Origin: a virus
Length of the DNA: 64,000 nucleotides
IMG/VR virus record: IMGVR_UViG_3300019889_000007
Coordinates: 1-64,000 of that record
Strand: one strand, 5' to 3'
Notes under the pieces: generated by a model
Seen by the model: only the letters and a program-made list of their open reading frames with translations
Database searches by the model: none
What the model was told of the DNA's origin: nothing
Shown here: one piece after another, positions 1 to 64,000 of the stretch
Numbering within the stretch: the stretch's first letter is position 1
Layout: every line of letters starts with the position of its first letter
Program-made: the position numbers and the translations under genes

Positions 1-642
1 GTGGTCGGGAACAGTGACGACGTGCTGGACGGCCCGGTGTCGATCGTCGAACTGGTCGACGCGACCGAGGGGCCGTGTCACGGGTATCACTGGGAGTTTC
101 GGCTAAGGCACATGATCACCGTAGTGTGGCGAGACGACGGCACATCGAACTGGTTGACCGATGAGTCTTACGCCCCGTTCATCGAACCGGCCTACCACCC
201 CTACGACGAACCGGCGCCCGGTTTGTTCGATATCCGGTGGGAAGCGGTCGCTCCGCCGGTGACCGTGGTCATCAGAGCCAACGGGCTGTCACTGGAGACG
301 GCCACTGAGGCGGCACCGCGTGTGGTCAGACAGCTGGCGGCGTGGAAGTATCTGCCGCCGACGTTGGATCAGCGTGCCCGGCATCAGCTGGCGCGCGTCA
401 TGCGGTACCGGGAACTGGCGGCCCGTGCGGGCAAGTCAGCGATCGACCGTGTGGCGACGCACGGCGACGGCATCACGGCCGACACGGTGGCGTTGATCGC
501 GGACGCGTGGCCGAAGTTGACCGGTCCGGTCAATGTGCGGGGCGAGTTCGGTGACACGGTGCCGGAGTTCGGGCGGCGAGTGCTCGGGCTTCCGGCTGAA
601 GGGCCGGTGACTGTCGAGACCGATCCGGCCGTGTGGTCCTAG
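1..642 (+). CDS. Hypothetical protein, 5' end at window edge
   Basis: A 213-residue frame that opens with GTG at the first base of the window, so the true start may lie outside. The N-terminal half is rich in Trp and Tyr (HWEFRLRH near residue 30). The C-terminal half is Ala/Arg-rich and probably helical (residues 105-150). No signal peptide, membrane segment or known domain is visible. It is the first of a long run of small same-strand genes, as in accessory regions of actinobacteriophages. Function unknown. Confidence 0.7.
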   Translation: MVGNSDDVLDGPVSIVELVDATEGPCHGYHWEFRLRHMITVVWRDDGTSNWLTDESYAPFIEPAYHPYDEPAPGLFDIRWEAVAPPVTVVIRANGLSLETATEAAPRVVRQLAAWKYLPPTLDQRARHQLARVMRYRELAARAGKSAIDRVATHGDGITADTVALIADAWPKLTGPVNVRGEFGDTVPEFGRRVLGLPAEGPVTVETDPAVWS

Positions 643-656
643 GAAAGGAGAGACCA

Positions 657-1028
657 TTGAATGTCACATTCCAGTTGCGGCACAGTGACCAAGCCACGTA
701 CTTCGCTGGTGACCGCCTGAATGAACAGCTCACCGGTGAACTCGTCTCCCGGTATAACGACAACGGCATCGTGGTGGTGGACGGCTGGCGGTACGCACAC
801 GATGTTCCGTGCCGCCGGTTGAAGCCAGCGCGGCGAGTCCATGTCTTCTACTACCGGCACGACAGTTACGGCGGCCCGAAGTGGACGTGGTGCAAAGAGA
901 TCAGTAACGAGGTTCATGACCATGCCAGTGGGCTGCGAACGTACCCGAACCAGGAGGCGGCGCTTGACGCTGCCCTGGAATGGCTCAGTTCCCCCATTGT
1001 AGACAACCAAGAGGTAGTAGGTGAGTGA
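657..1028 (+). CDS. Hypothetical protein with TTG start
   Basis: A 123-residue protein of unknown function. The TTG at 657 is chosen because AAAGGAG (644-650) lies six bases upstream, whereas the GTG at 633 precedes that site. The sequence is rich in aromatic residues and His/Tyr (HVFYYRHDSYGG in the middle) and ends in an acidic helix. The last codons overlap the next GTG start at 1021 by eight bases, so the two are probably translationally coupled. Confidence 0.8.
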   Translation: MNVTFQLRHSDQATYFAGDRLNEQLTGELVSRYNDNGIVVVDGWRYAHDVPCRRLKPARRVHVFYYRHDSYGGPKWTWCKEISNEVHDHASGLRTYPNQEAALDAALEWLSSPIVDNQEVVGE

Positions 1029-1491
1029 CACGATTGCTCTTGAAAACATTTCGAACATCACGGCGTACGCGTTTCAATGGCGCACCCCGACCGGGTTCTG
1101 GTACCAGTTGGTGAACCCGATCGGTACCCGCACCATGTGGTTCGGGACGCGCGGACTGGACGGGCGATGGTCCAGCCGGGCCGTGGAAAACCCCGGCCGG
1201 TTCATGGAGACGGCGCCGAAAAAGGCCACCGAATTCCAGACCGCCGTGGCGGCGTACATGAAGGCGGCGATGTCCGATGACTTACACGGTGTTGCAAGTC
1301 CTGGAGAGTGTCCGAAAAGCACACTTCGAGGCCCAGCATTGCGACGGCCTTCGAGCCAGTTACCCCATAGCGTACGAGCTGGGTCCGTTGGACCAGACAG
1401 TCAAGATGTTGTTGCGCGCCTTGGGGTATCGCTACGGTGCCGAGTCGAACATAGCCGAGCTGTTGCGGACGACCGACACCCCGACCGGTGA
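1021..1491 (+). CDS. Hypothetical protein, C-terminal third probably out of frame
   Basis: The GTG start overlaps the upstream gene. Residues 1-85 (TGFWYQLVNPIGT region) look like normal coding sequence. From about residue 86 the frame becomes Arg/Pro/Ser-rich and runs for 215 bases inside the next gene, whose ATG sits in an ATGA motif at 1277-1280. In a normal coupled pair this gene would end at that TGA, but the TGA is not in its frame. A one-base indel, a programmed frameshift or a lost stop codon would each explain this. Function unknown. Confidence 0.55.
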   Translation: MSDTIALENISNITAYAFQWRTPTGFWYQLVNPIGTRTMWFGTRGLDGRWSSRAVENPGRFMETAPKKATEFQTAVAAYMKAAMSDDLHGVASPGECPKSTLRGPALRRPSSQLPHSVRAGSVGPDSQDVVARLGVSLRCRVEHSRAVADDRHPDR

Positions 1492-1669
1492 AATCCTGGA
1501 ACGCTATCTCCTGTGCGACTGGCAGACGGCTACGTACCAACCGATGCCGGTGCGGTGCCACGAACTGGCGGCGCCGGACTCGCCGTGGTGCCCATCCCAT
1601 ATCGCTGACGCGCTCGACAACTGGCCGCACGCCGTGCTGCCCAAGCGGGTACCGAAGGATGCCACGTGA
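1277..1669 (+). CDS. Hypothetical protein
   Basis: A 130-residue protein beginning at the ATG of an ATGA motif, with even codon use throughout. It has a helical N-terminal half and a C-terminal C-x10-C pair (residues 92 and 103) around CHELAAPDSPWC. It has no membrane segment or recognised domain. It overlaps the out-of-frame tail of the preceding frame. Function unknown. Confidence 0.75.
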   Translation: MTYTVLQVLESVRKAHFEAQHCDGLRASYPIAYELGPLDQTVKMLLRALGYRYGAESNIAELLRTTDTPTGEILERYLLCDWQTATYQPMPVRCHELAAPDSPWCPSHIADALDNWPHAVLPKRVPKDAT

Positions 1670-1769
1670 AGTGCTCCCTGGTGGTGGCCCGCGCCTGGTC
1701 GGCGTGCATCGTGGCGACACTGAACTAGGCTCGTGCCTGGTTGTATATTCGATCTACAAAGGAGAACAT

Positions 1770-1967
1770 GTGTCGACGTGTGAGCACTGCGGTGCCGCCT
1801 CGGACGGGCTTGTCAAGCGACAGCTGAAGTACCGGTTCAAGAAGGCGCTCATCCATGCGGTGGTGGCTTTGGTCAGTGCCGGTGTGGGGGCGGGCGGTAT
1901 GGCGTTGTCGGATGACGACGACGGTGATGACCGTGAGTATGAGAACGTCCAGCCGTACGAGGATTAA
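1770..1967 (+). CDS. Small membrane protein with Cys pair and acidic tail
   Basis: A 65-residue protein. The GTG at 1770 follows AAAGGAG (1758-1764) at five bases. An N-terminal CEHC motif (residues 4-7) could bind metal. A Gly/Ala/Val-rich hydrophobic segment spans residues 29-47, and the tail is rich in Asp/Glu (SDDDDGDD). The layout suggests one membrane pass with an acidic C-terminus. Function unknown. Confidence 0.7.
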   Translation: MSTCEHCGAASDGLVKRQLKYRFKKALIHAVVALVSAGVGAGGMALSDDDDGDDREYENVQPYED

Positions 1968-2041
1968 CGTGGATTGATTCGGTGGGTCAGGGGGCTGGTG
2001 TCGCCTGACCACGCCGTGTTCTATCCATAAAGGAGATACCT

Positions 2042-2566
2042 ATGGCAAGTGGATTCACTCTCAAAGAGCTGGCGAATTTCGCTGGGGTCCGTACCCCGGT
2101 GGCCGAGTCGCTGGGTGCGAAGTGGCTGGAGAACGAGGCCGACTCGGTCGTGTCGGTGTACCCGCGCAAGGGCAACCCGGCGCGGGACGAAGGCATGTCC
2201 GGGGATTCCAGTGCCCGCGATGAGGCACGGGATGCGATCACCGCGCCGGGCCACGCGTGGGCATGGACCATAGTGGCGGACCTGGCGATCTGGAAAAGGA
2301 TTGACTGGCATGAGGTGGCCACCCCGGCGAAGCGGTCGTGCAGTGAGGCCCACGACGAGTGCGACGCCAGCGACAACGGCCGGTGCTTCGCCGGTGAACA
2401 TGTCTCGTGTCTGGCGTTGCCGCACGCTCCGGCGGATCTGGCCGGACTGATGGTGGTCAACGTCGGCCGCACAATGGCCGCGTCGATCGCTGAAGCACTC
2501 GACGAACGCGACGACGAGGCCGCTGACGAGGCGTATTACGACGACGCCATGGAGGACGACGAGTGA
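2042..2566 (+). CDS. Hypothetical acidic protein
   Basis: A 174-residue protein with a clear AAAGGAG site before its ATG. It starts with a helix-turn-helix-sized stretch (FTLKELANFAGV) but no DNA-binding family can be named. Four Cys residues lie between residues 100 and 122, and the last 30 residues are Asp/Glu-rich. Its stop overlaps the GTG start of the next gene. Function unknown. Confidence 0.75.
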   Translation: MASGFTLKELANFAGVRTPVAESLGAKWLENEADSVVSVYPRKGNPARDEGMSGDSSARDEARDAITAPGHAWAWTIVADLAIWKRIDWHEVATPAKRSCSEAHDECDASDNGRCFAGEHVSCLALPHAPADLAGLMVVNVGRTMAASIAEALDERDDEAADEAYYDDAMEDDE

Positions 2567-2901
2567 TCATCAAAGCCAACACCCACCTAAGGACCCTCGG
2601 TGAGTGCGCGGCCGTGGTGATGACCAGACCCCAGACGTACAACGAGTCAGGGGCGATCGTGTTCACCATGTCCATAGCAGAACGCATGTACGAGGTGCGT
2701 GACTACGGCTACCAGGTGCGAGTGGAACCACTGCCCGAGTTGGGTAATGGTGTCCGCATTGGGGTGGCGAGCCGTCGTGACCGCGACGTCGATTACGACA
2801 CCGCCGTGGTGTGGGCGCTGTCGATCATGGAAGCCGCCGGGATTCTTCGGCACACCAAAAACGGACGGCACGACAACACCGGGATGGACGGCAGGCATTG
2901 A
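2563..2901 (+). CDS. Hypothetical protein
   Basis: A 112-residue protein whose GTG start overlaps the previous stop by four bases (GTGA), implying translational coupling. The sequence alternates beta-like stretches (YGYQVRVEPL) with a C-terminal helix (VVWALSIMEAAG) and has no membrane or metal motif. Function unknown. Confidence 0.75.
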   Translation: MIIKANTHLRTLGECAAVVMTRPQTYNESGAIVFTMSIAERMYEVRDYGYQVRVEPLPELGNGVRIGVASRRDRDVDYDTAVVWALSIMEAAGILRHTKNGRHDNTGMDGRH

Positions 2902-2903
2902 GT

Positions 2904-3161
2904 ATGCGCGTCCCTAAAGAGATCGAATGCCTGGTACAGGCGCCGCAACTGCATTTCACGATTGAGGTTCCCGCTGGCGGTAACGCTTACGCGGTGGTTG
3001 ATCGCGGTGCGACGGTGTCGGTGTTCGGGCCGTCCGGGAAGTTGGTGGGAGACACTGCCGGGCGGCTTGAGGCCCCCGGTGGTGGCCCGCGCCGGGCCTC
3101 GTCGATATCGGCCCGGACGTGGGCGTTCAAGATCCTCCGCGCACATGAAATCGTCATTTAA
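2904..3161 (+). CDS. Small hypothetical protein
   Basis: An 85-residue, probably all-beta protein (HFTIEVPAGGNAYAVV near the N-terminus). Start at ATG 2904. A TTG two codons upstream (2898), overlapping the previous stop as TTGA, is an equally coupled alternative. No known domain. Confidence 0.65.
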   Translation: MRVPKEIECLVQAPQLHFTIEVPAGGNAYAVVDRGATVSVFGPSGKLVGDTAGRLEAPGGGPRRASSISARTWAFKILRAHEIVI

Positions 3162-3173
3162 GGAGACCCCCTG

Positions 3174-3557
3174 TTGAGTACAGACTTTCAGATCCCTGAG
3201 TTCGGGCACTTGGCCGATATGGTCGAGACCGCTACACCCCCGCAAGGGTCGACGGCGGCGTGCTGGTTGATCGACGTGGCCAAGGCGGTCATTGAAGCCG
3301 CACCGGGAACGGCCAGTGCCGCTATCGAGGCCGTTGATGATTTGTCGGTGTTCTCGGCGGAGAGTGAAGCGTGGGAAATCGCGTGCGACCTTCGCGCGTG
3401 GACGGCGATGTTCGATTCCGATGACGATCCGCGCCGGACGGTGATCGATAACGACTTCAGCGATGCTGTCGGGGATTACGCCATCTATCTGTTGCGGGCG
3501 ATCGCTTCGATGCTGGCGCGGCAGTTGTTCACTGCCATGAATTCGACCGAAGAGTAG
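3174..3557 (+). CDS. Hypothetical acidic protein with TTG start
   Basis: A 127-residue Ala/Asp-rich helical protein. TTG at 3174 follows TAAGGAGA at 3160-3167. Two Cys and several Trp residues (ACWLIDVAKAVIEAAP near residue 29) are present, without a metal-site pattern. It lies in a run of similarly sized small genes with their own ribosome sites. Function unknown. Confidence 0.75.
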   Translation: MSTDFQIPEFGHLADMVETATPPQGSTAACWLIDVAKAVIEAAPGTASAAIEAVDDLSVFSAESEAWEIACDLRAWTAMFDSDDDPRRTVIDNDFSDAVGDYAIYLLRAIASMLARQLFTAMNSTEE

Positions 3558-3642
3558 GAGTGGCGAGTGGTTTCAGTGACGTCACCGCACTGTGGAGTGT
3601 GGTGACGTTGCCGTGTCTACCCGACACACAAAGGAGTACATT

Positions 3643-4332
3643 ATGGACAAACCCGTGGATTACCGGGTGATCAAAGCCGCCGGACAGTTCTGGCGCACAC
3701 CCCGAGATCACGTCAACTGGCAGGTGGAGAAAGCGCGCGAAGAGGGCGCCCCACAGGATGCTTACGACCGGCACGAACTCAGGTCCGCCACCGCGTTGGT
3801 TGAGAAGTATGGCTTCCCGATAACGGATCGCGCCAAGTATTTCGTGACTGATGTCAGTATCTGGCAGAAGTGGCCGGTGCCGTTCGCTGACGCCGAGATC
3901 GCGCCGAAGATCGATGAGATCCTGGCGGGCATGCCGCATATGCGTGGCGTCGACGTGCCGGAGCATGTGACCGCGAGCATCGTGGTCGGCTGCGGTGCGA
4001 TCGGTTGGTGTCCGTGGTGGAGTGGCTACGAACAGAATTGGACCGTTGCCGACGAACACGACTATCAGGCGCCGGACGGGTGGATCGTCCATCTGGAGCA
4101 CACCGACCCCGACGACCCTGACGCCGTGCCGGAGGTCAAAGTGATCACGCACGAGAAGATCATGCGGGCAGTCCGGCTGATCACCGACCCCGACAGTGGT
4201 GTCGGCAACGGCGTCCAACTTCGCGACAAGTGCTACGAGTTGTTGTCCTCACCGGAGGACGCTGATTTCGATGCCGAGGACGCCGACGCGGTACTCCAGA
4301 TCGTGGCGTTCGGTGAAGGCATCTACGGATAA
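3643..4332 (+). CDS. Hypothetical protein, Trp-rich
   Basis: A 229-residue protein. ATG 3643 is chosen because AAAGGAG (3630-3636) lies just upstream. The middle contains a Trp-rich segment (GWCPWWSGYEQNW, around residue 124), and the C-terminal region is helical and acidic. No signal peptide or membrane helix. The gene is followed by a short gap and another strong ribosome site. No family recognised. Confidence 0.75.
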   Translation: MDKPVDYRVIKAAGQFWRTPRDHVNWQVEKAREEGAPQDAYDRHELRSATALVEKYGFPITDRAKYFVTDVSIWQKWPVPFADAEIAPKIDEILAGMPHMRGVDVPEHVTASIVVGCGAIGWCPWWSGYEQNWTVADEHDYQAPDGWIVHLEHTDPDDPDAVPEVKVITHEKIMRAVRLITDPDSGVGNGVQLRDKCYELLSSPEDADFDAEDADAVLQIVAFGEGIYG

Positions 4333-4349
4333 CCCCCCAAGGAGAACCA

Positions 4350-4736
4350 TTGGACGCCGAACAGATCATCACCGAAATCTATGCGCACCCCCGTGCCAGT
4401 GACCACGTGATCCTACGAAACATCGTGGCAAAACACGATCGTCCGTCGTACGGACCGTTGACCGAGCATCAAGCCAAAGCGGTGATATATGCGGTCGAAC
4501 AGATCGCGTACACCGCTATCGAGCACCTGGCCGATTCCCGAACACCGAAAGAATCCGATCCGTGGCGGGCAGCGGTAGTGCTGGCGGCGTACGCGGTCCT
4601 CAGGATCGAGGACGAAGATGCATTGTGGGACTCCCACAACACCCATCCCGAGGATGGGTTCGGGATAGACAAGCAGGTCAGAAACGTCATCCGGTATTTG
4701 GCGCACGCTATCAGAGCGTTCATGCTCCACGATTAG
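4350..4736 (+). CDS. Hypothetical protein with TTG start
   Basis: A 128-residue helical protein. TTG at 4350 follows CAAGGAGAA at about six bases. It contains Ala-rich helices (AKAVIYAVEQIAYTAIEHL) and a C-terminal NVIRYLAHAIRAFM segment. It could be a compact helical bundle. Function unknown. Confidence 0.75.
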   Translation: MDAEQIITEIYAHPRASDHVILRNIVAKHDRPSYGPLTEHQAKAVIYAVEQIAYTAIEHLADSRTPKESDPWRAAVVLAAYAVLRIEDEDALWDSHNTHPEDGFGIDKQVRNVIRYLAHAIRAFMLHD

Positions 4737-4749
4737 ACAGCGAGATTCG

Positions 4750-5232
4750 ATGCAGACAAAAAATGTTTCCACTATGGATGTTGCTGAGGCGGTGCTGACG
4801 GCTTGGCGAGTCGCCAAAGCGTATGAACCCGCCCCTGGCAAACGAATCCCCAACACCGCTGAGCACCTGAAAATGGAACTCGTCGACGTCCTGAGCGACA
4901 TGGGATTCGACACGTGGCTGGCCGAGGAAATCGTCGTTAAGGTTAACGACGATCCGGAGCTGACACTGCCCGCAGCCGTGGCTCAGTGCAGTATACCGAT
5001 CACCGTGAAATGGACGGTGGTGACCAAATATGAAGCGGTCATCAACGCCCAACAGCACGGCATAACCCTGGCCGACTTGCAGGCGAACCCGTTCAGTGAA
5101 GAAGCGTTCGCCGTGTACGCCGAACTGGAACGCGACAATGGCGCGCGGTCATCCAACTGGTCCATCACCGACGCTTCTGCCAAGGCTGCCGCTGAGGACG
5201 AGGCAGTACAGCATCTGATCAATCGGTGGTAA
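4750..5232 (+). CDS. Hypothetical protein
   Basis: A 160-residue protein with a helical N-terminal half (MDVAEAVLTAWRVAKAY) and a C-terminal acidic helix that ends with VQHLINRW. No recognised domain. The ribosome site is weak, so translation may depend partly on the gene just upstream (13-base gap). Confidence 0.7.
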   Translation: MQTKNVSTMDVAEAVLTAWRVAKAYEPAPGKRIPNTAEHLKMELVDVLSDMGFDTWLAEEIVVKVNDDPELTLPAAVAQCSIPITVKWTVVTKYEAVINAQQHGITLADLQANPFSEEAFAVYAELERDNGARSSNWSITDASAKAAAEDEAVQHLINRW

Positions 5233-5302
5233 GAAGACAACCGGTGGCCGCCCGGTGCGCTAGAGCGGCCACCTCCCCCCACCACAACAGACAAGGCAGC
5301 AC

Positions 5303-6106
5303 ATGACTGAAATCAGGAAAGTCGGCGTCACGACGACGCCGACAAAGTCGCTCGGTCTCGACGGGTACAGCGAATCGGTCGAGGTCATCAAATTCGACGA
5401 CGGAAAACCAGACGTGCCGGGCCAAGGGTTCTACTACCGGGTGATGGTGGACACCGACGACGCACCACACCTGATCAAAACCCCCTCGCACGACACTGAC
5501 GGTGAGCTGCGGATGGTGGCGATCGCCGGGACCCTCGGGCTGGGCGACCTGCTGAAAGTCCACGGCCGCGACTACATTCTGGTGACTGCCCGGACCAGTG
5601 TGCCCGAGCTGATCGCCGCCACAGAACTCAAGCGTGGCCACACCGAGGACATGTGGAACTCATGGGTCAACGACGAACTCGTCGAAGGTGGCCCGGCCAT
5701 CAGCAACGACTCCGCGAGCGAGCTGGGGGAGGCGTGTGACGCCGGGGTGGTAGACGTGATGATCGATCACGCGCCGCCACTGGGGACCGTTGGGCTTCGG
5801 TCCTGGAGCGTGGAGGATTTCCGGCGCGTGGCCATCGCCTGCCATGTTTCGTACCGGCCCAAAACAGGACCGGGCGACGGCGGTAAGGGGTGGGGTTACG
5901 ACATCATCGCGGTCGATTTCCTCGAAAACCAGTATCCGGGCCTGACGAAAGACACGCGGGTGACGCTGGACTTCGCGGTACTGGACGACGTCGGCCGACG
6001 GGTCGCGGCGGGTGAGAAAGAGCAAGATCAGTCGCTGTGGCTGGAGTGCGGTGCCTGCGGCGATCTGCATCATTTCGATCCGAAATCGGTGCGAAACGAG
6101 CGTTGA
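5303..6106 (+). CDS. Hypothetical protein with C-terminal Cys pair
   Basis: A 267-residue protein of alternating beta and helical segments. A CGAC motif followed by His residues (CGACGDLHHF, about residue 249) could form half of a zinc site. It has no membrane segment. The start at 5303 is preceded by AAGGCAGCAC. Function unknown. Confidence 0.75.
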   Translation: MTEIRKVGVTTTPTKSLGLDGYSESVEVIKFDDGKPDVPGQGFYYRVMVDTDDAPHLIKTPSHDTDGELRMVAIAGTLGLGDLLKVHGRDYILVTARTSVPELIAATELKRGHTEDMWNSWVNDELVEGGPAISNDSASELGEACDAGVVDVMIDHAPPLGTVGLRSWSVEDFRRVAIACHVSYRPKTGPGDGGKGWGYDIIAVDFLENQYPGLTKDTRVTLDFAVLDDVGRRVAAGEKEQDQSLWLECGACGDLHHFDPKSVRNER

Positions 6107-6190
6107 GCTGGTGGGTTTTCCGTGGCGCCAGGCACCTGGTGTGGCTGGCGTTCGCGGTGAATCGATCCCCCAACAAAAGGAGTGGCCATA

Positions 6191-6784
6191 GTGGAGATTC
6201 AGATCAGGGACGAAGCGCTCAACGAGTTCGGTCGCGGGCTGGCCGAAGCGTTGCCCGGCGAGTGGGTATTCCAAGAGGATGAGCACGGCAACATCGCCAG
6301 GCTGTGCGGCCCCGGCGGCGCCATCCTTCTGTTGGACGGCCGCAAACCGCTCGGTAAGGTCACCGTGTCCACTAAGGCGTACATGTATGTCCCGGAGCAC
6401 CTGAAGCGACACGTATCGATACTGAACTTGCCGTCTGCGTCGGCGTCACTGTCGCCGGGACGTTCCTGCGCCTCTCTGGCGCGGGACGTGGCACGCAAAA
6501 TACTTCCCACAGCAGTCGAACTGAACGCGGAGGTAACACAACGCGCCACTGCGGCCCGGACCCACCTCCAGACCGAAGACGCCCTGTGCGCCCGGTTGGC
6601 GACCATAGCCAACCCTTACGTCGACAAGCAATACAACGTGGCTGTCGATGCCGGTGACTGCTCGGTGAGCATGACGTTGCGGGTCACCGGCGGGTCCGTC
6701 AACATCGACTACGGTTTGCTCGACGCCGACACAGCGGTAGCCATGGTGGAATGGCTGAACCAGCGCCGAACGGACCGGGCATGA
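6191..6784 (+). CDS. Hypothetical protein
   Basis: A 197-residue protein. GTG 6191 is preferred to GTG 6182 because the latter overlaps the ribosome site AAAAGGAGT (6175-6183). The first 100 residues are beta-rich (GGAILLLDGRKPLGKV). The rest is helical, then a beta stretch, then VAMVEWLNQRR. The stop overlaps the ATG of the next gene (ATGA at 6781). Function unknown. Confidence 0.75.
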   Translation: MEIQIRDEALNEFGRGLAEALPGEWVFQEDEHGNIARLCGPGGAILLLDGRKPLGKVTVSTKAYMYVPEHLKRHVSILNLPSASASLSPGRSCASLARDVARKILPTAVELNAEVTQRATAARTHLQTEDALCARLATIANPYVDKQYNVAVDAGDCSVSMTLRVTGGSVNIDYGLLDADTAVAMVEWLNQRRTDRA

Positions 6785-7086
6785 CCGCGATCACCGGGAA
6801 AGAACCCAAACACTGGCACGACGAGAACGGTCGGCATCGGATGCCGGACCCGCGTCAAAGCTTCGGCGATAAGTGGAAGGTCGCCACGGGCGACTACACC
6901 GACGCCGACGAACGGGCCTACGTGCGGCACCTCATAGAGCATGAGCCCGGAGCGGTCGCGGTGCGACTGCCTGGTGACAGCGACCAGATCACGCAGATGT
7001 TCAACTTCATTGACAACTGCGAAAAGCAGATCGCCGTCTTGCACAAATTGATTACGACGATCCGGGAAAGAGACGCCCACAAGTGA
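6781..7086 (+). CDS. Small hypothetical protein with HRMPDP motif
   Basis: A 101-residue protein translationally coupled to its neighbour through ATGA. The N-terminal part (WHDENGRHRMPDPRQSFG) resembles the HRLPHPGQRYHDW stretch of the gene at 7647-7952, suggesting a shared short fold. The C-terminus is a likely coiled-coil helix. Function unknown. Confidence 0.75.
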   Translation: MTAITGKEPKHWHDENGRHRMPDPRQSFGDKWKVATGDYTDADERAYVRHLIEHEPGAVAVRLPGDSDQITQMFNFIDNCEKQIAVLHKLITTIRERDAHK

Positions 7087-7394
7087 GTACCCGCGAGTTC
7101 TATGCGGCGCGGCGCCGCGCGGCCATTACCAACAGCATTGTGACCGCCGGTGACCGTGCGGTCGTAGCGGTGTGGGAACGGGCGGACGGTATCGAGCTTC
7201 GATCACCGTGCTGCGGCGCACCGACGCGAGTGCTGACCGACGCCATCGCGCCTGCCCTGGTTGTACATTGCGGGCGTGCGATGTCGCGCCGCAAGGGAAC
7301 ATCGAACACCGGTGGTTGCCGCCGGATCTACGCCGTGGTCGTACGTGACCATGATGCGGTATGGACATGGAGCGGCGGGTACGACGGCCAGTGA
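7083..7394 (+). CDS. Small zinc-binding-like protein
   Basis: A 103-residue basic protein with GTGA coupling to the upstream gene. Four Cys residues (CCGAP near residue 43, a single Cys near 63, and GGCRR near 78) are spaced like a zinc ribbon, although not in a canonical pattern. It is Arg-rich at the N-terminus (FYAARRRAAI). It may bind nucleic acid. Function unknown. Confidence 0.7.
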   Translation: MSTREFYAARRRAAITNSIVTAGDRAVVAVWERADGIELRSPCCGAPTRVLTDAIAPALVVHCGRAMSRRKGTSNTGGCRRIYAVVVRDHDAVWTWSGGYDGQ

Positions 7395-7660
7395 GCCGGT
7401 TCAACTATTCGCAAGTGGTCATCGATGCGATGTTGTCGACGCCGGATATCTGGGATGTGGTGCAAGTGGCGGCGCGGCGCTGGCAGTTCGAAGCCGATGG
7501 CGCGACCGGCCTGGCCGGGCAGTTGCGGGAGTTCGCGACGGTGGCGGCCGAAGGTGATGCGGTGATGACGGGCAAGTTCGCGGCGGTGGATTGGCCACAC
7601 GTCGCACAGTCCATACTGGACAGAATCGAGTATTGGGACAAAACGAATGACACACATTAA
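7391..7660 (+). CDS. Small hypothetical protein
   Basis: An 89-residue helical protein, GTG 7391, overlapping the preceding stop as GTGA. Contains VVQVAARRWQFEADGATG in its first half and ends with ILDRIEYWDK. Overlaps the next gene by 14 bases. Function unknown. Confidence 0.7.
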   Translation: MSRFNYSQVVIDAMLSTPDIWDVVQVAARRWQFEADGATGLAGQLREFATVAAEGDAVMTGKFAAVDWPHVAQSILDRIEYWDKTNDTH

Positions 7661-7952
7661 AGGCCAGCACGATGCCAACCTCCACGACACCGACGGGAAC
7701 CACCGGCTACCGCACCCTGGTCAGCGATACCACGACTGGCTCGGCGACTACGCGGTGTCCGGTGCCGGAGTGCAACGGTGGGACACCAGCGCACCGATCT
7801 ACAAAGAACAGATGACGGCGCATTTTCAGGCGCACCTCGACCAGGGCGACATCCTGACGCACGCCGACTGTGCGGCGGCGTCGGGCTGCCACGCCGAACC
7901 TGGTCGGCCGTGCCGGTTCTGCGGTACACAGGTCGGCGGTGACCAGGAATGA
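7647..7952 (+). CDS. Small protein with Cys cluster
   Basis: A 101-residue protein. Its first 35 residues resemble those of the product of 6781-7086 (HRLPHPGQRYHDW compared with HRMPDPRQSFGDKW). The C-terminal third holds four Cys (C..C near 74-80, then CRFC near 88-91), a plausible zinc-binding site. It may bind nucleic acid or protein. Overlaps both neighbours by a few bases. Confidence 0.7.
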   Translation: MTHIKGQHDANLHDTDGNHRLPHPGQRYHDWLGDYAVSGAGVQRWDTSAPIYKEQMTAHFQAHLDQGDILTHADCAAASGCHAEPGRPCRFCGTQVGGDQE

Positions 7953-8281
7953 GCGCCAGTGACAGGCCCATGGAGTTGGGGCCGAACTCCGGTCCCCGCC
8001 TGGCCGCGACGGCATGCCCGATGTGCGACACGGCCGGTGGCTTGTCCATTGTGTCGCGCGAAGTATTCGCTCTGAACGACGAGGGCAGCGCGTCGCTGGC
8101 CGGTAGCCGGGAAAAGCGGGTCGGGCATTTTGAGCGCGTCCCGGTGATGCAGTGCAAGGAGTGCGGCCAAGAACTGGTGGGCGGCTGGGACGAAGCCCGC
8201 GAGAACGTGGTTTTCGATGATGCGGTGACGAGATGGAGAGCAGACAATGAACCCGGACAGAATGAGAGTGTGGCACCCTAA
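7949..8281 (+). CDS. Zinc-ribbon protein
   Basis: A 110-residue protein with two CxxC knuckles, CPMC (about residues 24-27) and CKEC (about 68-71), the usual pattern of a zinc ribbon. The segment between is about 40 residues long. It starts with ATG overlapping the previous stop (ATGA), and its end overlaps the next gene by 35 bases. Likely a nucleic-acid or protein adaptor; exact role unknown. Confidence 0.75.
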   Translation: MSASDRPMELGPNSGPRLAATACPMCDTAGGLSIVSREVFALNDEGSASLAGSREKRVGHFERVPVMQCKECGQELVGGWDEARENVVFDDAVTRWRADNEPGQNESVAP

Positions 8282-8939
8282 GCACGCCGGGCGCCCCTTG
8301 GCCAATCCGTATATTCGGGCGCTGATACCAGACTATGTGGAGCACCTGGCGATCGCCGACTCCAAGAAGGTGTCAACGACGCAGGCCGCGCAAGCCCGGT
8401 ATGTGGCGGCCCTTACCGAAAACGCGTTGGAAACACTGATCGATGCGCACAACCAGGTTCATGGCCTGGACCATGAACCTTCCACGGTGATCAGCGAGAT
8501 GGCCGGGCATTACGTCAAGAATTCCAAGAGTGACCGTGCGCATTGGAATGAGAGCACGCGGAGGATCTTGTCTAGAGGCCCACTCATTTCCGGGGCGCCT
8601 CGGATACGAATCAAGACGGTGCGAGAGCTGATCGATGAGGTTCTGGAGCCCGAGCTGCGGGAACTGGCCGACTTGATTCATCAAGAGGACATTGAGGACG
8701 AATACCGGATTAAGCAGGCCCGGTACCTGGAGCCGGGCGACGAACTGAATTTGCAGTTCGACCTAATCGCCGACCGCGAGGGCGACAACGTCCTGTACGG
8801 GCTGGAGACGGTGACGGTCGCCAAAGTGGCATCTGGCGATGCGTTGTTCTCGGTGAGGGTGACGTTCACCCACGATGAGGTGGTGGTGTTTCCCGGTGAG
8901 CACCGGGTGCGACTGGCTAAGACCGGCGGCAAAAAATAG
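8247..8939 (+). CDS. Hypothetical protein
   Basis: A 230-residue protein with a Lys/Ala-rich helical N-terminal region, a central helix (TVRELIDEVLEPELRELADL) and a beta-rich C-terminal domain (residues 155-230). It is the last gene before an intrinsic terminator at 8962. Function unknown. Confidence 0.75.
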   Translation: MNPDRMRVWHPKHAGRPLANPYIRALIPDYVEHLAIADSKKVSTTQAAQARYVAALTENALETLIDAHNQVHGLDHEPSTVISEMAGHYVKNSKSDRAHWNESTRRILSRGPLISGAPRIRIKTVRELIDEVLEPELRELADLIHQEDIEDEYRIKQARYLEPGDELNLQFDLIADREGDNVLYGLETVTVAKVASGDALFSVRVTFTHDEVVVFPGEHRVRLAKTGGKK

Positions 8940-8961
8940 GGTTGTGCCAAGTGTTTCGTTG

Positions 8962-8988
8962 CCCACCACCGCTGGTGGTGGGTTTCGT
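8962..8988 (+). terminator. Intrinsic terminator
   Basis: A 9-bp perfect stem CCCACCACC/GGTGGTGGG with a GCT loop, followed by TTTCGT. It ends the operon that closes with the gene at 8247-8939. Confidence 0.8.
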
Positions 8989-9032
8989 GCCTTTTGGATT
9001 CCCGAGGGGCTGTTCCGGTTAAGGAGGACACC

Positions 9033-9215
9033 ATTCCGAAGTACGACATTTTCACCGAAAGAACCCAGACGGGCCGCGTCATGATCGAGGCCAAGGACGA
9101 GGCGGCAGCGGAAGCGAAGTTCGAGAAGCTGACGGGCACGCAAATCGATGAGCAAATTGAGATCACCGAATACGGTGAGTGGGAATTCGAGTCCGTTGAA
9201 GACGCCGAAGAGTAG
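9033..9215 (+). CDS. Small hypothetical protein with apparent ATT start
   Basis: A 60-residue acidic protein. A near-perfect ribosome site AAGGAGG (9021-9027) lies five bases before ATT at 9033, and no ATG, GTG or TTG is suitably placed. The only upstream ATG (8994) precedes the ribosome site. The protein begins M(ATT)PKYDIFTERTQ and contains an Ala/Glu helix (EAAAEAKFEKLTG). It looks like a short alpha/beta domain. Function unknown. Confidence 0.6.
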   Translation: MPKYDIFTERTQTGRVMIEAKDEAAAEAKFEKLTGTQIDEQIEITEYGEWEFESVEDAEE

Positions 9216-9219
9216 CGAC

Positions 9220-10119
9220 ATGATCACGTTCGTGTGGATTGGTGTGGATCGGACGTTCGAAGTGCGCACCGTACCCGCCGATGAACCAGTCGATGCTGTT
9301 GATGACATCGATCGTTGGTGGAATGAAGAGGTGTTCGGGTCGGGTGACCTGGAACCGCTGCCACCGAGCGACCCCGCCAAGGATTCCATTGTGAACAAAT
9401 TGGCGGCGGTCGTGACGGGCACGTGGGACAACCCGCGTCAAGGCGACCAGCTCTTGACCGGCCGCGACCCCGACAGCCCCGAAGCCATCGTGTCGGTGAC
9501 GCCCGATGTGGTGGCCAAGATTCGCCAGGCGGCGGCCATTTTGGGCTGGCGCGAGACAACGAGAGGACAACATATGGATGACACCGTGTACATGGTGATC
9601 GATGTGGAAACCAGCGGCACAGAGACCACGGACTCTGCTCTGCTGGAGGTGGCGTGCTGGGCGGTCGACGAAAACCTGGTGCGGTTGGACGAGAAGGGCT
9701 TCCACGCGGTCATCCATCACAACCGTGAGCTGGCCGATGTCGTGCGGAAGCAGGCCGTACCGGTTGTTCAGGACATGCACGACGCCAACGGCCTGTGGGC
9801 CAAACTGCCCAACGGGGTGCCGTTGGCCGAGGCGGAGGGAGCGCTATTGGCCTACATCAAGCAGTTCGCGCCACGACCGCGTCAAGCCATGATTGTGGGT
9901 AACTCCCCGATACTGGATTCGAACTTCTTGAAAGCGTTCATGCCGAAAGTTCACGGCCACCTGCATTACCGCTTCATCGACGTTTCCACATTGGAACATG
10001 TTTCGGTCAAATGGCTGAAGGAAAAACCGTTCCATAAGGACGCGCAGCACACCGCCGACGGCGACGTCGCGCAGTGCGTGGCACAGCTGCGTCACCTACG
10101 CACAGTGATCAAACCGTAG
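9220..10119 (+). CDS. DEDDh exonuclease, oligoribonuclease-like, with N-terminal extension
   Basis: A 299-residue protein. Residues 119-299 match the oligoribonuclease/DEDDh family: D128 and E130 in VIDVETSG, D233 in NSPILDSNF, H277 and D282 in HTADGDVAQ. Orn removes nucleotides from 2-5 nt RNA. Ordinary Orn proteins are about 180-200 residues. Here an acidic 118-residue domain of unknown function is fused in frame at the N-terminus. An internal ATG (9574) has its own site (GAGAGGACAACAT), so a short Orn-sized form could also be made. The gene sits just before a hairpin and tRNA-Trp. Confidence 0.8.
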   Translation: MITFVWIGVDRTFEVRTVPADEPVDAVDDIDRWWNEEVFGSGDLEPLPPSDPAKDSIVNKLAAVVTGTWDNPRQGDQLLTGRDPDSPEAIVSVTPDVVAKIRQAAAILGWRETTRGQHMDDTVYMVIDVETSGTETTDSALLEVACWAVDENLVRLDEKGFHAVIHHNRELADVVRKQAVPVVQDMHDANGLWAKLPNGVPLAEAEGALLAYIKQFAPRPRQAMIVGNSPILDSNFLKAFMPKVHGHLHYRFIDVSTLEHVSVKWLKEKPFHKDAQHTADGDVAQCVAQLRHLRTVIKP

Positions 10120-10122
10120 AAT

Positions 10123-10153
10123 AGAGTCCGCGCGGTTACACCGCGCGGACTCT
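10123..10153 (+). terminator. 13-bp perfect hairpin before tRNA-Trp
   Basis: AGAGTCCGCGCGG and its exact complement are separated by a TTACA loop and end two bases before the tRNA. There is no U-tract. It may terminate or stabilise the exonuclease mRNA, or act as an RNase III or other processing site that frees the tRNA 5' end. Confidence 0.6.
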
Positions 10154-10154
10154 C

Positions 10155-10227
10155 GCGCGCCTAGCTCAATTGGCAGAGCACCGGTCTCCAAAGCCGGGGG
10201 TTGCAGGTTCGAATCCTGCGGCGTGTG
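10155..10227 (+). tRNA. tRNA-Trp (anticodon CCA)
   Basis: A complete 73-nt cloverleaf: acceptor GCGCGCC paired with GGCGTGT (two G-U pairs), D arm GCTC/GAGC, anticodon stem CCGGT/GCCGG with loop CTCCAAA, and T arm GCAGG-TTCGAAT-CCTGC. The discriminator is G73. CCA is not encoded. Confidence 0.95.
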
Positions 10228-10282
10228 CGTCGGCGACCGAGCCCTCGGGCGCCGGTTCAATCCCCGATTCAAAGGAGCCGAC

Positions 10283-10618
10283 ATGTTCGGTCGCAAGAAG
10301 AAGAAGGCCGCTGCCGCACCGACAAGGACGGCCACAGGCAACTCGGGCCGGTCACGGCAGACCACAACCACGGACCCCATGTACTCCTTGGGGCATCCCC
10401 TGGCATACCTGCCCGATGCCACATCCCCGAGCGGTCCGACTTCCGAACGGGCCTGCGAGCCCCCGGCCGACCCGTACACCGGTGGAGGCTCTTCGGGCGG
10501 TTCATATTCCAGCGACTCTGCGTCGTCTTCATCGTATGGTGGGGGCTGCTCCAGCAACGACTCGTCGTCCTCGGGCGGCGGGTACTCATCCGGCGGCGAT
10601 TCCGGCGGCGGATACTGA
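10283..10618 (+). CDS. Low-complexity Ser/Gly-rich protein
   Basis: A 111-residue protein. ATG 10283 follows AAAGGAG. The start is highly basic (FGRKKKKAAAA). The last 50 residues are Ser/Gly/Tyr repeats (SSSSYGGGCSSND and similar), a flexible disordered tail with no hydrophobic segment. Such tails occur in surface or scaffold proteins, but nothing more specific can be said. An intrinsic terminator follows. Confidence 0.7.
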   Translation: MFGRKKKKAAAAPTRTATGNSGRSRQTTTTDPMYSLGHPLAYLPDATSPSGPTSERACEPPADPYTGGGSSGGSYSSDSASSSSYGGGCSSNDSSSSGGGYSSGGDSGGGY

Positions 10619-10634
10619 TCTTCCCGGCTCACCG

Positions 10635-10668
10635 AAGGTGTCCGTCTCACCCGAGGCGGGCACCTTTG
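10635..10668 (+). terminator. Intrinsic terminator
   Basis: A 10-bp stem AAGGTGTCCG/CGGGCACCTT with a 12-base loop, followed by TTGTC. It lies between the Ser/Gly-rich gene and a small membrane protein gene. Confidence 0.65.
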
Positions 10669-10686
10669 TCATGAAAGGACAGTGAG

Positions 10687-10893
10687 GTGCCTTTTCTTCT
10701 CATCGTAGGATTTCTGGTGGTCTATATCCCGGTCCAAGCGTGGACGTTCATGCTGGTCATCGGCGTGACGCACGGTGAATGGCTGCCGATGCTGCCCACG
10801 ATCGGGTACTGGTCGGCGCTGGCGATCACGGCGGTAGCGACGTTGTCGATCAGCGGTGTGGTCGGGGTGAGCAGGGCGCTCAGCGATGGTTGA
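10687..10893 (+). CDS. Small two-pass membrane protein
   Basis: A 68-residue protein, GTG start after AAAGGACAGTGAG. Two hydrophobic segments (residues 2-25 and 38-60) are separated by a short loop with GEWLPMLP. No conserved family recognised. It overlaps the next gene by eight bases. Confidence 0.7.
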   Translation: MPFLLIVGFLVVYIPVQAWTFMLVIGVTHGEWLPMLPTIGYWSALAITAVATLSISGVVGVSRALSDG

Positions 10894-11206
10894 GACTCAC
10901 GCTGTCCCCGATGATGTGGTGATGCGGCAACCGGTGATGGTGATCCGTCTGCATCCGACGGCTTCTGAGCCGTTCCACGTGCATAAGAAGGGCTGTGCCC
11001 GGCTCCGGTTGTATCAACGGGTGCCGACCAAATCCACCGAGTACGACCCGGAAACGAAACTGTCGACGGTGGTGACGGACATGTGCGCTGACCTGATCAA
11101 CGAAGAAGTGACCGCCGGGGCCGACTGGGCTGAGACGGTCGCTGAGTACTTTGACCAGTTCCGGGTGTGTATGTGTGTGACCACCCGTCGGGTGGTCGGC
11201 AAGTAG
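10886..11206 (+). CDS. Hypothetical protein
   Basis: A 106-residue protein with a beta-rich N-terminal half, two Cys close together near the C-terminus (CMC) and a basic end. Its start overlaps the preceding membrane protein gene. Two strong hairpins follow. Function unknown. Confidence 0.7.
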   Translation: MVETHAVPDDVVMRQPVMVIRLHPTASEPFHVHKKGCARLRLYQRVPTKSTEYDPETKLSTVVTDMCADLINEEVTAGADWAETVAEYFDQFRVCMCVTTRRVVGK

Positions 11207-11211
11207 TGGGC

Positions 11212-11249
11212 GCGTGCCGCGCCGGGGTCGGCTTGGCGCGGCACGCTTC
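11212..11249 (+). terminator. GC-rich hairpin, first of two tandem terminators
   Basis: A 12-bp perfect stem GCGTGCCGCGCC/GGCGCGGCACGC with an 11-base loop, followed by TTC. A second, classical terminator follows 15 bases later. Confidence 0.6.
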
Positions 11250-11261
11250 TGCGGGTGACAT

Positions 11262-11297
11262 GCAGCGTCTCCAGTCTAGAGACGTTGCTTTTTGTTT
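11262..11297 (+). terminator. Strong intrinsic terminator
   Basis: A 10-bp stem GCAGCGTCTC/GAGACGTTGC with a 7-base loop, followed by TTTTTGTTT. It ends the block 10687-11206. Confidence 0.85.
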
Positions 11298-11326
11298 AAT
11301 CACGTCGAGAATAGTTGGAGACTATT

Positions 11327-11524
11327 GTGGACAATATTTTAATTCTGGTGGTGCTGTGCATGATCGCCGGTGCGGGACTACTCGCACTGATCCTGATACC
11401 GATCATGCCGAAGGTCCGCCGCCGCTGGGAACGCCGAGCGGTGGCCCAGGTGACCGAGGCCGAACAGGCCACGGCGTACTTTGAAGACCTCGGTAGTGAT
11501 ATCCAGAACCGCCGGTTGTACTGA
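11327..11524 (+). CDS. Small single-pass membrane protein
   Basis: A 65-residue protein. GTG 11327 follows GGAG at six bases. A long hydrophobic segment (residues 4-26) is followed by a basic stretch (KVRRRWERR) and an amphipathic helix, giving an N-out, C-in membrane anchor. It lies just after a strong terminator, so it must have its own promoter. Function unknown. Confidence 0.7.
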   Translation: MDNILILVVLCMIAGAGLLALILIPIMPKVRRRWERRAVAQVTEAEQATAYFEDLGSDIQNRRLY

Positions 11525-11544
11525 CCTGTGTGTTTGGCCTGGTT

Positions 11545-11569
11545 CACGCGGCTTTTAGGGTGCCGCGTG
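11545..11569 (+). terminator. Short hairpin
   Basis: An 8-bp perfect stem CACGCGGC/GCCGCGTG with loop TTTTAGGGT between two small genes. No U-tract follows, so the termination role is uncertain. Confidence 0.4.
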
Positions 11570-11658
11570 GGCCGGGCGATCCACATAGATCCGCAATGGA
11601 GCGTTGCGTAGTGGGGGTAGGGCGAGCAACAATGTGCCCCTACCTCTAAGGAGCGCTC

Positions 11659-11883
11659 GTGGAGATGCTGACTGGTGTGCCCGGCGATGTCGTGGCAGCG
11701 ATTCCCGATCGGAGATTGCGGCAGATCCGCAAACGGCATGTGCCGTATCGGACTGCACCGGGCCGGTTGCTGACCTGCCAGGGATGTTATGACCATTTCG
11801 GGCTGGGCCGGTGGAAGTGGCCGTGCCCGACGTTCACGACAGCCAACGAGGCATTGCGACACCGAAAGGACGTAACTGATTGA
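11659..11883 (+). CDS. Small protein with Cys triplet
   Basis: A 74-residue basic protein. GTG 11659 follows TAAGGAGCG. It contains CQGC followed by a Cys 14 residues later (TCQGCYDHFGLGRWKWPC), a likely partial zinc site. The upstream leader can fold GGTAGGG against CCCTACC just before the ribosome site. The stop overlaps the start of a 29-residue membrane peptide. Confidence 0.7.
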   Translation: MEMLTGVPGDVVAAIPDRRLRQIRKRHVPYRTAPGRLLTCQGCYDHFGLGRWKWPCPTFTTANEALRHRKDVTD

Positions 11884-11969
11884 CAGGTAAAGATGACGGC
11901 GGCGGGAATCTCCTGATGTGGGCGATGTGCCTTTTGGGGTTGTCGCTGTGGTTGCTGTTGTGTTGGTAG
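11880..11969 (+). CDS. 29-residue membrane microprotein
   Basis: TTG 11880 overlaps the previous stop (TTGA) and follows GAAAGGA at nine bases. The peptide has a polar Gly/Asp start (TGKDDGGGN) and then about 18 Leu/Trp/Met residues (CLLGLSLWLLLCW), a single membrane pass with almost nothing outside the bilayer. Coupled start, ribosome site and hydrophobicity favour a real gene. Function unknown. Confidence 0.5.
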   Translation: MTGKDDGGGNLLMWAMCLLGLSLWLLLCW

Positions 11970-12024
11970 TAGATATGATGGGACGTACCGCTTCCGCCCT
12001 CACCGGGGCAGTGGTGCGTCTTTA

Positions 12025-12095
12025 GGCGGGTTGGCCGAATGGTGAGGCGACGGATTGCAAATCCGTTAAAACCGGTTCGATTCCGGTACCCGCCT
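12025..12095 (+). tRNA. tRNA-Cys (anticodon GCA)
   Basis: A 71-nt cloverleaf: acceptor GGCGGGT/ACCCGCC, D arm GCC/GGC, anticodon stem ACGGA/TCCGT with loop TTGCAAA, and T arm ACCGG-TTCGATT-CCGGT. The discriminator is U73, an identity base for tRNA-Cys. CCA is not encoded. Confidence 0.95.
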
Positions 12096-12199
12096 CTGGT
12101 CCACAGGAATTGCGTGGCATTTGTTGTGCCCTTTGCACAGCGTGATCCTGATGGACCCGACAAAAGCAACACCCATCTTTAATCCTGAAAGGACACATC

Positions 12200-12526
12200 G
12201 TGGCCTTGCGCCATCATCTCAAATGGGTCCCGTTCCCTACCACCCCGGCGTCCTGCGTCACCGCGTTGACGCATTGGGCGTGCCACCATCCCGGCGGCCG
12301 GGAGATGTTCGCCCGGACCCTGTCCGAGGACGAGATCGAAGCGGCCATGGTCTGGGCGCTCCAGAGCAACGGCGTCCACGCCCTGCATGAGCAGGTCGTC
12401 ACCCCTGAGGGTGTCGAAGTCACCGACGTCGAAGCCAAAGCGTGTGAACAGATCGTGCGGCACGTACCGGAGTGGAGAGCCGACCTGGCCGACCAACGTC
12501 CGGTGAACGCCGGGATACGCCGGTGA
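12200..12526 (+). CDS. Hypothetical protein
   Basis: A 108-residue protein, GTG start after GAAAGGACA. It contains His/Cys residues near the N-terminus (HWACHHPGG) and an acidic helical middle (LSEDEIEAAMVWAL). Its stop overlaps the GTG of the next gene (GTGA). Function unknown. Confidence 0.7.
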   Translation: MALRHHLKWVPFPTTPASCVTALTHWACHHPGGREMFARTLSEDEIEAAMVWALQSNGVHALHEQVVTPEGVEVTDVEAKACEQIVRHVPEWRADLADQRPVNAGIRR

Positions 12527-12759
12527 TCCCACCGCTTCAGATGCACTCGCTGGAAACCACGACACTGGCGGAGCTGGCCGAAGCAGCGCGTCTGCAAGCC
12601 GAAGCGCTCAAAAAGCGTGCGATGACCACGTTCAACCAGACCGGTGAGGTCGCCGTGCTGCACGGCAGGAAACTGCTTGACCGCAGTGCCGAGCTGGAAG
12701 CACTGGCCGAGATTTTCGCAGACGCGGCCCGCGCGGTCATGTTCGTGGAGAAACTGTGA
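12523..12759 (+). CDS. Small coiled-coil protein
   Basis: A 78-residue, almost wholly helical Ala/Leu/Glu-rich protein, coupled to the upstream gene through GTGA. Heptad-like runs (TLAELAEAARLQAEALKK) suggest a coiled coil. No other feature. A hairpin follows. Confidence 0.7.
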   Translation: MIPPLQMHSLETTTLAELAEAARLQAEALKKRAMTTFNQTGEVAVLHGRKLLDRSAELEALAEIFADAARAVMFVEKL

Positions 12760-12772
12760 GACCTGCCTGACT

Positions 12773-12813
12773 GGCGGGGCACCCGATCCCGGTGACACGG
12801 CTGGTGCCCCGCC
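12773..12813 (+). terminator. Hairpin terminator
   Basis: An 11-bp perfect stem GGCGGGGCACC/GGTGCCCCGCC with a 19-base loop, followed by TTCC. It probably separates the 12200-12759 pair from the next gene. Confidence 0.55.
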
Positions 12814-12850
12814 TTCCACCCACAACACACCCGAAAAGAAAGGGATGAGC

Positions 12851-13297
12851 ATGGATGCACCCATAGTAGGGGCATATTTCGTGGCCGAGGCGGTTCGATC
12901 CGATGGGGGTTGGAGCGTTCTGGTCAATGAGTATTTCGGGCAGGACCGTGAACCGTTTGAGACGGTGGTGCCGACGTTTGTGACGCCGGTCGCCTCGGAG
13001 CTGTCTGACCTGGTGGCCACGGCGTTCGCGCCGTTGATCGCTGGCGGTTGGCGTCTGGTCAGCGCGGCACGGTTCGAGCCGTTTAAAACCCTGGTCGATA
13101 TCGAACCGCCTGATGACAATCCGCCGGTGGCGCCGATGGCCGGTGACGAGTTGACGTTCGTGCGGCGGTGCCGTGGACGCGGTATGTCGTCGATGGCCGC
13201 GATGCGGGCCTACCGCAGTGGAGAGCGGTCACCGACTGAGGCGGCCGGACAGTGGAAGCACCATCGGAGCCTGACCTCTGTCATGGCGCCGGTCTAG
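12851..13297 (+). CDS. Hypothetical protein
   Basis: A 148-residue protein. ATG 12851 has AAAGG at a proper distance; ATG 12845 is too close to it. The N-terminal half is beta-rich (YFVAEAVRSDGGWSVLVNEY). The C-terminal part (FVRRCRGRGMSSMAAMRAY) is basic and helical and could contact nucleic acid. No family recognised. Confidence 0.7.
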   Translation: MDAPIVGAYFVAEAVRSDGGWSVLVNEYFGQDREPFETVVPTFVTPVASELSDLVATAFAPLIAGGWRLVSAARFEPFKTLVDIEPPDDNPPVAPMAGDELTFVRRCRGRGMSSMAAMRAYRSGERSPTEAAGQWKHHRSLTSVMAPV

Positions 13298-13309
13298 AAA
13301 CAGGAAATG

Positions 13310-13344
13310 GTGGGCCTGACGTGGTGTCGATGCGTCAGGCCCAC
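13310..13344 (+). terminator. 12-bp perfect hairpin
   Basis: GTGGGCCTGACG/CGTCAGGCCCAC with an 11-base loop, 13 bases after a stop codon. There is no U-tract. It is probably a mRNA end or stability element. Confidence 0.5.
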
Positions 13345-13371
13345 CAAATGAGCCACAAGGAGATTACCGTA

Positions 13372-13827
13372 ATGAGTTCCCCTTTCAAGCGTGAACCGTG
13401 GATGTGCCGTCACGGTGTCAACCTCAAAGATGTCAAGGCTGACAAGTGCGACCCGTGCGGGCTGGCGCCCGATCCGATGGTCGAGACGGTGCTGGCAACG
13501 TTGGCGCAGGTCGTCAAGTTGCAGATCGAATCACTGTCCAAAGTGGTCAGGGACTGCGAACTTCCCAAGGACACCCTGTCGCAAATGCTCAACGACGCGC
13601 AGGTGTCGCTCCTGTTCGCTTCTGCCACCGCCAACGCACTCAACGCACCGGACTGCCAGACCGAGTTCCCCATCCGGTACGCCATCGCGGCACTGCATGC
13701 CGAGGCGCCGACGGCGCAGCGAAGTCTGGCGGTGTGTACCCGGCATGTGCGGGAGGCGGAGAAATCGGTGGCCAAGTGGGCTGCCGACGTCAAAGAGTGG
13801 GCGCAGCTTCGTACCCATACCGACTGA
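13372..13827 (+). CDS. Hypothetical protein with N-terminal Cys/His site
   Basis: A 151-residue protein, ATG 13372 after AAGGAGATTACC. The N-terminus has C-x-H and C-x2-C (WMCRHGVN, then KCDPCG), a plausible treble-clef-like zinc knuckle. The remainder is a long helical region with several Cys. It may be a small nucleic-acid-binding or adaptor protein. Confidence 0.7.
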   Translation: MSSPFKREPWMCRHGVNLKDVKADKCDPCGLAPDPMVETVLATLAQVVKLQIESLSKVVRDCELPKDTLSQMLNDAQVSLLFASATANALNAPDCQTEFPIRYAIAALHAEAPTAQRSLAVCTRHVREAEKSVAKWAADVKEWAQLRTHTD

Positions 13828-13902
13828 CCAGGGCAGGTGGGCTCGCGCCCTGACTGGATGGGGGTCCACCTGCAACCTTGACGACCCGACCCCGAAGGTC
13901 AC

Positions 13903-15381
13903 ATGACAATGAATGATCAAAAACATCCAAGAGACCTCGTTCCGTGGAACATCGTGGTGACCGCCGCGACGAACGCTTCTGATCCGAATTTCCAAGTACG
14001 CACCGACGGTTCGGCGTCAATCGACAATGTCCACTCGGTTTGTTACTGGTGTTTGGACGCCGTCAAACTGGTTGAAGGCGCGCAAACTATCTACGACTCG
14101 ACGTTTGAGCATTTCCCTGACCACCGCGACCTGTTGACCCATGAAGCTCAAGTCTTCAACGAATGCCTCATCTGTGAACATGACAAAGCGGACCTGTTGC
14201 TGTCGTTCCGTGATTCGATCACTGTCATAGTCTGCTGTGGATGCGCGGTAGCACTGTCCGCCGCCGACCCGGAACACCTGGTCGGGTACGCGTTCGAATC
14301 AGTCGCCATACGGCGCGTCAAGCGGTGGAAACTTGATGCGGTATCGGTTCCCCGTTCAGTTCAACGACGTTCCGAAATAGTGATCGACACTCTCACCCAG
14401 GGTGGCAACAACACCACGATATGGATGGGTCCGGTCAACTTGTGGGTGTCCTCCGGCCTGAAAGTCACCGACTTTCGCAAGGTCAAACTGTGGCTGGACA
14501 AAAACTGGCAAAGAATGCCCGACGATTTCGGGCCGGGTTCCATGGTGAAATGCCCGCCTCACATGGCAAACGACAACGGGTGGACCGAACTGCCCAAACT
14601 CGCCGAACTTGGCCGCGCTCACACCAAGGCAGCCGAACCGGTGTGGATCAGCGCGGATCTGTCCACGGAGATCGCTTCCCGCGCTGAGACGATGGAACTC
14701 ACCGGTTTCAGCCAGGAACTCGCCGTTGACGCCCTCGATGGAAACCGGGTCGGGTTGTTGGTGTTCGACCGGCCCATCGTCAGCGACCACTTCCTGGCCG
14801 TGATTGTGGGGATTCAGTACGCGCTGGTTCCCGGTGGTGCGTGGGTTGTCCCGTTGACTCACGCGCGAGGGATCAAGAGGGTAGAGAAAGTAGTACCCGA
14901 CCACGCGTTGGCGCAGATATCGGGCGGGTATTTCCTTCGCGCGATCGACCCCGATGCCGAGACCGGCTTGAGCCCGAGGTACAGCCTGGTATCTCGGTTG
15001 TTGGTCGCGTTTTGGGAACTGGCCAACGAACCCGCGACGGTAGCCACGGTCACTGATTCACTGCGGGAGGAAACCCGCCGGGTCGGCAGGAAGAAACGGC
15101 CCTCCACGATCAAGGCATTGTCGTATCGGGTCAGTGAACTGCGTCGGCCGGAACTGCCCGAACGCGAAGAACCCGATACGCCCGAAGAGGCGGCTGAACG
15201 CCGCAAGCGCGGGAAGTTGACTAGGCGTCACCAGGTTCGGAAGCACATTCGACGGGTCTGGAAAAAGGACAAGAACGGAGTCCGATACCAAGAACCGGTC
15301 GAAGTGGAGTCGTTCTGGCAGGGGCCGGAAGGCTCTCCGGAGGCGTTGCCGAAGGAAAGTTTCAGAAAGATGACTCGGTAA
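13903..15381 (+). CDS. Large hypothetical protein, possibly DNA-binding
   Basis: At 492 residues, one of the larger products here. The first 130 residues hold four Cys pairs (CYWC, CLIC, CCGC and neighbours), likely metal-binding. A middle region is mixed alpha/beta. The C-terminal 110 residues are strongly basic (RRVGRKKRP, RRKRGKLTRRHQVRKHIRRV) and end with a WQGPEGSPEAL-like motif. Similar HxVRxHxRxxW...GP...P tails occur in many actinobacterial plasmid and phage proteins of unknown role. A regulator or DNA-binding role is inference only. Confidence 0.75.
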   Translation: MTMNDQKHPRDLVPWNIVVTAATNASDPNFQVRTDGSASIDNVHSVCYWCLDAVKLVEGAQTIYDSTFEHFPDHRDLLTHEAQVFNECLICEHDKADLLLSFRDSITVIVCCGCAVALSAADPEHLVGYAFESVAIRRVKRWKLDAVSVPRSVQRRSEIVIDTLTQGGNNTTIWMGPVNLWVSSGLKVTDFRKVKLWLDKNWQRMPDDFGPGSMVKCPPHMANDNGWTELPKLAELGRAHTKAAEPVWISADLSTEIASRAETMELTGFSQELAVDALDGNRVGLLVFDRPIVSDHFLAVIVGIQYALVPGGAWVVPLTHARGIKRVEKVVPDHALAQISGGYFLRAIDPDAETGLSPRYSLVSRLLVAFWELANEPATVATVTDSLREETRRVGRKKRPSTIKALSYRVSELRRPELPEREEPDTPEEAAERRKRGKLTRRHQVRKHIRRVWKKDKNGVRYQEPVEVESFWQGPEGSPEALPKESFRKMTR

Positions 15382-15423
15382 AACCGTGTCGTCCACAATT
15401 GACAAGCACAGAGAAAGGACATT

Positions 15424-16050
15424 ATGGATAGAACGAACTGGCGGGATGTGCCGATGCCACCGCAGATAGCGGCGCTACCCCGTGAAAAACGGGGCTTCCC
15501 GGTACCGTATGTGGCGAACTGGCTGCCACGCGGCGGTCAACGCGATGAACACATCGACATCCGCACCAACATCGAGTACGGCTTGCACGACGCCTGCTCG
15601 TGCAAGCCCGGCGACCCCGAATGGGAACCCGATCTTGGGCAAATGTGCTCACCGCGTCAACGTCGCTGCATGAAACACAAGCGCTGCCAGATCTGCACGA
15701 TCAAACTGGAACCCCCCTACCTGTTGATCGGCAGCCCCAAAGGCGACACCGACACCTGGTACACCGAACCACCCGTCTGCACCTCATGCGCCGCATACGC
15801 ACTGCGGGTATGCCCCGGCCTGATCACCAACCAGCGGCCGGTCGCGGTGTGGGCCTGCACCGGCTACGACATCACCGACCAGCGGTTGTTCGCGCTGCCC
15901 GATGGTGAACCGATCGTGCTGCGCACCGAAGGCGACAGCCCGGAGGTTAGGAGCGGATGCTTGACGTACTTCATGGCACACCCGCTCGACGGGGAACCGG
16001 TCCTGGCCGACCAGTGGCTCCACACCTTTGAACAAAAAGGACAGACATGA
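15424..16050 (+). CDS. Actinophage zinc-binding protein of unknown function
   Basis: A 208-residue protein that begins with MPPQIAALPREKRGFPVPY after ten residues. This opening, followed by CxxC motifs (CSCKPG, CQIC, CTSCA) and a segment around VCPGL, is a pattern I recognise as common in actinomycete phage and prophage genomes, where it remains uncharacterised. Eight or more Cys suggest two zinc sites. The stop overlaps the next gene's ATG. Confidence 0.75.
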   Translation: MDRTNWRDVPMPPQIAALPREKRGFPVPYVANWLPRGGQRDEHIDIRTNIEYGLHDACSCKPGDPEWEPDLGQMCSPRQRRCMKHKRCQICTIKLEPPYLLIGSPKGDTDTWYTEPPVCTSCAAYALRVCPGLITNQRPVAVWACTGYDITDQRLFALPDGEPIVLRTEGDSPEVRSGCLTYFMAHPLDGEPVLADQWLHTFEQKGQT

Positions 16051-16361
16051 GGAAATTCCTGGCGATCCCCGTAGCGGCAACGCTTCTGCTTCTTGGCGGG
16101 TGCGGTGTCACCTCAGGAACGATCGTCGACAAGGAAGAAGCCGAGTCGGAGTACAAGCAGGTATGCCGTCAGGTGTCTTACGGCGGCGGCAACAAGAACC
16201 GGCCGGTCAAGACCCGGCAGGAATGTTCCAAGGTGCTGGTAACCGAGTGTTTCGAGTTCACGCTGGAAACCAAGGACGGCCAGCGTGGCGACGTGTGCGT
16301 CACTCCCGAAGAGTTCGACCTGTACGAAGAAGGCGACTACTACCCCAAGGACAGTACGTGA
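16047..16361 (+). CDS. Lipoprotein
   Basis: A 104-residue protein with a textbook lipoprotein signal: MRKF, a hydrophobic core, and lipobox LLGGC, giving acylated Cys at about residue 19. The mature part is small and holds three further Cys (CRQVSY, CSKVL, CFEF) that could form disulfides outside the membrane. The start overlaps the preceding stop by four bases, and the end overlaps the next GTG. A surface lipoprotein in a phage may act in superinfection exclusion, but that is inference. Confidence 0.75.
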   Translation: MRKFLAIPVAATLLLLGGCGVTSGTIVDKEEAESEYKQVCRQVSYGGGNKNRPVKTRQECSKVLVTECFEFTLETKDGQRGDVCVTPEEFDLYEEGDYYPKDST

Positions 16362-17032
16362 GAATCAAGGACGTCAACACCACCGACATCTACGCCGCCC
16401 TCGACGGAGCTCCGGCGCGTATCGCACAGATCGGCCCGCGCGGGGACGGCAGGTTGTGGATCGACCGCAGCCGTCAGCGCGGCGTCGCCGAAGAATTCCC
16501 GATCCGGCCGACGGATGAGAAGGAACAGACCGCCAGCTACTCCACTGGTGCGGTCAGGATCGGCCACCTGGTGGTCATGGGCTCCAGATCGGATTACGTG
16601 CAGGCCATGGACCAGGTAATAAACCTCGGTGTTGTGGCACTGCCCGAGTGGACCGGCGACAACGACACCGATGCCGAACTGGCAGTCAAGTTCAGCGACA
16701 CTCTGGCCGCCGACAACAAGGGGCTGCGTCTGACAGTGGCCAACACTAAAGTTCTACGGCGGTGGGAAGACTACGTCGCCATGATGGCGGCGCTGCGCGA
16801 CGAAGCGGCCGAACAAGCCCAGCGGCGCGAAAATGGCCGCAGGACATTCAACAGGGCTTTCCAACTGATCACCCCGGCGTTGAAGGAGATGGGCCTGTCG
16901 GATGGGTATTTCGCCGGTATCGACCGGATGAGCGAATACATCAAATCCGACGGCCTGGAAACCGAACTGAACGTACCGATCTCAGTGCTATTGAATCTGG
17001 TTGGTGAACTGATAAAGGCACGGGGCCAGTGA
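16358..17032 (+). CDS. Hypothetical protein, paralogue A of a tandem pair
   Basis: A 224-residue protein starting at GTG 16358 (GTGA with the lipoprotein stop). Its beginning (MRIKDVNTTDIYAALDG) and centre (VALPEWTGDNDTDAELA) align closely with the next gene. It has a helical second half with a possible coiled coil (RDEAAEQAQRRENGRR). No known domain. The pair appears to be a local duplication. Confidence 0.8.
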   Translation: MRIKDVNTTDIYAALDGAPARIAQIGPRGDGRLWIDRSRQRGVAEEFPIRPTDEKEQTASYSTGAVRIGHLVVMGSRSDYVQAMDQVINLGVVALPEWTGDNDTDAELAVKFSDTLAADNKGLRLTVANTKVLRRWEDYVAMMAALRDEAAEQAQRRENGRRTFNRAFQLITPALKEMGLSDGYFAGIDRMSEYIKSDGLETELNVPISVLLNLVGELIKARGQ

Positions 17033-17670
17033 GGATTACCGACGTCACCACGACCGACATTTACGCCACCTTCCAAACCGTGCGCCCCATACGGATCATC
17101 CAATTGGGACCTCAATCCGGTGGCCGATTCTGGAAGAACCAACCGTTCACCTCGGATGAATGTCTCCCATCGGAGGCGACCAGGCAGTACTCACAGGCGG
17201 GGTACACCAGCCCTTCCCACGGACACCTGGCCGTCACCCAAGTCGGCATCAACATCGACCGGGATGGGGCTATAGAAGCGCTCAGCGCGCTCGTGCTGCC
17301 CGACTGGACCGGCGACGATGCTCAAGACACCCAACTGGCCAAAACCTTCCAGGAAGGGCTCCCAGCGGACTTGTTGCGGATGGTGGTGGCGTCATCGAAA
17401 CGGTTGACCCTGTGGAGTGACTACCTGGCCGGTATCGAAGCCGACCGCAAGCGCTACCGGGAGGCCGAAGAACGTGCCGTCCGGCGTCAAACCGAGGCAG
17501 CCGCCGTACTGGATGAGGTCACTCCGGTGTTGAGGGCCGCCGGGATGACGGACATGCAAATTGAGGGTTTGCGGATGGCCGGAGCGTACGACCTGAACAA
17601 CAAAGTGCAGGTGCCGTTGGCGGTGCTGCTGTATATGACAAGACAAATCCAGAAAGGACGTCAGTACTGA
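17029..17670 (+). CDS. Hypothetical protein, paralogue B of a tandem pair
   Basis: A 213-residue protein with GTGA overlap with its paralogue. Shared stretches include MRITDVTTTDIYA, IIQLGPQSGGRFW, VLPDWTGDDAQDTQLA and a C-terminal VPLAVLLYM. Both keep a beta-rich first half and a helical second half. Function unknown. Confidence 0.8.
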   Translation: MRITDVTTTDIYATFQTVRPIRIIQLGPQSGGRFWKNQPFTSDECLPSEATRQYSQAGYTSPSHGHLAVTQVGINIDRDGAIEALSALVLPDWTGDDAQDTQLAKTFQEGLPADLLRMVVASSKRLTLWSDYLAGIEADRKRYREAEERAVRRQTEAAAVLDEVTPVLRAAGMTDMQIEGLRMAGAYDLNNKVQVPLAVLLYMTRQIQKGRQY

Positions 17671-18011
17671 TGCTGCAAATCGAGTGGGCCGACGGCCCCG
17701 GCAACATGTTCTACACCACCGGTATCGAAGCCGAAACCCGCGACGACCTCACCAACAAGCTCGAAGACACCCTGTCGCTGCTGTACAACGCCATCGCCAC
17801 CCACTCCACAGAGGTGAACATCAACTGCGACTGCGGCACCGGCGGCGACGTATGGCCGCAGTGGGAATACGCCCGACACCTGGCCGGACGCACCGAACTG
17901 CCCGCCACACTGAGCTACCGGAAAATCGCCGAGCACATCGTCAGCGACCCCAGCAAAGGCCACAAAGTTCAGCTGGCGAAATTCACGTACATGAAAATGG
18001 TCGAAGTCTAA
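17670..18011 (+). CDS. Hypothetical protein
   Basis: A 113-residue protein whose ATG overlaps the preceding stop by one base (TGATG). It contains a CDCGTGGDVWPQW segment (residues 54-66) and helices on both sides. It is the last gene before a strong terminator. Function unknown. Confidence 0.7.
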   Translation: MLQIEWADGPGNMFYTTGIEAETRDDLTNKLEDTLSLLYNAIATHSTEVNINCDCGTGGDVWPQWEYARHLAGRTELPATLSYRKIAEHIVSDPSKGHKVQLAKFTYMKMVEV

Positions 18012-18027
18012 GCCAGCTTTCTCGTTG

Positions 18028-18058
18028 CCCCCGACCATGTGTCGGGGGTTTCGTGTTT
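18028..18058 (+). terminator. Intrinsic terminator
   Basis: An 8-bp perfect stem CCCCCGAC/GTCGGGGG with loop CATGT, followed by TTTCGTGTTT. It ends the operon 15424-18011. Confidence 0.85.
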
Positions 18059-18087
18059 CCTGGACTAACGTGAGAATGGAGATGACC

Positions 18088-19584
18088 ATGGGTGGGTTTC
18101 CCCCGACCCCAGAGCAGGCCGACATCGTCGATGCGGCCGTGGCAAGACAAAACTTGGTGGTGTCGGCGTGCGCCGGGACTGGTAAGACCGCCACCTTGGA
18201 AATGATCGCTGGCCATATCGCGCCCCGGCAGGGCACGTTCATCGCGTTCGGTCGGGACATCGCCGCCGAAGCACGCAGCCGATTCCCGTCCAATGTGGTG
18301 TGCAAGACGGCGCATGCGTTCGCGTTGGCCGCGACCCCGACACCGCTCAAAGAGCGGTTCTTCGCCAAGCGGGGAGCCCACCACGGCAAAGACGTGGCAC
18401 GGATTCTGGGCATCACCGACGGGTACCGGTCTGAGGCGATCGACCTGTCACCCAATCAACTGGGCATGCTGGCCAGGGAGATGAAGTCCTGGTTCTGCAA
18501 ATCCGACAGTCGGGACATGGTGTGGCAACACCTGCATCCCGAAGCACTTCCGGGCGGATGCGACGCCAAAGAGCGTGAACATCTGGGGCGAATGTTGCTG
18601 CCGTGGGCCAAGAAGATCTGGTCCGACACGCAATCCCCGAACGGAGTCTTCAAGTATTCCTTTGAGGACTATTTGAAGCGGTATCAGTTGTCGAGCCCGC
18701 GCCTGCCCGGTGACATCATCCTGTTCGACGAGGCACAGGACGCCTCACGGGTGATCGCCGACATCGTGCGGCAGCAAACCAACGCACAGAAAATCTTCGT
18801 CGGCGACGAGATGCAGGCCATCATGGGTTTCACCGGCGCCGTCAACGCGATGGCCGGACACGACGGCCGCCGCCTGGCACTGACCCAGAGTTTCCGGTTC
18901 GGTCCGCACGTAGCGGCCGTAGCCAACCTGTTCCTGTCGATGCTCGGCGCCGACCTGCGCGTCAAAGGATTCGAACCCATCAAATCGCGGTTGACCGGGA
19001 TCGCCGCACCCGATGCGATCCTGTGCCGCAGCAACGGCGGCGTCATCGGGGAAGTCATGGAACAGCTCAAGATCGGGCGGCGGGTGGCCACACCCGGCGA
19101 CGGCGCCGAGATCCGCGCGCTGGCGCAGGCGGCCATGCAGTTGCAGGCCGGTCAAGCCACCGAGCATCCCGAACTGTTCATGTTCAAAAAGTGGGAGGAC
19201 GTCAAGGAGCATTGCGACACCGACCCGTCGGCCAAGGGCCTGAAGGTGTTTGTGAAAATCGTCGACGACTTCGGTGCCGGGGCGATAATGTCGATGACCG
19301 AACGGCTGGTCAAGATCGGTGGAAAACGCACTGATCCGTACGACGTCCTGGTGACCACGGCCCACAAGTCCAAGGGCCTGCAATTCCCGAAAGTCCGGAT
19401 CGGGGACGATTTCCCGGCCCCGTCAGAAGACCCCGACGATGAGTTTGACGACGCCGAACTGATGCTGGCCTACGTCGCGGTAACCCGCGCGCAGCACGAA
19501 CTGTCGATCGGGTCCCTAGGGTGGGTGCTTTGCCCACCTCCTACCCCAACACCACAGGAGCGCAATGAAATCCAATTCGCCTAG
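18088..19584 (+). CDS. UvrD/Rep-type superfamily 1 DNA helicase
   Basis: A 498-residue protein with the SF1A motif set: Q-motif TPEQ (residue 10), Walker A SACAGTGKT (K33), Walker B ILFDEAQD (D214/E215), motif III VGDEMQAI, motif IV LTQSFRF (R270), motif V TTAHKSKGLQF, motif VI YVAVTRAQ. It uses ATP to move along single-stranded DNA and unwind duplexes, here probably in phage replication or recombination. It is shorter than full-length UvrD (about 700 residues). ATG 18088 is chosen for GGAG six bases upstream. The end overlaps the next gene. Confidence 0.92.
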   Translation: MGGFPPTPEQADIVDAAVARQNLVVSACAGTGKTATLEMIAGHIAPRQGTFIAFGRDIAAEARSRFPSNVVCKTAHAFALAATPTPLKERFFAKRGAHHGKDVARILGITDGYRSEAIDLSPNQLGMLAREMKSWFCKSDSRDMVWQHLHPEALPGGCDAKEREHLGRMLLPWAKKIWSDTQSPNGVFKYSFEDYLKRYQLSSPRLPGDIILFDEAQDASRVIADIVRQQTNAQKIFVGDEMQAIMGFTGAVNAMAGHDGRRLALTQSFRFGPHVAAVANLFLSMLGADLRVKGFEPIKSRLTGIAAPDAILCRSNGGVIGEVMEQLKIGRRVATPGDGAEIRALAQAAMQLQAGQATEHPELFMFKKWEDVKEHCDTDPSAKGLKVFVKIVDDFGAGAIMSMTERLVKIGGKRTDPYDVLVTTAHKSKGLQFPKVRIGDDFPAPSEDPDDEFDDAELMLAYVAVTRAQHELSIGSLGWVLCPPPTPTPQERNEIQFA

Positions 19585-20248
19585 CGACAAAACCAAAACC
19601 GACATCGCGTGGATGCTGTTGAACTCGGCAAATCTCGTGCCCGAAGTGCAAGACATCATGGCTCACGTCATGCACGACCTTCAGCATGCCGGTCAAGCGC
19701 TGGCCCGCCTGAACGTTGTAGCGCCGGTGGCGACCGGTAATTCCGTGCGGGGAGATGACCTGACCGCTGAGCACCGCCGGGCCGTAGGCGGCATGTACAC
19801 CGCCGCCATGATGAGTCTGCGCACGCATCTGGACGACATCGCCACCACCTTGGGCAACGCCGGAGAAAAGTTCGAGTGGATGGGACAGCGGGCTAAGGAT
19901 TTGGAGGGTGCTTTCAAAGCCTCCTGCGATTCCTGCGATGAACTGGCGACCCACCACTTCCGGTACCTGGACGACCTCGGTGACGGCCTCGATCACGAAA
20001 TTCGTCTGGTCTTCGCGTGCAAGGAGCACATCGAATGCCAGGTGCAAACGGCTGACGGCACCAAGTGCAGTCGCCACGTCGACGCTTTCACACTGGGCAA
20101 GGACGGGGTCTGGAAACTGTACTGCCACATGGTGGATCACCAACCGGACGAGACTCTTATCCAGGTAGGTGCCAAGACGGTCGTCACCATCGACGATCTG
20201 GAGGCGTGGAAGGAATACGACCCCGAGAGCGACGAGTTCTTGTACTAA
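19565..20248 (+). CDS. Hypothetical protein
   Basis: A 227-residue protein. Its ATG lies inside the helicase end, after CAGGAGCGCA. The N-terminal 110 residues are helical. A CDSC motif (about residue 120) and two later Cys/His residues (ACKEHIEC, CHMVDH) suggest a zinc site. The C-terminus is acidic. Co-transcription with the helicase is likely. Function unknown. Confidence 0.75.
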   Translation: MKSNSPSDKTKTDIAWMLLNSANLVPEVQDIMAHVMHDLQHAGQALARLNVVAPVATGNSVRGDDLTAEHRRAVGGMYTAAMMSLRTHLDDIATTLGNAGEKFEWMGQRAKDLEGAFKASCDSCDELATHHFRYLDDLGDGLDHEIRLVFACKEHIECQVQTADGTKCSRHVDAFTLGKDGVWKLYCHMVDHQPDETLIQVGAKTVVTIDDLEAWKEYDPESDEFLY

Positions 20249-20275
20249 GTGGTCAATCCAAAACACCGACCACTT
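20247..20275. terminator. Possible bidirectional terminator
   Basis: An 8-bp stem AAGTGGTC/GACCACTT with a 13-base loop between the convergent ends of 19565-20248 and the minus-strand GNAT gene. The flanking T/A runs are short. Confidence 0.45.
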
Positions 20276-20948
20276 TAGACATGCGTGTGGCGTCGCCGGT
20301 TCCACCGGTGACGGTGACCTGCGGCGCCAACGCCTTAAACCCCACGTATTCGTGGGGTTTGACGTACATCATCCCGGCGAGGCTTTTCTTCTGCGCCCAG
20401 TACTGGAGTGTCCAGTCCTGTCGCGGACCGGCGAAAACGTACCCATGTTTTTGGTACCAGGGATTCAATCGGGGGTCGGCCGCGACGAACGTCGTGATGG
20501 TCAACGTGGTGTGCCCGGTGTCGGCCGAGCGTTTCTCCACGTCGGCCAACAACATGCCGCCGATACCGCGACCCTGATACTTCGGTAGGACAGCCAATAG
20601 ATTCAGCTCTGTCAGTGCTCCCGACAGCAGCGGCAGCGTCTCTTTGGACACGTTCGACTCGCACGTTATCCACGTCAGCGGTGGAACCGTGTAAGACATA
20701 CCGACGGGCTGGCCATGGTAGTCGGCAATCCGCATCGATGCCCGGCACGGATACGTCAGATCCTCGCCAGTGGAGACACGTTTCACATCCAAAGTGGACA
20801 TGTCTTCCTTCAGCTCCGGAAGCATCGCACAGATGTTGTCCATCAACGTGGTGTCGACCCGGCCGTGCATGGCCATGGCCGTGAATTTGCGGACGGCCTT
20901 GTGGTCGCCCGGAGTGGGATGGCGCAGAGTCACTGGGGGAGTTGTCAT
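20253..20948 (-). CDS. GNAT-family N-acetyltransferase
   Basis: A 231-residue protein of the GNAT fold: a beta/alpha N-terminus (TLRHPTPGDHKAVRKF), a beta4 strand (ELNLLAVLP), and the acetyl-CoA loop KYQGRGIGGMLL (motif A, Q/RxxGxG/A), followed by a conserved NPWYQKHGY segment. It transfers acetyl from acetyl-CoA to an unknown amine. ATG at 20948 is taken. It is the only minus-strand gene in this part of the genome, so it is probably an independently expressed accessory gene. Confidence 0.9.
   Translation of the reverse strand: MTTPPVTLRHPTPGDHKAVRKFTAMAMHGRVDTTLMDNICAMLPELKEDMSTLDVKRVSTGEDLTYPCRASMRIADYHGQPVGMSYTVPPLTWITCESNVSKETLPLLSGALTELNLLAVLPKYQGRGIGGMLLADVEKRSADTGHTTLTITTFVAADPRLNPWYQKHGYVFAGPRQDWTLQYWAQKKSLAGMMYVKPHEYVGFKALAPQVTVTGGTGDATRMSKVVGVLD
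20337..20360. terminator. Hairpin within the GNAT 3' region
   Basis: A 10-bp perfect stem AAACCCCACG/CGTGGGGTTT with loop TATT. It is terminator-like when read in plus direction, after the end of 19565-20248, but lies inside the minus-strand coding region. Confidence 0.45.
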
Positions 20949-21089
20949 CCACGAATTTTCACATACGCCCCGCACGGCCGGATGGTAAACGGGACGGCAG
21001 CTACCTGTCCACCGTCCCGCTCATCTACCCCAGCGCGAAGACTCCGGCCAGTGTACCGCGACAATGTTCGATTAAGGGGGTTGTTGTTG

Positions 21090-21596
21090 ATGAGTGGTCG
21101 AATCCGGAAATCCACGATAGAGCGGGTACTGAATCCGATCACCAAGGCATGGGTATGGCGCGACGACGGCGACGGCCTGGTCCGAGAGATGGACCACGTC
21201 ATGCGGTTCAAGGACCCCGCCACGGTGCCATGGCCCGAAGTGGTCAGCGCTTTCCGGCAGGAAAACCTGGTGTGGCGGTTTCTCTACTGGCCGGAGCACC
21301 CGTTGTGGGGGTCTGCGGTGGCCGTCGCGCGGTCCACGTACGTCCTGGACCGTGATGCAATAAGCGGTGTGAGCAGTGAAGTACCGACCGTGTTCATCGG
21401 TGTCGACATCCCCGAATATCTACAGAACTACTGGGACTCAAGCTATCTGTCGGTGCAGTACTGGCGTAAAGGCGTCGAGGCGGCGCGTGAAGCGGTCTTG
21501 GCGCGGCCTGAGATCATCGAACAATGGACGAAGAACCACAGTACCGAGGCCGTGCCCTCGCCAATGTCATCACCGACGGCGACAGTGACAACGTGA
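21090..21596 (+). CDS. Hypothetical protein
   Basis: A 168-residue protein. ATG 21090 follows AAGGGGG. Aromatic-rich middle (LVWRFLYWPEHPLWG). The last 25 residues (Ser/Pro/Thr) overlap the next gene by 73 bases. No signal peptide or known domain. It diverges from the GNAT gene across a 140-base gap. Confidence 0.7.
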   Translation: MSGRIRKSTIERVLNPITKAWVWRDDGDGLVREMDHVMRFKDPATVPWPEVVSAFRQENLVWRFLYWPEHPLWGSAVAVARSTYVLDRDAISGVSSEVPTVFIGVDIPEYLQNYWDSSYLSVQYWRKGVEAAREAVLARPEIIEQWTKNHSTEAVPSPMSSPTATVTT

Positions 21597-21826
21597 AGGG
21601 GGGCGTGTTCGAGCTGCCCGGTGGCCACGTGTCACCGCCAACAGCCGAGTTCGCCGAGCAAACAGCGTTGTACGAACGGATGCTCCAAGAGTTCCCCCGC
21701 ATCGGCAAGGCGATTTCGTCGATGCCGCCGGAACTTCGCGGCGCCGCGTTCGACTGCCTCCTGGAGGCATTGACCAACTCCATTGTCAAACAGCAGGACA
21801 CGGCCATGGCCCAACGGTCACAATGA
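21524..21826 (+). CDS. Small hypothetical protein
   Basis: A 100-residue acidic protein overlapping its neighbour by 73 bases in another frame. It contains a helical second half (LYERMLQEFPRIGKAISSM and LLEALTNSIV). The ribosome site is weak. Function unknown. Confidence 0.6.
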   Translation: MDEEPQYRGRALANVITDGDSDNVKGGVFELPGGHVSPPTAEFAEQTALYERMLQEFPRIGKAISSMPPELRGAAFDCLLEALTNSIVKQQDTAMAQRSQ

Positions 21827-21830
21827 GGGT

Positions 21831-22208
21831 ATGAGAATCCTCGTCACCGGCGGCCGGGACTACGACGACTGGGAAGCCATCTACCAGGAGCTTGCCAGGT
21901 ACGACCACCACGATCCGAAGCCGACGCTGGTCCACGGCGACTGCAAGACCGGTGCCGATTTCCTGGCCGCACAGATCGCCCATGATCTGGGATGGACGTT
22001 GGACCCGCACCCGGCCAAATGGCACATCTACGGTGATCCGGCTGGGCCACACCGAAACGAAGAGATGGCTCACGCCGAGTGCGATGTATGCATCGTGTTC
22101 CCCGGCGGGAAAGGCACCGCCGACATGGAGCGGCGGGCACGCCGGGTAGGCATGGCCCTGATCCTGGTCGGCGACGACGAGACAGTCACCCAATCCACCC
22201 TGTTCTAA
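21831..22208 (+). CDS. DUF2493 (SLOG-superfamily) protein
   Basis: A 125-residue protein with the DUF2493/YspA pattern: MRILVTGGRDYDDW at the N-terminus, LVHGDCKTGAD (residues 34-44), HRNEEMA in the middle, and CIVFPGGKGTADM. The fold is Rossmann-like and belongs to the SLOG group, which includes nucleotide-sensing domains of phage-defence systems, DprA and LOG proteins. It probably binds a nucleotide or its derivative. Common in actinobacteriophages, with role unproven. ATG 21831 follows GAGGGT. A terminator follows. Confidence 0.85.
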   Translation: MRILVTGGRDYDDWEAIYQELARYDHHDPKPTLVHGDCKTGADFLAAQIAHDLGWTLDPHPAKWHIYGDPAGPHRNEEMAHAECDVCIVFPGGKGTADMERRARRVGMALILVGDDETVTQSTLF

Positions 22209-22230
22209 ACAGGATTTTAGTTCGCCCGGC

Positions 22231-22264
22231 CGCGCCTCTCCATGACGGAGGGGCGCGTTTCTTT
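22231..22264 (+). terminator. Intrinsic terminator
   Basis: An 11-bp stem CGCGCCTCTCC/GGAGGGGCGCG with loop ATGAC, followed by TTTCTTT, directly upstream of the RNA ligase gene. Confidence 0.85.
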
Positions 22265-22287
22265 ACGCACCAACAGGAAGGACACTC

Positions 22288-23058
22288 ATGATTTCGTACC
22301 GCACTGTCGATTTGGCGAGGCTGAACTCAGCCACCAAGTACCCGTCGATCGACACGTACCACCGGTTGGACCCCAAGACCGGAGACCTCACCGAGGCGCT
22401 GAACCACTCTTTCACCGGCGACGTGTACATGACCGAGAAGATCGACGGCACCAACGGCCGGATCGTGCTGTGCCCGGACGGGTGGATCATCGGATCGCGT
22501 AACGAACTGCTCACCGGTGAGGGCGACCTGATCGTCAACCCCAAGGAATCCATTGTGGAAACCTTGATGTATTCGGCTGAGCGGTTGAGCCATCGCAACG
22601 CCGATGAGAACGTGATCGTGGCGTACTTCGAGGTCTACGGATCTCAAGGACCCAAAGCGAAGCAGTACTCCCACAAGGGTAAAACCAACGGCTGCCGCCT
22701 GTTCGACATCGCGACCATCCCGACAGAGGTTCTCGACTGGGAACCGTCCAAGATTTCCGGTTGGCGTCAAAACAGCGGTCAGGATTTCGTGCCCGCGCAT
22801 CTACTGCCGTCGTGGGCCGACGCGATGGGTGCTGACCTGGTGCCGTGGGTCGGCGGCATCGACGGCAGCCAGTTGCCGACCGGTGTGGATGAGACCGAGG
22901 CTTGGATGCAGGATCTGGTGCCGTTGACTCAGGCCAACCTCGACCGGGCCACACCCGGAGCTGCTGAAGGTCTGGTGATCCGTTCGGAGAATCGTTCGGC
23001 GATCGCCAAGTTGCGGTTCGAGGATTACGGCCGCACCCGCGTCCGCTCCAGGAAGTGA
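22288..23058 (+). CDS. RNA ligase (nucleotidyltransferase superfamily)
   Basis: A 256-residue protein with the ligase motifs: motif I EKIDGTNGRI (catalytic K51), a following IIGSRNELL (motif Ia/III region), AYFEVYG with E115, motif IV EGLVIRSE (E227), and motif V AKLRF (K241). Lengths and motifs fit the Rnl2-like RNA ligase group, which seals 5'-phosphate/3'-hydroxyl RNA ends via an enzyme-AMP intermediate. Phage RNA ligases typically repair tRNAs cut by host defences. ATG 22288 follows AGGAAGGACACTC. It is a single gene between two terminators. Confidence 0.85.
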   Translation: MISYRTVDLARLNSATKYPSIDTYHRLDPKTGDLTEALNHSFTGDVYMTEKIDGTNGRIVLCPDGWIIGSRNELLTGEGDLIVNPKESIVETLMYSAERLSHRNADENVIVAYFEVYGSQGPKAKQYSHKGKTNGCRLFDIATIPTEVLDWEPSKISGWRQNSGQDFVPAHLLPSWADAMGADLVPWVGGIDGSQLPTGVDETEAWMQDLVPLTQANLDRATPGAAEGLVIRSENRSAIAKLRFEDYGRTRVRSRK

Positions 23059-23064
23059 GAAGTG

Positions 23065-23105
23065 GTGCCGGGCGTTGGAGGTCGCCCGGCACCGGTCTTG
23101 TTTTT
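23065..23105 (+). terminator. Intrinsic terminator
   Basis: A 9-bp stem GTGCCGGGC/GCCCGGCAC with a 10-base loop, then CGGTCTTGTTTTT. It ends the RNA ligase transcript, and its tail overlaps the last bases of the convergent DUF397 gene. Confidence 0.8.
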
Positions 23106-23277
23106 ACAGCCCCCGCTTGATGGTGAACACCAGGGCTTCCAGGCCGTTCAGCACCGGCGATGCGTCGCCGAGCTTGGAGTCGCGGACCTGCTTGAGGCCG
23201 TTGTTGTCACGGCATTGCACGCAGTTGCCGCTGGGGTTGGAGCGGCGGCTCTTGCGCCATGGTCCGGGCACGGTCAT
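23104..23277 (-). CDS. DUF397 protein (BldB-like), orphan
   Basis: A 57-residue protein with the DUF397 signature WRKSRRSNPSGNCVQ near the N-terminus and VRDSKLGD in the middle. DUF397 proteins, including Streptomyces BldB, are actinomycete-specific and usually sit beside XRE/DUF5753 regulators. No XRE gene adjoins this copy; a second copy at 53466-53648 has one. Start ATG is preceded by AGGAGGACAC. Likely a small regulatory partner protein. Confidence 0.85.
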   Translation of the reverse strand: MTVPGPWRKSRRSNPSGNCVQCRDNNGLKQVRDSKLGDASPVLNGLEALVFTIKRGL

Positions 23278-23399
23278 GTGTCCTCCTAAAGGATGCGGGA
23301 TGCGAACCCCCACAGCATAGCCACCTGTCGATGGGCTCGATACGGGAACGGTTTGATCGTCAGGCTCGGCAACGGCGTGAAGCGATGTAATCTGGGCCC

Positions 23400-23446
23400 A
23401 CAAACAAAAATTGCCCGCCATCAGCTGCAAACCTGATGACGGGCAG
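23400..23446 (-). terminator. Minus-strand intrinsic terminator of an unannotated RNA
   Basis: Read on the minus strand, TGCCCGTCATCAG pairs with CTGATGGCGGGCA (12 of 13) around an 8-base loop, followed by ATTTTTGTTTG. No minus-strand gene lies upstream, so it should end a small RNA that starts between about 23450 and 23620, antisense to the leader of the replication-like gene. Confidence 0.65.
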
Positions 23447-23505
23447 AAAAGCTTGGGGGAAACCAAGACCTCTTTCACGTAGGTCTTAGGTTAACCGGGG
23501 CTGCC

Positions 23506-23524
23506 CGTCACGTCCAACGTGACG
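23506..23524. promoter_or_regulatory. Perfect inverted repeat, candidate operator
   Basis: CGTCACGT-CCA-ACGTGACG, 8-bp arms, about 100 bases upstream of the replication-like gene. A regulator-binding site is inferred from symmetry and position only. Confidence 0.45.
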
Positions 23525-23623
23525 TAACGGAAAAGCCCACCCAAAATCGGGCATTCCAGGCAGCTTCAGATGCCGAACGGATCACATTTTGGTCGCGGTT
23601 TCCTCCTCAGAGAGGGAATCGCC

Positions 23624-24670
23624 ATGCCAACCATCCGCAAGACCTCCAAAGTCGGGTCCGGGTACACACAGATCCACAACAGCTGCTTTCGCGGGCTGCT
23701 GTCCGCCGTCGAGGTGGCCATCTTGGGCCACGGCCTGTCCCACATCGACGGCTGGGAATTCCACCGCGAAGATCTCGACACCGTTTTCGAGGACATCGGG
23801 AAAACCCGCCTGGAAAAAGCCCTCAAAGGGCTTCGCCTCAAAGGTTTTCTGGAGATGACCAAACTTCGCGACGATGACGGCTGTTTTGAGTGGGAGTGGG
23901 ACTTCACCGCCGACCCCACCTTCGCCGCCGCACGCGCCACCGACAACCCGGATGGCAACATCGTCGATTTGACGGTAGAGAATGCGAAGGTCACACCACA
24001 ACCCCAAAACGAGGGTGTGGTCCCACCTGCGGAAACTCCCGGAAACGGACAAATTGGGGCAAAACCAGACACCCGTTTTCCAGGGTATGGTGAACGGGGT
24101 TCTGGTGGTAGTAAGGAAGAGAACCCCAGTAGAGAACAACAAACCCCCCCCTACCCCCCCAGCGCACCGAACGCCGGATCATCCGAGACCCCGAACCAGG
24201 GGGGGGAGATTGATCCACCCGAACAAACCCCAGCGGTGAGCGCCTACGACGACGGAGCCATCGCCATCTGGCGCACCGTCCTCGGCGACGACAAAGACCG
24301 GATGAGCATCCGTGAAAAACGCGAACTTGTCGCCCGCCTCGCCGAAGTCCTGGCCTCCGGCTGCGAATCCAAACAAGCCACCGACAGACTGTCCGGCGTC
24401 GACAAAGCCCACCACCCCTTCGCCGCCGCCTGTGCCCGCCTCAGAGGTCTCGAAACCGAATACGGCGACCCACACCCACAAAACGACCCATTCGCCTCTG
24501 AGCCAGCCCCTGACGGCGCTGGCGGCACTGTCCCGCCGCACTGCGGCCAATGCTCTGGCGGTCCCGCGCGCAGTCGAACCTACCGGCACAAGTTCAACCT
24601 GGACGGCAGCATCGGCGCGATCTGCGAATGCAACCCCGCCCACCCCCTGCACATCAACCAACTCGCCTAG
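23624..24670 (+). CDS. Replication-initiator-like winged-helix protein
   Basis: A 348-residue protein. Residues 1-95 (YTQIHNSCFRGLLSAVEVA, then LSHIDGWEFHREDL, then RLEKALKGLRLKGFLEM) match the winged-helix N-terminus of DnaD/phage-O-like replication proteins found in actinobacterial prophages. A disordered Pro/Gln-rich linker (about 120-215) is encoded partly by C and G runs. A helical C-terminal domain follows, then a Cys-rich end (CGQCSGG, CECNPAHP). It probably binds the origin and recruits the helicase. ATG 23624 is chosen over ATG 23570 because of AGAGGGAA upstream. Confidence 0.7.
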   Translation: MPTIRKTSKVGSGYTQIHNSCFRGLLSAVEVAILGHGLSHIDGWEFHREDLDTVFEDIGKTRLEKALKGLRLKGFLEMTKLRDDDGCFEWEWDFTADPTFAAARATDNPDGNIVDLTVENAKVTPQPQNEGVVPPAETPGNGQIGAKPDTRFPGYGERGSGGSKEENPSREQQTPPYPPSAPNAGSSETPNQGGEIDPPEQTPAVSAYDDGAIAIWRTVLGDDKDRMSIREKRELVARLAEVLASGCESKQATDRLSGVDKAHHPFAAACARLRGLETEYGDPHPQNDPFASEPAPDGAGGTVPPHCGQCSGGPARSRTYRHKFNLDGSIGAICECNPAHPLHINQLA

Positions 24671-24681
24671 GAGGCGACACC

Positions 24682-25041
24682 GTGCCAGAACCGATCAGTG
24701 ACCCGACCTCGTTGAATGCCACCGATTCTGGTGACATGCCCAAGGCGAAAGTGTGCGATATCGACAAACACCAGTGGATACTGTCTATCGGCGATGGAAC
24801 GGTTTCTATCCATTGCGCGGCAACGGATTGCTGGGATATCCGTACGCGCGCCAAGACCAGTGCCGATGATGTTTTCCTGCTGTCTGAGTTCTGGGATCGG
24901 ATCTACGGTGAATTCCCCGTCGACGTGAAACCGGTGAGCGAACCGGCTGGCCCCGACGGCGACGAAATGTGGCTTGAAGTAATCGTTCGGCGCATACCTG
25001 ACGGAGGACCGGATGGCGTCACGTCCAGGACCGGCCCCTGA
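24682..25041 (+). CDS. Hypothetical protein
   Basis: A 119-residue protein, GTG 24682 after AGGAGGCGACACC (strong). It has a beta-rich central region (QWILSIGDGTVSIHC) and an acidic second half, with three Cys. Overlaps the next gene by 29 bases. Function unknown. Confidence 0.75.
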   Translation: MPEPISDPTSLNATDSGDMPKAKVCDIDKHQWILSIGDGTVSIHCAATDCWDIRTRAKTSADDVFLLSEFWDRIYGEFPVDVKPVSEPAGPDGDEMWLEVIVRRIPDGGPDGVTSRTGP

Positions 25042-25399
25042 GAGATCGGCCGCCGACAAGCTTGCGGCACAACGTGAAGCCGAACTGACCGAACAGAAAC
25101 GGATCGTCGACGCGTTGACCAAGTGGGCGACACCGTGCCAAGACTGCGGTGGGGAAGTGATTTCCTGGCCCGGTTTCCATGGATACCCGTTTGTAATGGA
25201 GTCGCCACCTAATATCAAAGGTCCCCTGATCGGCAGGACTGTCACCTCAGGGGGAGAAGTCTTCATCGGACACCGGAAAGCGAGTAACCGGTCGACGATG
25301 GGTTTCTACCCACACATCTGCCATAGAACCACAAAGGACACAGATGACGTTCGCCGCACCGGGCAAACTGACCTTGACGATACAGGTGGGCCGCATTGA
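25013..25399 (+). CDS. Small protein with Cys/His site
   Basis: A 128-residue protein. A basic, helical first 40 residues is followed by CQDCGGEV (about residues 42-49), and a Cys/His pair near residue 102 (HICHR) completes a possible zinc site. Overlaps both neighbours. Function unknown. Confidence 0.7.
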   Translation: MASRPGPAPERSAADKLAAQREAELTEQKRIVDALTKWATPCQDCGGEVISWPGFHGYPFVMESPPNIKGPLIGRTVTSGGEVFIGHRKASNRSTMGFYPHICHRTTKDTDDVRRTGQTDLDDTGGPH

Positions 25400-25760
25400 C
25401 CCCCAGATCGACGATCTGATCAACGCGACCCTGGCCGCCGACATAGCCGTCTACGGCCATCCCGACCTCACCGTCGAAGACGACACCGAAGATGTCTTGT
25501 TGACACTGTGGAAATGGCTGAGCCTTTTGATGAGCAAACTCAGCGATCAAATCGCGCTCCGCCAGTCCGCCGCCGACCAAGCGGGAATGTCCGACACCCA
25601 ACTGTCCGATCTGCAATACGCCATCGGCGCCTACGAAGCGACCGAAAAGATCCGCACCATCCTCATCGGCACCCTGTTGTCGTTGGCTCCCGATAACGTG
25701 GACCAAAACCAATCCAAAACAGCTGAAAGCGAGTTACCAAAGTGGCCGGTGAAACCGTGA
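25344..25760 (+). CDS. Hypothetical protein
   Basis: A 138-residue helical protein ([20 protein letters not shown] in the centre). It starts inside the preceding gene after AAAGGACACAG. The end overlaps the ssb start by 19 bases, so it is probably in the same operon. Function unknown. Confidence 0.7.
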
Positions 25761-26230
25761 TCACGGTAGTCGGGAACCTGACCGAAGATCCCGAACTGCG
25801 TTACACCCCATCAGGTGCGGCCGTCGCGAAGTTCAAAGTCGCCTCCACCCCCCGGACCTTCGACAAGCAAACCGGTCAATGGGTGGATGGAGAGGCATTG
25901 TTCCTGCCGTGCAACGCATGGCGCCAACTCGCAGAGAATGTCGCCGAAAGCCTCAAGCGCGGCAGCCGAGTAGTCGTACAAGGAGCTCTGAAGCAACGCA
26001 CGTATGAAACCCGTGAAGGCGAGAAGCGCACCGTTTTCGAACTGGAAGTCGAAGAAGTTGGCGCCTCGTTGAAGTTCGCCACCGCGACAGTCAGCAAGGT
26101 ATCCCGTTCCAACACCGGCCACGGTGGTGGCCACGCTGCCCGACCAGCGGCAGCAGCCGCAGCCCCGGCCGACGACCCGTGGTCTACCACACCCACAGGA
26201 AAAGGCTTCACCGAAGAACCACCGTTCTAG
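25742..26230 (+). CDS. ssb: Single-stranded DNA-binding protein
   Basis: A 162-residue bacterial-type SSB. The OB fold covers residues 1-115: [63 protein letters not shown] disordered Gly/Ala linker and an acidic tip ending in EEPPF follow. The tip is the docking site for replication and repair partners. Tetramers coat ssDNA. GTG start. Its position between the replication-like gene and the ParB-like and RecT-like genes fits replication and recombination. Confidence 0.95.
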
Positions 26231-26269
26231 TCCACAGTTGTTGACACTCCCCCGAAAGTAAGAGAAGAC

Positions 26270-27319
26270 ATGGCTTCCAAGAAGAAGACACTTTCAATCA
26301 ATCTGGTTGCCGAGCCCGGTCAAAAGCTTCCCAAAGAACTCAGGAACATCAAGATCTCCTGGCAGTTTCTCAACAATGAGTACGGCCGGAAGTTGTTGGA
26401 AAAGAACGAGGGCAACCGGAACATTTCCGAAGCGTCGGTACGTAAGTACAACTCTGACATGAAAGACGGTAAGTGGTGGACCAACGGCGACGCCCTCCGG
26501 ATCGACAACACCGGGAACCTTATGGACGGCCAACAACGTGCCACCTCCGCTGCCCGGCTTGAGGACCCCGCCGTTGGTCACTGGACGTTGCAGGCCGCCG
26601 GGTTGGACCCCAAAGTAAGACCGACAATAGATGTCGGTCGACCGCGATCGTTCGCCGACGAGCTGAAGTTCGAAGGAGAAGAGAACACCACTGTCCTGGC
26701 GGCCGTCATCAAACGGGCTTACGCCTGGGAAGCCATCGGAGAACGATGGGACGTTTTCAGGGTCGCGCCGAGCCATCAAGCCATGATGGAGTATTTCAGG
26801 GGCGACGAAGAATACGGGCTGCCGGATAACCGTGAACTCCTGCGGTGGGCTGCCGGAGAAGCAGCGGCGGCACAAAGCCAGATCATAGGCAAAATGGCAC
26901 AGTCCACATTCGGGTTCCTGCTGTATCTGACCACAATGTACGGCGACAAGGAGAAAGCCCGACAGTTCTGGGTCGACGGGGTCCGCGAACTGGACGGCAT
27001 ACCCAAAAAACACCCGGCGCACCGCCTTCGTAAAAGGCTGGGAGAAATCACCGACAGCGATCTGACAGGTAGGAACCGGCGCCTAGACCAACCCGAGACC
27101 CTGGCCTACTGCATTCAAGCCTGGAATGAGTTCTGGACAGGGGAATGGGAGTCAGCCACCACTATCAGCAGACCGCGCGGAGGATGGTCACGCGAGAACA
27201 TGCCCATCCTGCTTCCCAAGGACAACCGTGGCTACCCGGACGGCCCGAACGCAAAGCCCAAAGATGGGTGGAGCCCCAACCGAGAATTCATCGTCGGTGA
27301 CGAAGAAGGATGGGATTAA
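26270..27319 (+). CDS. ParB/DUF262-like phage protein
   Basis: A 349-residue protein. Residues 45-95 carry a pattern common in phage ParB-N-like proteins: RNISEASVRKYNSDMKDGKW, then LRIDNTGNLMDGQQRATSA. The DGQ(H/Q)R loop corresponds to the nucleotide-binding GxxR region of ParB. The rest is helical, with a conserved-looking RPRGGWSRENMP near the end. It may bind DNA or CTP, but no catalytic role can be assigned. ATG 26270 has AAGTAAGAGAAG upstream. Confidence 0.65.
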   Translation: MASKKKTLSINLVAEPGQKLPKELRNIKISWQFLNNEYGRKLLEKNEGNRNISEASVRKYNSDMKDGKWWTNGDALRIDNTGNLMDGQQRATSAARLEDPAVGHWTLQAAGLDPKVRPTIDVGRPRSFADELKFEGEENTTVLAAVIKRAYAWEAIGERWDVFRVAPSHQAMMEYFRGDEEYGLPDNRELLRWAAGEAAAAQSQIIGKMAQSTFGFLLYLTTMYGDKEKARQFWVDGVRELDGIPKKHPAHRLRKRLGEITDSDLTGRNRRLDQPETLAYCIQAWNEFWTGEWESATTISRPRGGWSRENMPILLPKDNRGYPDGPNAKPKDGWSPNREFIVGDEEGWD

Positions 27320-27322
27320 CCA

Positions 27323-27643
27323 GTGAGGTTCTACAAAGTCATCGTCGACTACGGTGACGACGACGAGACGATGGAAGGTTCCTTCTCCGACGTCAACGCG
27401 GCCCTGACCACTGCCGACGACAACATCGCCTGCGACGTTGACGAACTTCTCGACAACGAGAAGGACCCGTATATCTTCGCTCACCAGCATGCCCCTGACC
27501 GGCTCGACCGGCACGGGAAACTCCAGCTGGCATGCCCGGACGGCCGCATAATCACCGTCCTGGCCGAAGACATCGAAAAAAGCCCTACACAGACGGTTCA
27601 AACCGGTGCCGAACCGGCAGAAGAATGGCCGACCATGGGTTAG
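27323..27643 (+). CDS. Small acidic hypothetical protein
   Basis: A 106-residue, strongly acidic protein. GTG start four bases after the ParB-like gene. Short Asp/Glu-rich N-terminus (DYGDDDETMEGSF). It resembles small acidic inhibitor or DNA-mimic-sized phage proteins only by charge. Followed by a strong terminator. Confidence 0.7.
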   Translation: MRFYKVIVDYGDDDETMEGSFSDVNAALTTADDNIACDVDELLDNEKDPYIFAHQHAPDRLDRHGKLQLACPDGRIITVLAEDIEKSPTQTVQTGAEPAEEWPTMG

Positions 27644-27656
27644 ATAGTGACATTGG

Positions 27657-27695
27657 AAAAGCGCCGAGATTGAATATGGATCTCGGCGCTTTTTC
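27657..27695. terminator. Strong bidirectional terminator
   Basis: A 14-bp perfect stem AAAAGCGCCGAGAT/ATCTCGGCGCTTTT with a 9-base loop, followed by TC. It separates the ssb operon from the recombination genes. Confidence 0.9.
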
Positions 27696-27763
27696 GTACA
27701 CTAAAATGTCGTACCTGCCCTGCATGCTCAGAGATAAGCTTCAATTTAGGAAGGATCGATCTG

Positions 27764-28804
27764 GTGACTATCGACACCGAGACAAAAGAATCTGAAGGCA
27801 CACTGAGGTACATCATGCGGGGTTATGACGGACCCCGAGATATCCAGTCGCAAAGAGCACTGGCCACGATGTTGTCCGACTCCGATATGTTGGGCGACAG
27901 GTACCACAGGAAGCCCGCCAACATTGTTCGTATGATGTGGAAAGCCATGGCGATGGATATCCCATTGGATACCACGCTGGAACAGGTCGGTGAGTACAAG
28001 GGCAAAACCTGCGTCACCAACGCGTTGATGCTGGCGTTGATGCGTCGTGGCGGTTTGACGGTTGACGTTCAAAAACGTGATGAAACCGGGACGCTCCTTC
28101 TGATCACCCGGCCCGGTCACAAGCCTGAACAGGTCGGATACACGATGGAGGACGCCGAGAAGGCCGGGCTCGTGGATGACAAGAATGTACGTACCGGCGG
28201 GACCATCAAGTCTCAGTACAAGCTGCGTCCCAAGACGATGCTGTTCTGGCGGGCGGTGGCCGAGGCGTCACGAATGTGCGGGTCCGACATCACCAATGGT
28301 CTGAGCCTGTACACCAGGGAAGAGCTGGAGGCCATCCCCGACGAAGAGGTCATCGCACAGGCCGTCGACACACCCGGTGCGGCGCGATTGGACATCAACA
28401 CCATCTTGGGTGAGGCTGTCACCGCGCAGAGCAAATTCGACAAGGCGATGTGGGAAGACGCCTGGCGTAAAGCAGCGGCGGCCGGGCTGATGGATCTGGC
28501 CGCTGACCTTAAAGACCCCGAGTCGTTGAAGGTCGGGGAAGAGCTGACGATCATCGGTAAGAACATCGTGGAATCGTTGAAGGAACTGGAAGAATTCGGT
28601 TTCAACCACCTCCACACCGGTTCGGACAGTGAACTGTGGAATACCGCGATCACCGGTTGCACCACGCTTCAGCAGATCGATCTGCTGAAGCTGTACTCCA
28701 AAGCCTGCGACATGGGCGACAGGTACAAGGCCGCGATCGGGAAGCAGCGTGAACAGCTCGCATCCGCCGGGATGGTGCCGGAGGCCGATACGGTCGGGGC
28801 ATGA
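27764..28804 (+). CDS. RecT-like single-strand annealing protein
   Basis: A 346-residue protein. GTG 27764 after AGGAAGGATCGATCTG. The central region (MWKAMAMDIPLDTTLEQVGEY, GKTCVTNALMLALMRRGGL, YKLRPKTMLFWRAVAEASRM) follows the RecT/Redbeta-like pattern of phage annealing proteins: PL..AL.qI..I.GK....A.LM.AL..r.G. It probably promotes pairing of complementary ssDNA. Its stop overlaps the ATG of a RecB/Cas4-like nuclease, the usual RecE/RecT pairing. An internal strong terminator lies upstream, so a promoter is expected at 27696-27763 (TACACT -10 candidate). Confidence 0.7.
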   Translation: MTIDTETKESEGTLRYIMRGYDGPRDIQSQRALATMLSDSDMLGDRYHRKPANIVRMMWKAMAMDIPLDTTLEQVGEYKGKTCVTNALMLALMRRGGLTVDVQKRDETGTLLLITRPGHKPEQVGYTMEDAEKAGLVDDKNVRTGGTIKSQYKLRPKTMLFWRAVAEASRMCGSDITNGLSLYTREELEAIPDEEVIAQAVDTPGAARLDINTILGEAVTAQSKFDKAMWEDAWRKAAAAGLMDLAADLKDPESLKVGEELTIIGKNIVESLKELEEFGFNHLHTGSDSELWNTAITGCTTLQQIDLLKLYSKACDMGDRYKAAIGKQREQLASAGMVPEADTVGA

Positions 28805-29931
28805 ACTCAGTGCAGTCGGTCCACCACGCTTCGCAGGAGGCGTGGCGGGACCTCACCACCGCCCGGACGTTCGATCCGTTCGAGATCCATGTGACGTCTT
28901 TGGAGTCCTGCCTGCGGCAGTTGCATTTTCGCGCCACAGGCGAGGCGATCACCGATCCCGATACCTCAACGCCGTCGATGAAGATCGCCGCACACGAGGG
29001 CACCGCGATCGATGCCCTGTACGTCCCGTATTTCGCCGCCGCGTGGGCCAAAACCGACCCGACATTGGAGGTCGTGCACCCGCACTTCAAGTTGCGGCAC
29101 GCGCGCGACGGCGTGGCGATCATCGGGGAGTCCGATGTGGTGGCGTTCGGTCCGGACAACACCGCGCAGGTGTGGGATCTGAAAACCTGCGAGTACAGCA
29201 AGTGGGACGCGTGCGCGGCCGGGGAAATCCCGGACGCGCACGCGTTGCAGGTCATCTGTTACGCCCGGCTGATCGAACTTCAGACCGGGCGCCGGGTTAC
29301 GGACATGCACCTGTACTACCTCGACCGGTCAGACCCCGAGGCGTACAAGGATTTCCGCAGGTCAGCCCGGTACTTCACGACCAGTCAGACATTCACTGAT
29401 GCGGATCGTCAGATGGCCGATACACTGTTCGACCGAGTGTTTTCCGCTGCCAAGAGCACCGCCGAGGCTCCCCGATGGTTCGGGGACGAACGGGGGAAGA
29501 TCAGCAGCCGGTTCTCGCCCTGCCACAAGTGCCTGTGGCAGACGCGATGCCTGGGAAAACCGGTTCACGGCCAGGACGCCACCCTGGCCGTCGACGTTGA
29601 GGCCGCCGGTCAACTGATCGGTGGCTGGGCCGAGGCACGCACCGACAAAGCGGAGGCGGTCGCCAAGCTCAAGGACTTCATCCGGGCCGAACTGGACAAA
29701 AACAAAAAGTCCAAAGTAGAAGGAAGGTTGAAGGAACTTGTCATAGCCTTGAACCTGGACCGCGATTTCTACGACGCCGGAAACGGCACCGTCTTGGAAC
29801 TGTACGACAAACGCGGCGGCGAGATCAAAGACCAGGAAGCCATCGAAAAGATCCTCAGCGATCTGGGAATCAAAATCCCCACCAAGCCCCGAGCGGACTC
29901 GCCAGCACTGCGCATCCGCAAGGACACATAA
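28801..29931 (+). CDS. Fe-S PD-(D/E)XK nuclease (RecB/Cas4-like exonuclease)
   Basis: A 376-residue nuclease. The active-site series is H65-E66-G67 (motif I), D112 in GESDVVAF, D126-x-K128 in VWDLKTC, and QxxxY (Q150, Y154). Four Cys residues in the Cas4/AddB arrangement, C37 and then C241, C244, C250 (CHKCLWQTRC), would hold a [4Fe-4S] cluster. It degrades one DNA strand to give ssDNA for the adjacent RecT-like protein. ATGA overlap with that gene. The C-terminal 110 residues are helical. Confidence 0.88.
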   Translation: MNSVQSVHHASQEAWRDLTTARTFDPFEIHVTSLESCLRQLHFRATGEAITDPDTSTPSMKIAAHEGTAIDALYVPYFAAAWAKTDPTLEVVHPHFKLRHARDGVAIIGESDVVAFGPDNTAQVWDLKTCEYSKWDACAAGEIPDAHALQVICYARLIELQTGRRVTDMHLYYLDRSDPEAYKDFRRSARYFTTSQTFTDADRQMADTLFDRVFSAAKSTAEAPRWFGDERGKISSRFSPCHKCLWQTRCLGKPVHGQDATLAVDVEAAGQLIGGWAEARTDKAEAVAKLKDFIRAELDKNKKSKVEGRLKELVIALNLDRDFYDAGNGTVLELYDKRGGEIKDQEAIEKILSDLGIKIPTKPRADSPALRIRKDT

Positions 29932-29938
29932 AAACACG

Positions 29939-29973
29939 CAGCCCACTGTCTGAATCGGACAGTGGGCTGTTTC
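29939..29973 (+). terminator. Intrinsic terminator
   Basis: A 12-bp perfect stem CAGCCCACTGTC/GACAGTGGGCTG with loop TGAATCG, followed by TTTCG, after the nuclease gene. Confidence 0.9.
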
Positions 29974-30001
29974 GTACCGATTCACTTTGATGGGAGTCTC
30001 G

Positions 30002-30544
30002 ATGAATCAACCATATGGTATCAACCACGACGGTGACTTCTACCGATACGAGGCACAGGCCAACTGGGAAGCCGACAACACCGGGACACCGGTGTGGCAC
30101 ATCCGGATCGTCGAGGTCAGCCAAGTCGAAGACGACGACGGCAACAGCACCTACTACGCCAAAGAAGTCACCGAGGTCGTCAGCGACCAGCAGCGCATCA
30201 ACCGGGCCGTCGACATCACCAACTACCGTCCCGGTTTGGGCGCCGCCCTCAAAGACCGGAACTGGGCACGCCTGTCGGGCCGCCCCTGGCTGTACGTCAG
30301 GCGGCGCCAGGCGCACGTAGCGCCCCTGGCGCCGCCGATGGTCCACCAGTGCGGGAACACCACTGACGACGCCCTGATGGCCCGTATGGCGGCCCGCATC
30401 GACCGGTGCCCGGCCTTGAGCATCACCGACCTCCAGGAGGCCCGCAAAGCCGTCAAGCCCGCACACCACCACGACCCCACCGTGCTGGCCGCCGCCATCA
30501 CCGCCAAACACCTCCAGAACGCCACCATCCGCCAAGTAATCTGA
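30002..30544 (+). CDS. Hypothetical protein
   Basis: A 180-residue protein. ATG 30002 after TGGGAGTCTCG. The N-terminal 80 residues are beta-rich (YGINHDGDFYRYEAQANW). The C-terminal 80 are His-rich and helical. No membrane or metal motif of known family. Function unknown. Confidence 0.7.
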   Translation: MNQPYGINHDGDFYRYEAQANWEADNTGTPVWHIRIVEVSQVEDDDGNSTYYAKEVTEVVSDQQRINRAVDITNYRPGLGAALKDRNWARLSGRPWLYVRRRQAHVAPLAPPMVHQCGNTTDDALMARMAARIDRCPALSITDLQEARKAVKPAHHHDPTVLAAAITAKHLQNATIRQVI

Positions 30545-30610
30545 CCGGTGTGGGGTGCGTCAGTTGTCCAGCGCACCCCACCCACCCCCCTTTTTCCGAA
30601 AGGCACCCCT

Positions 30611-31255
30611 ATGAGCGACATGGGCCAATCCAACTTCACATTCCGTGGAGATCATCTCCAGGCGCTGCGAGACTTCACCGCCACCCGGCCCGGCACCACG
30701 ATGACCGACAACGCACGGGCGGCATTGGATCTGTTCATCGCGGTGCAGACGATCGACCCGGCCGCCGCTATCGGTGCCGCCACCGACGCCGAATACCCGT
30801 TGGCGATAAGCGGTGAGATCGACCCGGCCTGGCGGGAACGTCTGGCCGATCCGAGCTTCCACGGCTTCATCATGGATGAATCCAGCATCGACGAACTGAA
30901 GTACAACCCGAACGCCCGATACATACTGTTCCAAGCGATCAGATCGTTCAAGTCCCCGGTACGAATCGCCACCAGCGGCCCAAAAATGATTGCCGACCTC
31001 GGAATGACCAAAGCACAAGCCGTGATCACCTTGGCCCGGCATTCATTCCGACGCATCAGCCTGGCCGCCATCGACACCGACGCGCTGGCAGCGATCATGG
31101 AACTGTCCACCAAGGACCCGATGCTTCTGTTCTCCTGTGCGCACGCCGCCGTGGAGGCCCGGCGGCAGGACGGCTGGACGGTCTTGACCACCGCTGTTTA
31201 TCTGGACACCTACACCCAATTGGGTGTACGGGCCATCGCCGTGCCGCATGCTTGA
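30611..31255 (+). CDS. Putative PIN-like protein with RHH-like N-terminus
   Basis: A 214-residue protein. Residues 6-45 (NFTFRGDHLQALRDF, MTDNARAALDLFIAV) resemble a ribbon-helix-helix DNA-binding unit. The C-terminal part has a PIN-like layout: FIMDESSIDEL as strand 1 with an acidic residue, a helical core (RISLAAIDTDALAAIMELS), and AHAAVEARRQDGWTVLTTA as the PIN-type end. If correct, it joins an antitoxin-like DNA-binding domain to a nuclease-like domain in one chain. The acidic triad is not fully clear, so the nuclease assignment is tentative. Confidence 0.4.
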   Translation: MSDMGQSNFTFRGDHLQALRDFTATRPGTTMTDNARAALDLFIAVQTIDPAAAIGAATDAEYPLAISGEIDPAWRERLADPSFHGFIMDESSIDELKYNPNARYILFQAIRSFKSPVRIATSGPKMIADLGMTKAQAVITLARHSFRRISLAAIDTDALAAIMELSTKDPMLLFSCAHAAVEARRQDGWTVLTTAVYLDTYTQLGVRAIAVPHA

Positions 31256-31258
31256 GGC

Positions 31259-31669
31259 ATGACGATCACCATTCCCGCACCGATCCGTGAAGTCACCGTC
31301 GAGTTTTTGATCAGCTGGCACTACGGCGTCCACATTCTGCCCGGCCAGACCGGGAAACCCTTGTCGACCCGGATGTCGTACACCGCATCGATCGCACCCC
31401 TTGACGGCGTCCGCATCGAATACCGGTGGATCACTCGCGGTGCCGACGCGGTGCTGTGGCTGGCCACCGACGACGGCCACCGGGTACAGATTCCGCTTGC
31501 CGGGCAGGGGCACGTGGTCGAACCCCAGTTCGACGACCTGTTCGACGCATGGATCGGCCTACTTCGTAACTACCCCAAGGAGAACACCACATGCGAACCG
31601 TCCACACCAGACAACTTTGTGTCGGGGATGTCATCGACAGTCCGCTCTATAACCGCCGGGGTGAGCTGA
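31259..31669 (+). CDS. Hypothetical protein
   Basis: A 136-residue beta-rich protein (RIEYRWITRGADAVLWLATD in the middle). Start three bases after the previous stop. The last 25 residues overlap the next gene by 79 bases. Function unknown. Confidence 0.7.
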   Translation: MTITIPAPIREVTVEFLISWHYGVHILPGQTGKPLSTRMSYTASIAPLDGVRIEYRWITRGADAVLWLATDDGHRVQIPLAGQGHVVEPQFDDLFDAWIGLLRNYPKENTTCEPSTPDNFVSGMSSTVRSITAGVS

Positions 31670-31809
31670 CCGGCCGCACTGAGGAAGTCATCATCGAATC
31701 GATCGCCGACTTCCACAACGGCATACAACCAGGCGTTCAGGTCGCCATCGGCGGCGGAGCGATGCTCAACATCCCGCACGGCGACGTCACCGTCTACTCC
31801 CCGATCTGA
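31591..31809 (+). CDS. Small hypothetical protein
   Basis: A 72-residue beta-rich protein (GDVIDSPLYNRRGEL, VQVAIGGGAML), size and pattern of a small SH3-like barrel. Strong site AAGGAGAACACC ahead of ATG, so the start is firm despite the overlap with the preceding gene. Confidence 0.75.
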   Translation: MRTVHTRQLCVGDVIDSPLYNRRGELTGRTEEVIIESIADFHNGIQPGVQVAIGGGAMLNIPHGDVTVYSPI

Positions 31810-31824
31810 CCGACAAACAAATCA

Positions 31825-31858
31825 GCGGCCCGCTGCGCGAACAGCGGGCCGCCTCACT
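31825..31858 (+). terminator. Intrinsic terminator
   Basis: An 11-bp perfect stem GCGGCCCGCTG/CAGCGGGCCGC with loop CGCGAA, followed by CTCACTCTT. It closes the plus-strand block before the minus-strand regulator. Confidence 0.75.
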
Positions 31859-31961
31859 CTTGTCATTCAGATTTGGAGAACACACTCATCGTACAACCAG
31901 ACACCATCGCTCCACCGGGAACTGACTCGTCCCGAGCAAGATGTTCTGGCACCGGAAGGTT

Positions 31962-33179
31962 TCAGGCCGCCACCAGGTGCGGCATTTGCGCACCGATCTT
32001 GCGACGCCGGGTCTCACACCGGTCCGACCGCACCTGGTCATACACCTCGATAGCGGCAGCCCACTGCCGTTCGGCCTCGGCCTCTTCCCCGATGGCCAGT
32101 TGGGACTTACCCACCAGGTAGGAATCCATCGACCAGACTCGGGCATGGGTTTCCATGTTCCACAGGTCCCGCGCGGTAAGGAAGTACTGCGCCGCATCAA
32201 TGTGGGCACCCATCGCGGTCAGCGCGTGCGCCGTCTGTGTCAACAGGTTCGCCTTCTGCGGGCACCACGCCGAAACATACGACGGCGTCGAATCATCCGG
32301 GTCGGTGTTCAGGTGCGGCCCGGCCGCCGCGATCGCCTGGCGTGCCGACACCTTATCGCCGGTCTCGGCGTAACAGCGGGCGGCGGCGATCAGCATCAAC
32401 GCCGCCACATGCCCGCCCATGCCCTTGGTGCGCCGCACCGCCTCTTCGGCGGCGGCCACACTGTTGCCCGGTTTCCCGATGTCCAGTCCGTGCAGAGCCT
32501 GCGCCCGCAACAGCCACGCATCGTGCCCCGGTCCTTGAGACTCCTCGGCCAGGGTCTGTGCCCGCCGGAACTGGAGTTGCGCCCGGCCGTCGTCGCCAGT
32601 GTCGTGTGCTTTCCAGCCACGCAGGAACGCCGCCTCGGCCGCCACGGTGAACATGTCGGTCCGTACCTGCGGGGTGTCGAAGTCCCCGGCACAGTATTCG
32701 GCCATGTCGCCGTATAGGAAACCGTCCAGGGCGCGGGTTCCCCGCGCCCCGCCGAACTGTTCGTCGTACTCCTGCAACGCTTCCAGGTGTTTTCGGGCCG
32801 CCACGACATCGTCGGCGGTGACTTTTACGCCCGATCCGGGGGAGATCGGTCGGTTCCCGGCGTCGGCCGGAAGTGCCAGATTGACGGCGGCGGCGCCGGT
32901 CATGAAGACCATTCCCCGCATCACATCTCGTCTGTCCATTTCGAAGCATCCTATCTGGAGTGCCATTTGAGGGGTGTGTACCGGCGTCATCCACAGCTGT
33001 GCCAGATATCGGCCGGTACCAAAGACTTTATCGAGATCTTCGGCCAGGACAAGAGACCCGAATCGGATACCCGATTCGATCTGCGACAGGTTCGACGCCG
33101 TCGTATGCGCCAATTTCGCCAGGCCACGCAAGGTCAAACCACGCTGACCGCGCAACCGTTTCAATTCGATACCAAACAT
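31962..33179 (-). CDS. XRE-family regulator with TPR-like C-terminal domain
   Basis: A 405-residue regulator. Residues 1-60 form a helix-turn-helix (FGIELKRLRGQRGLTLRGLA, then TTASNLSQIESGIR). The remaining 300 residues are tandem helical repeats of TPR type (AEAAFLRGWKAHDTGDDGRAQ, AAARCYAETGDK, ARDLWNMETHARVWSM). This architecture is typical of Streptomyces and related developmental or antibiotic regulators, in which TPRs sense a ligand or peptide. In a phage it is the best candidate for a lysogeny or host-sensing regulator. Start ATG 33179 has CTGGAG five bases upstream, rather than the ATG 33296 further out. Confidence 0.88.
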   Translation of the reverse strand: MFGIELKRLRGQRGLTLRGLAKLAHTTASNLSQIESGIRFGSLVLAEDLDKVFGTGRYLAQLWMTPVHTPQMALQIGCFEMDRRDVMRGMVFMTGAAAVNLALPADAGNRPISPGSGVKVTADDVVAARKHLEALQEYDEQFGGARGTRALDGFLYGDMAEYCAGDFDTPQVRTDMFTVAAEAAFLRGWKAHDTGDDGRAQLQFRRAQTLAEESQGPGHDAWLLRAQALHGLDIGKPGNSVAAAEEAVRRTKGMGGHVAALMLIAAARCYAETGDKVSARQAIAAAGPHLNTDPDDSTPSYVSAWCPQKANLLTQTAHALTAMGAHIDAAQYFLTARDLWNMETHARVWSMDSYLVGKSQLAIGEEAEAERQWAAAIEVYDQVRSDRCETRRRKIGAQMPHLVAA

Positions 33180-33191
33180 CGCCGCTCCAGG

Positions 33192-33223
33192 GAGTGAACA
33201 AGAGTGAACAAGACAACTCTTGT
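33192..33223. promoter_or_regulatory. Operator cluster upstream of the XRE/TPR regulator
   Basis: Two tandem 10-bp direct repeats GAGTGAACAA (33192-33201, 33202-33211) overlap a palindrome ACAAGA-CAAC-TCTTGT (33208-33223). The cluster begins 12 bases from the regulator's start codon and lies about 65 bases before the divergent gene at 33287, the usual place for autoregulation. Confidence 0.65.
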
Positions 33224-33286
33224 GAGCACGGGGTATGTAGGCAAGGCTATCTGGTGACGGCGAAAACCGCTGATGAGGTGACTGCA

Positions 33287-33499
33287 ATGAGCACAATGGC
33301 GATTGAAGACACTGGATTCGACCTGGACGTTATCTCCGCGAAATTCCAGGAAAGATGGCACATGCACGTCAACGACTGTCCCGACTGTGCCACCGCCTGG
33401 AGCCAGCACAAACGGGTGTGCCCCGAAGCCCAACAGATGTCATACCTCGGCCAGGCAATGCAGTATGCCCAAAAAGCCCTCGCCGGGCCACAAACCTAA
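33287..33499 (+). CDS. Small Cys/His-containing protein, divergent from regulator
   Basis: A 70-residue protein (HMHVNDCPDCATAW near residue 25), with CPDC and a later Cys giving a possible zinc site. ATG 33287; a GTG at 33254 (with AAGGC upstream) is an alternative. It is divergent from the XRE/TPR gene and so probably shares its operator. It could be a small target or partner of that regulator. Confidence 0.6.
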   Translation: MSTMAIEDTGFDLDVISAKFQERWHMHVNDCPDCATAWSQHKRVCPEAQQMSYLGQAMQYAQKALAGPQT

Positions 33500-33566
33500 C
33501 TATCCCCACCCAGTTGGGGCCGTGAACGTGTCGGGTGAAGACGCACGTTCACGGCCCCACCCCCGT

Positions 33567-33974
33567 TTACCAGTCGGTACTGGTTTTCCTACGCCGCAAC
33601 GACATCACCGTCAACAGCGCCACACCCACCACCAACAGCACCACCGCGCTGATGATCATGCTGGTCGCCGAGAACCCCGTAATCGGCAGACTCGGCACCG
33701 GGTCACTCTGCTGCACCGTGGCGGTATCACCGGCCGAAGCACTCACAGAAGCGCTGGCGCTTCCGGATTGGTCCGGCGACGGGGTGGCGACGTCATCGCT
33801 GGGGGAGATGGTCACCGAGGCGTCATCGGACGGTGAGGCCGTCGCCGAGTCGGACGGGAACGGGCAGGTATCGGGGTTGGTCAACGGATGCGGTGTCGGT
33901 TTGCATTCGGTCACCGGTTCGTCGTCAAACGTCGGGTCCTGCAACCACTGCGGGAAGTAATCAATCACTCGCAT
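33567..33974 (-). CDS. LPXTG-type sorting-signal protein
   Basis: A 135-residue protein. Residues 40-95 are a Ser/Asp/Thr/Pro stalk. The C-terminus holds the classic sortase signal: SLPITG (LPXTG), a 22-residue hydrophobic segment (SATSMIISAVVLLVVG...), and a positive RRRK tail. No N-terminal signal peptide is visible in this frame, which is unusual for a sortase substrate. The ATG overlaps the end of the HIT gene by 14 bases, so the two are co-transcribed. It could decorate the cell wall of lysogens, perhaps altering phage adsorption (inference). Confidence 0.75.
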   Translation of the reverse strand: MRVIDYFPQWLQDPTFDDEPVTECKPTPHPLTNPDTCPFPSDSATASPSDDASVTISPSDDVATPSPDQSGSASASVSASAGDTATVQQSDPVPSLPITGFSATSMIISAVVLLVVGVALLTVMSLRRRKTSTDW

Positions 33975-34350
33975 ACAGTAATCGTTGGTGGGTCCACGGC
34001 AACGTCAGTCCATCTGCCAACCGGCGCGGAACGATATGAACGTGCAGGTGAGAAATCGTCTGCGTCGCCGCTGCCCCCACGCTGGTGATCAGGTTGCACG
34101 GTGGCCGCGCCAACCGGGCTGCCGCCGCCGCTACCATCGCCGTCACATCCGGATCGGCCAGCGCATCGGGCACATGCACCACCGGCGCCACCAGTAGGTG
34201 TCCGTCGCACACCGGTTCCAGCGGGATGAACGCCACCCAGCCGTTCCCGCGACGCATACCGTCGGGGTTGGCCCGGCCCGCGACGATGTCGCAGAAAGCG
34301 CACGGCGTCGACGGAGAACCCACGCCACATTCTAAGCCCCAAATGTCCAT
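33961..34350 (-). CDS. HIT-family nucleotide hydrolase/transferase
   Basis: A 129-residue protein of the histidine-triad family. It has the CAFCDIVAGRANPDG opening (zinc-type Cys pair at C17 and C20), VAFIPLEPVCDGHLLVAP, and the triad HLHVHIVPR (H101, H103, H105). HIT proteins hydrolyse or transfer nucleotides from phosphoramidates or dinucleoside polyphosphates. The start has no ribosome site but is preceded by TACCGT six bases away, so it is probably leaderless. It sits upstream of the LPXTG gene. Confidence 0.85.
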   Translation of the reverse strand: MDIWGLECGVGSPSTPCAFCDIVAGRANPDGMRRGNGWVAFIPLEPVCDGHLLVAPVVHVPDALADPDVTAMVAAAAARLARPPCNLITSVGAAATQTISHLHVHIVPRRLADGLTLPWTHQRLLYASD

Positions 34351-34520
34351 ATTTGTACGGTATGGTCGGTTTCGGCGGCGGGTGACGGCGAACCATTCGG
34401 GGGAGAGGGGCGCCCACCCGCGTCAAGCGGTCCCCGCCGCCAACTCACCGAACTGATCCGCACCCGGTCCAGGCGTGTCAAGATGATGGCCTCTTCACCC
34501 ATCCCACGCTAGGTAACCGC

Positions 34521-34805
34521 ATGCATCATCCCGTCATACACGTCCGCTTGATCCGTGCCTCCACGCTGACCTCGGGCACCACGATCATGTGGTACGGCCC
34601 CTACCAGCAGATCCACTGGGGACAATACTTGGGCACCGAGCCCGTCGACGAAGAATCCTGGCCCCGGATGCTCACCATCAAGATCGCCCCCGGATGCGCC
34701 GCATGGCCCAAGAAGGTCCAAATCCTTCTCGGGGCAACGGTGACTCAGGTCGTCAATCCCGACACTCTTCCTCCGGTGTCCACGGTTCAGGTGAGTCGGT
34801 GCTGA
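34521..34805 (+). CDS. Hypothetical protein
   Basis: A 94-residue protein rich in aromatic residues (IMWYGPYQQIHWGQYLG). ATG 34521 after AGGTAACCGC. It converges on the minus-strand gene below with a 53-base overlap. Function unknown. Confidence 0.55.
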   Translation: MHHPVIHVRLIRASTLTSGTTIMWYGPYQQIHWGQYLGTEPVDEESWPRMLTIKIAPGCAAWPKKVQILLGATVTQVVNPDTLPPVSTVQVSRC

Positions 34806-34995
34806 TCAGCCTGGCCACCAGGCGTCTATTGTCGTCGGCGCCGATGGCCACGTCCCAGCGTTCGCACGGCAGGAAGCATCGGCACGCCAGCAGACATCCG
34901 CTGGGCTGTTGCGCCACGGCGAGGATGTACGTGGCCACACCGCACATCGGGCAGGTGACCACCGGCCGAGAAGAGGTAGAAGAAGACACCCTCAC
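34753..34995 (-). CDS. Small zinc-ribbon-like protein
   Basis: An 80-residue protein with CPMC near the N-terminus (residues 15-18) and a second Cys pair CRCFLPC (about 38-44), a probable zinc site. The C-terminus is acidic. GTG 34995 is taken. No ribosome site is evident, and a TATTAC box lies just upstream. Function unknown. Confidence 0.55.
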   Translation of the reverse strand: MRVSSSTSSRPVVTCPMCGVATYILAVAQQPSGCLLACRCFLPCERWDVAIGADDNRRLVARLISTDSPEPWTPEEECRD

Positions 34996-35233
34996 AGCGT
35001 AATATCGCAGGCGATCATGTCTGTCCCGTTTATCGGGGTGAGGCGGTCCGTTCCAGGCGACGGGCCGCCGTTTTCGTGCCGCGACACCATCCGACAAATC
35101 ACCGTAAAAGCCACATACCTCACATATCGTTCGGTGGGGCGTCGGCCGAGAGTGTTCTGTAGTGGTTCCTCATCTCCCTTCCGAGGCGGTTCGACGCCCC
35201 ACCAATAAACCACCCAAATACGGACATTCCACA

Positions 35234-35246
35234 TAAACTAGACATA
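35234..35246 (+). promoter_or_regulatory. -10 box of a leaderless gene
   Basis: TAAACT (35234-35239), a TANNNT -10, ends six bases before the ATG at 35246. There is no ribosome site. This is the geometry of an actinobacterial leaderless promoter. Confidence 0.55.
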
Positions 35247-35578
35247 TGGGAATTTCCGATAAGTTCAAGAAGAAACCGACCACCGCCACCACTGTCGCCA
35301 CCACCGGCGGTGTCGCCGCCCTCGGTGTCGCCGTACTCAACGCCAGTTCGTTCCTCGACCCGGACCTGGTCGCCGAACTGACCGAAAAGATCAGCACCGG
35401 CGGTCTGACCGTCAACTCGATCGTCACCGCCGTCCTGGTCTGGTTCATCGCCAAAAACCGGAAGAAGGCCCACGACCTGCAAAAGCAGCTCGATGAACTC
35501 ATCATCGACGCCGACACACCACCGGAAGACCCCATCGAAGACGACGACATAGCCGGTCCCGACAACAAGACCGTGTAA
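35246..35578 (+). CDS. Two-helix membrane protein, holin-like
   Basis: A 110-residue protein: basic N-terminus (ISDKFKKKP), a first weakly hydrophobic segment (TGGVAALGVAVLNASSF), a second (SIVTAVLVWFIAKNRKK), then a coiled coil and acidic tail. Size and topology fit a phage holin or membrane anchor, but no lysis cassette is adjacent, so this is a guess. A terminator follows. Confidence 0.6.
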   Translation: MGISDKFKKKPTTATTVATTGGVAALGVAVLNASSFLDPDLVAELTEKISTGGLTVNSIVTAVLVWFIAKNRKKAHDLQKQLDELIIDADTPPEDPIEDDDIAGPDNKTV

Positions 35579-35594
35579 CCGTGGGCAATAAAAT

Positions 35595-35632
35595 GGCGAC
35601 CCGTTGATCGCGGCAACGGGTCGCCGATTCTT
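35595..35632 (+). terminator. Intrinsic terminator
   Basis: A 12-bp perfect stem GGCGACCCGTTG/CAACGGGTCGCC with loop ATCGCGG, followed by GATTCTT. Confidence 0.8.
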
Positions 35633-35750
35633 CCGAAGGACCGGAACAAACAGAACAAGGCATGTTCAATCTCCGATACTACCTGTCCCACCATGAATGC
35701 GGTCAACACCCGCAAACGTTGCGGCACACCACTTCCCCGACAGGAGCACC

Positions 35751-36299
35751 ATGCCCCCGCACTTCTCGATGCGCGAACGCGCCATCATGTACGTCCTCAA
35801 AGACAGCCCCGAACCCCTGACCACCCAAGAAGTCGGCGACCGCACCGTCACCGGCTCCTTCAACGCGGCAACACTATGGACGCTAGAACGGTGTGGCCTG
35901 ATCACCGGAAAATGCCGGGCCTGCAAACCCCCCCAAGGCGTGTCCACCTTCGACCGGTCACACTTCGAACTCCCCAGTTCACATGTGGGACAAAAGGTTT
36001 GGTCACTGAACCTGCGCGGATCGATGACCGTCGACCAGATCGACCCCGACCCCCAATCGCGCGCCGAACTCGTCGACAAGTGGCGCCACAGGCTCCGCCG
36101 CCGCTACATCCTCTTCGAAGCCGGTCTGTGGGCTTTTCTGATCCTGTTCAGCTACGGGATCATGTGGTTGTTGTTCGGCCGGTTCGACCCCGCATCGTTT
36201 TTTGCCAACCTCGGCGGTGGACTGGCCGGGTTGCTGGGATGCAAGCTGTTCATGAAAATCTGCAAAAATCGACGTAAAGTCGACAAAAAGACAGGATAG
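35751..36299 (+). CDS. Winged-helix-like membrane protein
   Basis: A 182-residue protein. ATG 35751 after CAGGAGCACC. Residues 1-75 resemble a winged helix (MRERAIMYVLKDS, LTTQEVGDRTV, AATLWTLERCGLI). Residues 125-170 hold two membrane segments (FEAGLWAFLILFSYGIMWLL and FFANLGGGLAGLLG). A membrane-tethered DNA-binding protein is possible. Basic C-terminus. Confidence 0.65.
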   Translation: MPPHFSMRERAIMYVLKDSPEPLTTQEVGDRTVTGSFNAATLWTLERCGLITGKCRACKPPQGVSTFDRSHFELPSSHVGQKVWSLNLRGSMTVDQIDPDPQSRAELVDKWRHRLRRRYILFEAGLWAFLILFSYGIMWLLFGRFDPASFFANLGGGLAGLLGCKLFMKICKNRRKVDKKTG

Positions 36300-36303
36300 G
36301 GAC

Positions 36304-36864
36304 ATGCTGAACGCAGCGACGCTGTACACCATCCGGCGACTCAAGACCGGCACCACGATCACCACCGAGCCCGACGCCATGTGGGTCATCGACGGCGACG
36401 GCCACCCCGGACCCCTGTGGGACGGCCTGAGCGTCCACGTCGACGGCTCCAGCGTGTACGTCGAGCACATGGTCACCCCCGGCGGCAAAGACCCGGCAGG
36501 ATTCAAACCAGTGGTCACAGACGACCGAGGCACATGGGGCTGGCAGAAACTGTCCGACACCGGTATGAAGATCAAAACCGCTGTAGCCGCCGCCATCAAA
36601 AACCACCATGGCCTACCGGTCTCCGGCTTCTACGAACTCATCGGACCGGGCATCGCCCGCAACCCGCACAAACTCACCAAGCATGTCCTCAAAGCACACG
36701 GCATCGACGCGGACGACGCCGACGCATTCCCACAGCCGTTCCCGCGCAACTATTACGCCCTGGCAGACTGGATGGCCACGCACGACCAATACCTTGGCGT
36801 CGCCTGGTTCCACCGGGCAGACCCGTACTCCACCGTGCTGATGCGCAAGAAAGATTTCAAATAG
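36304..36864 (+). CDS. DUF5565/RNA-ligase-like protein lacking the catalytic lysine
   Basis: A 186-residue protein that follows the DUF5565 RNA-ligase family along its length: WVIDGDGHPGPLWDG at the nucleotide site, VTPGGKDPAGFKPV, GFYELIGPGIARNP (residues 108-121), HVLKAHG, and a terminal RKKDF. In this family motif I is normally K-(W/A)-D-G; here it reads L38-W-D-G. The motif IV Glu (EGIV..) is also replaced (YLGVAWF). It therefore looks like a catalytically dead relative, perhaps an RNA-end binder. A separate, intact RNA ligase is at 22288-23058. Confidence 0.65.
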   Translation: MLNAATLYTIRRLKTGTTITTEPDAMWVIDGDGHPGPLWDGLSVHVDGSSVYVEHMVTPGGKDPAGFKPVVTDDRGTWGWQKLSDTGMKIKTAVAAAIKNHHGLPVSGFYELIGPGIARNPHKLTKHVLKAHGIDADDADAFPQPFPRNYYALADWMATHDQYLGVAWFHRADPYSTVLMRKKDFK

Positions 36865-36881
36865 ATAGAAGGAGCAGTATC

Positions 36882-37112
36882 GTGCCCGTCTCCCCCGGCA
36901 CCGTACCCGAACACACCCATCCGGCGGTCATCGACGGATATATGGCGTCCATTGAGGACTTCTCACAGCGAGTCCTGACCGCTGAACCCGGAAGCGTTTA
37001 CCAGTGGGACAAACTCGCCCAGCTCAAACGCACCGTCGAATACCTGTGGAACCACATGACCACCGAAGAAAACCAGTGGAAACCACCGCGCCCACAAGCG
37101 AGCGCCACATGA
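36882..37112 (+). CDS. Small hypothetical protein
   Basis: A 76-residue protein, GTG 36882 after AAGGAGCAGTATC. Helical (DKLAQLKRTVEYLWNHM). The stop overlaps the next ATG (ATGA). Function unknown. Confidence 0.7.
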   Translation: MPVSPGTVPEHTHPAVIDGYMASIEDFSQRVLTAEPGSVYQWDKLAQLKRTVEYLWNHMTTEENQWKPPRPQASAT

Positions 37113-37381
37113 AAAAATGCCGCAGCCACACCAATGCGGGCCGCCTGGCCACCACCTGGAAGATAGCCTCAGCACTGGGATATCTGTTCGGGATGTGGTT
37201 CATCATCCCGCAGGATGCCGCCCCGATGCCGGTGAAGAACACTGTGGCCATGTGGGTCCTGGTGATCCTGTGCGTGACGTCGACAATTTGCGCGGCGGCC
37301 CACACTGTCCAACTCAAATACGACAGTAGCCAATGCCAATCCTGCCACCCGGAAACCCGGACGCAACGGGATGTCGGATGA
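37109..37381 (+). CDS. Small two-pass membrane protein
   Basis: A 90-residue protein, ATGA-coupled. Two hydrophobic segments (IASALGYLFGMWFII and VAMWVLVILCVTSTICAAA) and a C-terminal CQSC motif. A membrane protein with a possible metal or disulfide pair. Function unknown. Confidence 0.7.
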   Translation: MKKCRSHTNAGRLATTWKIASALGYLFGMWFIIPQDAAPMPVKNTVAMWVLVILCVTSTICAAAHTVQLKYDSSQCQSCHPETRTQRDVG

Positions 37382-37698
37382 CTTCAGCGCCAAGACTTCT
37401 CTCAATCTACCATCGTGTACAGTGGAGTAACCTGACCAAGGTTCTGTCCAAAATGGATATTCATCCTGAATCGGCCGGGAAAATTTCCGACGACCCCGAC
37501 GCCGTCTATGAACTCGTCGTCGAAACCGACAGCGCCTGGGAAATCATCACCAAAATCCTCACACTGATGCGGCTGCGCGTATTCCGCGTACCCGTCCCAC
37601 ACCCCACCAAGGACCACCTCATCCTGCCACCGGACCACGAGCCCGACGAAGACGGGTACCGAAACTACATCGTCCAACCCATACCGGAAGAAAACTAA
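37378..37698 (+). CDS. Hypothetical protein
   Basis: A 106-residue protein coupled through ATGA at 37378. Helical and beta mix (VYELVVETDSAWEIITKIL). No motif. Function unknown. Confidence 0.7.
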   Translation: MTSAPRLLSIYHRVQWSNLTKVLSKMDIHPESAGKISDDPDAVYELVVETDSAWEIITKILTLMRLRVFRVPVPHPTKDHLILPPDHEPDEDGYRNYIVQPIPEEN

Positions 37699-37704
37699 TC
37701 AACG

Positions 37705-38001
37705 ATGAAACACCTCGTACATTATGGAGACAAGATTCTCTACGCGATGGTGCCCCTGTTCGTCGTCATAGAGTTCGTGTCCTACTTCACCCTTATATTG
37801 ACACCATTCTATGTACTGGTTGACTGGCTGGTCCCACCCCATTTCCAAAGTCTCGCCTACGCACCCGTAATGACATGGATAATCATCTCGATGTCCCGCT
37901 TCTACCAACTCCAGCCATGGTGCGGCGCGTGCAACGCACACTGGAGCGGCGAAAACGAACTATCCCCACCACGACCATTTGAAGCCGACCGATGGAAATA
38001 G
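37705..38001 (+). CDS. Membrane protein with Cys pair
   Basis: A 98-residue protein with two long hydrophobic segments (residues 12-42 and 50-64) and a CGAC motif at residues 73-76. Overlaps the next gene by ten bases. Function unknown. Confidence 0.7.
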   Translation: MKHLVHYGDKILYAMVPLFVVIEFVSYFTLILTPFYVLVDWLVPPHFQSLAYAPVMTWIIISMSRFYQLQPWCGACNAHWSGENELSPPRPFEADRWK

Positions 38002-38336
38002 AACAAACCCCACCCACCTGGCGCGGCCTCACCACCCGATACCGCCAAGCACTTCGCACCATGGGCGCCGACCTTCCCAACTGCCTACCCGGCGAACCCG
38101 CCGAATGCGGCGACAACGACATCCAACACCTGACGTTCTACCTCGCCGCCATCACCGCATGGGCCACCATCGACATCGGCCGCACCTACGACACTTTCGG
38201 CGACGACGCCATCACAGACATCAACCGGCACTTCGCCAACCAACACACCTACCTGACCCACTCCGGCGAACGCACCCTGCAAATCGACGACATCCTCGCC
38301 GAACTCTCCATAGCCTGGCAAGAACATAACCGCTGA
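37992..38336 (+). CDS. Hypothetical protein
   Basis: A 114-residue helical protein with two Cys (CLPGEPAEC) and LTFYLAAITAWATIDIG in the middle. It ends with a helix (LAELSIAWQEHN). Start inside the preceding gene. Function unknown. Confidence 0.7.
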   Translation: MEIEQTPPTWRGLTTRYRQALRTMGADLPNCLPGEPAECGDNDIQHLTFYLAAITAWATIDIGRTYDTFGDDAITDINRHFANQHTYLTHSGERTLQIDDILAELSIAWQEHNR

Positions 38337-38410
38337 CCAGGCAAAACGCTCCCAAATCCACGCACAGCCCCGAACAGGCATCCCCCCGGACCCGAACAAG
38401 GAGAAACCTC

Positions 38411-38737
38411 GTGTTCCGACCCGACGATGACCGAAAACTCGCCAACCGAATATCCACCCGCTCCACCAACAAACAAGGCACCACCGGCCCCCTACGCCAA
38501 CTCCTGATCCACCGGCTCCGCCCCGCATACAAAGCCATCTGGCGCGTCGGCCTCAAAGACAGAATCCACCTAGCACCCACCAAAGGCCACATCTACTGCG
38601 AACCATGCAACCAATGGTTCCCCGCCAACTCCGGCACCGACGAATTCACATGCCCTGTCTGCGATCGCATGTACGTCCAAGAACTCACCATCTACACCTG
38701 CTTCGACGACCCGGAAGAAACCGATGACACTGATTAA
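38411..38737 (+). CDS. Zinc-ribbon protein
   Basis: A 108-residue protein, GTG 38411 after CAAGGAGAAACCTC. The basic first half (RQLLIHRLRPAYKAIW) is followed by CEPC (about residues 63-66) and CPVC (about 81-84), a clear four-Cys zinc ribbon, then an acidic tail. Probably binds nucleic acid or protein. Confidence 0.75.
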   Translation: MFRPDDDRKLANRISTRSTNKQGTTGPLRQLLIHRLRPAYKAIWRVGLKDRIHLAPTKGHIYCEPCNQWFPANSGTDEFTCPVCDRMYVQELTIYTCFDDPEETDDTD

Positions 38738-39023
38738 CTGGTGGTACCGCACCTGGCACCGATTCAACACCACCCCTATGCACACGAGCACTTGGGAAGA
38801 CGTCCATCGCTATGCCTGGTGGGCTCTTGGCAACGGCGTCGACGCCATCAACCAGGAATGGCTGATCCTGTCCACCCACTCCGAACAAGCGCGACACCAA
38901 ACCATCAGCGACAACCCGCGACGCGTACTGGAACTGGCCAAAGTCAGGCGCCGCAACGGATACACCGTCACAATCTACCGGCGCTGCAAGATCATCTCAG
39001 ACTGGAAAGAAACCACAGAATAA
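38724..39023 (+). CDS. Hypothetical protein
   Basis: A 99-residue protein rich in Trp and His (MTLINWWYRTWHRFN). A basic C-terminus (VRRRNGYTVTIYRRCK). Overlaps the zinc-ribbon gene by 14 bases. Function unknown. Confidence 0.7.
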   Translation: MTLINWWYRTWHRFNTTPMHTSTWEDVHRYAWWALGNGVDAINQEWLILSTHSEQARHQTISDNPRRVLELAKVRRRNGYTVTIYRRCKIISDWKETTE

Positions 39024-39074
39024 CCACCAGCCCCAAAGCAACCAAGCACTGCTGTAACACCAAACCCACTAAGC

Positions 39075-39088
39075 TAAAGTAACCACCA
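39075..39088 (+). promoter_or_regulatory. -10 box of a leaderless gene
   Basis: TAAAGT (39075-39080) ends seven bases before ATG 39088, with no ribosome site, as expected for leaderless transcription. Confidence 0.5.
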
Positions 39089-39597
39089 TGGGAAACCCAA
39101 TTAGCGTCCGCGCCGAAATACCAATCACTGAACAGGAAATGATGACCGTCAAAGAAGTTTCCACCCAGTTGCGAATCTCCAAGATGACCGTCTACCGGCT
39201 CCTCGAACGGGGAGACATCCCCTCAATCCGAGTCGGCCGGGCATACCGAATCCCCAAATTCGGCCTTCAACGCTTCCTCACCCAGACAGCCACAAAGGAC
39301 CCGAAGTTATGCCCAAAATCGTGTGCCCCACCTGCGAGGGAAAAGGCTTCATCGCAGAAGAAAAAGCAGGTAAAAGCCCATTCGACGGGAAAATCGAACC
39401 CGTCCACACCACCAAAACCTGTCCACAGTGCAAGGGAAAAAAAGAAGTCAAGTTCTAATGACTGGCATCATGTGCCCCACCTGCGGTGGTCTAGGCGGAA
39501 CCGCGCGAGAACGCGCAGCACTCGGCCCAATCCGAGACCCATACACCCGCGAACTACTCGTAGCCGCCGGAACCGTCGGAACGCTGCAAGAGTTTGA
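39088..39597 (+). CDS. Excisionase-like MerR/HTH_17 DNA-binding protein, with overrun
   Basis: Residues 20-68 are a canonical excisionase-type HTH: MTVKEVSTQLRISKMTVYRL, LERGDIPSIRVGRAYRI, then a final LQRFL. Such proteins guide integrase directionality or act as small repressors. The real protein should end near residue 72. Instead the frame stays open for about 97 more residues of Lys/Arg/Ser-rich sequence overlapping two zinc-finger genes in other frames. A lost stop codon or a very basic tail are the options. Confidence 0.75.
   Translation: MGNPISVRAEIPITEQEMMTVKEVSTQLRISKMTVYRLLERGDIPSIRVGRAYRIPKFGLQRFLTQTATKDPKLCPKSCAPPAREKASSQKKKQVKAHSTGKSNPSTPPKPVHSAREKKKSSSNDWHHVPHLRWSRRNRARTRSTRPNPRPIHPRTTRSRRNRRNAARV
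39309..39458 (+). CDS. Small DnaJ-type zinc-finger protein
   Basis: A 49-residue protein with paired CxxCxGxG-like motifs: CPTCEGKG (6-13) and CPQCKGKK (38-45), as in DnaJ central zinc repeats. Its ATG is overlapped by the open tail of the preceding frame. Its stop overlaps the next gene (TAATG). Short but well supported by the motif pair and codon pattern. Confidence 0.6.
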   Translation: MPKIVCPTCEGKGFIAEEKAGKSPFDGKIEPVHTTKTCPQCKGKKEVKF

Positions 39598-39673
39598 CAG
39601 ATGCCGCACCTGCAAAGGCGAGGGCACCATACCATCCAGGTCAGAAGAATCCTTAAAGGACAGCAATGGTTAG
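39458..39673 (+). CDS. Small DnaJ-type zinc-finger protein
   Basis: A 71-residue protein, ATG 39458 overlapping the preceding TAA. CPTCGGLGG (residues 6-14) and CRTCKGEGT (about 50-58) form a paired zinc motif like its neighbour. Overlaps the following gene start by eight bases. Possibly a duplicated pair with the 49-residue gene. Confidence 0.7.
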   Translation: MTGIMCPTCGGLGGTARERAALGPIRDPYTRELLVAAGTVGTLQEFDRCRTCKGEGTIPSRSEESLKDSNG

Positions 39674-40103
39674 GCACATCCAAGCCATACTCGCCTACGG
39701 CCACGCCCTCGGCGACAACTACGGATTCGGACACGACAACAAGGATGTACCGGCATGGATGATCCACACACTCGGCCCAGAAATAGGTGCTGAACAGGCA
39801 CTTCGTTCCGCAGTCGGCTTCACTGAAACCGACTGGCGCGTTGAAGGCTACAACGACCGGCTCCAAGCCGCCGACGAACGCGTCGGCATGGAACTTGTCA
39901 TCCATGGCGACCTGCTCGGCGGCGACCCGAACTACATCTTGGCCGCCACCCACACCGTCGCAGACCTCGGTGCCCCCGCCAGCATCACCGACCTCGACCC
40001 ATCGGACAACTCCGACCGCCGCCTGGCATGGGCGCTGAAGGTCTTGGGCATCACACCGGTGTCCCTGAAACCACAGTGGTATCTCGCAGCATTGACCGGT
40101 TGA
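39666..40103 (+). CDS. Hypothetical protein
   Basis: A 145-residue protein with His-rich opening (VRHIQAILAYGHALGDNYG), a helical middle and no membrane segment. Likely coupled to the zinc-finger gene. It is followed by a hairpin. Function unknown. Confidence 0.7.
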   Translation: MVRHIQAILAYGHALGDNYGFGHDNKDVPAWMIHTLGPEIGAEQALRSAVGFTETDWRVEGYNDRLQAADERVGMELVIHGDLLGGDPNYILAATHTVADLGAPASITDLDPSDNSDRRLAWALKVLGITPVSLKPQWYLAALTG

Positions 40104-40114
40104 CCAGCATAGAT

Positions 40115-40145
40115 ATGGCGCCGACTTTCGCACAGTCGGCGCCAT
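40115..40145 (+). terminator. 12-bp perfect hairpin
   Basis: ATGGCGCCGACT/AGTCGGCGCCAT with loop TTCGCAC, 12 bases after the stop at 40103. No U-tract. Probably the end of the preceding transcript. Confidence 0.6.
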
Positions 40146-40277
40146 GAACTTCCTATCCAACGATCATCACCGAAGCAGACACAACGAGGATGAGCCTTGA
40201 TACTAACTAGTGAAACACCACTCAGCAACTCACGCAAATCCCCACGAACACCCCGAAACGGGCATAAAGTACAGGGT

Positions 40278-40445
40278 GTGACGGACCAACGCCTCGACAC
40301 CACAAACGGTGACGGCGACCCCACCCACTGGTCATACTGGACCAGCATCGAAGCTCCATCCAGCTGCGATTTTCCCACCAAACCAGCAGACAGCTTCATC
40401 ACCAACGACAACCCCCCTGCATTCCCCCACACGCCGAACCCGTGA
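40278..40445 (+). CDS. Small hypothetical protein, weak
   Basis: A 55-codon frame starting at GTG 40278, seven bases after TAAAGT (40265-40270), which fits a leaderless start. The peptide has no recognised motif (THWSYWTSIEAPSS near the middle). The -10 fit and an open frame are the only support. Confidence 0.3.
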   Translation: MTDQRLDTTNGDGDPTHWSYWTSIEAPSSCDFPTKPADSFITNDNPPAFPHTPNP

Positions 40446-40498
40446 CCAGCACAGAAACTCTTTGATAAGCATCCTTATCCAAGTGTTACCCTTGGGGG

Positions 40499-40861
40499 AT
40501 GAGCCTGTTCAAAAAATCCCCACAAACCCGCACCGAGACCGAGATCGGGAAAGCAGCCGTCGATCTGGTCGCCTCGTATCTGGCTGTCGAAGATCGGGAA
40601 GAAGTTTCAACCGTCGACTTCTGGAAGTCGCATCTGAAACCCAAAACCGAAGCGCAGCGCCGCGAACAACTCAGCGTTCTCGCGCTCATCCTCGCTGAAG
40701 CCTTGCAGGGATACGAAGTGTTGAACGACTACTCGGATGAATCCGAACATCTGTGTGATCTGATGGATATCCTCTTTCACTCGATCGACGGTGTCGAAAA
40801 CCAGGACAGTGCCCGATGCGATGCATGTGGCAGTGAGTTCATCGAGCGGGGTGACAGATGA
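40499..40861 (+). CDS. Hypothetical protein at the head of the integrase cluster
   Basis: A 120-residue protein with helical, acidic sequence (LSVLALILAEALQGYEVL) and a Cys pair at its C-terminus (CDACGSEF). ATG 40499 follows GGGGG. The gene uses more T-ending codons than the genes upstream. ATGA couples it to the next gene, starting an overlapping three-gene unit with the integrase. Confidence 0.75.
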   Translation: MSLFKKSPQTRTETEIGKAAVDLVASYLAVEDREEVSTVDFWKSHLKPKTEAQRREQLSVLALILAEALQGYEVLNDYSDESEHLCDLMDILFHSIDGVENQDSARCDACGSEFIERGDR

Positions 40862-41169
40862 CGGTCAACCAGCCGTGTGCGTGTGGTTGTCATCCGGTTC
40901 AGGTCCAGCGACGGCTGTTCCCGTCGTTCGCGAATTTTCCAGTCCTTCACGCGGCGACACAGCAATCGATGCTGGCGGCCAGGAAGGTGGCGATGGAAAC
41001 GTATGACCATCGGAACCTGGTGTTGGCGTATCGGTTCGCCTGCTATTCGTTGACCTACCTGCGGCAGCATGGTGAAGGCAGTGAGGCGGCTGTTAAGGAG
41101 TTGGTCTCGGTCAAGGAACGGCTGGCGACGTTGATTGTTCGCGACTATCTGGAATGGCTTTTCGCATGA
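40858..41169 (+). CDS. Hypothetical protein in the integrase operon
   Basis: A 103-residue protein, ATGA-coupled on both sides. The N-terminus holds CACGCH (residues 7-12), a possible metal site. The rest is helical (DHRNLVLAYRFACYSLTYL). It could assist integrase expression or directionality, but there is no direct evidence. Confidence 0.7.
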   Translation: MTVNQPCACGCHPVQVQRRLFPSFANFPVLHAATQQSMLAARKVAMETYDHRNLVLAYRFACYSLTYLRQHGEGSEAAVKELVSVKERLATLIVRDYLEWLFA

Positions 41170-42305
41170 CGACGGCAGAGGATGGTCTGCCCGAGTTGCC
41201 CGATCTTGACGTGGGTGGCGGTGAGGTTCTTTCGGGCGAGATCGTTGTCAGCTCGGTCGGGAAGGTGGTTGCTCGACGAAGGGTGTCGGATCGTCCTGAG
41301 CCGCCGAATGCGCTTAAGGCGTTGACGGCGGCGGGGTATGACCTTGTTGTGTCGGGGGTCTCGGCCAACACACTGCGGGCGTATGAGCGGTGTTGGGGTC
41401 AGTTCAATGAGTATCTGGATTCGCGGAAGCTGGGTCGGTTGGATATTGCGCCGACACCGGCGACGGTGATCATTGACTGGATGGCGTTGATGCTTCGTAC
41501 GCCGACCAAGCAAACGAAGATTCCGATGGCGCCATCGTCGGTGTCGCAGATGTTGGCTGCGATCCGGTACAAGCATCGTGAGATTCAAGGTTCGGATAAG
41601 ACGTGGACGGTGCCGCAGTCGTTGTTGCTGACTCAGGCGTATCGGGGGTATTGCCATCAGTGGCTCGATATGGGGCATCGGGTGCAACAGGCGGAACCGA
41701 CGTCGTGGGAGGATCTTGAGGTTTATGCGGCGGGGATTGATACGTCGTCCCCTCGGGGTAAGCGTGATCTTGCGTTGATCTTGTTGTCGTTTTGGATGGC
41801 GGCGCGCGCTTCCGACATCAGTGCTTTGTGGACTTCTCCGGGTGTGGACAACATCCGGTTGAATGCGACAACGATGCAGTTGTTCCTGCCGTATTCCAAG
41901 ACGGACCAGGCGGCTGCCGGGCAGTGGGTGACAATACCGAAGTTTGACAAGAATCCTCCATTGTGTCCTGTCAGATCGGTGCAGGCGTGGCGAGCGGAAC
42001 TGCTGCAAGTTCGGCCCGAGGCCGGTAAATTGTTCGTGGAGATGCCTGCCGGTTTGCGTTCGGACTTCTACGCTAAAGGATTTCCTGGCCTTCAGCCGAT
42101 GGCCGTCAGCGACGTGACGAAACGCTGGGCGAGACGGTTGGGGTTGGGTCAAAGATCGGCGCACTCTCACCGTCGAGGTGCTGCGACGCGGGCTCACGAA
42201 GCTGGGGCGGATATTCCGCAGATCAAAAAGCTCGGTCGTTGGAAATCTTCTGACACGGTCATGAAGTACATCGACGACCAGGCGTTTGAACACCCGTTGG
42301 CTTAG
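41166..42305 (+). CDS. int: Tyrosine recombinase (integrase)
   Basis: A 379-residue tyrosine recombinase. Catalytic residues: R214 in MAARASDISAL, K245 in YSKTDQAA, H333-x-x-R336 in SAHSHRRG, W359 in GRWKSSD, Y368 in MKYIDD. The N-terminal half carries a SAM-like core-binding domain (TLRAYERCWGQFNEYL). It catalyses site-specific integration through a 3'-phosphotyrosine intermediate. Start ATG 41166 overlaps the upstream stop (ATGA). The attP site was not found. The excisionase-like gene is 2 kb upstream. Confidence 0.95.
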   Translation: MTTAEDGLPELPDLDVGGGEVLSGEIVVSSVGKVVARRRVSDRPEPPNALKALTAAGYDLVVSGVSANTLRAYERCWGQFNEYLDSRKLGRLDIAPTPATVIIDWMALMLRTPTKQTKIPMAPSSVSQMLAAIRYKHREIQGSDKTWTVPQSLLLTQAYRGYCHQWLDMGHRVQQAEPTSWEDLEVYAAGIDTSSPRGKRDLALILLSFWMAARASDISALWTSPGVDNIRLNATTMQLFLPYSKTDQAAAGQWVTIPKFDKNPPLCPVRSVQAWRAELLQVRPEAGKLFVEMPAGLRSDFYAKGFPGLQPMAVSDVTKRWARRLGLGQRSAHSHRRGAATRAHEAGADIPQIKKLGRWKSSDTVMKYIDDQAFEHPLA

Positions 42306-42321
42306 GAAGAAAGCAGGGGTC

Positions 42322-42912
42322 ATGCCCGAGGATGTCAAAACGTGTGTCCAGCAGTTTGTGCTGTCGATGCGTGGCCGTATCGGTGATGTGTCGCACATGG
42401 CTGCCTTGAATTTGTCGTGCGCCGGGGATCTTGATGGCGCGATGGATGCCGTGGTTTCGGAGATTGTGGCAGGGAAAGTGCTGCTGTCTGATGAAGAACG
42501 TCGGGAATTGTTGCAGTTGTGGGGCGAGACCGGCGGCAACGAACGTTTCGGGCGGCTGCCGGAGTTGGCTGGAGCTGAGTCAGTAACACCGGTTGAAGAG
42601 AAGACCTGGCGTGCCGAGGCTCAGGACTTGATTCTGTTGGTCAGCCGAGGGTTCATCTGCGTTTGTGATCATGAATCGTGTTTTCTTGGGCGGGGTGTCG
42701 TGGGGCATCGACGGATCTGCGAGTGCCCGAAGGATGACGATTACTTGCAGATCACCGCGACGGATGACTGGGGCGATTCCGAGTACGACAAGACCGCGTT
42801 TTTGAGACCAGTTGATGCACAGGAGTTCGCGGCCGATCTGGTTAAGGCTGTGCAGGCTGCCTGTGAAGTAGTCGATGAAGGAGAGGGCGAGTCGAGTGTC
42901 GAAGCGTCGTAG
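42322..42912 (+). CDS. Hypothetical protein
   Basis: A 196-residue protein. ATG 42322 after AGCAGGGGTC. Contains two Cys pairs (CVCDHESC and a later CEC). The first half is helical. The end overlaps the next GTG. It directly follows the integrase, so it may belong to the same transcript. Function unknown. Confidence 0.7.
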   Translation: MPEDVKTCVQQFVLSMRGRIGDVSHMAALNLSCAGDLDGAMDAVVSEIVAGKVLLSDEERRELLQLWGETGGNERFGRLPELAGAESVTPVEEKTWRAEAQDLILLVSRGFICVCDHESCFLGRGVVGHRRICECPKDDDYLQITATDDWGDSEYDKTAFLRPVDAQEFAADLVKAVQAACEVVDEGEGESSVEAS

Positions 42913-43501
42913 GCGGGATACACCGATGGAACGGTCGCGGGCGGCCATCGCGGCGAAGTACGTTAGTGATGGCCGTGGGGGGTTGCGGAAGGCGTCGCCG
43001 GGTGAGGTCGGTGGCACCATGGCTGAGCGGATGGAGTATTACTGCCGGGAGTTTGTGCGCCCTGATATTCAGAAGAAGGGGTTCGGGGTTCAACACGTTG
43101 GTGGTGGCGGTGACGGGTTCCAGTACACGATTGGTTTGAGTCGGCAGGCTCCCGGCGGTCGAGAAATCCTGATCAAAGGTTTTCACGCCGATCTAGGTGC
43201 GGGGATTCTGTCGTTCCTGGGGGATCAACTTGTGGCTGGCCGGACTCGGGCGGCCGAGGGGCGGGTGATCCGGATCGGCCTGTTCGACGCCGATTTCACG
43301 TTCGTGGAGCCCACGGCAGAAGAGCATCAGGCCACGCCTGCGGGCATCGCTTCGGCGTACTACAAGCAGCCGATTGTGCCGTTGCATGTGATGACGGCGG
43401 GGTGGCCGTGCGCGAGGTGCCAGCCGGGCGACTTCGACCAGGCGTGTACGTGCGGTTTCCAGTGCACATTTCCCGGGTGCGGTCTCAATGAAGGACAGTG
43501 A
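42896..43501 (+). CDS. DUF4262-like protein
   Basis: A 201-residue protein. GTG 42896 after AAGGAGAGG. The central region GFQYTIGLSRQAPGGREILI (with preceding FGVQHVGG) matches the DUF4262 pattern PpfaYTiGLt...g.PEl. DUF4262 is widespread in actinobacteria and is of unknown function. The C-terminus is Cys-rich (CARC, CTCGFQC), likely zinc-binding. Confidence 0.75.
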   Translation: MSKRRRRDTPMERSRAAIAAKYVSDGRGGLRKASPGEVGGTMAERMEYYCREFVRPDIQKKGFGVQHVGGGGDGFQYTIGLSRQAPGGREILIKGFHADLGAGILSFLGDQLVAGRTRAAEGRVIRIGLFDADFTFVEPTAEEHQATPAGIASAYYKQPIVPLHVMTAGWPCARCQPGDFDQACTCGFQCTFPGCGLNEGQ

Positions 43502-43502
43502 C

Positions 43503-43928
43503 ATGGAAGAGGCATGGGGTCGACTACAGGCTTTCTGTGCCCGCCAGGCGTTCCGGCGAGACGGGGTGGCGTTCCGCAGTGTGCTGGATTCCAGCCAGGT
43601 CGCTTTTGTTATTCGGCGTCGGTTTCCCGCTACGGCCATGATCAACGTATTTCAACAATTTGACGGGAACAGCAGTGTCCTGATCGAAAAAATGTACTCG
43701 CTGTCGATGAAGGCACCGATCGTGATGTGTCATATCGATGGGCACAACATGGACGTCGAGGAAACCGCGATGGCGTTGGCTGGGTGGCGGAAAGCCGTCA
43801 GTGTCGCGGCTCGCGTTTGGACCAGGATGGGTCGGGATTTCATGACACCGTGCGTGGCGGACCTTGATGCGCTGGCGGCGTGGCTGGAGTCGGCCGATGA
43901 GGTTGAGGAAGACTCGGCTGCATGGTGA
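43503..43928 (+). CDS. Hypothetical protein
   Basis: A 141-residue mainly helical protein. ATG 43503 chosen for AAGGA upstream; ATG 43488 is an alternative. The C-terminus is acidic. Overlaps the next gene. Function unknown. Confidence 0.7.
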   Translation: MEEAWGRLQAFCARQAFRRDGVAFRSVLDSSQVAFVIRRRFPATAMINVFQQFDGNSSVLIEKMYSLSMKAPIVMCHIDGHNMDVEETAMALAGWRKAVSVAARVWTRMGRDFMTPCVADLDALAAWLESADEVEEDSAAW

Positions 43929-44326
43929 ACCGGGATTCGTCGATAACTCAACGGCGAGTGGAGGAGCTGCGTAAAGAGCGGGTCCTGATCGACGGGGTGT
44001 GGGTGCATCCTAGGGCTAAACACGGTACAACCTATGGGTACAACCGGTTCTCGTGCCACTGCGATCCCTGCCGGGAGGCCAACAACGAGTACCAACGGCA
44101 GCGCCAACGAAGGCGACGTATAACGTCGGTTTCGGTTGCGGCACCGGTGATTCACCGGCTGAGTGATCCGGTCACGCGCGACAACGGCGTCACGGTGGAC
44201 CTGTGTTGCCATTGTTTCGAGAACTTCCCGTTGGACGAGATGGAACCAGACAGCGGCGGTGGCTCTCCGTGGGATGTGTGCAAACCGTGCGCGGCCAAAG
44301 ACAAGACCTATGGTGGGCAATACTAA
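43922..44326 (+). CDS. Zinc-site protein with basic linker
   Basis: A 134-residue protein: CHCDPC near residue 42 (CxCxxC), a very basic stretch (QRQRQRRRRI), then CCHC (about 98-101) and CKPC (about 120-123), suggesting two zinc knuckles and nucleic-acid binding. Function unknown. Confidence 0.75.
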   Translation: MVNRDSSITQRRVEELRKERVLIDGVWVHPRAKHGTTYGYNRFSCHCDPCREANNEYQRQRQRRRRITSVSVAAPVIHRLSDPVTRDNGVTVDLCCHCFENFPLDEMEPDSGGGSPWDVCKPCAAKDKTYGGQY

Positions 44327-44339
44327 AAGGATGGAATCG

Positions 44340-44669
44340 ATGAATATAGATGAAAGATGGTTCGGTATGCGGATCAAAGGCCAGGCCGAACCGGTCGAGC
44401 AAGACTCCATGACTCTCCCCAATGGAGACGTCTTGAGGTTTCACCCCCAGAAACAGTGCGCAGGCGGGACATGTTGCCTGCACAACCCGTCGGATCACCA
44501 CATGAAAGAGTGGCCGCTGAACTGGCGTGACGACCGGGGCCTGATGGAACGCATCTGCGAGCACGGCGTCGGCCACCCCGACCCGGACGGCCTAGCGCAC
44601 ATCGTGGCCGTACACGGCCAGAAAGCCGCCGACGTCGAAGCCGTTCACGGCTGTGACCTGTGCTGCTGA
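44340..44669 (+). CDS. Actinophage HGVGHPDPD-type Cys/His protein
   Basis: A 109-residue protein. ATG 44340, with AAAAGGA upstream; the earlier in-frame ATG 44331 sits on that site. Residues: CAGGTCCLHNPSDHHM (about 41-56) and ICEHGVGHPDPD, a motif I recognise as recurring in actinobacteriophage proteins of unknown function. Cys/His pattern suggests a metal site. Its C-terminus ends CDLCC. Confidence 0.7.
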   Translation: MNIDERWFGMRIKGQAEPVEQDSMTLPNGDVLRFHPQKQCAGGTCCLHNPSDHHMKEWPLNWRDDRGLMERICEHGVGHPDPDGLAHIVAVHGQKAADVEAVHGCDLCC

Positions 44670-44680
44670 TCGGAAATCGA

Positions 44681-45043
44681 ATGAACACTAGATCTGAGTT
44701 CCACATCGGAGACATTCTGACGGTGCTGCACGGCTTCATGGTGTGCCCCGGCGGGATGCATGCTGTACAGGCTTTTGCCGAGTTCATGGCTGGTGAGGAA
44801 GTATGGACTCACCAAATGACTCGGGTTCACCGTGAAGCGGCCGAACCGCTGCGCCAACAGTTTCCCGACCTGGCAGCAGTGAAGATACCTCTTGGTTTGA
44901 ACACCGAACAGGCCGTTCTTGAGTGGTTGACTTCCCTGGAACCGCAGTTCGGGGTCACCAGAATGGTGGCACCGCTGTCGCCTGACCAGCACGAACAACG
45001 CGACCCGATTCTGGAACTGTTCGAAATGCTCAGTGACCGGTAA
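44681..45043 (+). CDS. DUF7736-like phage protein
   Basis: A 120-residue protein. It follows a familiar actinophage pattern: FHIGDILTVLHGFMVCPGG, then FMAGEEVWTHQMTR, and LRQQFPDLAAVKIP. These match the G.fh..DilS.tTG...sp...g...l...mtG......qlpr family of unknown role. ATG 44681 is taken. Confidence 0.65.
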   Translation: MNTRSEFHIGDILTVLHGFMVCPGGMHAVQAFAEFMAGEEVWTHQMTRVHREAAEPLRQQFPDLAAVKIPLGLNTEQAVLEWLTSLEPQFGVTRMVAPLSPDQHEQRDPILELFEMLSDR

Positions 45044-45053
45044 GGAGCGGTAC

Positions 45054-45608
45054 GTGGCGTTGACGTTTGAAGAGGCGTATTCGATGGGCAAGGCGTCTCG
45101 ACTGGCCATGGATCAGCATGGTTTGGGCCGGAACGAGTGCATCATCGGTACTCGTGTGGGGTTGGCCGTGGCGAAGTACTTCGGTACGACGGCGGTACCG
45201 GTGGCCGGGGAGGTGGTGGCACAGAACGCCGTCACCGGACGCCGGATCAGCGGCGGCGACATCGAGTTCACCCCCGACGGAAACGGCGAATTCGATTCCA
45301 CATGGGCGTTGCATCTGTGGATGATCTTGGACAAGCAGTGGCTGGTCGATGTCACCGCCGACCAGTTGGATATCCCGGAGAAAAACTTCCACATCGGTGG
45401 ACCACTGGTGGTAGACACGATGGGTCAAGCTCCTCGGGCGGGTACCAAGTTCGCAGCGATCCGGGAAGACCCCAAAGACCCGGATGCGACGGTCGGCGTG
45501 GAATACACGGTCGTCGGGGACGGCGTGTGGCGCCACTTCCGGCCGTGGAAGGAAACGCATCTGTGGAAACCTATCGCGGCGACCGCCATCAAAATGCTGA
45601 CGGACTAA
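45054..45608 (+). CDS. Hypothetical protein
   Basis: A 184-residue protein, GTG 45054 after AAGGAGCGGTAC. Early helix (FEEAYSMGKASRLAM), then beta-rich domain (STWALHLWMILDKQWLV). No membrane segment. Last gene of the plus-strand block that started near 40.5 kb. Confidence 0.7.
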   Translation: MALTFEEAYSMGKASRLAMDQHGLGRNECIIGTRVGLAVAKYFGTTAVPVAGEVVAQNAVTGRRISGGDIEFTPDGNGEFDSTWALHLWMILDKQWLVDVTADQLDIPEKNFHIGGPLVVDTMGQAPRAGTKFAAIREDPKDPDATVGVEYTVVGDGVWRHFRPWKETHLWKPIAATAIKMLTD

Positions 45609-45616
45609 ATCACCGG

Positions 45617-45802
45617 TCACATCGCGGTGCGGATGCGTTGCAGGATGGCCGAGAAGTCCCCGGTGACGGCCAGTTCGGCGTGCTCGGTGCACACCATGTG
45701 TCCGTTGACGATCGTCAACGGTAGACGGTCGGCCAGGGTTTTCCGGGTAACCGGTGGATCGTCGAACAGGCACAGGTAGCAGACGAAGTCTTCGGATTTC
45801 AT
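45617..45802 (-). CDS. Small Cys-containing protein
   Basis: A 61-residue protein. CYLC near the N-terminus and a later Cys-x-x-His (CTEH) suggest a zinc site. Convergent with the previous gene. Weak ribosome site (ACGG). Function unknown. Confidence 0.5.
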   Translation of the reverse strand: MKSEDFVCYLCLFDDPPVTRKTLADRLPLTIVNGHMVCTEHAELAVTGDFSAILQRIRTAM

Positions 45803-45878
45803 CCGTTCATTGTGGCGCGCGGGCGGCCTGGACGCGCCCCGCTATCGCCAGAGCCACCCGCATGTCCGATTCGTACCA

Positions 45879-45891
45879 TAATATGTGGGTA
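45879..45891 (+). promoter_or_regulatory. -10 box of a leaderless lysin-like gene
   Basis: TAATAT (45879-45884) ends six bases before ATG 45891; there is no ribosome site. Confidence 0.55.
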
Positions 45892-46595
45892 TGGGGGAGA
45901 ATGCACCGAAAGAGCTCGTTGATCTCGGCAAGACCATCGCCAAAACCTTCCCCGGCGGGCAATTCTCCGGCGTCATCGGCGACCAAGCCCACGTCTACGG
46001 CTACCACCGGTCCCGCAACGCCCTCAAAGCCGCAGGTAAAACCGGTGACTACTCCCTCCAGTTCGCATTCGACAAATCCGGCAACGGCGACGACGCCGCA
46101 GGCGTCGACACCAACCTCAAACCGGCCGACATGCGGACCGCCACGTCCCGGCTCCTGGCCGCCGCCAAAGCCAAAGACCCACGCCTGGTCGCGCTACGAG
46201 AATTCTTCGGCACCCTCGACGGCAAGAACGTACGCGGCTTCGACCTGGCCAAACACCAAGACTCCAACGGCGCCGACAACTCACACCTGTGGCACCTGCA
46301 CCTGTCGATCAAACGCCGCTACACCCGCAACAAGACCGCACTGAACCTGATACTCGCAGTAATCCGGGGGGACGACCTGATGAGCGCCAAAGACCTGTGG
46401 GCATTCAAAATCCCGCACACCGACACCACGCACCGCGTCACGTACTGGGCCGACCAGAAAGACATGACCGCACAGTCATGGCTAAGGTCCGGCGCCTACC
46501 ACGCCGCGCTCGGGCGGCAGGACATCCTGGCCGAACTCAAAGAAGTGCGGGCCGAAATCGCGGCACTTCGCGCCGAAATCGCCGCCAAGAAATAG
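45891..46595 (+). CDS. Lysin-like peptidase M15-type protein
   Basis: A 234-residue protein. VYGYHRSRNALKAAGKTGDY, DAAGVDTNL and HLWHLHLSIKRRY follow the His...Asp...His layout of VanY/M15-type peptidoglycan peptidases and related actinophage lysins. The linker DLWAFKIPHTDTTHRV and a C-terminal coiled coil (LKEVRAEIAALRAEIAA) are also common in phage lysins. It probably cuts peptide stems of host peptidoglycan. The zinc ligand assignment is inference. Convergent with the Ro60 operon across a 45-base gap. Confidence 0.6.
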   Translation: MGENAPKELVDLGKTIAKTFPGGQFSGVIGDQAHVYGYHRSRNALKAAGKTGDYSLQFAFDKSGNGDDAAGVDTNLKPADMRTATSRLLAAAKAKDPRLVALREFFGTLDGKNVRGFDLAKHQDSNGADNSHLWHLHLSIKRRYTRNKTALNLILAVIRGDDLMSAKDLWAFKIPHTDTTHRVTYWADQKDMTAQSWLRSGAYHAALGRQDILAELKEVRAEIAALRAEIAAKK

Positions 46596-46640
46596 CGCCA
46601 ACGCGAGCGCAGACAGTTCACCACTGGGCTTTCGACATCG

Positions 46641-46934
46641 TCATGGCCCAGCCTGACGCAGCATCTGGGCGTACGTGTACTGCCCGATGCTGGCGGTACC
46701 TGAGGGACTGACGATCGTGATCCGGTAGGTGCTGTTCTCCACGCTGCCAGTCGAGTAGATGTCTTTGCGGATTACCCACGGGGGCGTATCGAGGTGGCAC
46801 CCGCATTCCAGGACGTACCCGGTGATGACATCACCGGCCACCGTTTGCAGGCGCGTCGTGGTGGCCTGCGGAAACCAGTGCTGGTTCCCGCAGGCCACAC
46901 ACAACTGGCCACTGGAGCAGGTCAGAACGGCCAC
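46641..46934 (-). CDS. Small zinc-ribbon-like protein co-operonic with Ro60
   Basis: A 97-residue protein. Its GTG start (46934) overlaps the end of the Ro60-like gene by 13 bases, so both are on one mRNA. The N-terminus has CSSGQLCVACGNQH and a later CGCH, enough for a zinc site (residues 6-16 and about 44-47). The rest is beta-like. A small zinc protein tied to Ro60 could be an RNA-binding or adaptor partner. No homologue known to me. Confidence 0.7.
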   Translation of the reverse strand: MAVLTCSSGQLCVACGNQHWFPQATTTRLQTVAGDVITGYVLECGCHLDTPPWVIRKDIYSTGSVENSTYRITIVSPSGTASIGQYTYAQMLRQAGP

Positions 46935-48577
46935 ACGGCGTCCTTACCACTCTCCAGGGCCGGGATCATTCCGAAGGCCGCATCGGAAAGTCCACCGAAA
47001 ACGTACCGGTTGGGCGTATCGGGTAGATGCCCGAACTTGTATCCGCCCAAGTTCCACGTGTAAATCGGGATGTTCGCGGGCACGACGTCGTCGATCTTCT
47101 TCGGGACGTCCATGACGACCCGGCCCATGTGGTCGAAACGTCGCCGCGTCTCGGCCCAGTACCGGCTGGCCACACTCAACGCCTGAGTCCACCCCGGATT
47201 GGTCTGCTCATCGGTGATGATGACGACCCGGTCATGCTTGTCATAGGTCATGACCACCGCCAGCTGCGTATCGGTACCGCCCATGTTGCTGAACTTGCCC
47301 ATCGTGCGCAGCACCGAGTCGCCACGGGTGAACGGGATACGTTGATGGGCCGTGCCGTACTGGTACAGGTCAGCCGCCTCGGCACGCAACGCGATCACCG
47401 ACCCGAACAGGCTGGCTTTCTCGTTCAGACCGAGCTGCTTATGGTTGCCGCCGTAGCCGTACGGGAACATCGAGCTGGACTGGTCCACAAGCACCAGGGT
47501 CCGGCCATCGAAAGCTGGCACGCTCGACACTGACACCGCCAGGGCTTTCTCCAGGTACTCGCCCCATCGCAGCGACCCGACGTTCTTGTGCGCCGAGTAG
47601 AACCGGAACGGCAGCTGCCGGGACCGTTTGATCTGATCGGCGCTGGCCAGGCGGTCCTGCACCTGCCGGATCGCGGCATCGGGGAGTCCGGCCTTGTCGA
47701 AGTTCGCGAGGTTACGGATGAGCGCCATGATCCCCATCGACGGGATCGTGGCTTCCCACATTTTCTTTTGGCTCGCACCGATTTGCCCGGCCATGGAAAT
47801 GGAGTCTTCCCACGTCAATCCGGCGTCTGCCAGTTTCGTCGACAGGGTTTGCACGGTGACGTTGTCGATGCCTTCGGCCAGGATCGCTTTACGGACGGCC
47901 CGGTTGGTCCACACCTGCCCCAGGATGCCCAACGGCACGGGAGTGTCAGGGTTGGACCGGTGCTTGGCAATGTACCGGAACAGGGACGACTGCTCTGCTG
48001 AGGCGGGTTTTGGGTGGACCAACGCGATGACGTCGGCGAACCGGAACGTGTTGTTCCGGGAGTCCCACTTCAAGAAGTTGAACTGCGTGTACAAGCGCCG
48101 GACGGCATCGGCGATACCGCGTTTGATCGGCTGCGGGATCTTGCGGCCGTACTTCGTTGTCCAGTACGCCAGGGCTTCAGCGGGCTCGTCAGCGCGCACT
48201 ATCACCGAATCGATGAGCTTTCGGCCGCCCGGCAGGCCCGCGATCCGCATCGCGTCGGCCGCCTCCACCGCACCCACCAACGACGCCGAACGCATGTTGG
48301 CCTTATTGCGTAGCCACGGTAGGAACCGGGCGATCCACTCCGGGTCCACCACGGCCACGGCCTGAATCAGATGCCGGTACCGGTTGTCACGATGATCGGC
48401 CGCCTCATAGAACGCTTCGGTGGACACCATGTTCGACACGGCCAACAGAAACAGTTCAGATCGGGGGTCCCGCGAATAGGCGGGCGCGTTGTGGAAGTTA
48501 CGGCCGTCGGCGACCGCCGATCCCCTGATCGGTGACTTCTGCCGGACGGCAGCGCTGGCGGTGTTGAACTTACCCAT
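46922..48577 (-). CDS. rsr: Ro60/Rsr-like TROVE-domain protein
   Basis: A 551-residue protein of normal Ro60 size. Residues 1-340 are the TROVE helical-repeat ring (DPRSELFLLAVSNM, then WIARFLPWLRNKANMRSASL, and MGIMALIRNLANFDKAG), which binds misfolded RNA 3' ends and Y RNA. Residues 358-551 are a von Willebrand A domain with a complete MIDAS: D365-x-S-x-S in LVDQSSSMF, T435 in GGTDTQL and D456 in ITDEQTN. Bacterial homologues (Rsr) with Y RNA act in RNA degradation and quality control. ATG follows AAAGGACTCACG. Three Y-like RNAs lie upstream on the same strand. Confidence 0.95.
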   Translation of the reverse strand: MGKFNTASAAVRQKSPIRGSAVADGRNFHNAPAYSRDPRSELFLLAVSNMVSTEAFYEAADHRDNRYRHLIQAVAVVDPEWIARFLPWLRNKANMRSASLVGAVEAADAMRIAGLPGGRKLIDSVIVRADEPAEALAYWTTKYGRKIPQPIKRGIADAVRRLYTQFNFLKWDSRNNTFRFADVIALVHPKPASAEQSSLFRYIAKHRSNPDTPVPLGILGQVWTNRAVRKAILAEGIDNVTVQTLSTKLADAGLTWEDSISMAGQIGASQKKMWEATIPSMGIMALIRNLANFDKAGLPDAAIRQVQDRLASADQIKRSRQLPFRFYSAHKNVGSLRWGEYLEKALAVSVSSVPAFDGRTLVLVDQSSSMFPYGYGGNHKQLGLNEKASLFGSVIALRAEAADLYQYGTAHQRIPFTRGDSVLRTMGKFSNMGGTDTQLAVVMTYDKHDRVVIITDEQTNPGWTQALSVASRYWAETRRRFDHMGRVVMDVPKKIDDVVPANIPIYTWNLGGYKFGHLPDTPNRYVFGGLSDAAFGMIPALESGKDAVWPF

Positions 48578-48607
48578 CGTGAGTCCTTTGTGGCGTACAC
48601 GGGGAGG

Positions 48608-48779
48608 TGCGGCATGAGCCGTCAGGGATCTGAGAAAAAATTGACCGGAGACACGAACCGCTCTGCCGCTGAGCTAACTGACGCTTACACGAAAGTCTTG
48701 GATTCGAACCAAGGACCTGTCTCTTGAAAGGAGAAGTAGCTCCGGTCGTCGCACCAGTGCCCTGACGGCACAAGCCGCA
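48608..48779 (-). repeat. Inverted repeat flanking Y RNA 1
   Basis: On the transcribed (minus) strand, 20 bases upstream of Y RNA 1 (48760-48779, beginning TGCGGC) can pair with 20 bases after it (48608-48627, ending GCCGCA), 18 of 20 matched. The long stem encloses the RNA and ends 30 bases before the rsr start. It may be a processing site (RNase III-like) or a leader control element. Confidence 0.7.
48632..48747 (-). ncRNA. yrlA: YrlA-like Y RNA 1 (tRNA mimic)
   Basis: About 116 nt. GACCGGAG pairs exactly with CTCCGGTC, closing the molecule. Inside: conserved CTACTTC, T arm CTTGG-TTCGAAT-CCAAG (48697-48713), a weak acceptor-like hairpin (GAC/GTC), then a near-perfect D arm GCTC-AGCGGCA-GAGC (48660-48674). 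The tail AATTTTTTCTC resembles a terminator. The order T arm, closed acceptor, D arm, with a Y stem in place of the anticodon arm, is the known circularly permuted tRNA mimic of bacterial YrlA RNAs. Confidence 0.85.
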
Positions 48780-48785
48780 CATCCC

Positions 48786-48917
48786 GAGAAAAAAGTTGCC
48801 GGAGAACACGGTGGCTTTGGCCGCTCGCCCACACCGGCCTGTTACGGACCGGCGGCAGGATTCGAACCTACGAGACCTTTAGGGTCACCCATTTGTCAAG
48901 AATGAAGTAACTCCAGC
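48786..48917 (-). ncRNA. yrlA: YrlA-like Y RNA 2 (tRNA mimic)
   Basis: About 132 nt. GCTGGAG pairs with CTCCGGC. T arm GTAGG-TTCGAAT-CCTGC (48855-48871), an 8-bp closed acceptor-like stem (CGCCGGTC/GGCCGGTG), then a D-like arm with loop GAGCGGCCAAA holding the GG pair. The closing strand repeats the GGAGTTACTTC motif of the other copies and ends in AACTTTTTTCTC. Confidence 0.82.
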
Positions 48918-49006
48918 TATCGCACCGGGATGTGCAACACCGAACACCATACCCACACGGTTACGTCTACGCCACGCATTTGCGTGAAGTGGATGTCGCG
49001 CCCACC

Positions 49007-49130
49007 GAGAAAAGAGAATCGACCGGAGTTGAGAAACTTGCTAGCGGCCTGCCAATTAACCGACAGTAGACTCGCGAAGGGTCTACCGGCAGGACTCGAA
49101 CCTGCACAACCAACGGAAGTAACCCCAGCC
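49007..49130 (-). ncRNA. yrlA: YrlA-like Y RNA 3 (tRNA mimic)
   Basis: About 124 nt. A 10-bp closing stem GGCTGGGGTT/AACTCCGGTC, then GGGTTACTTC, T arm GCAGG-TTCGAGT-CCTGC (49089-49105), acceptor-like hairpin GTAGAC-CCTTCGCGA-GTCTAC (49066-49086), and a D arm with loop TTAATTGGCAGG (GG present). It is first in the array, directly downstream of the promoter. Confidence 0.84.
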
Positions 49131-49157
49131 TTCACACCGGCGAACACGACAACACTC

Positions 49158-49186
49158 ATAGTAGCCATGTCGTGTCTGCCTGTCAG
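49158..49186 (-). promoter_or_regulatory. Promoter for the Y RNA array
   Basis: On the minus strand CTGACA (-35, plus 49181-49186) and TACTAT (-10, plus 49158-49163) are separated by exactly 17 bases, giving a start near 49151, 21 bases upstream of Y RNA 3. This is a good vegetative-type promoter for the array. Confidence 0.75.
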
Positions 49187-49234
49187 CTAGCGGTCCGTTG
49201 CCACCCCAAGAACCGTTGATACGAAAGAGAACCC

Positions 49235-49752
49235 ATGAAACCTCGTCTGGCCGTGACCATATCGTCCTGACCGCGTTCCTGATCGCCTGTGGCGCACCCA
49301 ACCGCGACGTCAGAAACGAAGGCCCCCAAGCCACCGACCCTGCCGACACCTCCAGTGCCACCACGGCCGCCGCCGATACTGACGCGGCCCTCGGCGAAAC
49401 CCTCAACATCGACGAGGAAGCCCGCGTCACCGTCACCGAAGTCGACACGTCAGTGGAGTCGGACAACCAGTTCGATGAGCCTCGCTACGGTGGCTACGCC
49501 TCCGCCGCCGTCGAAGTCGAAGCACTCGAATCGATGCTGGTCACCGTGACCGACTTTAAACTGATCGCCAAAGACGGCACTGCCTACAAATCCATGCTGT
49601 TCGTATACGGGTTCGACGGAGTGCTCGAACATCAGACCATCAAAGCCGGGCAGAAAGCCTCGGGCCTGGTCATATTCGATGTCGACCCGAAAAACCTCGG
49701 CGACGGCGGCCAAATTGAATACGACGGCTCCGCGTACTGGAGCTTCAAATAA
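49235..49752 (+). pseudogene. DUF4352-like lipoprotein with broken signal peptide
   Basis: ATG 49235 follows AAAGAGAACCC and begins MKPRLAVTIS, then stops after 11 codons. One frame over, the sequence continues LTAFLIACGAPN, a lipobox ending in Cys, and then a DUF4352-type immunoglobulin-like domain (VTVTEVDTSVESDN, LVTVTDFKLIAKDGTAYKSM, GLVIFDVD). A one-base shift near 49259 would restore a normal lipoprotein. It may be a pseudogene, sequencing error or frameshift-regulated gene. The mature domain is intact. Confidence 0.65.
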
Positions 49753-49808
49753 CTTACGCCGTATGTCGGCGACGGCGACCCTCCGTGCGTTATCGTCGAT
49801 GTCAGAAG

Positions 49809-49850
49809 ACCCCGGATGACCTCTGCTTGCATGTCACCGGGGTTATTGCA
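49809..49850 (+). terminator. Intrinsic terminator
   Basis: CCCCGG-A-TGAC pairs with GTCA-CCGGGG around a 12-base loop, followed by TTATT. After the lipoprotein gene. Confidence 0.65.
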
Positions 49851-49941
49851 TTCTCGCCGCCCGGCCAGCCATCGGGATACTGCGGCACCTGCACCCCGCA
49901 TGCCCCGCCACCTGTCCATCTACCAAGGAGAACACCACAAA

Positions 49942-50394
49942 GTGATACCCAAACGGGTAGTCGTACGTGAAGGAATTTCGTACGGATTCATCGCTGCGGT
50001 CACCATGGCCATCATCGCAATCCTGGCCATCGGATGGTGGGGCTTTAGCGTCCTGATCGCCGAACCCAAAGGCATCGGCGACGAACACAAAGCCGTCAAC
50101 GACGTCGACAACCGCATCCAATCCCAAGAGTGGTTCTTCGACACCTACAACGACATCCTGGCCGCCGACATCAACCTGCAACAGGCCGCCGAAGACAAAG
50201 CCGACAACCCCGGCGACGACTTCCACGCCACCAACTACACCGGCCTGAAATCCCACTGCCAAGGACTCGTCAGCGACTACAACGCCGAAGTCCACAAAGT
50301 AACGTCACGGGACTACCTGGACGAGCAACTGCCCGACAAGATCCTCGACACCAACCCGGCCACAGACTGCAAGGAAGACAACCCGATCCAATGA
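49942..50394 (+). CDS. Single-pass membrane protein
   Basis: A 150-residue protein. GTG 49942 after AAGGAG at eleven bases. A short basic start (MIPKRVVVREG) precedes a hydrophobic segment (residues 13-39), then a long charged helical region with a Cys pair. Type II (N-in) topology. Its stop overlaps the next ATG. Function unknown; possibly cell-envelope. Confidence 0.7.
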   Translation: MIPKRVVVREGISYGFIAAVTMAIIAILAIGWWGFSVLIAEPKGIGDEHKAVNDVDNRIQSQEWFFDTYNDILAADINLQQAAEDKADNPGDDFHATNYTGLKSHCQGLVSDYNAEVHKVTSRDYLDEQLPDKILDTNPATDCKEDNPIQ

Positions 50395-50999
50395 AAATCA
50401 GCATCGACATCACCAAACGCAGTCTCATCCGCGCCACCGCTTTGATCACCGTTGGCGCCGTATTGACTGTCGCCATCACCGCGTGCACCTCGGCCAGCCC
50501 TGTGCAAGAGAAAAACCAGCAGATCACCGAAGAAGCGTTCGCCCAGCAAGAAGAAGCTGTTGGGTACCCGCTGGACGAGATGACGAACTCGCTGGAACGT
50601 CAGAACCTTCGCGAGCGTCTCCTGCGGTACAACAACCCGAACAAAATTTCCTACATCTACCTGCTGTCCGAAATGGGCGGCATCTACGCCTACTACACAG
50701 TCGAAGGCAAGGTCACGGCCAACGGCTCGCAAATGCTGGCCCAAGACCTGCTGACCAGGAAATGCGACGGCGGCGGCGGTACATGCAGCGAACCCATGGT
50801 CACCACCGGTCCCGGTGACGACGGCTCCTACGGCCCCAGCGAACCCGGCATCTTCTTCTTCACCACCGACGGTGTCATGGTGACCTGGTCAGGCCCATAC
50901 CTGATGACCGACGCGCCCATGAAAATCGACGAAGGATCAGTCACCCTGGAATACCAAGACGGCTCCAAACCCTCTTCCACCAGCGGCGAACAAGACTAA
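50391..50999 (+). CDS. Lipoprotein
   Basis: A 202-residue protein, ATGA-coupled. Signal peptide MKISIDITKRSLIRATALI... with lipobox VAITAC (Cys about residue 32). The mature part is mixed beta/helix with a Gly-rich loop around CDGGGGTC. It is secreted and membrane-anchored. It pairs with the preceding membrane protein gene. Function unknown. Confidence 0.75.
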   Translation: MKISIDITKRSLIRATALITVGAVLTVAITACTSASPVQEKNQQITEEAFAQQEEAVGYPLDEMTNSLERQNLRERLLRYNNPNKISYIYLLSEMGGIYAYYTVEGKVTANGSQMLAQDLLTRKCDGGGGTCSEPMVTTGPGDDGSYGPSEPGIFFFTTDGVMVTWSGPYLMTDAPMKIDEGSVTLEYQDGSKPSSTSGEQD

Positions 51000-51011
51000 A
51001 GATCCACAAAG

Positions 51012-51044
51012 GGGCCGGGCGTCGCGCGACGCCCGGCCCTTCTC
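51012..51044 (+). terminator. Intrinsic terminator
   Basis: A 12-bp perfect stem GGGCCGGGCGTC/GACGCCCGGCCC with loop GCGC, followed by TTCTCC. Confidence 0.75.
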
Positions 51045-51086
51045 CTGCCATACCCTCACCCTAACAACCACTACCAAGGGGCACCC

Positions 51087-51404
51087 ATGGCACAAGAGAC
51101 AGATCCACACAGGATCACCCACCAGGAGATACAGCGGCGAGTGCTGCTGCACGACGTCAACGACGAAACCGGCAAGGTCATGACCGGCGTCAGGTACCAC
51201 TTCCTGTCGCTCATGACCACCCTGGCCGACGTCCTGCCAGTGTGCAAAGAGACATCGCGGGCGATCAACAGCCTCGACGACGCCCTGCGTGAATCCATCT
51301 CCGCGCTGGCTCGTCACCAGGACGGCCTCGACCTGGATGCCAGCCACAAACGGCTGATGGACATGGTCAACGCCACCAACACGGACACGGCGACCAATAA
51401 GTAA
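51087..51404 (+). CDS. Hypothetical helical protein
   Basis: A 105-residue helical protein (RYHFLSLMTTLADVL). ATG 51087 after CAAGGGGCACCC. Followed by a structured RNA element. Function unknown. Confidence 0.65.
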   Translation: MAQETDPHRITHQEIQRRVLLHDVNDETGKVMTGVRYHFLSLMTTLADVLPVCKETSRAINSLDDALRESISALARHQDGLDLDASHKRLMDMVNATNTDTATNK

Positions 51405-51415
51405 AATCCCGAGTC

Positions 51416-51486
51416 GTAGCCGCTGCGGCGCCATTGGAAGTGTGCCAACCCCAATTGGCCGGGACGCCTGGCCCCGCAGCGGCTAC
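51416..51486. other. Structured element between convergent genes
   Basis: An outer 13-bp perfect stem GTAGCCGCTGCGG/CCGCAGCGGCTAC encloses a second stem (GCCATTGG/CCAATTGGC, one bulge) and a GC-rich inner loop. It lies between the plus gene ending at 51404 and the minus gene ending at 51538. The two-tier structure is more elaborate than a plain terminator, so a small RNA or RNA element is possible. Confidence 0.55.
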
Positions 51487-51537
51487 CCCCAGACACAGAA
51501 AAAGCGGCCCGCTTGGGGCCGCCGCGTACCACCGGTC

Positions 51538-51756
51538 TTACGCGGTTCGCAACTCCGCGTACCTGTCCATTCGGGCAGCCGCCTCAATCACCGCCGAATG
51601 ATCCCCCTCGTGTTCGCTCTTACGCAGACACCAGGCGTCGAAAGCAACGGCGGTAGAGGCCCCACATTCGCCGCAGGCGGCCTGGCGGTGCTTGAACCTA
51701 GGTACGACCGCCGAGAACTCGTGCAGCTCTACGTTGGCCAACCAGGGCGGTGTCAT
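51538..51756 (-). CDS. Small zinc-site protein
   Basis: A 72-residue protein, ATG after AAGGGGACCTC. CGEC (about residues 28-31) and a later Cys (WCLRKSEHEG) give a possible zinc site. ATGA overlap with the gene upstream on the same strand. Function unknown. Confidence 0.7.
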   Translation of the reverse strand: MTPPWLANVELHEFSAVVPRFKHRQAACGECGASTAVAFDAWCLRKSEHEGDHSAVIEAAARMDRYAELRTA

Positions 51757-51956
51757 GAGGTCCCCTTCTTTCGGATCGCGACGGCCGCGTTCATCGCCGC
51801 GCAGAACTGTGCGGCAACTTCGCCACTGAACATGACACCCATGAACTCACCCTCGGTGTCGCCATTGCGGTGCCGGTAGATGTTGCGGTCCTGGCTGCGG
51901 CCGACCCGCCACCATTCGTCGGGGTCAAGGATGTCGACAGCCGGTTTCTCAGTCAT
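51753..51956 (-). CDS. Small hypothetical protein
   Basis: A 67-residue protein, coupled to both neighbours by ATGA (51753 and 51953). Contains DEWWRVGRSQDRNIYRH and FSGEVAAQFCAAMNAA. Function unknown. Confidence 0.7.
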   Translation of the reverse strand: MTEKPAVDILDPDEWWRVGRSQDRNIYRHRNGDTEGEFMGVMFSGEVAAQFCAAMNAAVAIRKKGTS

Positions 51957-52912
51957 GTTTTCTTCTCCTGCTTTGGGCAGCTGAACGCCGGGTGCGAGAC
52001 GAATGCCTTGTACGCGGCCATCTTCTCAGGAAACGGGTCACCGGCGTCGTCGTATCCCAGCCGTAGACCAGGATCAGCGTGAGTGCCCGGTGAGTCGAAC
52101 ACCATCCACGCTTTTATCTGCGGAAACTTGTCAAAGTTCAGGACCTCGGTGGCCTGGTTGACGTATGACACCGCCGTATTGGAATCCACTTTAGAGATTC
52201 CCCATTCGATGACTCCCAACGGTTTTCCGCTCATCTCGTACTTGTCGAGTTGGGCCAAGAATCCGTTGATGTTCACCGTCAAGTACGGCCGGGCGTTCGA
52301 ACCATAGGCGTTGAACATGATCCAGTCGACCAGGCCATCGCCGGGATACAGCTTGGGGATCAGATGATCCCACTTCGGATAGTTCATGTAGTCGATGAAC
52401 CACACCACGTTGTCGACACCGAGGTTGTCAAACCGAGCGCGAACGTTGGCCCACATCCCCCGGTACTGCGCCGCCGTCCCACACGAACCGCTGCTCTGAT
52501 GACTGACGTCAGGATCTTCACCGACATCGTTCTCCGCCTCGTGGTGCAGCGTCAAGAACACCTTCTTCGGTGCCAACTGCTTGATCTTCTGGGCTGCTGC
52601 GTCGATACGGGTGTTGATCTCGGCGACGTCACCACCGGCGTCGCGCCACAACCGCACCGGCTTCCAATTGTGCACCACAATGGAATCTTGCGTGGTGGCC
52701 CAATCGACCACGTGCGAATCGGAGAACGGCAGCTCCCGACGCGATGCGAACGCGTGCACCATATCGAGCCGACGACCAATCCGCTCCTGGTGGTACTCGT
52801 GCTGGGCCTTGAAGTCTTTACCGACCTGCGGATACCCGGCGGCACGAGCGCCCAACCAGGGACGACAGGAGTTGACCAGGATTTCGTTGACGTCGCAGAC
52901 ATGCTCGACCAT
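51953..52912 (-). CDS. Glycoside-hydrolase-like (GH26-like) protein
   Basis: A 319-residue TIM-barrel-like protein. Acid/base candidate E125 in LTLHHEAEND, GVDNVVWFIDYM, WIMFNAYG, and nucleophile candidate E236 in GVIEWGIS resemble GH26/GH39-type enzymes that cut beta-linked glycans. No signal peptide. In a phage it could be a depolymerase or a virion-associated hydrolase. Family fit is by pattern only. It is third of three ATGA-coupled genes. Confidence 0.65.
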   Translation of the reverse strand: MVEHVCDVNEILVNSCRPWLGARAAGYPQVGKDFKAQHEYHQERIGRRLDMVHAFASRRELPFSDSHVVDWATTQDSIVVHNWKPVRLWRDAGGDVAEINTRIDAAAQKIKQLAPKKVFLTLHHEAENDVGEDPDVSHQSSGSCGTAAQYRGMWANVRARFDNLGVDNVVWFIDYMNYPKWDHLIPKLYPGDGLVDWIMFNAYGSNARPYLTVNINGFLAQLDKYEMSGKPLGVIEWGISKVDSNTAVSYVNQATEVLNFDKFPQIKAWMVFDSPGTHADPGLRLGYDDAGDPFPEKMAAYKAFVSHPAFSCPKQEKKT

Positions 52913-52921
52913 CAGGACACC

Positions 52922-53215
52922 CTACAGTTCGGGAGCCTTTTTCTCGGTGATCGGCTTCTGGTTTCTCCGGGCTTCAGTCTCAGCGATCGCCCTGATCAGC
53001 TCATCCAGCTTCTTGACGCTCTCGGGGTCATCGATCCGGACTTTCATCTCCAGATCTGCCGGGCCGGGCTTACACATGTCGTACACGCGATCGTTGAAAT
53101 CCGAGAGCCTGTTACCGGTGAAATCCAGTGAGTTCCTTATGGACAACAAAATCAACATGACACCGATCAAAGCGACACACACACCGACGAACCCAAGGCC
53201 GACAACGATTTCCAT
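52922..53215 (-). CDS. Membrane-anchored coiled-coil protein
   Basis: A 97-residue protein with an N-terminal membrane segment (residues 3-25) and a charged, mostly helical cytoplasmic or periplasmic part (SVKKLDELIRAIAETEARR). Lies ten bases upstream of the hydrolase gene and probably co-expressed. Holin-like or spanin-like only by size. Confidence 0.65.
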   Translation of the reverse strand: MEIVVGLGFVGVCVALIGVMLILLSIRNSLDFTGNRLSDFNDRVYDMCKPGPADLEMKVRIDDPESVKKLDELIRAIAETEARRNQKPITEKKAPEL

Positions 53216-53243
53216 GCCGTCAAACCTCTCATGAGCACAGGGC

Positions 53244-53280
53244 GAGGGGCCAGGCTGGTGTGGACCTGGCCCCTCGTTTG
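53244..53280. terminator. Intrinsic terminator
   Basis: A 12-bp perfect stem CGAGGGGCCAGG/CCTGGCCCCTCG with a 10-base loop, followed by TTT on the plus strand. Lies between the DUF397 gene and the minus-strand membrane protein. Confidence 0.6.
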
Positions 53281-53419
53281 GGTGTGTGCAGGCAATACAT
53301 TGACGATGACAGTCACGGGGATGGAACCGGAACCGCCAGAGCGCAGTCTATCGTCATCACCCGTTCGCGCACGGTAGTTGCGTAACAAAATGTCACACAA
53401 CCGTGGCAAACTTGATAAA

Positions 53420-53457
53420 CCCTAAAAACCGTTGGGGCGTCTCTGAGCCGGGACGCC
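53420..53457 (-). terminator. Terminator of the XRE/DUF397 operon
   Basis: On the minus strand GGCGTC pairs with GACGCC (10-base loop), then CCAACGGTTTTTAGG, just after the DUF397 stop at 53466. Confidence 0.6.
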
Positions 53458-53465
53458 TCAACGAC

Positions 53466-53648
53466 CTAGCAGCCCAGCTCGGTACGAGCAGCCTGCTTCA
53501 GGGCCTCGAAATCGCCAGCGGTCAAGGTCATGACCTGCGAAGTGTGCTTGCTGTCCCGCACGCGCGGAACACCATCGAGAAACCCGATCTCGACACAGTT
53601 GTTTGAAGGCTGGCTGCTCCGGCTTGCTTTCTTCCATTCAGTGTTCAT
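53466..53648 (-). CDS. DUF397 protein (BldB-like), paired with XRE
   Basis: A 60-residue DUF397 protein (WKKASRSSQPSNNCVEIGF, then VRDSKHTSQV). Its ATG lies inside the last codons of the XRE/DUF5753 gene. XRE/DUF397 pairs (WhiJ/AbaA-BldB type) are a hallmark of actinomycete genomes and act as developmental regulators. A second, orphan DUF397 gene is at 23104. Confidence 0.9.
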   Translation of the reverse strand: MNTEWKKASRSSQPSNNCVEIGFLDGVPRVRDSKHTSQVMTLTAGDFEALKQAARTELGC

Positions 53649-54510
53649 TCAGATACTCCTTGAGTGTTATGCAGTGTTCAGCAGTTCCATCGAACATTCG
53701 TTGGAATTGATCTGCTGCGATCGGATGAAGGCTGGCGTCAATATATCGAGCCGACCTGCCACCTTCTTCGTACACTGTCGTCGGATCATCGGGGTTGTCA
53801 AACTCCAAGATAATGAACCGGCGTTGAATGCATGGATGCGCCCCGAGCCACGGGGGGATCACCGATATTGTGACATTTGGGTGCTCAGATTTTTCGATCA
53901 AGTGGTCGATCTGTTCCTTCATGACCTCTGGTCCACCGACCAGGTTCTCCACAGACGCGAAACTCATCAAGTAGTTGATGACCAGGCCATCATCGACCCG
54001 TTTCATTATCTTCTGAGTGCGTCCCATCCGAGATTCCACGAACGTCGTGATGTCGGGCCTTGGGAGGTTGTTGGCCAACATCGTGTTTCGGACGCTACGA
54101 AACACCGCCTCTGTGTAGGATTTTGTTTGAAAGTATCCTGAAATGAGGGATTCCGAGTGCTCATGCATCGTTGATGCAATCTGTTCAAGTTCCAAAAGCG
54201 TGAACATCCCCTGTGTGAACGCCCCGTCGATGAGCCGTTCATACGATGGTTTGATACCCGTCTGGACCGCCTGATTCTTCAGTTCGTCGCGTAGTGTGCC
54301 CGAGCCGATTCCGTAGAGATCCAACAGTGCCGAGACAGTGCCGACTTTGACTTTGGCTTTGCCGATACCGTTTTCGATGGTGTTCAGCGTGGATGTGCAG
54401 CACACTCCGGACTCTGCGACATCTTCTTGTGTTTTGCCAGCTTCTTTGCGCAATCGCTGCAACGTGCGTCCGAGCTGGCGCTTATGCATTCGTGGTTGTG
54501 GCGCGGTCAT
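53638..54510 (-). CDS. XRE/DUF5753 (WhiJ-like) regulator
   Basis: A 290-residue regulator. HTH in residues 12-65 (RTLQRLRKEAGKTQEDVAE, SGVCCTSTLNTIENG). The remaining 200 residues match DUF5753 (ERLIDGAFTQGMFTLLELEQ, VESRMGRTQKIMKR, VTISVIPPWLGAHPCIQRRF, YEEGGRSARYID). Such regulators pair with DUF397 proteins to control differentiation in Streptomyces-like hosts. Start ATG after GGAGGT. Operator-like repeats lie upstream. Confidence 0.92.
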   Translation of the reverse strand: MTAPQPRMHKRQLGRTLQRLRKEAGKTQEDVAESGVCCTSTLNTIENGIGKAKVKVGTVSALLDLYGIGSGTLRDELKNQAVQTGIKPSYERLIDGAFTQGMFTLLELEQIASTMHEHSESLISGYFQTKSYTEAVFRSVRNTMLANNLPRPDITTFVESRMGRTQKIMKRVDDGLVINYLMSFASVENLVGGPEVMKEQIDHLIEKSEHPNVTISVIPPWLGAHPCIQRRFIILEFDNPDDPTTVYEEGGRSARYIDASLHPIAADQFQRMFDGTAEHCITLKEYLNEH

Positions 54511-54520
54511 GCATCCACCG

Positions 54521-54581
54521 TACCTCCAATTTTTACCTCCAGAAACTGGAGCTTGGCATTACGGTTGCGTCACGTTTAGCT
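54521..54581. promoter_or_regulatory. Operator and plus-strand promoter
   Basis: Two copies of TACCTCCA (54521-54528, 54534-54541) and a perfect palindrome CTCCAG-AAA-CTGGAG (54537-54551) touch a promoter-like pair TTGGCA (54553-54558) and TTAGCT (54576-54581), 17 bases apart. The regulator upstream is thus placed to repress itself and the plus-strand gene at 54745. Confidence 0.6.
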
Positions 54582-54744
54582 TTAAGGGTGGCACCGCCTG
54601 TCGTGACAGGGTGAAGAGACATCTCCTGTGTGAAGACACGACAGACGGTGAGTCGGATGACTGGGAGTTCTCCGGCTCTATGTACCGAGGTTGCTAAGAG
54701 GTGCCTGGTACTGGGGTTCTCCTCCATTTTCGAAAGGAGAGCGC

Positions 54745-55020
54745 ATGCCTGTTTCTGTTTCTGAGCGGTATGTGAATCGTGATCTTGCGACGATGGAGCG
54801 ATTCCTCGCTCACGGTGTCGCCGCCGATGGTTTCTGCCGGATGCAGAGCTGCGGTGAACGGTGGCCGTGTTCCACGCATCGTCATGATGAGCAGTACATC
54901 GGCACCCACATCATCGATTTCGTACAACCGTACCAGAGTCCTAATCCGGTGAATGTCGAGTTCCGACACTCACCGGATCGCAGACCAACACCTTTTCGAC
55001 GGGACTACCGGACCGGGTAG
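54745..55020 (+). CDS. Hypothetical protein
   Basis: A 91-residue protein, ATG 54745 after GAAAGGAGAGCGC. Cys/His-rich centre (CRMQSCGERWPCSTHRHDE), a likely zinc site. It is the first gene downstream of the promoter/operator at 54521-54581. Function unknown. Confidence 0.7.
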   Translation: MPVSVSERYVNRDLATMERFLAHGVAADGFCRMQSCGERWPCSTHRHDEQYIGTHIIDFVQPYQSPNPVNVEFRHSPDRRPTPFRRDYRTG

Positions 55021-55090
55021 CCCTTCTCACAAAGGCGCGGCACGACACCCAGTGGCCGTATCCGCACCGCTGTTTGAATTGAGATCACTC

Positions 55091-55609
55091 ATGAGTGTGA
55101 CACTGGCGCCCATCAGGCGCAAGAGCCGAACGACCGATGCAACACACATCACGCTCGGCGCCGTACCTCTGTTCCATACCGTCACCGACAGCAACACCGA
55201 CACCAACATCCAGTTCGGTGTCCCGCACCGCAACCAGATCGGATCGCGAAAGTCCGACCCGATCGATCTGCTGTGGGACGCCGGAGCGACCTTCATCAAG
55301 GTCGGCATCCTCAACGAGGTCAAAGTGACCGCCACGCACGTGGAGGTCGAAGGCTATATCGAGCCGGGCTCGTTTTCACAGGTCGCTTTGGGGAGCCTGC
55401 GCAGTAACACACCGGTGTGGGCGTGCCCGAAGCTGACATGGGAGCCATCCGACATCACTAAGGTCTACGGCGCCGCCAGCATCATCTCCGGGTGGCGTTT
55501 CGACCGACAGATCATGCTGACCACCAACGAGCGACACCAGGCGTGGCCGTACCGGTTGACACCGATCATGATGCAGGTCGGCGCCGGTGGCGCCCCACTG
55601 ACTCAGTGA
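55091..55609 (+). CDS. Hypothetical beta-rich protein
   Basis: A 172-residue protein, ATG 55091. Beta-rich (FHTVTDSNTDTNIQFGVPH) with AGATFIKVGILNEVKVTATH in the middle. No known domain. A hairpin follows. Function unknown. Confidence 0.65.
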   Translation: MSVTLAPIRRKSRTTDATHITLGAVPLFHTVTDSNTDTNIQFGVPHRNQIGSRKSDPIDLLWDAGATFIKVGILNEVKVTATHVEVEGYIEPGSFSQVALGSLRSNTPVWACPKLTWEPSDITKVYGAASIISGWRFDRQIMLTTNERHQAWPYRLTPIMMQVGAGGAPLTQ

Positions 55610-55676
55610 CGGCACGGGGGGCATACTGATCGGGACGTGCCACGAGTTCTGTCACAAGTCCCCATGGCGCGCAACT

Positions 55677-55735
55677 GGGGACCGCATGTATCGCATGCGG
55701 TCCCCGACAACGTTCTCTCCCCTTTTTTTCAGGAA
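55677..55735 (+). terminator. Hairpin with delayed U-tract
   Basis: A 12-bp perfect stem GGGGACCGCATG/CATGCGGTCCCC with loop TATCG. A T-run (TTTTTTT) occurs 23 bases later. Terminator role is plausible but not standard. Confidence 0.5.
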
Positions 55736-55750
55736 GTACTTTTACCCCCC

Positions 55751-56014
55751 GTGAATACCCACCCTCGTCCTGTCAACGCGTTCTCCTTCTGGGAACAGCG
55801 CCTCTGGTTGGCGCTCAACACCGATGACCCCAACCCCACGATCAGGCATCTGGTGCAACGCCTTGAAACCGTCGCTGTGGCCACCGGAACGCCGGTGCGG
55901 TGGCTCGTCCCCAGAACCGCCACATACCTGGCCACCGGTGAGTCGGACAGGCTGGTGGGATTCATGACCGGAAGGACACATGACCTCTGCCTCGCCGGGC
56001 ATGGACCTGGCTAG
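55751..56014 (+). CDS. Hypothetical protein
   Basis: An 87-residue protein, GTG 55751. There is no ribosome site; a TACTTT box lies eight bases upstream, so it may be leaderless. Contains FWEQRLWLALNTDD and a C-terminal Cys. Overlaps the next gene by 35 bases. Function unknown. Confidence 0.5.
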   Translation: MNTHPRPVNAFSFWEQRLWLALNTDDPNPTIRHLVQRLETVAVATGTPVRWLVPRTATYLATGESDRLVGFMTGRTHDLCLAGHGPG

Positions 56015-56237
56015 CCTGGGATGCGCCGCCCTGATGGGCGGCATCATAATTTTCCTGCTCCTGGTAGTGGCCGGGAAGCACTACGGCATCACCGCGCGGT
56101 TCAGCGTCGCGATGTCCCGGTTGTTCGGATGGCTGGCTGCCGTCGCGGTGCTGATCGTGGTGCTGCTGGCACTGGTTCAGGAAGTGACCGGCATACCAGT
56201 CCTGAACGACACGATGAGCAATTTGTCCGATAAGTAA
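55980..56237 (+). CDS. Small two-pass membrane protein
   Basis: An 85-residue protein, ATG after AAGGACAC. Two hydrophobic helices (residues 9-32 and 48-67), a small polar C-terminus. Holin-like by size and topology, but not proven. Confidence 0.6.
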   Translation: MTSASPGMDLASLGCAALMGGIIIFLLLVVAGKHYGITARFSVAMSRLFGWLAAVAVLIVVLLALVQEVTGIPVLNDTMSNLSDK

Positions 56238-56261
56238 AAATTGTGTCAAGTAAGCGACATA

Positions 56262-56342
56262 GATCCCTTTGACCGCTACAGTTGGTTACACCTCGTTGCC
56301 AACCGTTTACACCACGGGGGGTAGCGATCTTCAAAGGGGATC
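56262..56342 (+). other. Three-tier structured element
   Basis: Outer 11-bp stem GATCCCTTTGA/TCAAAGGGGATC (one bulged G), then a 6-bp stem CGCTAC/GTAGCG, then an inner GTTGG/CCAAC hairpin. Repeats GTTACACC/TTTACACC lie in the loops. It forms a compact RNA-sized fold just upstream of the SSI-like gene. A leader element is possible. Confidence 0.5.
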
Positions 56343-56344
56343 AA

Positions 56345-56384
56345 GATGCGGCCGGACGGGGCCAAACAATAATCCGGCCGCATC
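56345..56384 (+). terminator. 12-bp hairpin before the SSI-like gene
   Basis: GATGCGGCCGGA/TCCGGCCGCATC with a 16-base loop, no U-tract. Read with the preceding fold it could form a two-domain leader. Confidence 0.4.
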
Positions 56385-56406
56385 GACACTTCATCGGACC
56401 GGGACT

Positions 56407-56808
56407 ATGACCAAAAAGATCATCGCCGTACTCGTAGCTATCGCGGCCGTCACCGCGTTGGTCGCGTCACCAGCCCAAGCCCACGCCACCGCCGAAGCCA
56501 CATCAGCACTGTTCCTGGCCGTGCAAAGCCACGACCGTACCGACACCGCAACATTGACCTGCCAGCCACCAGGCGGTACGCATCCGCGAGCAGCGGCATC
56601 GTGCCGGGCCATCACCCAGGCGGGTGGCGACTTGACGCAGCTGTCGGGATTGCCCGACCAGGTATGCACCGACCAGTACGAACCGGTCACGGCCATGGCC
56701 GTCGGTTCCTGGAAGGGGCGACCGATCTTCTACCTTCGCACGTTCGGCAACGACTGCGAAATGGACCGCGCTACCTTCCCGGTCTTCGCGCTTACCAGGG
56801 GCGTGTAA
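56407..56808 (+). CDS. Secreted subtilisin inhibitor-like (SSI) protein
   Basis: A 133-residue protein. Signal peptide of about 25 residues (KKIIAVLVAIAAV..., AQA cleavage site), then the SSI pattern LTCQPPGGTHPRAAASC, VCTDQYEPVTAMAVGSWKG and FGNDCEM, with the four family Cys (C52, C66, C87, C117) at the normal spacing. SSI proteins are secreted actinomycete inhibitors of serine proteases. The P1 residue, by alignment with Streptomyces SSI (CP-M|V), is D89 in C-T-D|Q, unlike the usual Met/Lys/Arg. It may inhibit an acid-specific protease or be inactive. Followed by a membrane peptide gene. Confidence 0.88.
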   Translation: MTKKIIAVLVAIAAVTALVASPAQAHATAEATSALFLAVQSHDRTDTATLTCQPPGGTHPRAAASCRAITQAGGDLTQLSGLPDQVCTDQYEPVTAMAVGSWKGRPIFYLRTFGNDCEMDRATFPVFALTRGV

Positions 56809-56945
56809 TGACCGAGCAGCAGCAACAGGGCAAAAAAGGAAACCAGTTTCTGGCAGTGTTCCTGTTGCTGCTGCTTTTCGCGGGACTAGCCGCCATCTGT
56901 GTCGGCGCTGCCGCCGCGCTAGCTGCCCTCGGCATAATCAGCTAG
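56808..56945 (+). CDS. 45-residue membrane protein
   Basis: ATG 56808 overlaps the SSI stop (TAATG). It has a polar Gln/Lys head (TEQQQQGKKGN) and a single long hydrophobic segment (FLAVFLLLLLFAGLAAICVG...). Probably coupled to the SSI gene. Function unknown. Confidence 0.6.
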   Translation: MTEQQQQGKKGNQFLAVFLLLLLFAGLAAICVGAAAALAALGIIS

Positions 56946-57293
56946 CCCCGCTTCAAGACCAAAATCCATGTCCATGTCGGAGTGATCAAGTAGGACGTAC
57001 CCGACCTCGGCGCCGTCCGTTCGGACTATCACCTCAGTGCCGGTCGGACGAATCTCGATAGTCGTACGGCCATCATCTGCGTCAATACCAAGCTCAGCCA
57101 TGACTCCTGTGGTATTGATTCCCAGGGCCAGCGGAACCCACCGCTCACGGCCGCAACCGTCATCGATGCGGAAAATCCCCTCGCCGGTGACGGCGATCGC
57201 ATCCCACTGACTGGCCATGGTCACCCCGGCGCGCGACAGCGCGGGGTGCACGTGTCCAGTCAGCTCAAGTACCGCCGGATAGGTGATCATCAC
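56919..57293 (-). CDS. Hypothetical protein
   Basis: A 124-residue protein. GTG 57293 with AAGGACACGCCA upstream; ATG 57290 is an alternative. Acidic and beta-rich (TTIEIRPTGTEVIVRTDG). Convergent with and overlapping the 45-residue membrane protein by 27 bases. No known domain. Confidence 0.65.
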   Translation of the reverse strand: MMITYPAVLELTGHVHPALSRAGVTMASQWDAIAVTGEGIFRIDDGCGRERWVPLALGINTTGVMAELGIDADDGRTTIEIRPTGTEVIVRTDGAEVGYVLLDHSDMDMDFGLEAGLADYAEGS

Positions 57294-57356
57294 TGGCGTG
57301 TCCTTCCGTATGCAGGGGCAAACATTTGTTCCAGCATGTCCGATTAGATACGGATA

Positions 57357-57423
57357 TGCAAGCGGCAAAGTGCTGTTGCATGCGGATTCAGCCTAATGAT
57401 CACCATTCTCTGACTTGCAAGCC
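57357..57423 (+). repeat. Repeated TGCAWGC(G/C) motifs upstream of parA
   Basis: Three related motifs, TGCAAGCGG (57357), TGCATGCGG (57377) and TGCAAGCC (57416), lie 70-140 bases before the ParA gene. Such short iterons near parA are candidates for a partition site, but no match to a known parS was made. Confidence 0.35.
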
Positions 57424-57493
57424 ATAAAAGGAGAAAAGCCATCTAACGGACAAAACAAACAATTCACCCGTTCATCCCTATTTAAGGATTTAC

Positions 57494-58228
57494 ATGTACA
57501 CACGACCAAAACCCTTCATCGTTGCTGGCTTCTCCAGCAAGGCCAACGTCGGTAAAACCAGCTGGATCATCATCATGGCCTGGTACCTCAGCGCCAAATA
57601 CAACGTCCAGGTCCACGACGCCGACCCCGAACACGAGTCACTGACCCGGTGGCTCAACACCATCAAAGAGCTGCCCGGAATGCCGCCCGTGCCATTCGAG
57701 TGGAAAAGCGCCATCGGCGAAAGCCAGATCGAACAGATCCCCGCGACAGCCGAGGCCGCCAAAGCGGACATCGTGTTCGTCGACATCGGTGGAGGTAGAA
57801 GCAAGCTGGCCACGGCCGCCGCTAAGTTCGCTGACCTGATGGTCGTGGTCACCGGCGAATCAGTCCTGGAAAGCATCACCGTCGACGACGCATTCGATGC
57901 CATCGCCCTCGGTGAGAAGAAGCGCACCGACAAGCTGGCCAAGGCGGTTCTGCTGACCAAGACACCACCCAACGCCACCAACATTGTCCGGACGCTCCAG
58001 GACGACTACCTCGAAGCGCAGGAACTGGACAACGTTCCCGAGGAAGACCGCATCGGCGTGTTCGATTACCCGTTCCCCGGCCGCAAGGCATACATGCTCT
58101 TGGGAATGCGCCACCCCGTCGAGGTGGGTATCGACCTGTCCGACGGCACCGACATCAAAACCATCGAGATCGCCAACATGGCCAGGGAGATCGAAGAAGC
58201 CATGGAAATGGAGACGCCCAGTGCGTAA
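57494..58228 (+). CDS. parA: ParA-family ATPase
   Basis: A 244-residue protein. Deviant Walker A GFSSKANVGKTS (residues 12-23), Walker B region IVFVDIGGG and VVVTGESVLESI. The fold is the MinD/ParA P-loop type. The canonical KGGxGK is here KANVGK. ParA proteins segregate plasmids or act as plasmid-like prophage partition ATPases. Coupled by an 8-base overlap to the next gene, the likely partner. ATG 57494 follows TTAAGGATTTAC. Confidence 0.85.
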   Translation: MYTRPKPFIVAGFSSKANVGKTSWIIIMAWYLSAKYNVQVHDADPEHESLTRWLNTIKELPGMPPVPFEWKSAIGESQIEQIPATAEAAKADIVFVDIGGGRSKLATAAAKFADLMVVVTGESVLESITVDDAFDAIALGEKKRTDKLAKAVLLTKTPPNATNIVRTLQDDYLEAQELDNVPEEDRIGVFDYPFPGRKAYMLLGMRHPVEVGIDLSDGTDIKTIEIANMAREIEEAMEMETPSA

Positions 58229-58901
58229 GACGACGTCGGCGGCGGCGGCCAAGGACCGGGTCGCCCCACGCACCCGGAAACCCGCGCCACGAGATGAGGA
58301 GCAGGGCACGCCGGAAACCGGCTCAGCGGCCACGCTCGCGCCCGAACAGGCGCCCTCGCAGGAACGGCCCACCCCCAAGGGGGAACAGCCCGCACAGGAC
58401 GGCACAGGGGCGCCTGCGTCCGCTGTTGCCGAAGAGCCCACCGAAGCAGGCCGGAACCCGGTCACCCGGCAGAACGCAGAGGCGGCTCCGCCCGTAGGTG
58501 AACGGGTGCCTGCGCCACAGGGCGAAGACGCGGCCACACAACTGAGCGCGTTCCTCAGCAGGATCGAACCCGACCAGCTGGCTCAGCTGGTAGCCGCACA
58601 GACGGGCACGGCGCCGCGAACCAACACCGGCACCGATGTACCGGCGCCACCGGCTGCGTCTGCTCCTACGACCGCATCGGCGGTCATGGATAAGGCCACC
58701 CGAAACCGGCTGCGTCACCACGTGCGTTCGGCGGCGGGCAAGTTCGCCCAAGCCAAGGCGGATATGGAGATGGCCCGGCAGGAGTGGACGCAGGAATGCG
58801 CCACTGCCCGGAACCAGGGATTCCCCTACCTGCTCATTCAGGCACAGGCGGTCGATGCTGGCCTGGAAGAGACCGACATCCCCGCTGACCCGGCAACCTA
58901 G
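58221..58901 (+). CDS. ParA-partner-like protein, disordered N-terminus
   Basis: A 226-residue protein. GTG 58221 overlaps the ParA stop. First 150 residues are Pro/Ala/Thr/Glu-rich and probably disordered. The C-terminal 75 residues are helical (DKATRNRLRHHVRSAAGKF). It sits where ParB/ParR partners usually sit, so a DNA-binding partition role is inferred from position. No ParB motif is seen. A strong terminator follows. Confidence 0.55.
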   Translation: MRKTTSAAAAKDRVAPRTRKPAPRDEEQGTPETGSAATLAPEQAPSQERPTPKGEQPAQDGTGAPASAVAEEPTEAGRNPVTRQNAEAAPPVGERVPAPQGEDAATQLSAFLSRIEPDQLAQLVAAQTGTAPRTNTGTDVPAPPAASAPTTASAVMDKATRNRLRHHVRSAAGKFAQAKADMEMARQEWTQECATARNQGFPYLLIQAQAVDAGLEETDIPADPAT

Positions 58902-58905
58902 AACC

Positions 58906-58943
58906 GTGGGTGCCCGTACCGGTAAGTCGGTACGGGCACCCAC
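58906..58943 (+). terminator. Strong hairpin terminator
   Basis: A 16-bp perfect stem GTGGGTGCCCGTACCG/CGGTACGGGCACCCAC with loop GTAAGT, at the end of the parA operon. Confidence 0.8.
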
Positions 58944-59159
58944 CGGGTCGCGCGCAGGTACGCGGGTAGGCGCGCAGGTAGGCGCGTACCCGCGCGCGCC
59001 CGCGCATAGAGAGGTACGAAACCGGGTGGGCCGTCGGTTATGATGGCCGTTCGAGGACTGGATTCCAACGTCAGCCGTTGCTAGGCTCGGAACGTCTCTT
59101 CACCCACCGGCGACCGGTCACCTTCAGGACCGGGCGCCATCCACCCTCGTGAGGTTTTC
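58944..59159. other. GC-rich noncoding stretch
   Basis: Two copies of CGCGCAGGTA (58951-58960, 58971-58980), then a run of alternating GC with GGTAGGCGCG repeats to about 59006. It lies between the ParA terminator and the next gene. It may be a binding site cluster (for partition or an origin) or a boundary of modules. Confidence 0.4.
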
Positions 59160-59531
59160 ATGGATCTCTCCATAGACTTTTCGAACCGTAAACCGGATCG
59201 AATGGCACGCCAGGAACCACCATCCGAATCGACAATCGTGCCGCCCCCGGTACAAACTCGTCAGCCCGAGCCGACCAAGACCAGACCCAAACCCGGATCG
59301 GTCATGAACCGGTCAAGGCCGCAAGTACGCCAAGCACCCGTGCAGCATGAGCAGCGTGATCCGAATCCGATCGTCGATGAAATCGTTCGCCGGTTTCCCG
59401 CAGACTGCTACGCCTGGCTGCACCGGCAGTGCGTGACACAGAACGTGACTCAGGCCGAGTTGGTCGAGTCGATGGTGCGCCGGGCGATGGCCAAGACCAC
59501 CCAGCGGTTACCTACGGCACGAAAGCGGTGA
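59160..59531 (+). CDS. RHH-like small DNA-binding protein
   Basis: A 123-residue protein. The first 65 residues are Pro/Gln/Arg-rich. Residues 70-118 (VDEIVRRFPADCYAWLHRQ, QNVTQAELVESMVRRAM) resemble a ribbon-helix-helix or related DNA-binding unit. ATG 59160 has GAGG upstream. It converges on the tail genes with a 20-base overlap. May act with the nearby ParA pair. Confidence 0.5.
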   Translation: MDLSIDFSNRKPDRMARQEPPSESTIVPPPVQTRQPEPTKTRPKPGSVMNRSRPQVRQAPVQHEQRDPNPIVDEIVRRFPADCYAWLHRQCVTQNVTQAELVESMVRRAMAKTTQRLPTARKR

Positions 59532-59913
59532 TCCCGAAGACGACCCAGAACACGTCGTACTGGGTCGTGGAGTTCGCGCGGTAGGTGTACAGATCGAACT
59601 GTGTAGCACTGGCATTGACTGCCGTCGATCCGGTGACGCTGTCTGGACGGGTTGTGCCCTCACGCAAGAAGCAGGTGAATACCTCACCGATCATGGTGGG
59701 ATAGGTGACGACGTAGTGCTTGACGGCTGTCTCGCCTGTCCCGCCGGTGGGGATCGCACGGGTTACACCGAACCTGACGCTGCGGATGGGTCCGGCGATC
59801 TGAGACAGGGTCGTGTCGATCTGCTGGACGTGCGCGAAGTTGGCCGGTCCGGATACTGGGTCGGCACCGGAGTTGACGAAATCCCAACCAAAGTTGGTGG
59901 TTTGACCAGCCAT
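59512..59913 (-). CDS. Minor tail or virion protein
   Basis: A 133-residue beta-rich protein (NFGWDFVNSGADPVSGPANF, HYVVTYPTMIGEVFTCFLRE, VFWVVFGITAFVP). It is the last gene of a minus-strand tail block and starts directly after the large tail gene. It has the size and composition of a virion decoration or fibre-associated protein. Function is inferred from its place. Confidence 0.6.
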   Translation of the reverse strand: MAGQTTNFGWDFVNSGADPVSGPANFAHVQQIDTTLSQIAGPIRSVRFGVTRAIPTGGTGETAVKHYVVTYPTMIGEVFTCFLREGTTRPDSVTGSTAVNASATQFDLYTYRANSTTQYDVFWVVFGITAFVP

Positions 59914-61761
59914 TTAAAACTCCTGGATCTCGTTGAATTGGCCCAGCCCCTCGGCCAGTTCAGCCCACGTTGGTTTAGAGGTGGCCATCTCTTCCCAGTC
60001 GGCGTACAGCTGCGCGAGCTGGTCCCACACGACTGCCCCGGTTCCGGCGTCGATGAACCGGTTGTTGCGGTAGCCGTGAACGAATGGAGCACCGGTGGTG
60101 GCGTTCTGGTCTTCCCACAGGTGGAACACGTACGGTCCGCGCCATATGGTGTCGTTGACCGTGACTTCGCCGATGGTGCCGTTGGTGCGCCGCAATGTGA
60201 TGGATGTGTCGTCGACGACGACTTCCAGTTCGATCCACTCGTTCGGTGTGACGGGGCCGGTCGCGGCGACGGCAAGTTCGGTGAAAGCACCAGTGGGTTC
60301 GTATCGGCCGATGACCAGTTGCCCGGTTGATCCTGTGCCGACTCGGATGAAGCATCCGTAGCCATGGCGGGTGGCTTTGGCTGGTGTCCCAATGACCTGT
60401 GATGGGTCGAGGTCGTTGTCGGAGCCGATGATCCAACCGAGTTTGGGTACGGTCCCGGCCGGGAGGGTCCCTTGGTCGACCTGGCATTCCATGCTGATGG
60501 TGTACGCGGTGGGGTTGGGGATCGGACAGAACTTGCCGAGTAGCTGGTTGTTGCTGTTCCGTGGGAGTCCACCGGTCCAACCGAAGCGCAGGTTGAAGAA
60601 CCTTCCGGCTTCAGCGAGTTTGGGGTAGCCGCGTGCGGCGACCAGGGCCAGAGTGTCCGTGGGCTGGGTCAGCATCCCGGTTTCGGTCATCCGGGTTTGG
60701 AAGCTGAGAACGTCGGTCCGGTACTGCTGCCAGTCGGGGCCGAATGCGCCGCGATGATAGACCGGGTCGGCCGAGATGAGTCCGCGTGCTCCCATGCCGA
60801 GGAGGGTTTGACCGGTGGTTTGCCGCGCGGTGTACCCGGACAGGACTTGCAACCCCGCGTCGATGAACTCTTGGACGCGGGCCATGCCTTGGGCTTCGTT
60901 GATCTTGACCCACGTCGCGCCGGAGTCGAAGACGGCGGCCGGGGTGATGGTGGTGTTGTTGTTGACGTTGACGCACACCCATTGGATTCCGCGATCCAGG
61001 AATTCGGTGGCCGTTCCGAGCGACTGGGTGCCGATGGACGGCATGACCCAGTCTTGGGCCTGAATCGACAGGATGGCGTTGATGTTGGCCTGGACGTCGG
61101 CCATGCCTTCGGTGGTCTGTTGCAAGATGACGCAGGTCCGGGCCGCGATGGTCTTGAGAGCTTCAGCGGTGGTCATCAGCCGGTATGGCTGCTGGAGAAA
61201 GCCGTACCAGCCGCCGTCTGGTTCCAGTTGGGCTGCTGGGGCACCGGAACCACGCCCGGTTGGGTTACCACCGGGTGAACCACAGTCGGCGACAAGGTTG
61301 ACCCATATGTCACTGGTGAGTTCACGGGCCGGTGTACTGGCTGGGTTGTTGGTAAAGGTGTCAACTGGTTGGGTCGCGGTGAAGGGTCCCCATGCGGCGA
61401 CATCGTCTTGAAGTGAGAAAGAAAACGAGTCGATGAAGTCGAGGCGGTTGGCCACGGCGTAGTCGATGGCCTGCGGTGAGGCATAGGACTGGACGAGTCC
61501 GGCGCCGCCGTAGGTTCCGGCTTGCACGGGTGTGGGGAGCCCTGCAATGGTTTTGCCGCCTTCGCCGGGCGGTGTGTCGCCACATTCGGCGTAGAGGCCG
61601 TCGTCGGAGCCGAAGCGTATGCAGTTGCCGCCGTCGCGTGACAGGCGTACTTGGAGGCGGCCGTTGGTGAACATGAGTCCGGGGCCGAGGTTGAGCGCGA
61701 CGCATCGGACGATCGCTTCGCACGTGGTTGAGCCCGCGCCTTGGCAGCCACACCGTGCCAT
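59914..61761 (-). CDS. Minor tail protein with GDPD-like barrel and lectin-like domain
   Basis: A 615-residue protein. A Cys-rich N-terminus (CGCQGAGSTTC) precedes a region resembling glycerophosphodiester phosphodiesterase barrels (QAIDYAVANRLDFIDSF, ILQQTTEGMADVQANINAIL, SQSLGTATEFLDRGIQWVCV, GARGLISADPVY). Residues about 420-560 look like a concanavalin-type beta-sandwich (EWIELEVVVDDTSITLRR). GDPD-like and lectin-like domains in tail proteins often bind or cut teichoic acid or surface glycans. The catalytic set is not complete by eye. Confidence 0.75.
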   Translation of the reverse strand: MARCGCQGAGSTTCEAIVRCVALNLGPGLMFTNGRLQVRLSRDGGNCIRFGSDDGLYAECGDTPPGEGGKTIAGLPTPVQAGTYGGAGLVQSYASPQAIDYAVANRLDFIDSFSFSLQDDVAAWGPFTATQPVDTFTNNPASTPARELTSDIWVNLVADCGSPGGNPTGRGSGAPAAQLEPDGGWYGFLQQPYRLMTTAEALKTIAARTCVILQQTTEGMADVQANINAILSIQAQDWVMPSIGTQSLGTATEFLDRGIQWVCVNVNNNTTITPAAVFDSGATWVKINEAQGMARVQEFIDAGLQVLSGYTARQTTGQTLLGMGARGLISADPVYHRGAFGPDWQQYRTDVLSFQTRMTETGMLTQPTDTLALVAARGYPKLAEAGRFFNLRFGWTGGLPRNSNNQLLGKFCPIPNPTAYTISMECQVDQGTLPAGTVPKLGWIIGSDNDLDPSQVIGTPAKATRHGYGCFIRVGTGSTGQLVIGRYEPTGAFTELAVAATGPVTPNEWIELEVVVDDTSITLRRTNGTIGEVTVNDTIWRGPYVFHLWEDQNATTGAPFVHGYRNNRFIDAGTGAVVWDQLAQLYADWEEMATSKPTWAELAEGLGQFNEIQEF

Positions 61762-61780
61762 GCGCGTCCCCCCAAATGCG

Positions 61781-61981
61781 TTAAATGTCTAGTTTGTCAG
61801 CTTTCGTCTCTATCATGACACCATCTTTCCCCCATTTGCGGACAATTCGGTCACCGTGTTTGTTGGTGTACCCGATCCGCGACGTCACACGCCCCGTCAC
61901 CCGCCCCGCCCGACCGATATGCCGACCCAACATGTCGGCCTGCCCGTTCTCGGTAGCCACCGACCAAATCTCACTGCTCAT
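61781..61981 (-). CDS. Small structural or assembly protein
   Basis: A 66-residue basic protein (VTGRVTSRIGYTNKHGDRIVRKW) between two tail genes and one base from the next. No known domain. A role in the tail is inferred from position. Confidence 0.6.
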   Translation of the reverse strand: MSSEIWSVATENGQADMLGRHIGRAGRVTGRVTSRIGYTNKHGDRIVRKWGKDGVMIETKADKLDI

Positions 61982-61982
61982 G

Positions 61983-63173
61983 TCACGCTCCTGTCACATC
62001 CGACAGCGTCGACAAACCGACACTGACCGTCTCGGTTCCCCGCGACTGCCACTCCACTTCCAACGTCACCAACCGCATGCCCTGCCTGATCGGGACACAC
62101 AAACCTTCGATGATGTAAACGTCCAACCGGATACCCGGAATCAGGTCCTCCATCGACAACGGCGCCGACGCGGTCAACGTCGCCTGCGACGGCATCCGCA
62201 CAATCGTCGGTGGCGGGTTGCGGTTCCACACCGCGTTCTTGGCCGCGCGCCGCACATCGGCGGCATCAGCGTTGGAATCCTCCATATGCCGCAGCACGTC
62301 AATCCGGCCGTACCGGTAGATCTTCAGCTGAGAATCGGGTTCCTCATCCGGTGACGGCAGGAACGTCTCAGTGATCCCCGGCCAATCCTCATCACCTTCG
62401 GAGTCACCCTCGCGCTGGGTGGTGGCCCAGCCGCGCACACCGGCTTCCAGACCGTTGACCACGACATCGACATCACCGTCGAAGTGTTCGGTCGTCAACC
62501 GGGCCTGTGTCTGGTCCCTGGTGGTGACACGGCGCTGCAACCGCAACGACCGGTTGATGACGGTGAAGTCCAGGGCGTAGGACTGCGCCATCTGTCTCAA
62601 AATCGACCCGAGAGTGTCGACCACGGTGCCGCGCCGGTACCGGGTGATCTCTTCTGACGGGACAACGACGATTTGGTCCATGATCAGGCTGGAGTCGACC
62701 GGGTCGTCGAACGCCGGGTCGAGCAGGTTGATGCTGATCATGTCGTAGGCGATCTCGGTGATCGCGGTGGGAACGTCGAACCACAGGCGGTGAGCATTGA
62801 CGCATTCGTCGAGGCGCTGCACGATGTCGCGGCACACCAGGGTTTTGATCGGGGAGCCGAACGTTTCGATGCGTTGCATCACTTCGCCCTCCCAGACTTG
62901 AATGTTGTCGCGGAAGATCCGGATCTGCGCGACCCGCACCTCGATTTTGTTCCACAGTCGACAGCATTCGGGTGAGGCGTTGACGAAGTCGATTTCGATT
63001 TCGGCTTCGGAGAAGTCCCGCAGGACACGACCCCACCGAAGCCGGTTGACGCCGTCGATGGCTCCGATGTAGAACATTTGTGCGCGGGGGGCCGGGGTGT
63101 CGTCGCCGACAACGCGTTTCATGGCGTGGACTTCGACGGTGTACTGCTCGGCGCATCCCAGAAGCGACGGCAT
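61983..63173 (-). CDS. Minor tail protein (siphovirus Gp37-like)
   Basis: A 396-residue protein. Beta-rich start, then IEVRVAQIRIFRDNIQVWEG (residues 76-95) and SMEDLIPGIRLDVYIIEG near the end resemble the actinophage ReqiPepy6 Gp37-like tail family. Late part has NPPPTIVRMPSQATL. It probably forms part of the tail tip or hub, where it contacts neighbouring baseplate proteins. It overlaps the next gene's stop by one base. Confidence 0.65.
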   Translation of the reverse strand: MPSLLGCAEQYTVEVHAMKRVVGDDTPAPRAQMFYIGAIDGVNRLRWGRVLRDFSEAEIEIDFVNASPECCRLWNKIEVRVAQIRIFRDNIQVWEGEVMQRIETFGSPIKTLVCRDIVQRLDECVNAHRLWFDVPTAITEIAYDMISINLLDPAFDDPVDSSLIMDQIVVVPSEEITRYRRGTVVDTLGSILRQMAQSYALDFTVINRSLRLQRRVTTRDQTQARLTTEHFDGDVDVVVNGLEAGVRGWATTQREGDSEGDEDWPGITETFLPSPDEEPDSQLKIYRYGRIDVLRHMEDSNADAADVRRAAKNAVWNRNPPPTIVRMPSQATLTASAPLSMEDLIPGIRLDVYIIEGLCVPIRQGMRLVTLEVEWQSRGTETVSVGLSTLSDVTGA

Positions 63174-64000
63174 TAAGCGGCCTCCTGCCGCGTGTACAGG
63201 GCGATCTCGACGGTCGCGTCAGGGGAGATGTTTTCGAACGCCGTCACTTCGATGCACAGTCCATAGGCACAGGAGAAATCTGGCCACACGAACATTTGGC
63301 CGCCCGGCCCGTACAACGGTGGAACGTCAACGTCCTCACCGGTAGGCGATAGACACCTGGTCAATGCGCGTTTGATCCGGCCGTCGATCTCGGTGACAGA
63401 GTTCGGCGGCAGGTACGACACGGTGATGTCCGCGCACGCCGAACACGGGTCGAGTTGCAGTACGTCGTCGCACGGGAAACCGAGCGCATTGACGTAGAAC
63501 CTGACTGTCAGGTTCCGGACGGCCATGTCGCCGGTGGTCACGGTGATGACCGGGACCATGTCAAGCCATTGCGACATGTTGGCCGCGTCGATGGAGCCGA
63601 TCACTCGGCGGCCGGGGAACGGCTCAGACGGGTAGCAAGCGTCCACCGGTGGTTGCGGTACGACCGGGACGTCCGGGCGTGGACAGTCCGGGTCCTGGCC
63701 ACATGGCGTGGGTGGCAGGCACCGTTCGAACGCGGCGGGCAAGTCGATGAAACGTTGGACACCGGTGGCCGGGTAGACGATCATCTGGTTGCCGGACTTG
63801 GGGTCCTGATACAGGTTGGGGTTGCGGGCGCGCAGCGTGAACTCGACCTCCCACAGGACGTACCCGGTCATGCGGATAACCCGTGTGACCTCGGGTTTAT
63901 CGACCAGTTGAATGTCGAACATGGACCGGACGGGGTCGGGTGCCCACGGTGTCGGGCATGAAATCGCGACACACGCTTGAGAGCCGGTGCAGCTGCCCGA
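63173..64000 (-). CDS. Minor tail protein, N-terminus beyond window
   Basis: The open frame continues to the right edge of the window, so the start lies outside. The visible part has a Cys/Pro-rich middle (CLPPTPCGQDPDCPRPDVPV) and beta-rich flanks (VITVTTGDMAVRNLTVRFYV, ADITVSYLPPNSV). It lies in the tail block and overlaps the Gp37-like gene by one base. An internal ATG at 63922 is not obviously a real start. Confidence 0.65.
   Translation of the reverse strand, partial: SGSCTGSQACVAISCPTPWAPDPVRSMFDIQLVDKPEVTRVIRMTGYVLWEVEFTLRARNPNLYQDPKSGNQMIVYPATGVQRFIDLPAAFERCLPPTPCGQDPDCPRPDVPVVPQPPVDACYPSEPFPGRRVIGSIDAANMSQWLDMVPVITVTTGDMAVRNLTVRFYVNALGFPCDDVLQLDPCSACADITVSYLPPNSVTEIDGRIKRALTRCLSPTGEDVDVPPLYGPGGQMFVWPDFSCAYGLCIEVTAFENISPDATVEIALYTRQEAA

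What the first reader, a model, noticed from the sequence alone, without database searches (positions are those of the whole stretch)
46641..49186. Phage-borne Ro60 (TROVE/vWA) operon preceded by three tandem tRNA-mimicking Y RNAs
Seen in sequence: a 551-residue Ro60-like protein with an intact MIDAS (D365, T435, D456). Upstream on the same strand are three RNAs of 116-132 nt, each with a closing stem, T arm, closed acceptor-like hairpin and D arm, read T-acceptor-D, after one good promoter. Known: bacterial Rsr proteins work with YrlA-type Y RNAs that mimic circularly permuted tRNA and can tether nucleases or modify RNA turnover; related genes have been noted in some mycobacteriophages. Inference: a phage RNP that manipulates host RNA decay, tRNA-like modification or stress survival. 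Three diverged Y RNAs on one Ro60 would allow three different partners or targets.
Basis: partly seen in the sequence, partly recalled or inferred. Interest (0 to 1): 0.95.

Follow-up and report, generated by a model that had tools for sequence, protein, structure and literature searches.

The report
Phage Ro60 with three Y RNAs
A virus of actinobacteria carries a gene for the ring-shaped RNA-binding protein Ro60, preceded by three small RNAs that each mimic part of a transfer RNA; this is a genuine member of a known protein-RNA partnership, and comparison shows that such RNAs come in arrays of up to seven in related viruses and are partly mis-annotated there as tRNAs.

Summary
The 551-residue protein at 46922-48577(-) is a Ro60/TROVE protein: Pfam TROVE is over its cut-off, the MIDAS is intact, and a confident AlphaFold model matches solved Ro60 structures, one of them from a phage. 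A covariance model built only from other phages finds exactly three full-length Y RNAs in the 64 kb window, all directly upstream (E 3e-15, 6e-7, 2e-5); a refined model gives E 2e-22, 5e-15 and 6e-14. Strong covariation in 123 relatives supports the structure.

Phage Ro60 and YrlA-type Y RNAs are already known, so this is a new member of a known kind. Three copies are not unusual: most actinobacterial and viral Ro60 loci carry 2-3 units, and viral arrays reach seven. No neighbouring gene is conserved, so the working cassette is Ro60 plus the Y array. Most likely it forms Y-RNA-gated Ro60 particles that redirect host RNA turnover; that step is inferred, not shown. "Three copies, three partners" is untested: the three tRNA-like bodies differ, but arrays are not significantly more mixed than chance.

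The parts
49158..49186 (-). sigma-70-like promoter CTGACA-17-TACTAT; expected start of transcription coincides with the 5' end of the first outer stem
   Evidence: 2 promoter-like sites in 3.1 kb, 0.7 expected by chance
48994..49151 (-). Y RNA 1 (YrlA type): 15-bp outer stem, Ro-type inner stem ending GTTACTTC, T arm, closed acceptor hairpin, D arm
   Evidence: R1 48999-49146 E 6.5e-7; R2 E 4.8e-15; outer stem
48774..48938 (-). Y RNA 2: 14-bp outer stem; tRNA-like module with an extra hairpin (GACC-CTAAA-GGTC) 5' of the T arm at the place of a class II variable arm; body nearest to tRNA-Tyr; called tRNA-Ser(tga) by ARAGORN
   Evidence: R1 48778-48934 E 1.9e-5; R2 E 5.8e-14
48618..48769 (-). 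Y RNA 3, nearest to the Ro60 gene: 10-bp outer stem plus a further 4 bp; standard module (TAGCTCA..GAGC D arm, AGGTC variable loop)
   Evidence: R1 48624-48763 E 3.2e-15; R2 E 2.2e-22
46922..48577 (-). Ro60 (TROVE + vWA) protein, 551 aa, ATG start, MIDAS intact
46641..46934 (-). 97-aa ORF (GTG) overlapping the end of the Ro60 gene by 13 bases; cysteine-rich (CVAC ... CGCH), no relative found; membership in the cassette uncertain

Best explanation
It is a self-contained Ro60-Y RNA cassette of an actinobacterial, probably temperate phage. Shown: a Ro60 gene and, directly upstream on the same strand, three diverged YrlA-type Y RNAs with outer stem, Ro-type inner stem and a circularly permuted tRNA-like module. 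Inferred: one promoter at 49186 makes a precursor that is cut into three Y RNAs and, further on, Ro60 mRNA. Ro60 binds each Y RNA by the inner stem. The tRNA-like end recruits host proteins, most likely the exonuclease PNPase as in Deinococcus RYPER and/or tRNA-modifying enzymes, so that the phage RNP steers decay or quality control of structured RNA, possibly tRNA, during infection or lysogeny. The array gives one Ro60 several exchangeable adaptors. The confidence is for identity plus mechanism; the identity alone I hold at about 0.97.
For: Protein family, MIDAS and fold: pLDDT 87; 13 solved TROVE/Ro60 chains at E <= 2.1e-12. RNA: three independent full-length hits and no others. Covariation in 123 non-window relatives: 95.3% of cells paired against 61.9% in shuffles and 36-45% when slid; 35 of 37 pairs show double-sided changes. 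Y-Ro60 linkage: in 8 whole actinophage genomes nearly all full-length hits lie next to Ro60, the exceptions being weak matches that look like tRNA genes; units found at 76 of 78 viral and 80 of 80 cellular Ro60 loci. No other gene family recurs beside viral Ro60 genes. Rsr-YrlA-PNPase tethering and modification of YrlA by DusA and TruB are reported for other bacteria (PMC8394870).
Against: No expression, binding or partner data for this phage. The closed acceptor loop and missing anticodon rule out aminoacylation and decoding. PNPase tethering was shown with the D. radiodurans Y RNA, not with actinophage ones. The window lacks the minimal non-tRNA-like Y RNA that many relatives have, so its mode of gating could differ.
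Confidence: 0.6

Rival explanations
1. tRNA-body decoy: the Y array mainly sponges tRNA-directed enzymes (host modification enzymes, or defence nucleases that recognise the tRNA elbow), protecting phage and host tRNAs; Ro60 only stabilises the decoys.
For: T loop TTCRANY, D-loop GG and U8 are kept in almost all modules. The three window bodies differ, one with a class II-like extra arm. Viral arrays hold more non-standard D arms than cellular ones (28 of 126 against 4 of 89 classified, crude classes). Several Ro60 phages carry the cassette inside tRNA clusters, and two next to an RNA ligase. YrlA as competitive inhibitor of an anticodon nuclease has been proposed in Salmonella (PMC7790460).
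Against: The anticodon arm is absent. This phage has only two ordinary tRNA genes in the window. Cellular Ro60 loci carry similar arrays without any phage context. Within-array diversity is not significantly above chance (P 0.065).
Confidence: 0.2
2. Lysogeny moron: the cassette is expressed from the prophage, helps the lysogen survive stress (starvation, UV), and has no role in lytic growth.
For: It is a minus-strand island between plus-strand genes, with its own promoter-like site. An integrase-family gene (41154-42305) and an HTH/DUF5753 gene (53638-54510) point to a temperate phage. Rsr is linked to UV and stationary-phase responses in Deinococcus (PMC8394870).
Against: Related cassettes occur in large actinophages inside tRNA clusters. 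No expression data.
Confidence: 0.15
3. The three RNAs are degenerate tRNA genes or chance tRNA-like hairpins next to an unrelated TROVE gene.
For: ARAGORN calls one of them tRNA-Ser; Rfam YrlA scores stay below the gathering threshold.
Against: Full-length hits with independent models at E 6e-14 to 2e-22, strong covariation of outer and inner stems, and linkage to Ro60 in about 160 loci.
Confidence: 0.02

Closest known systems
Bacterial Rsr (Ro60) with YrlA Y RNA (Deinococcus, Salmonella, Mycobacterium smegmatis), RYPER machine
   Same: TROVE + vWA protein, Y RNA with basal stem and permuted tRNA-like domain encoded beside it
   Different: Here in a phage, three tRNA-like copies, no rtcBA repair genes; protein about 16% identical to D. 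radiodurans Rsr in the structural alignment; partners unknown
Y RNAs of bacteria and mycobacteriophages (Chen et al. 2014, as cited in PMC12282133) and 'Ro-like RNA binding protein' of actinophages
   Same: Same cassette; Ro60 38-42% identical; arrays of 2-6 Y units upstream of or around Ro60
   Different: Window array is all tRNA-like; Y2 carries a class II-like extra hairpin; no minimal Y unit found
Ro60 of Thermus phage phiLo (PDB 9L5Y)
   Same: Phage Ro60 fold (Foldseek E 4e-17)
   Different: About 25% identity; only a weak minimal Y candidate beside it (L015:4007-4072)
Putative Y RNAs near an Rsr-like gene in Listeria phage CKA15 (PMC12282133)
   Same: Several abundant small RNAs near an Rsr-like gene
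   Different: Our models find no Y RNA in its relative P100 beyond partial tRNA-like hits

Membership tests
Ro60 / TROVE protein | TROVE (HEAT-repeat ring) domain | tested here: met
   Pfam TROVE 57 bits, cut-off 23; AlphaFold model matches solved Ro60 structures
Ro60 / TROVE protein | C-terminal vWA domain with MIDAS (DxSxS, T, D) | tested here: met
   D365, S367, S369, T435, D456 invariant
Ro60 / TROVE protein | Conserved Y RNA-binding surface (Lys/His around 170-188) | tested here: inconclusive
   K170 invariant and H188 nearly invariant, H aligned with a His of Rsr 2NVO; that this residue binds Y RNA is from memory of the Xenopus work
Ro60 / TROVE protein | Binds Y RNA | not testable with these tools
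   needs co-immunoprecipitation
YrlA Y RNA (Rfam RF02553) | Score at or above Rfam gathering threshold | tested here: not met
   24.2 and 18.1 bits for two copies, third not matched; cut-off 69. Other actinophage Y RNAs score 25-47 and also miss it
YrlA-type Y RNA (class, not the Rfam model) | Basal stems plus T-acceptor-D permuted tRNA-like module, encoded beside Ro60 | tested here: met
YrlA-type Y RNA (class, not the Rfam model) | Carries tRNA modifications (dihydrouridine, pseudouridine 55) | not testable with these tools
   target residues are present in sequence only
RYPER (Rsr-Y RNA-PNPase) | Y RNA tethers PNPase | not testable with these tools
   no interaction data; PNPase would have to come from the host
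RNA repair operon (rsr-yrl-rtcBA) | rtcB/rtcA adjacent | tested here: not met
   neighbours are a 97-aa orphan ORF and unrelated opposite-strand genes

The most novel reading that the evidence does not exclude
Phage Y RNA arrays are panels of different tRNA-body mimics (standard class I, Gln-like, Glu-like, and class II Tyr-like as in copy 2 here) mounted on one Ro60, so that one RNP captures several tRNA-acting host enzymes or defence nucleases at once.
Probability: 0.2. Interest if true: 0.8.

Novelty: new member of a known kind. Interest (0 to 1): 0.45.

Why it matters
Ro60-Y RNA particles are studied in few bacteria and hardly at all in phages. The models built here find Y RNAs at nearly every actinobacterial and actinophage Ro60 locus tested, although the Rfam YrlA gathering cut-off misses all of those checked. 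Arrays of up to seven units next to one Ro60, in phages that are partly already in culture, make the question of what different Y RNA adaptors do directly testable. Several published phage 'tRNA' genes beside Ro60 are probably parts of Y RNAs.

Tried and rejected
Rfam at gathering threshold found no YrlA in the window. A single-protein scan of viral contigs found no relatives; the alignment query found 259. No conserved neighbour beside viral Ro60 genes, so no partner gene could be named. PADLOC and NCBIfam: no hits. The 97-aa ORF has no relative in the phages or in the fetched loci. Listeria P100 checked as a test of the CKA15 proposal: no Y RNA. Over-dispersion of tRNA classes inside arrays not significant (P 0.065 viral, 0.92 cellular); the D-arm classes were assigned by crude patterns and many units stayed unclassified. 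A first guess that copy 2 mimics tRNA-Ser was replaced by tRNA-Tyr after comparison with 55 Streptomyces tRNAs; isotype margins are small for copies 1 and 3. A first parser of the modules failed to read the window units and another script stopped on an error; neither is used as evidence. Near-identity search found no related phage without the cassette, so insertion of the cassette could not be shown directly. The original papers on YrlA were not held.

Full report
What is there. The window is the first 64,000 bases of a virus record of 88,762 bases. On the minus strand, ORF 46922-48577 encodes a 551-residue protein that matches Pfam TROVE over its cut-off and PHROG 850. Relatives at 38-42% identity are annotated 'Ro-like RNA binding protein' in Streptomyces, Gordonia and Arthrobacter phages. 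All five MIDAS positions are invariant in two alignments. An AlphaFold model from 37 aligned sequences (mean pLDDT 87, pTM 0.86) matches TROVE and Ro60 structures best, among them the Ro60 of Thermus phage phiLo, Xenopus and human Ro60, and D. radiodurans Rsr.

The RNAs. Rfam's YrlA model gives only weak matches to two of the three copies. I therefore looked at the relatives first. Upstream of Ro60 in the named actinophages there are repeated units: an outer stem of unique sequence, the motif CGATGCGNAG or similar, an inner stem, GTTACTTC, a module, the other half of the inner stem, a pyrimidine-rich stretch, and the other half of the outer stem. A model from five such units, none from the window, finds the three window copies end to end with E 3.2e-15, 6.5e-7 and 1.9e-5; the next best match in 64 kb has E 0.6. 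In the whole record the same three are the only full-length matches. A second model from 123 viral units, again without the window, gives E 2.2e-22, 4.8e-15 and 5.8e-14; its next match, E 9e-4, lies on the tRNA-Trp gene.

Is the structure real? On the 123-sequence alignment 95.3% of cells pair, against 61.9% after shuffling and 36-45% after sliding; 1267 cells show changes on both sides against 354 in shuffles. That alignment was fitted to the model, which leans towards the structure, but the sliding control and the size of the effect leave little doubt.

How common are arrays? With the second model, 78 viral loci have 0 to 7 units each (38 have three or more) and 80 cellular loci have 1 to 4 (24 have three or more). 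Three or more tRNA-like units occur in 22 of 78 viral and 6 of 80 cellular loci. Many loci also hold minimal units of 70-100 nt without a tRNA-like module; the window has none. In eight whole actinophage genomes nearly all full-length matches lie beside Ro60, the exceptions being weak matches that look like tRNA genes. So three tandem copies are within the normal range of the family, towards the rich end for tRNA-like units. The loci were the best 80 of each scan and are related to each other, so the counts describe this clade and are not independent samples.

Cassette and context. No other gene family recurs beside the viral Ro60 genes. In a tree of 169 Ro60 proteins viral and cellular members change places 17 times, fewer than with shuffled labels (57), so there is exchange but also viral lineages; the window groups with viral L053. 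In the window the cassette lies on the minus strand between plus-strand genes, with one promoter-like site whose expected start coincides with the first outer stem. A 97-aa cysteine-rich ORF overlaps the end of Ro60; it is an orphan and may or may not belong.

The tRNA-like modules. In nearly all units the T loop, the D-loop GG and U8 are kept, features of the tRNA elbow. The three window copies are 55-62% identical to each other, so they are not recent duplicates. Compared with 55 Streptomyces tRNAs, copy 2 is nearest to tRNA-Tyr with a margin, and it has an extra hairpin where class II tRNAs have their variable arm; copies 1 and 3 are nearest to other isotypes with small margins. Viral arrays seem to use Gln-like and Glu-like bodies more often than cellular ones, but the classes were crude and relatedness was not corrected for. 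Whether arrays are more mixed than chance was tested and is not significant (P 0.065).

Mechanism. Published work on other bacteria reports that the basal stem of YrlA binds Rsr, that the tRNA-like end contacts PNPase, and that the complex degrades structured RNA (PMC8394870). The anatomy here is the same, so I take this as the most likely mode of action, with the phage supplying protein and RNAs and the host supplying the enzyme. The decoy reading and the lysogen-survival reading remain open. Nothing here shows expression, binding or effect.

Novelty. Phage Ro60 and phage Y RNAs are known (citing Chen et al. 2014). I could not read the original YrlA papers; my recollection that they describe Y RNAs in more than 250 bacterial and phage species, with at least one tRNA-like Y RNA each, is from memory. 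The finding is therefore a new member of a known kind. What may be new is the extent and diversity of phage arrays and the mis-annotated tRNAs.

Noticed in passing
L002:2269-2343, L006:2274-2347, L011:2204-2275, L013:2245-2335, L010:1335-1405: Annotated tRNA genes (Arg, Ser, Arg, Pro, Cys) in GiJojo, Alone3, VanLee, Frankenweenie and JustBecause lie within or overlap Y RNA units near Ro60 and are probably mis-annotations (against 74).
   Followed up: partly
L016:2339-2438: A minimal Y RNA candidate (R2 23.8 bits, E 0.006) directly upstream of the TROVE gene of the archaeal virus HGTV-1.
   Followed up: no
L015:4007-4072: Weak minimal Y candidate (23.1 bits, E 0.009) just downstream of the Ro60 gene of Thermus phage phiLo, whose Ro60 structure is 9L5Y.
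   Followed up: no
L012:2186-2384: Y unit of Gordonia phage Rabbitrun with an insertion in the acceptor loop that contains a second T-arm-like sequence.
   Followed up: no
L002:4358-4556, L006:4241-4444 and similar: Junctions of two adjacent ordinary tRNA genes match the Y RNA model, because T arm, acceptor, acceptor, D arm follow each other there; this suggests one way the permuted module could have arisen.
   Followed up: no
window 46922-48577, residues about 462-489: An insertion of about 25 residues after the MIDAS aspartate, absent or shorter in most of the twelve named-phage relatives aligned and predicted with low confidence.
   Followed up: no
window 10155-10228 and 12025-12096: Two ordinary tRNA genes, Trp(cca) and Cys(gca), far from the Ro60 cassette.
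   Followed up: no
window 41154-42305, 53638-54510, 51953-52912: Phage integrase family gene, HTH/DUF5753 regulator, and a possible glycosyl hydrolase family 26 protein on either side of the cassette.
   Followed up: no

What the first reader, a model, noticed from the sequence alone, without database searches (positions are those of the whole stretch)
48632..49130. Three Y RNAs have the same architecture but different closed acceptor and D arms
T loops are all TTCRANY. The closed acceptor-like stems differ: 48632-48747 weak GAC/GTC, 48786-48917 an 8-bp stem, 49007-49130 a 6-bp GTAGAC/GTCTAC. D arms vary between a near-perfect GCTC/GAGC and more divergent forms. All keep GGRGYTACTTC near the 5' stem and a TTCTCC-like 3' strand. 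This suggests an array that duplicated and specialised, possibly with different modification enzymes or nucleases.
Basis: partly seen in the sequence, partly recalled or inferred. Interest (0 to 1): 0.7.

Follow-up and report, generated by a model that had tools for sequence, protein, structure and literature searches.

The report
Phage Ro60 with three tRNA-mimicking RNAs
A bacterial virus carries a gene for the RNA-holding protein Ro60 and, just before it, three small RNAs that share one Ro60 'handle' but each end in a different imitation of a transfer RNA; two appear to include an imitation anticodon loop, which the accounts I could read do not mention.

Summary
Three YrlA-type Y RNAs lie on the minus strand directly upstream of a phage ro60 gene (TROVE, 551 aa). 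A covariance model built only from 59 relatives finds exactly these three in the 88.8-kb record (E 1e-22, 3e-15, 2e-13). In relatives 22 of 25 pairs covary. The T loops, differing closed acceptor stems and D arms are as described, with small register corrections. 'Duplicated and specialised' gains support: within arrays the Ro60-binding handle is unusually alike while the tRNA-like parts differ as much as between unrelated loci. In 47 of 79 non-redundant units (window RNA1 and RNA2 counted among the 79) a 3-5 bp hairpin with a CUNNNAA-type 7-nt loop sits at exact tRNA spacing (shuffles: mean 1.4, max 5), and it covaries. RNA1 has it (loop CUUUCAA); RNA2 has it plus a class II-type variable arm; RNA3 is the published form without it. 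These are complete, circularly permuted tRNA mimics. What each RNA binds, and whether Ro60 binds them here, is inferred. Verdict: new variant of a known kind.

The parts
46922..48577 (-). ro60 / TROVE-domain protein (551 aa), downstream partner gene; MIDAS-type motif DQSSS (365-369), T435, D456
   Evidence: Pfam PF05731 57 bits, cut-off 23; PHROG 850 RNA-binding protein E 3e-42; 38-42% identical over full length to Ro-like proteins of Streptomyces, Arthrobacter and Gordonia phages; profile matches solved D. radiodurans Rsr 2nvo and animal Ro60; conserved columns
49158..49186 (-). sigma-70-like promoter CTGACA-N17-TACTAT, only one in the region, ends about 15 nt before RNA3
   Evidence: consensus scan, 9/12; 0.2 expected in shuffles; consensus match only
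49007..49143 (-). RNA3: Y RNA with classical YrlA layout (5-bp anticodon-type stem joining the Ro60 stem, no anticodon loop)
   Evidence: CM from relatives 63.1 bits E 3e-15; Rfam YrlA 18.1 bits, below gathering 69
49021..49130 (-). RNA3 Ro60-binding stem GGCTGGGGTT (49121-49130) / AACTCCGGTC (49021-49030)
   Evidence: covarying helix 1 in relatives; coordinates
49040..49114 (-). RNA3 anticodon-type stem GTTGG (49110-49114) / CTAGC (49040-49044)
   Evidence: sequence; same kind of 5-bp stem in 19 relatives lacking the hairpin
49089..49105 (-). RNA3 T arm GCAGG TTCGAGT CCTGC
49064..49088 (-). RNA3 closed acceptor stem CGGTAGAC / GTCTACTG, 9-nt loop
49046..49061 (-). RNA3 D arm GGTT AATTGGCA GGCC
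48783..48931 (-). RNA2: Y RNA with class II-type tRNA mimic (anticodon loop and long variable arm)
   Evidence: CM 56.8 bits E 1.6e-13; ARAGORN calls part of it tRNA-Ser(tga)
48889..48905 (-). RNA2 anticodon stem-loop TCATT [CTTGACA] AATGG, triplet TGA
   Evidence: reordered sequence folds as tRNA-Ser(tga); 87 of 20000 shuffled linkers give hairpin plus variable arm
48872..48888 (-). RNA2 long variable arm GT GACC[CTAAA]GGTC TC
48855..48871 (-). RNA2 T arm GTAGG TTCGAAT CCTGC
48832..48854 (-). RNA2 closed acceptor stem, 8 bp CGCCGGTC / GGCCGGTG
48813..48829 (-). RNA2 D arm GGC GAGCGGCCAAA GCC (3-bp stem, class II-like)
48798..48917 (-). RNA2 Ro60-binding stem GCTGGAG (48911-48917) / CTCCGGC (48798-48804)
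48777..48935 (-). RNA2 outer stem arms 48777-48786 and 48926-48935, 10 bp perfect
48629..48760 (-). RNA1: Y RNA with class I-type tRNA mimic including anticodon loop
   Evidence: CM 91.1 bits E 1e-22; Rfam YrlA 24.2 bits E 0.011, below gathering 69
48719..48735 (-). RNA1 anticodon stem-loop TTCTC [CTTTCAA] GAGAC, triplet TTC, followed by 5-nt variable loop AGGTC (48714-48718)
48697..48713 (-). RNA1 T arm CTTGG TTCGAAT CCAAG
48677..48696 (-). RNA1 closed acceptor ACT..CGT GUAA GCG..AGT (3+3 bp)
48660..48674 (-). RNA1 D arm GCTC AGCGGCA GAGC
48643..48747 (-). RNA1 Ro60-binding stem GACCGGAG (48740-48747) / CTCCGGTC (48643-48650)
48602..48785 (-). RNA1 extended outer stem: 31-nt arms 48602-48632 and 48755-48785, 84% complementary; 5' arm overlaps RNA2's outer stem, 3' arm lies in the ro60 leader

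Best explanation
A phage Ro60 operon: one promoter appears to drive RNA3-RNA2-RNA1-ro60 (inferred from layout). Each RNA is a Y RNA of the bacterial YrlA kind: an outer stem, an internal loop with conserved strands GGTGYG and TTTTCTC, a stem ending in ..UACUUC that is taken to bind Ro60, and an effector domain that is a circularly permuted tRNA with a closed acceptor stem (anatomy shown). RNA1 and RNA2 belong to a subtype, common in actinobacterial and actinophage loci, that also carries an anticodon stem-loop; RNA2 adds a class II-type variable arm; RNA3 is the published form without that loop (shown as sequence and covariation, not probed). Likely working: each Y RNA ties Ro60 to a host protein that recognises tRNA shape (PNPase in the known RYPER complex), so one Ro60 is offered several effector ends for degrading, sorting or protecting RNA in the infected cell. 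The T- and D-loops suggest TruB and Dus-type modification (inferred from Salmonella YrlA). That the three ends have different partners is inferred.
For: Adjacent full-length ro60. Independent CM hits all three and nothing else in the record. Covariation: 94.5% of cells paired vs 68% shuffled, 40-53% when slid. Same RNAs lie mostly within about 750 nt upstream of ro60 in relatives and near ro60 in named phages. Anticodon stem-loop: 47/79 vs mean 1.4; in 36 relatives chosen only for linker length 19, covariation score 0.427 vs 0.151 shuffled and 0.07-0.13 slid; where only U33 and the stem were required, C32 39/45, purine 37 41/45, A38 43/45. Constant handle, free effector part. YrlA tethering to PNPase and DusA/TruB modification: PMC8394870; RYPER: PMC4726728.
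Against: Scores are far below Rfam's gathering score for YrlA (24.2 and 18.1 vs 69; RNA2 not matched), though the relatives in named phages also miss it. Minimum-energy folds prefer other pairings, especially for RNA2 (-50.0 vs -35.1 for the proposed fold without outer stem), and folding is no better than shuffles. RNA2's loop has C at position 37, where tRNAs have a purine. The triplet does not predict the isotype of the rest of the body (mean rank 9 of 21). No expression, binding or probing data; the host is unknown.
Confidence: 0.72

Rival explanations
1. Neutral redundancy: the three Y RNAs do the same job (dosage), and the effector parts drift because only the general tRNA shape matters.
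For: Effector parts are no more alike within a locus than between loci, as drift would also give; triplets vary freely and do not track isotype.
Against: Stems are kept by compensatory change and C32, U33, R37, A38 are kept while 34-36 vary; the layouts of RNA1-3 differ in kind, not only in sequence.
Confidence: 0.3
2. tRNA decoys: the anticodon-loop forms bind or are cut by host tRNA-cleaving (anticodon) nucleases or toxins, sparing tRNAs during infection; Ro60 stabilises or recycles them.
For: Complete anticodon loops with varied triplets; authors of PMC7790460 propose that YrlA could inhibit an anticodon nuclease; the phage encodes an RNA ligase (22288-23058, PF09414 E 1e-13), and phage Kela has one next to ro60.
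Against: Salmonella YrlA is not cut by the nuclease tested; the same subtype occurs in bacterial genome contigs, so it is not phage-specific; no RtcB or AAA_33 kinase family found in the record.
Confidence: 0.2
3. They are tRNA genes or decayed tRNAs of the phage.
For: ARAGORN calls 48846-48929 tRNA-Ser(tga); when reordered, RNA1 and RNA2 give tRNA-Glu(ttc) and tRNA-Ser(tga) cloverleaves.
Against: Natural order is permuted with a closed acceptor stem; Rfam's tRNA model finds only the Trp and Cys genes; the CM for permuted units hits all three full length.
Confidence: 0.03
4. The structures mainly serve in cis, as leader elements or processing signals of the ro60 mRNA.
For: RNA1's 31-nt outer inverted repeat ends inside the ro60 leader; no convincing terminator between the units.
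Against: In some relatives units lie over 1 kb from ro60 or downstream of it, and tRNA-like detail is not needed for that.
Confidence: 0.08

Closest known systems
YrlA (Y RNA-like A), Rfam RF02553; Salmonella YrlA, structure 6CU1
   Same: Next to ro60; basal Ro60-type stem; T, D and closed acceptor arms in circularly permuted tRNA order.
   Different: Below Rfam's gathering score; RNA1 and RNA2 carry an anticodon stem-loop, which in RNA1 falls in a 15-nt insertion relative to the Rfam model; RNA2 has a long variable arm. The readable review lists only D, T and acceptor arms.
RYPER (Rsr / Y RNA / PNPase), Deinococcus radiodurans
   Same: Same two genetic components, Ro60 orthologue and Y RNA.
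   Different: PNPase binding not tested; phage-borne; three Y RNAs, all with tRNA-like ends.
Ro60/Y RNA loci of Streptomyces, Gordonia and Arthrobacter phages
   Same: ro60 with 2-5 Y RNAs nearby, full (about 120-150 nt) and short (about 65-90 nt) forms.
   Different: The window has three full forms and no short one; no DNA-level match in the phage collection.
rsr-yrlBA-rtcBA RNA repair operon, Salmonella
   Same: Ro60, Y RNAs and an RNA ligase in one genome.
   Different: Ligase is of a different family (PF09414) and 24 kb away; no RtcB found.

Membership tests
Bacterial Y RNA, YrlA kind | Encoded next to a Ro60/Rsr gene | tested here: met
   ro60 48577-46922, same strand, about 50 nt downstream of RNA1
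Bacterial Y RNA, YrlA kind | Conserved basal stem with adjacent CUAC/UACUUC strand and outer stem | tested here: met
Bacterial Y RNA, YrlA kind | Effector domain with T arm, closed acceptor stem and D arm in permuted order | tested here: met
Bacterial Y RNA, YrlA kind | Anticodon-type stem continuous with the Ro60 stem (no anticodon loop) | tested here: inconclusive
   met in RNA3 (5 bp); in RNA1 and RNA2 only 2-3 outer pairs plus a hairpin
Rfam RF02553 YrlA as modelled | Score at or above the gathering score of 69 bits | tested here: not met
   24.2, 18.1 bits and no match; named phage relatives 25-47 bits
Bacterial Y RNA, YrlA kind | Bound by Ro60 | not testable with these tools
   needs a binding assay
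Bacterial Y RNA, YrlA kind | Pseudouridine and dihydrouridine by TruB and DusA | not testable with these tools
   T and D loops kept; modification needs chemistry
TROVE/Ro60 protein | TROVE profile over cut-off and MIDAS residues | tested here: met
   57 bits vs 23; D365-S367-S369, T435, D456 conserved
tRNA | Order acceptor-D-anticodon-variable-T-acceptor with open 3' end | tested here: not met
   order permuted, acceptor closed; RF00005 finds only the Trp and Cys genes
Class II tRNA mimic (RNA2) | Long variable arm, 3-bp D stem, 7-nt anticodon loop at tRNA spacing | tested here: met
   0.4% of shuffled linkers give both hairpins; but position 37 is C

The most novel reading that the evidence does not exclude
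A widespread actinobacterial and actinophage subtype of Y RNA is a whole, circularly permuted tRNA with a genuine anticodon loop, presented on Ro60; arrays offer several tRNA identities (here a class I form with UUC, a class II Ser-like form with UGA, and a form without anticodon loop) to different tRNA-handling enzymes, for instance as decoys for anticodon nucleases.
Probability: 0.25. Interest if true: 0.78.

Novelty: new variant of a known kind. Interest (0 to 1): 0.6.

Why it matters
Y RNAs are thought of as handles that tie Ro60 to an effector, and the bacterial kind as mimics of the D, T and acceptor arms only. If many of them also carry an anticodon loop, the list of possible partners widens to everything that reads anticodon loops (modification enzymes, anticodon nucleases, synthetases), and the open question of what YrlA is for becomes directly testable. 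It also shows that tRNA counts in some deposited phage genomes include Y RNAs.

Tried and rejected
Direct search with the single Ro60 protein in viral and genome contigs gave nothing; an alignment worked. Megablast of 20 kb against phages: no match. Single-sequence folding gave no significant stability and alternative folds, so it was not used as evidence. A loose stem finder for all Y RNAs was noisy, and its stricter form still gives 55 antisense hits against 335 sense, so array counts rest on the CM and the strict descriptor. Test whether the anticodon triplet matches the isotype of the body: not so in general, so 'captured tRNA of that isotype' was dropped; RNA2's best body matches are class II (Leu, then Ser). 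The first script of that test failed on a setting. The primary papers (Chen 2014, Wang 2018, Sim 2018/2020) are not held, so prior notice of the anticodon loop cannot be excluded.

Full report
WHAT IS THERE. The window is part of an 88,762-bp IMG/VR virus record. On the minus strand 48577-46922 encodes a 551-aa TROVE/Ro60 protein, 38-42% identical over its full length to proteins annotated 'Ro-like RNA binding protein' or 'RNA-binding protein' in Streptomyces, Arthrobacter and Gordonia phages. Immediately upstream on the same strand lie three RNAs, in transcription order RNA3 (49143-49007), RNA2 (48931-48783) and RNA1 (48760-48629). A single promoter-like site, CTGACA-17-TACTAT, ends about 15 nt before RNA3, and no convincing terminator separates the units, so a common transcript is likely but not shown.

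IS IT REAL. Rfam's YrlA model finds RNA1 and RNA3 weakly (24.2 and 18.1 bits, gathering 69) and not RNA2. I therefore collected 172 ro60 loci from phages, plasmids, viral contigs and bacterial genomes, parsed them with a fixed descriptor, aligned 59 units without the window, and built a covariance model. It finds the three window RNAs at E 1e-22, 3e-15 and 2e-13; the next match that is not part of a true tRNA has E above 1, and the whole record has no fourth copy. In the relatives 22 of 25 pairs show changes on both sides, with 94.5% of cells paired against 68% for shuffles and 40-53% for slid versions.

ANATOMY. From outside in: outer stem (31-nt inverted repeat around RNA1, 10-bp around RNA2); internal loop with GGTGYG on the 5' side and TTTTCTC on the 3' side; the 7-10 bp stem running into UACUUC (the putative Ro60 handle); then a permuted tRNA: T arm, closed acceptor stem, two-base linker, D arm. 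The closed acceptors are 3+3 bp on a GUAA loop (RNA1), 8 bp (RNA2) and 8 bp (RNA3); D arms are GCTC/GAGC, GGC/GCC and GGTT/GGCC.

Between UACUUC and the T arm many relatives have a hairpin with a 7-nt loop at exactly the distance that a tRNA variable loop of 4-5 nt would give. Of 79 non-redundant units with a long enough linker (window RNA1 and RNA2 among them) 47 have it at that spacing; shuffled linkers give 1.4 on average, 5 at most. Requiring only U33 and a stem of 4 bp or more, the loop reads C32 (39/45), purine 37 (41/45), A38 (43/45), as in tRNAs. In 36 relatives picked only by linker length, not by pairing, the hairpin covaries (score 0.427; 0.151 shuffled; 0.07-0.13 slid). Units tend to have either this hairpin (45 of 97) or, without it, a full 5-bp anticodon-type stem joining the Ro60 stem, the published layout (19 of 97); the rest are intermediate. 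RNA1 is of the first type (loop CUUUCAA, variable loop AGGUC), RNA3 of the second. RNA2 has the hairpin (CUUGACA) and then a 17-nt variable arm GACC[CUAAA]GGUC with a 3-bp D stem, as in class II tRNAs; 87 of 20,000 shuffled linkers do as well. Put back into tRNA order, RNA1 and RNA2 fold as tRNA-Glu(ttc) and tRNA-Ser(tga) in ARAGORN, while RNA3 forms no proper anticodon arm. The triplet does not predict the isotype of the rest, so I do not claim that each RNA copies one particular tRNA. In the hairpin type, 2-3 outer pairs with the strand after the D arm seem to remain (27/45 with three or more, against 17.7 and at most 23 with swapped partners).

DUPLICATION AND SPECIALISATION. In 125 CM-aligned units the handle is more alike within a locus than between loci (0.664 vs 0.575, 0/300 permutations), the tRNA-like part is not (0.577 vs 0.595). 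This is what an array with one constant adaptor and free effector ends would look like, although drift of the effector ends explains the second half too. Many relatives combine full and short (about 65-90 nt, no tRNA-like part) units; the window has three full ones.

HOW IT PROBABLY WORKS. Shown here: gene order, covarying anatomy, subtypes. From the literature: bacterial Y RNA links Rsr to PNPase, and YrlA is modified by DusA and TruB (PMC8394870; PMC4726728); the tRNA-like part has been proposed as a competitive inhibitor of an anticodon nuclease, though it is not cut by it in Salmonella (PMC7790460). Inferred: the phage Ro60 binds the three handles and offers three tRNA-like ends to host tRNA-binding proteins. 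An RNA ligase gene elsewhere in the record and one beside ro60 in phage Kela fit an RNA-repair setting, as suggested for TROVE proteins of jumbo phages (PMC7824862), but do not prove it.

KNOWN OR NEW. Y RNAs with a tRNA-like domain and their circular permutation relative to tRNA are known; their occurrence near ro60 in more than 250 bacterial and phage species, with more than one Y RNA per species, I recall from Chen et al. 2014, which was not readable here. The anticodon stem-loop subtype and the class II-type RNA2 are not described in the papers I could read, and in RNA1 the loop is an insertion relative to Rfam's model. I therefore rate it a new variant of a known kind, with the caveat that the primary papers were not available.

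Noticed in passing
L002:2269-2343, L005:2274-2347, L008:2204-2275, L009:2245-2335; window 48846-48929: In four deposited phage genomes (GiJojo gp29 tRNA-Arg, Alone3 gp36 tRNA-Ser, VanLee gp125 tRNA-Arg, Frankenweenie gp148 tRNA-Pro) an annotated tRNA gene overlaps a Y RNA; ARAGORN of the parsed Y RNAs in relatives tRNAs.
   Followed up: yes
window 22288-23058 +: 256-aa protein with RNA ligase domain (PF09414, E 1e-13) and a KIDG motif; phage Kela has an RNA ligase gene directly upstream of ro60.
   Followed up: partly
window 48777-48786 and 48602-48632: The 3' arm of RNA2's outer stem overlaps the 5' arm of RNA1's extended outer stem, so the two stems compete on one transcript.
   Followed up: no
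L045:2746-2810, L010:2023-2092, L004:2190-2265 and many others: Short Y RNAs (about 65-80 nt) consisting of little more than the Ro60 stem sit beside full ones in many relatives.
   Followed up: partly
L002:1818-1900: Shrunken tRNA-like Y RNA in phage GiJojo: T arm AGAGG-TTCAACC-CCTTT, closed acceptor AATCCCC/GGGGATT and D-like arm GCC/GGC directly on the Ro60 stem.
   Followed up: no
L004:4579-4742, L005:4467-4699: manA RNA-like matches (49.7 and 47.8 bits, below the gathering score 55.2) between tRNA genes in phages BRock and Alone3.
   Followed up: no
window 41154-42305 +, 61983-63173 -, 53638-54510 -: Integrase (PF00589), minor tail protein and DUF5753 HTH protein: the virus is a tailed, probably temperate phage, likely of an actinobacterium.
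   Followed up: partly
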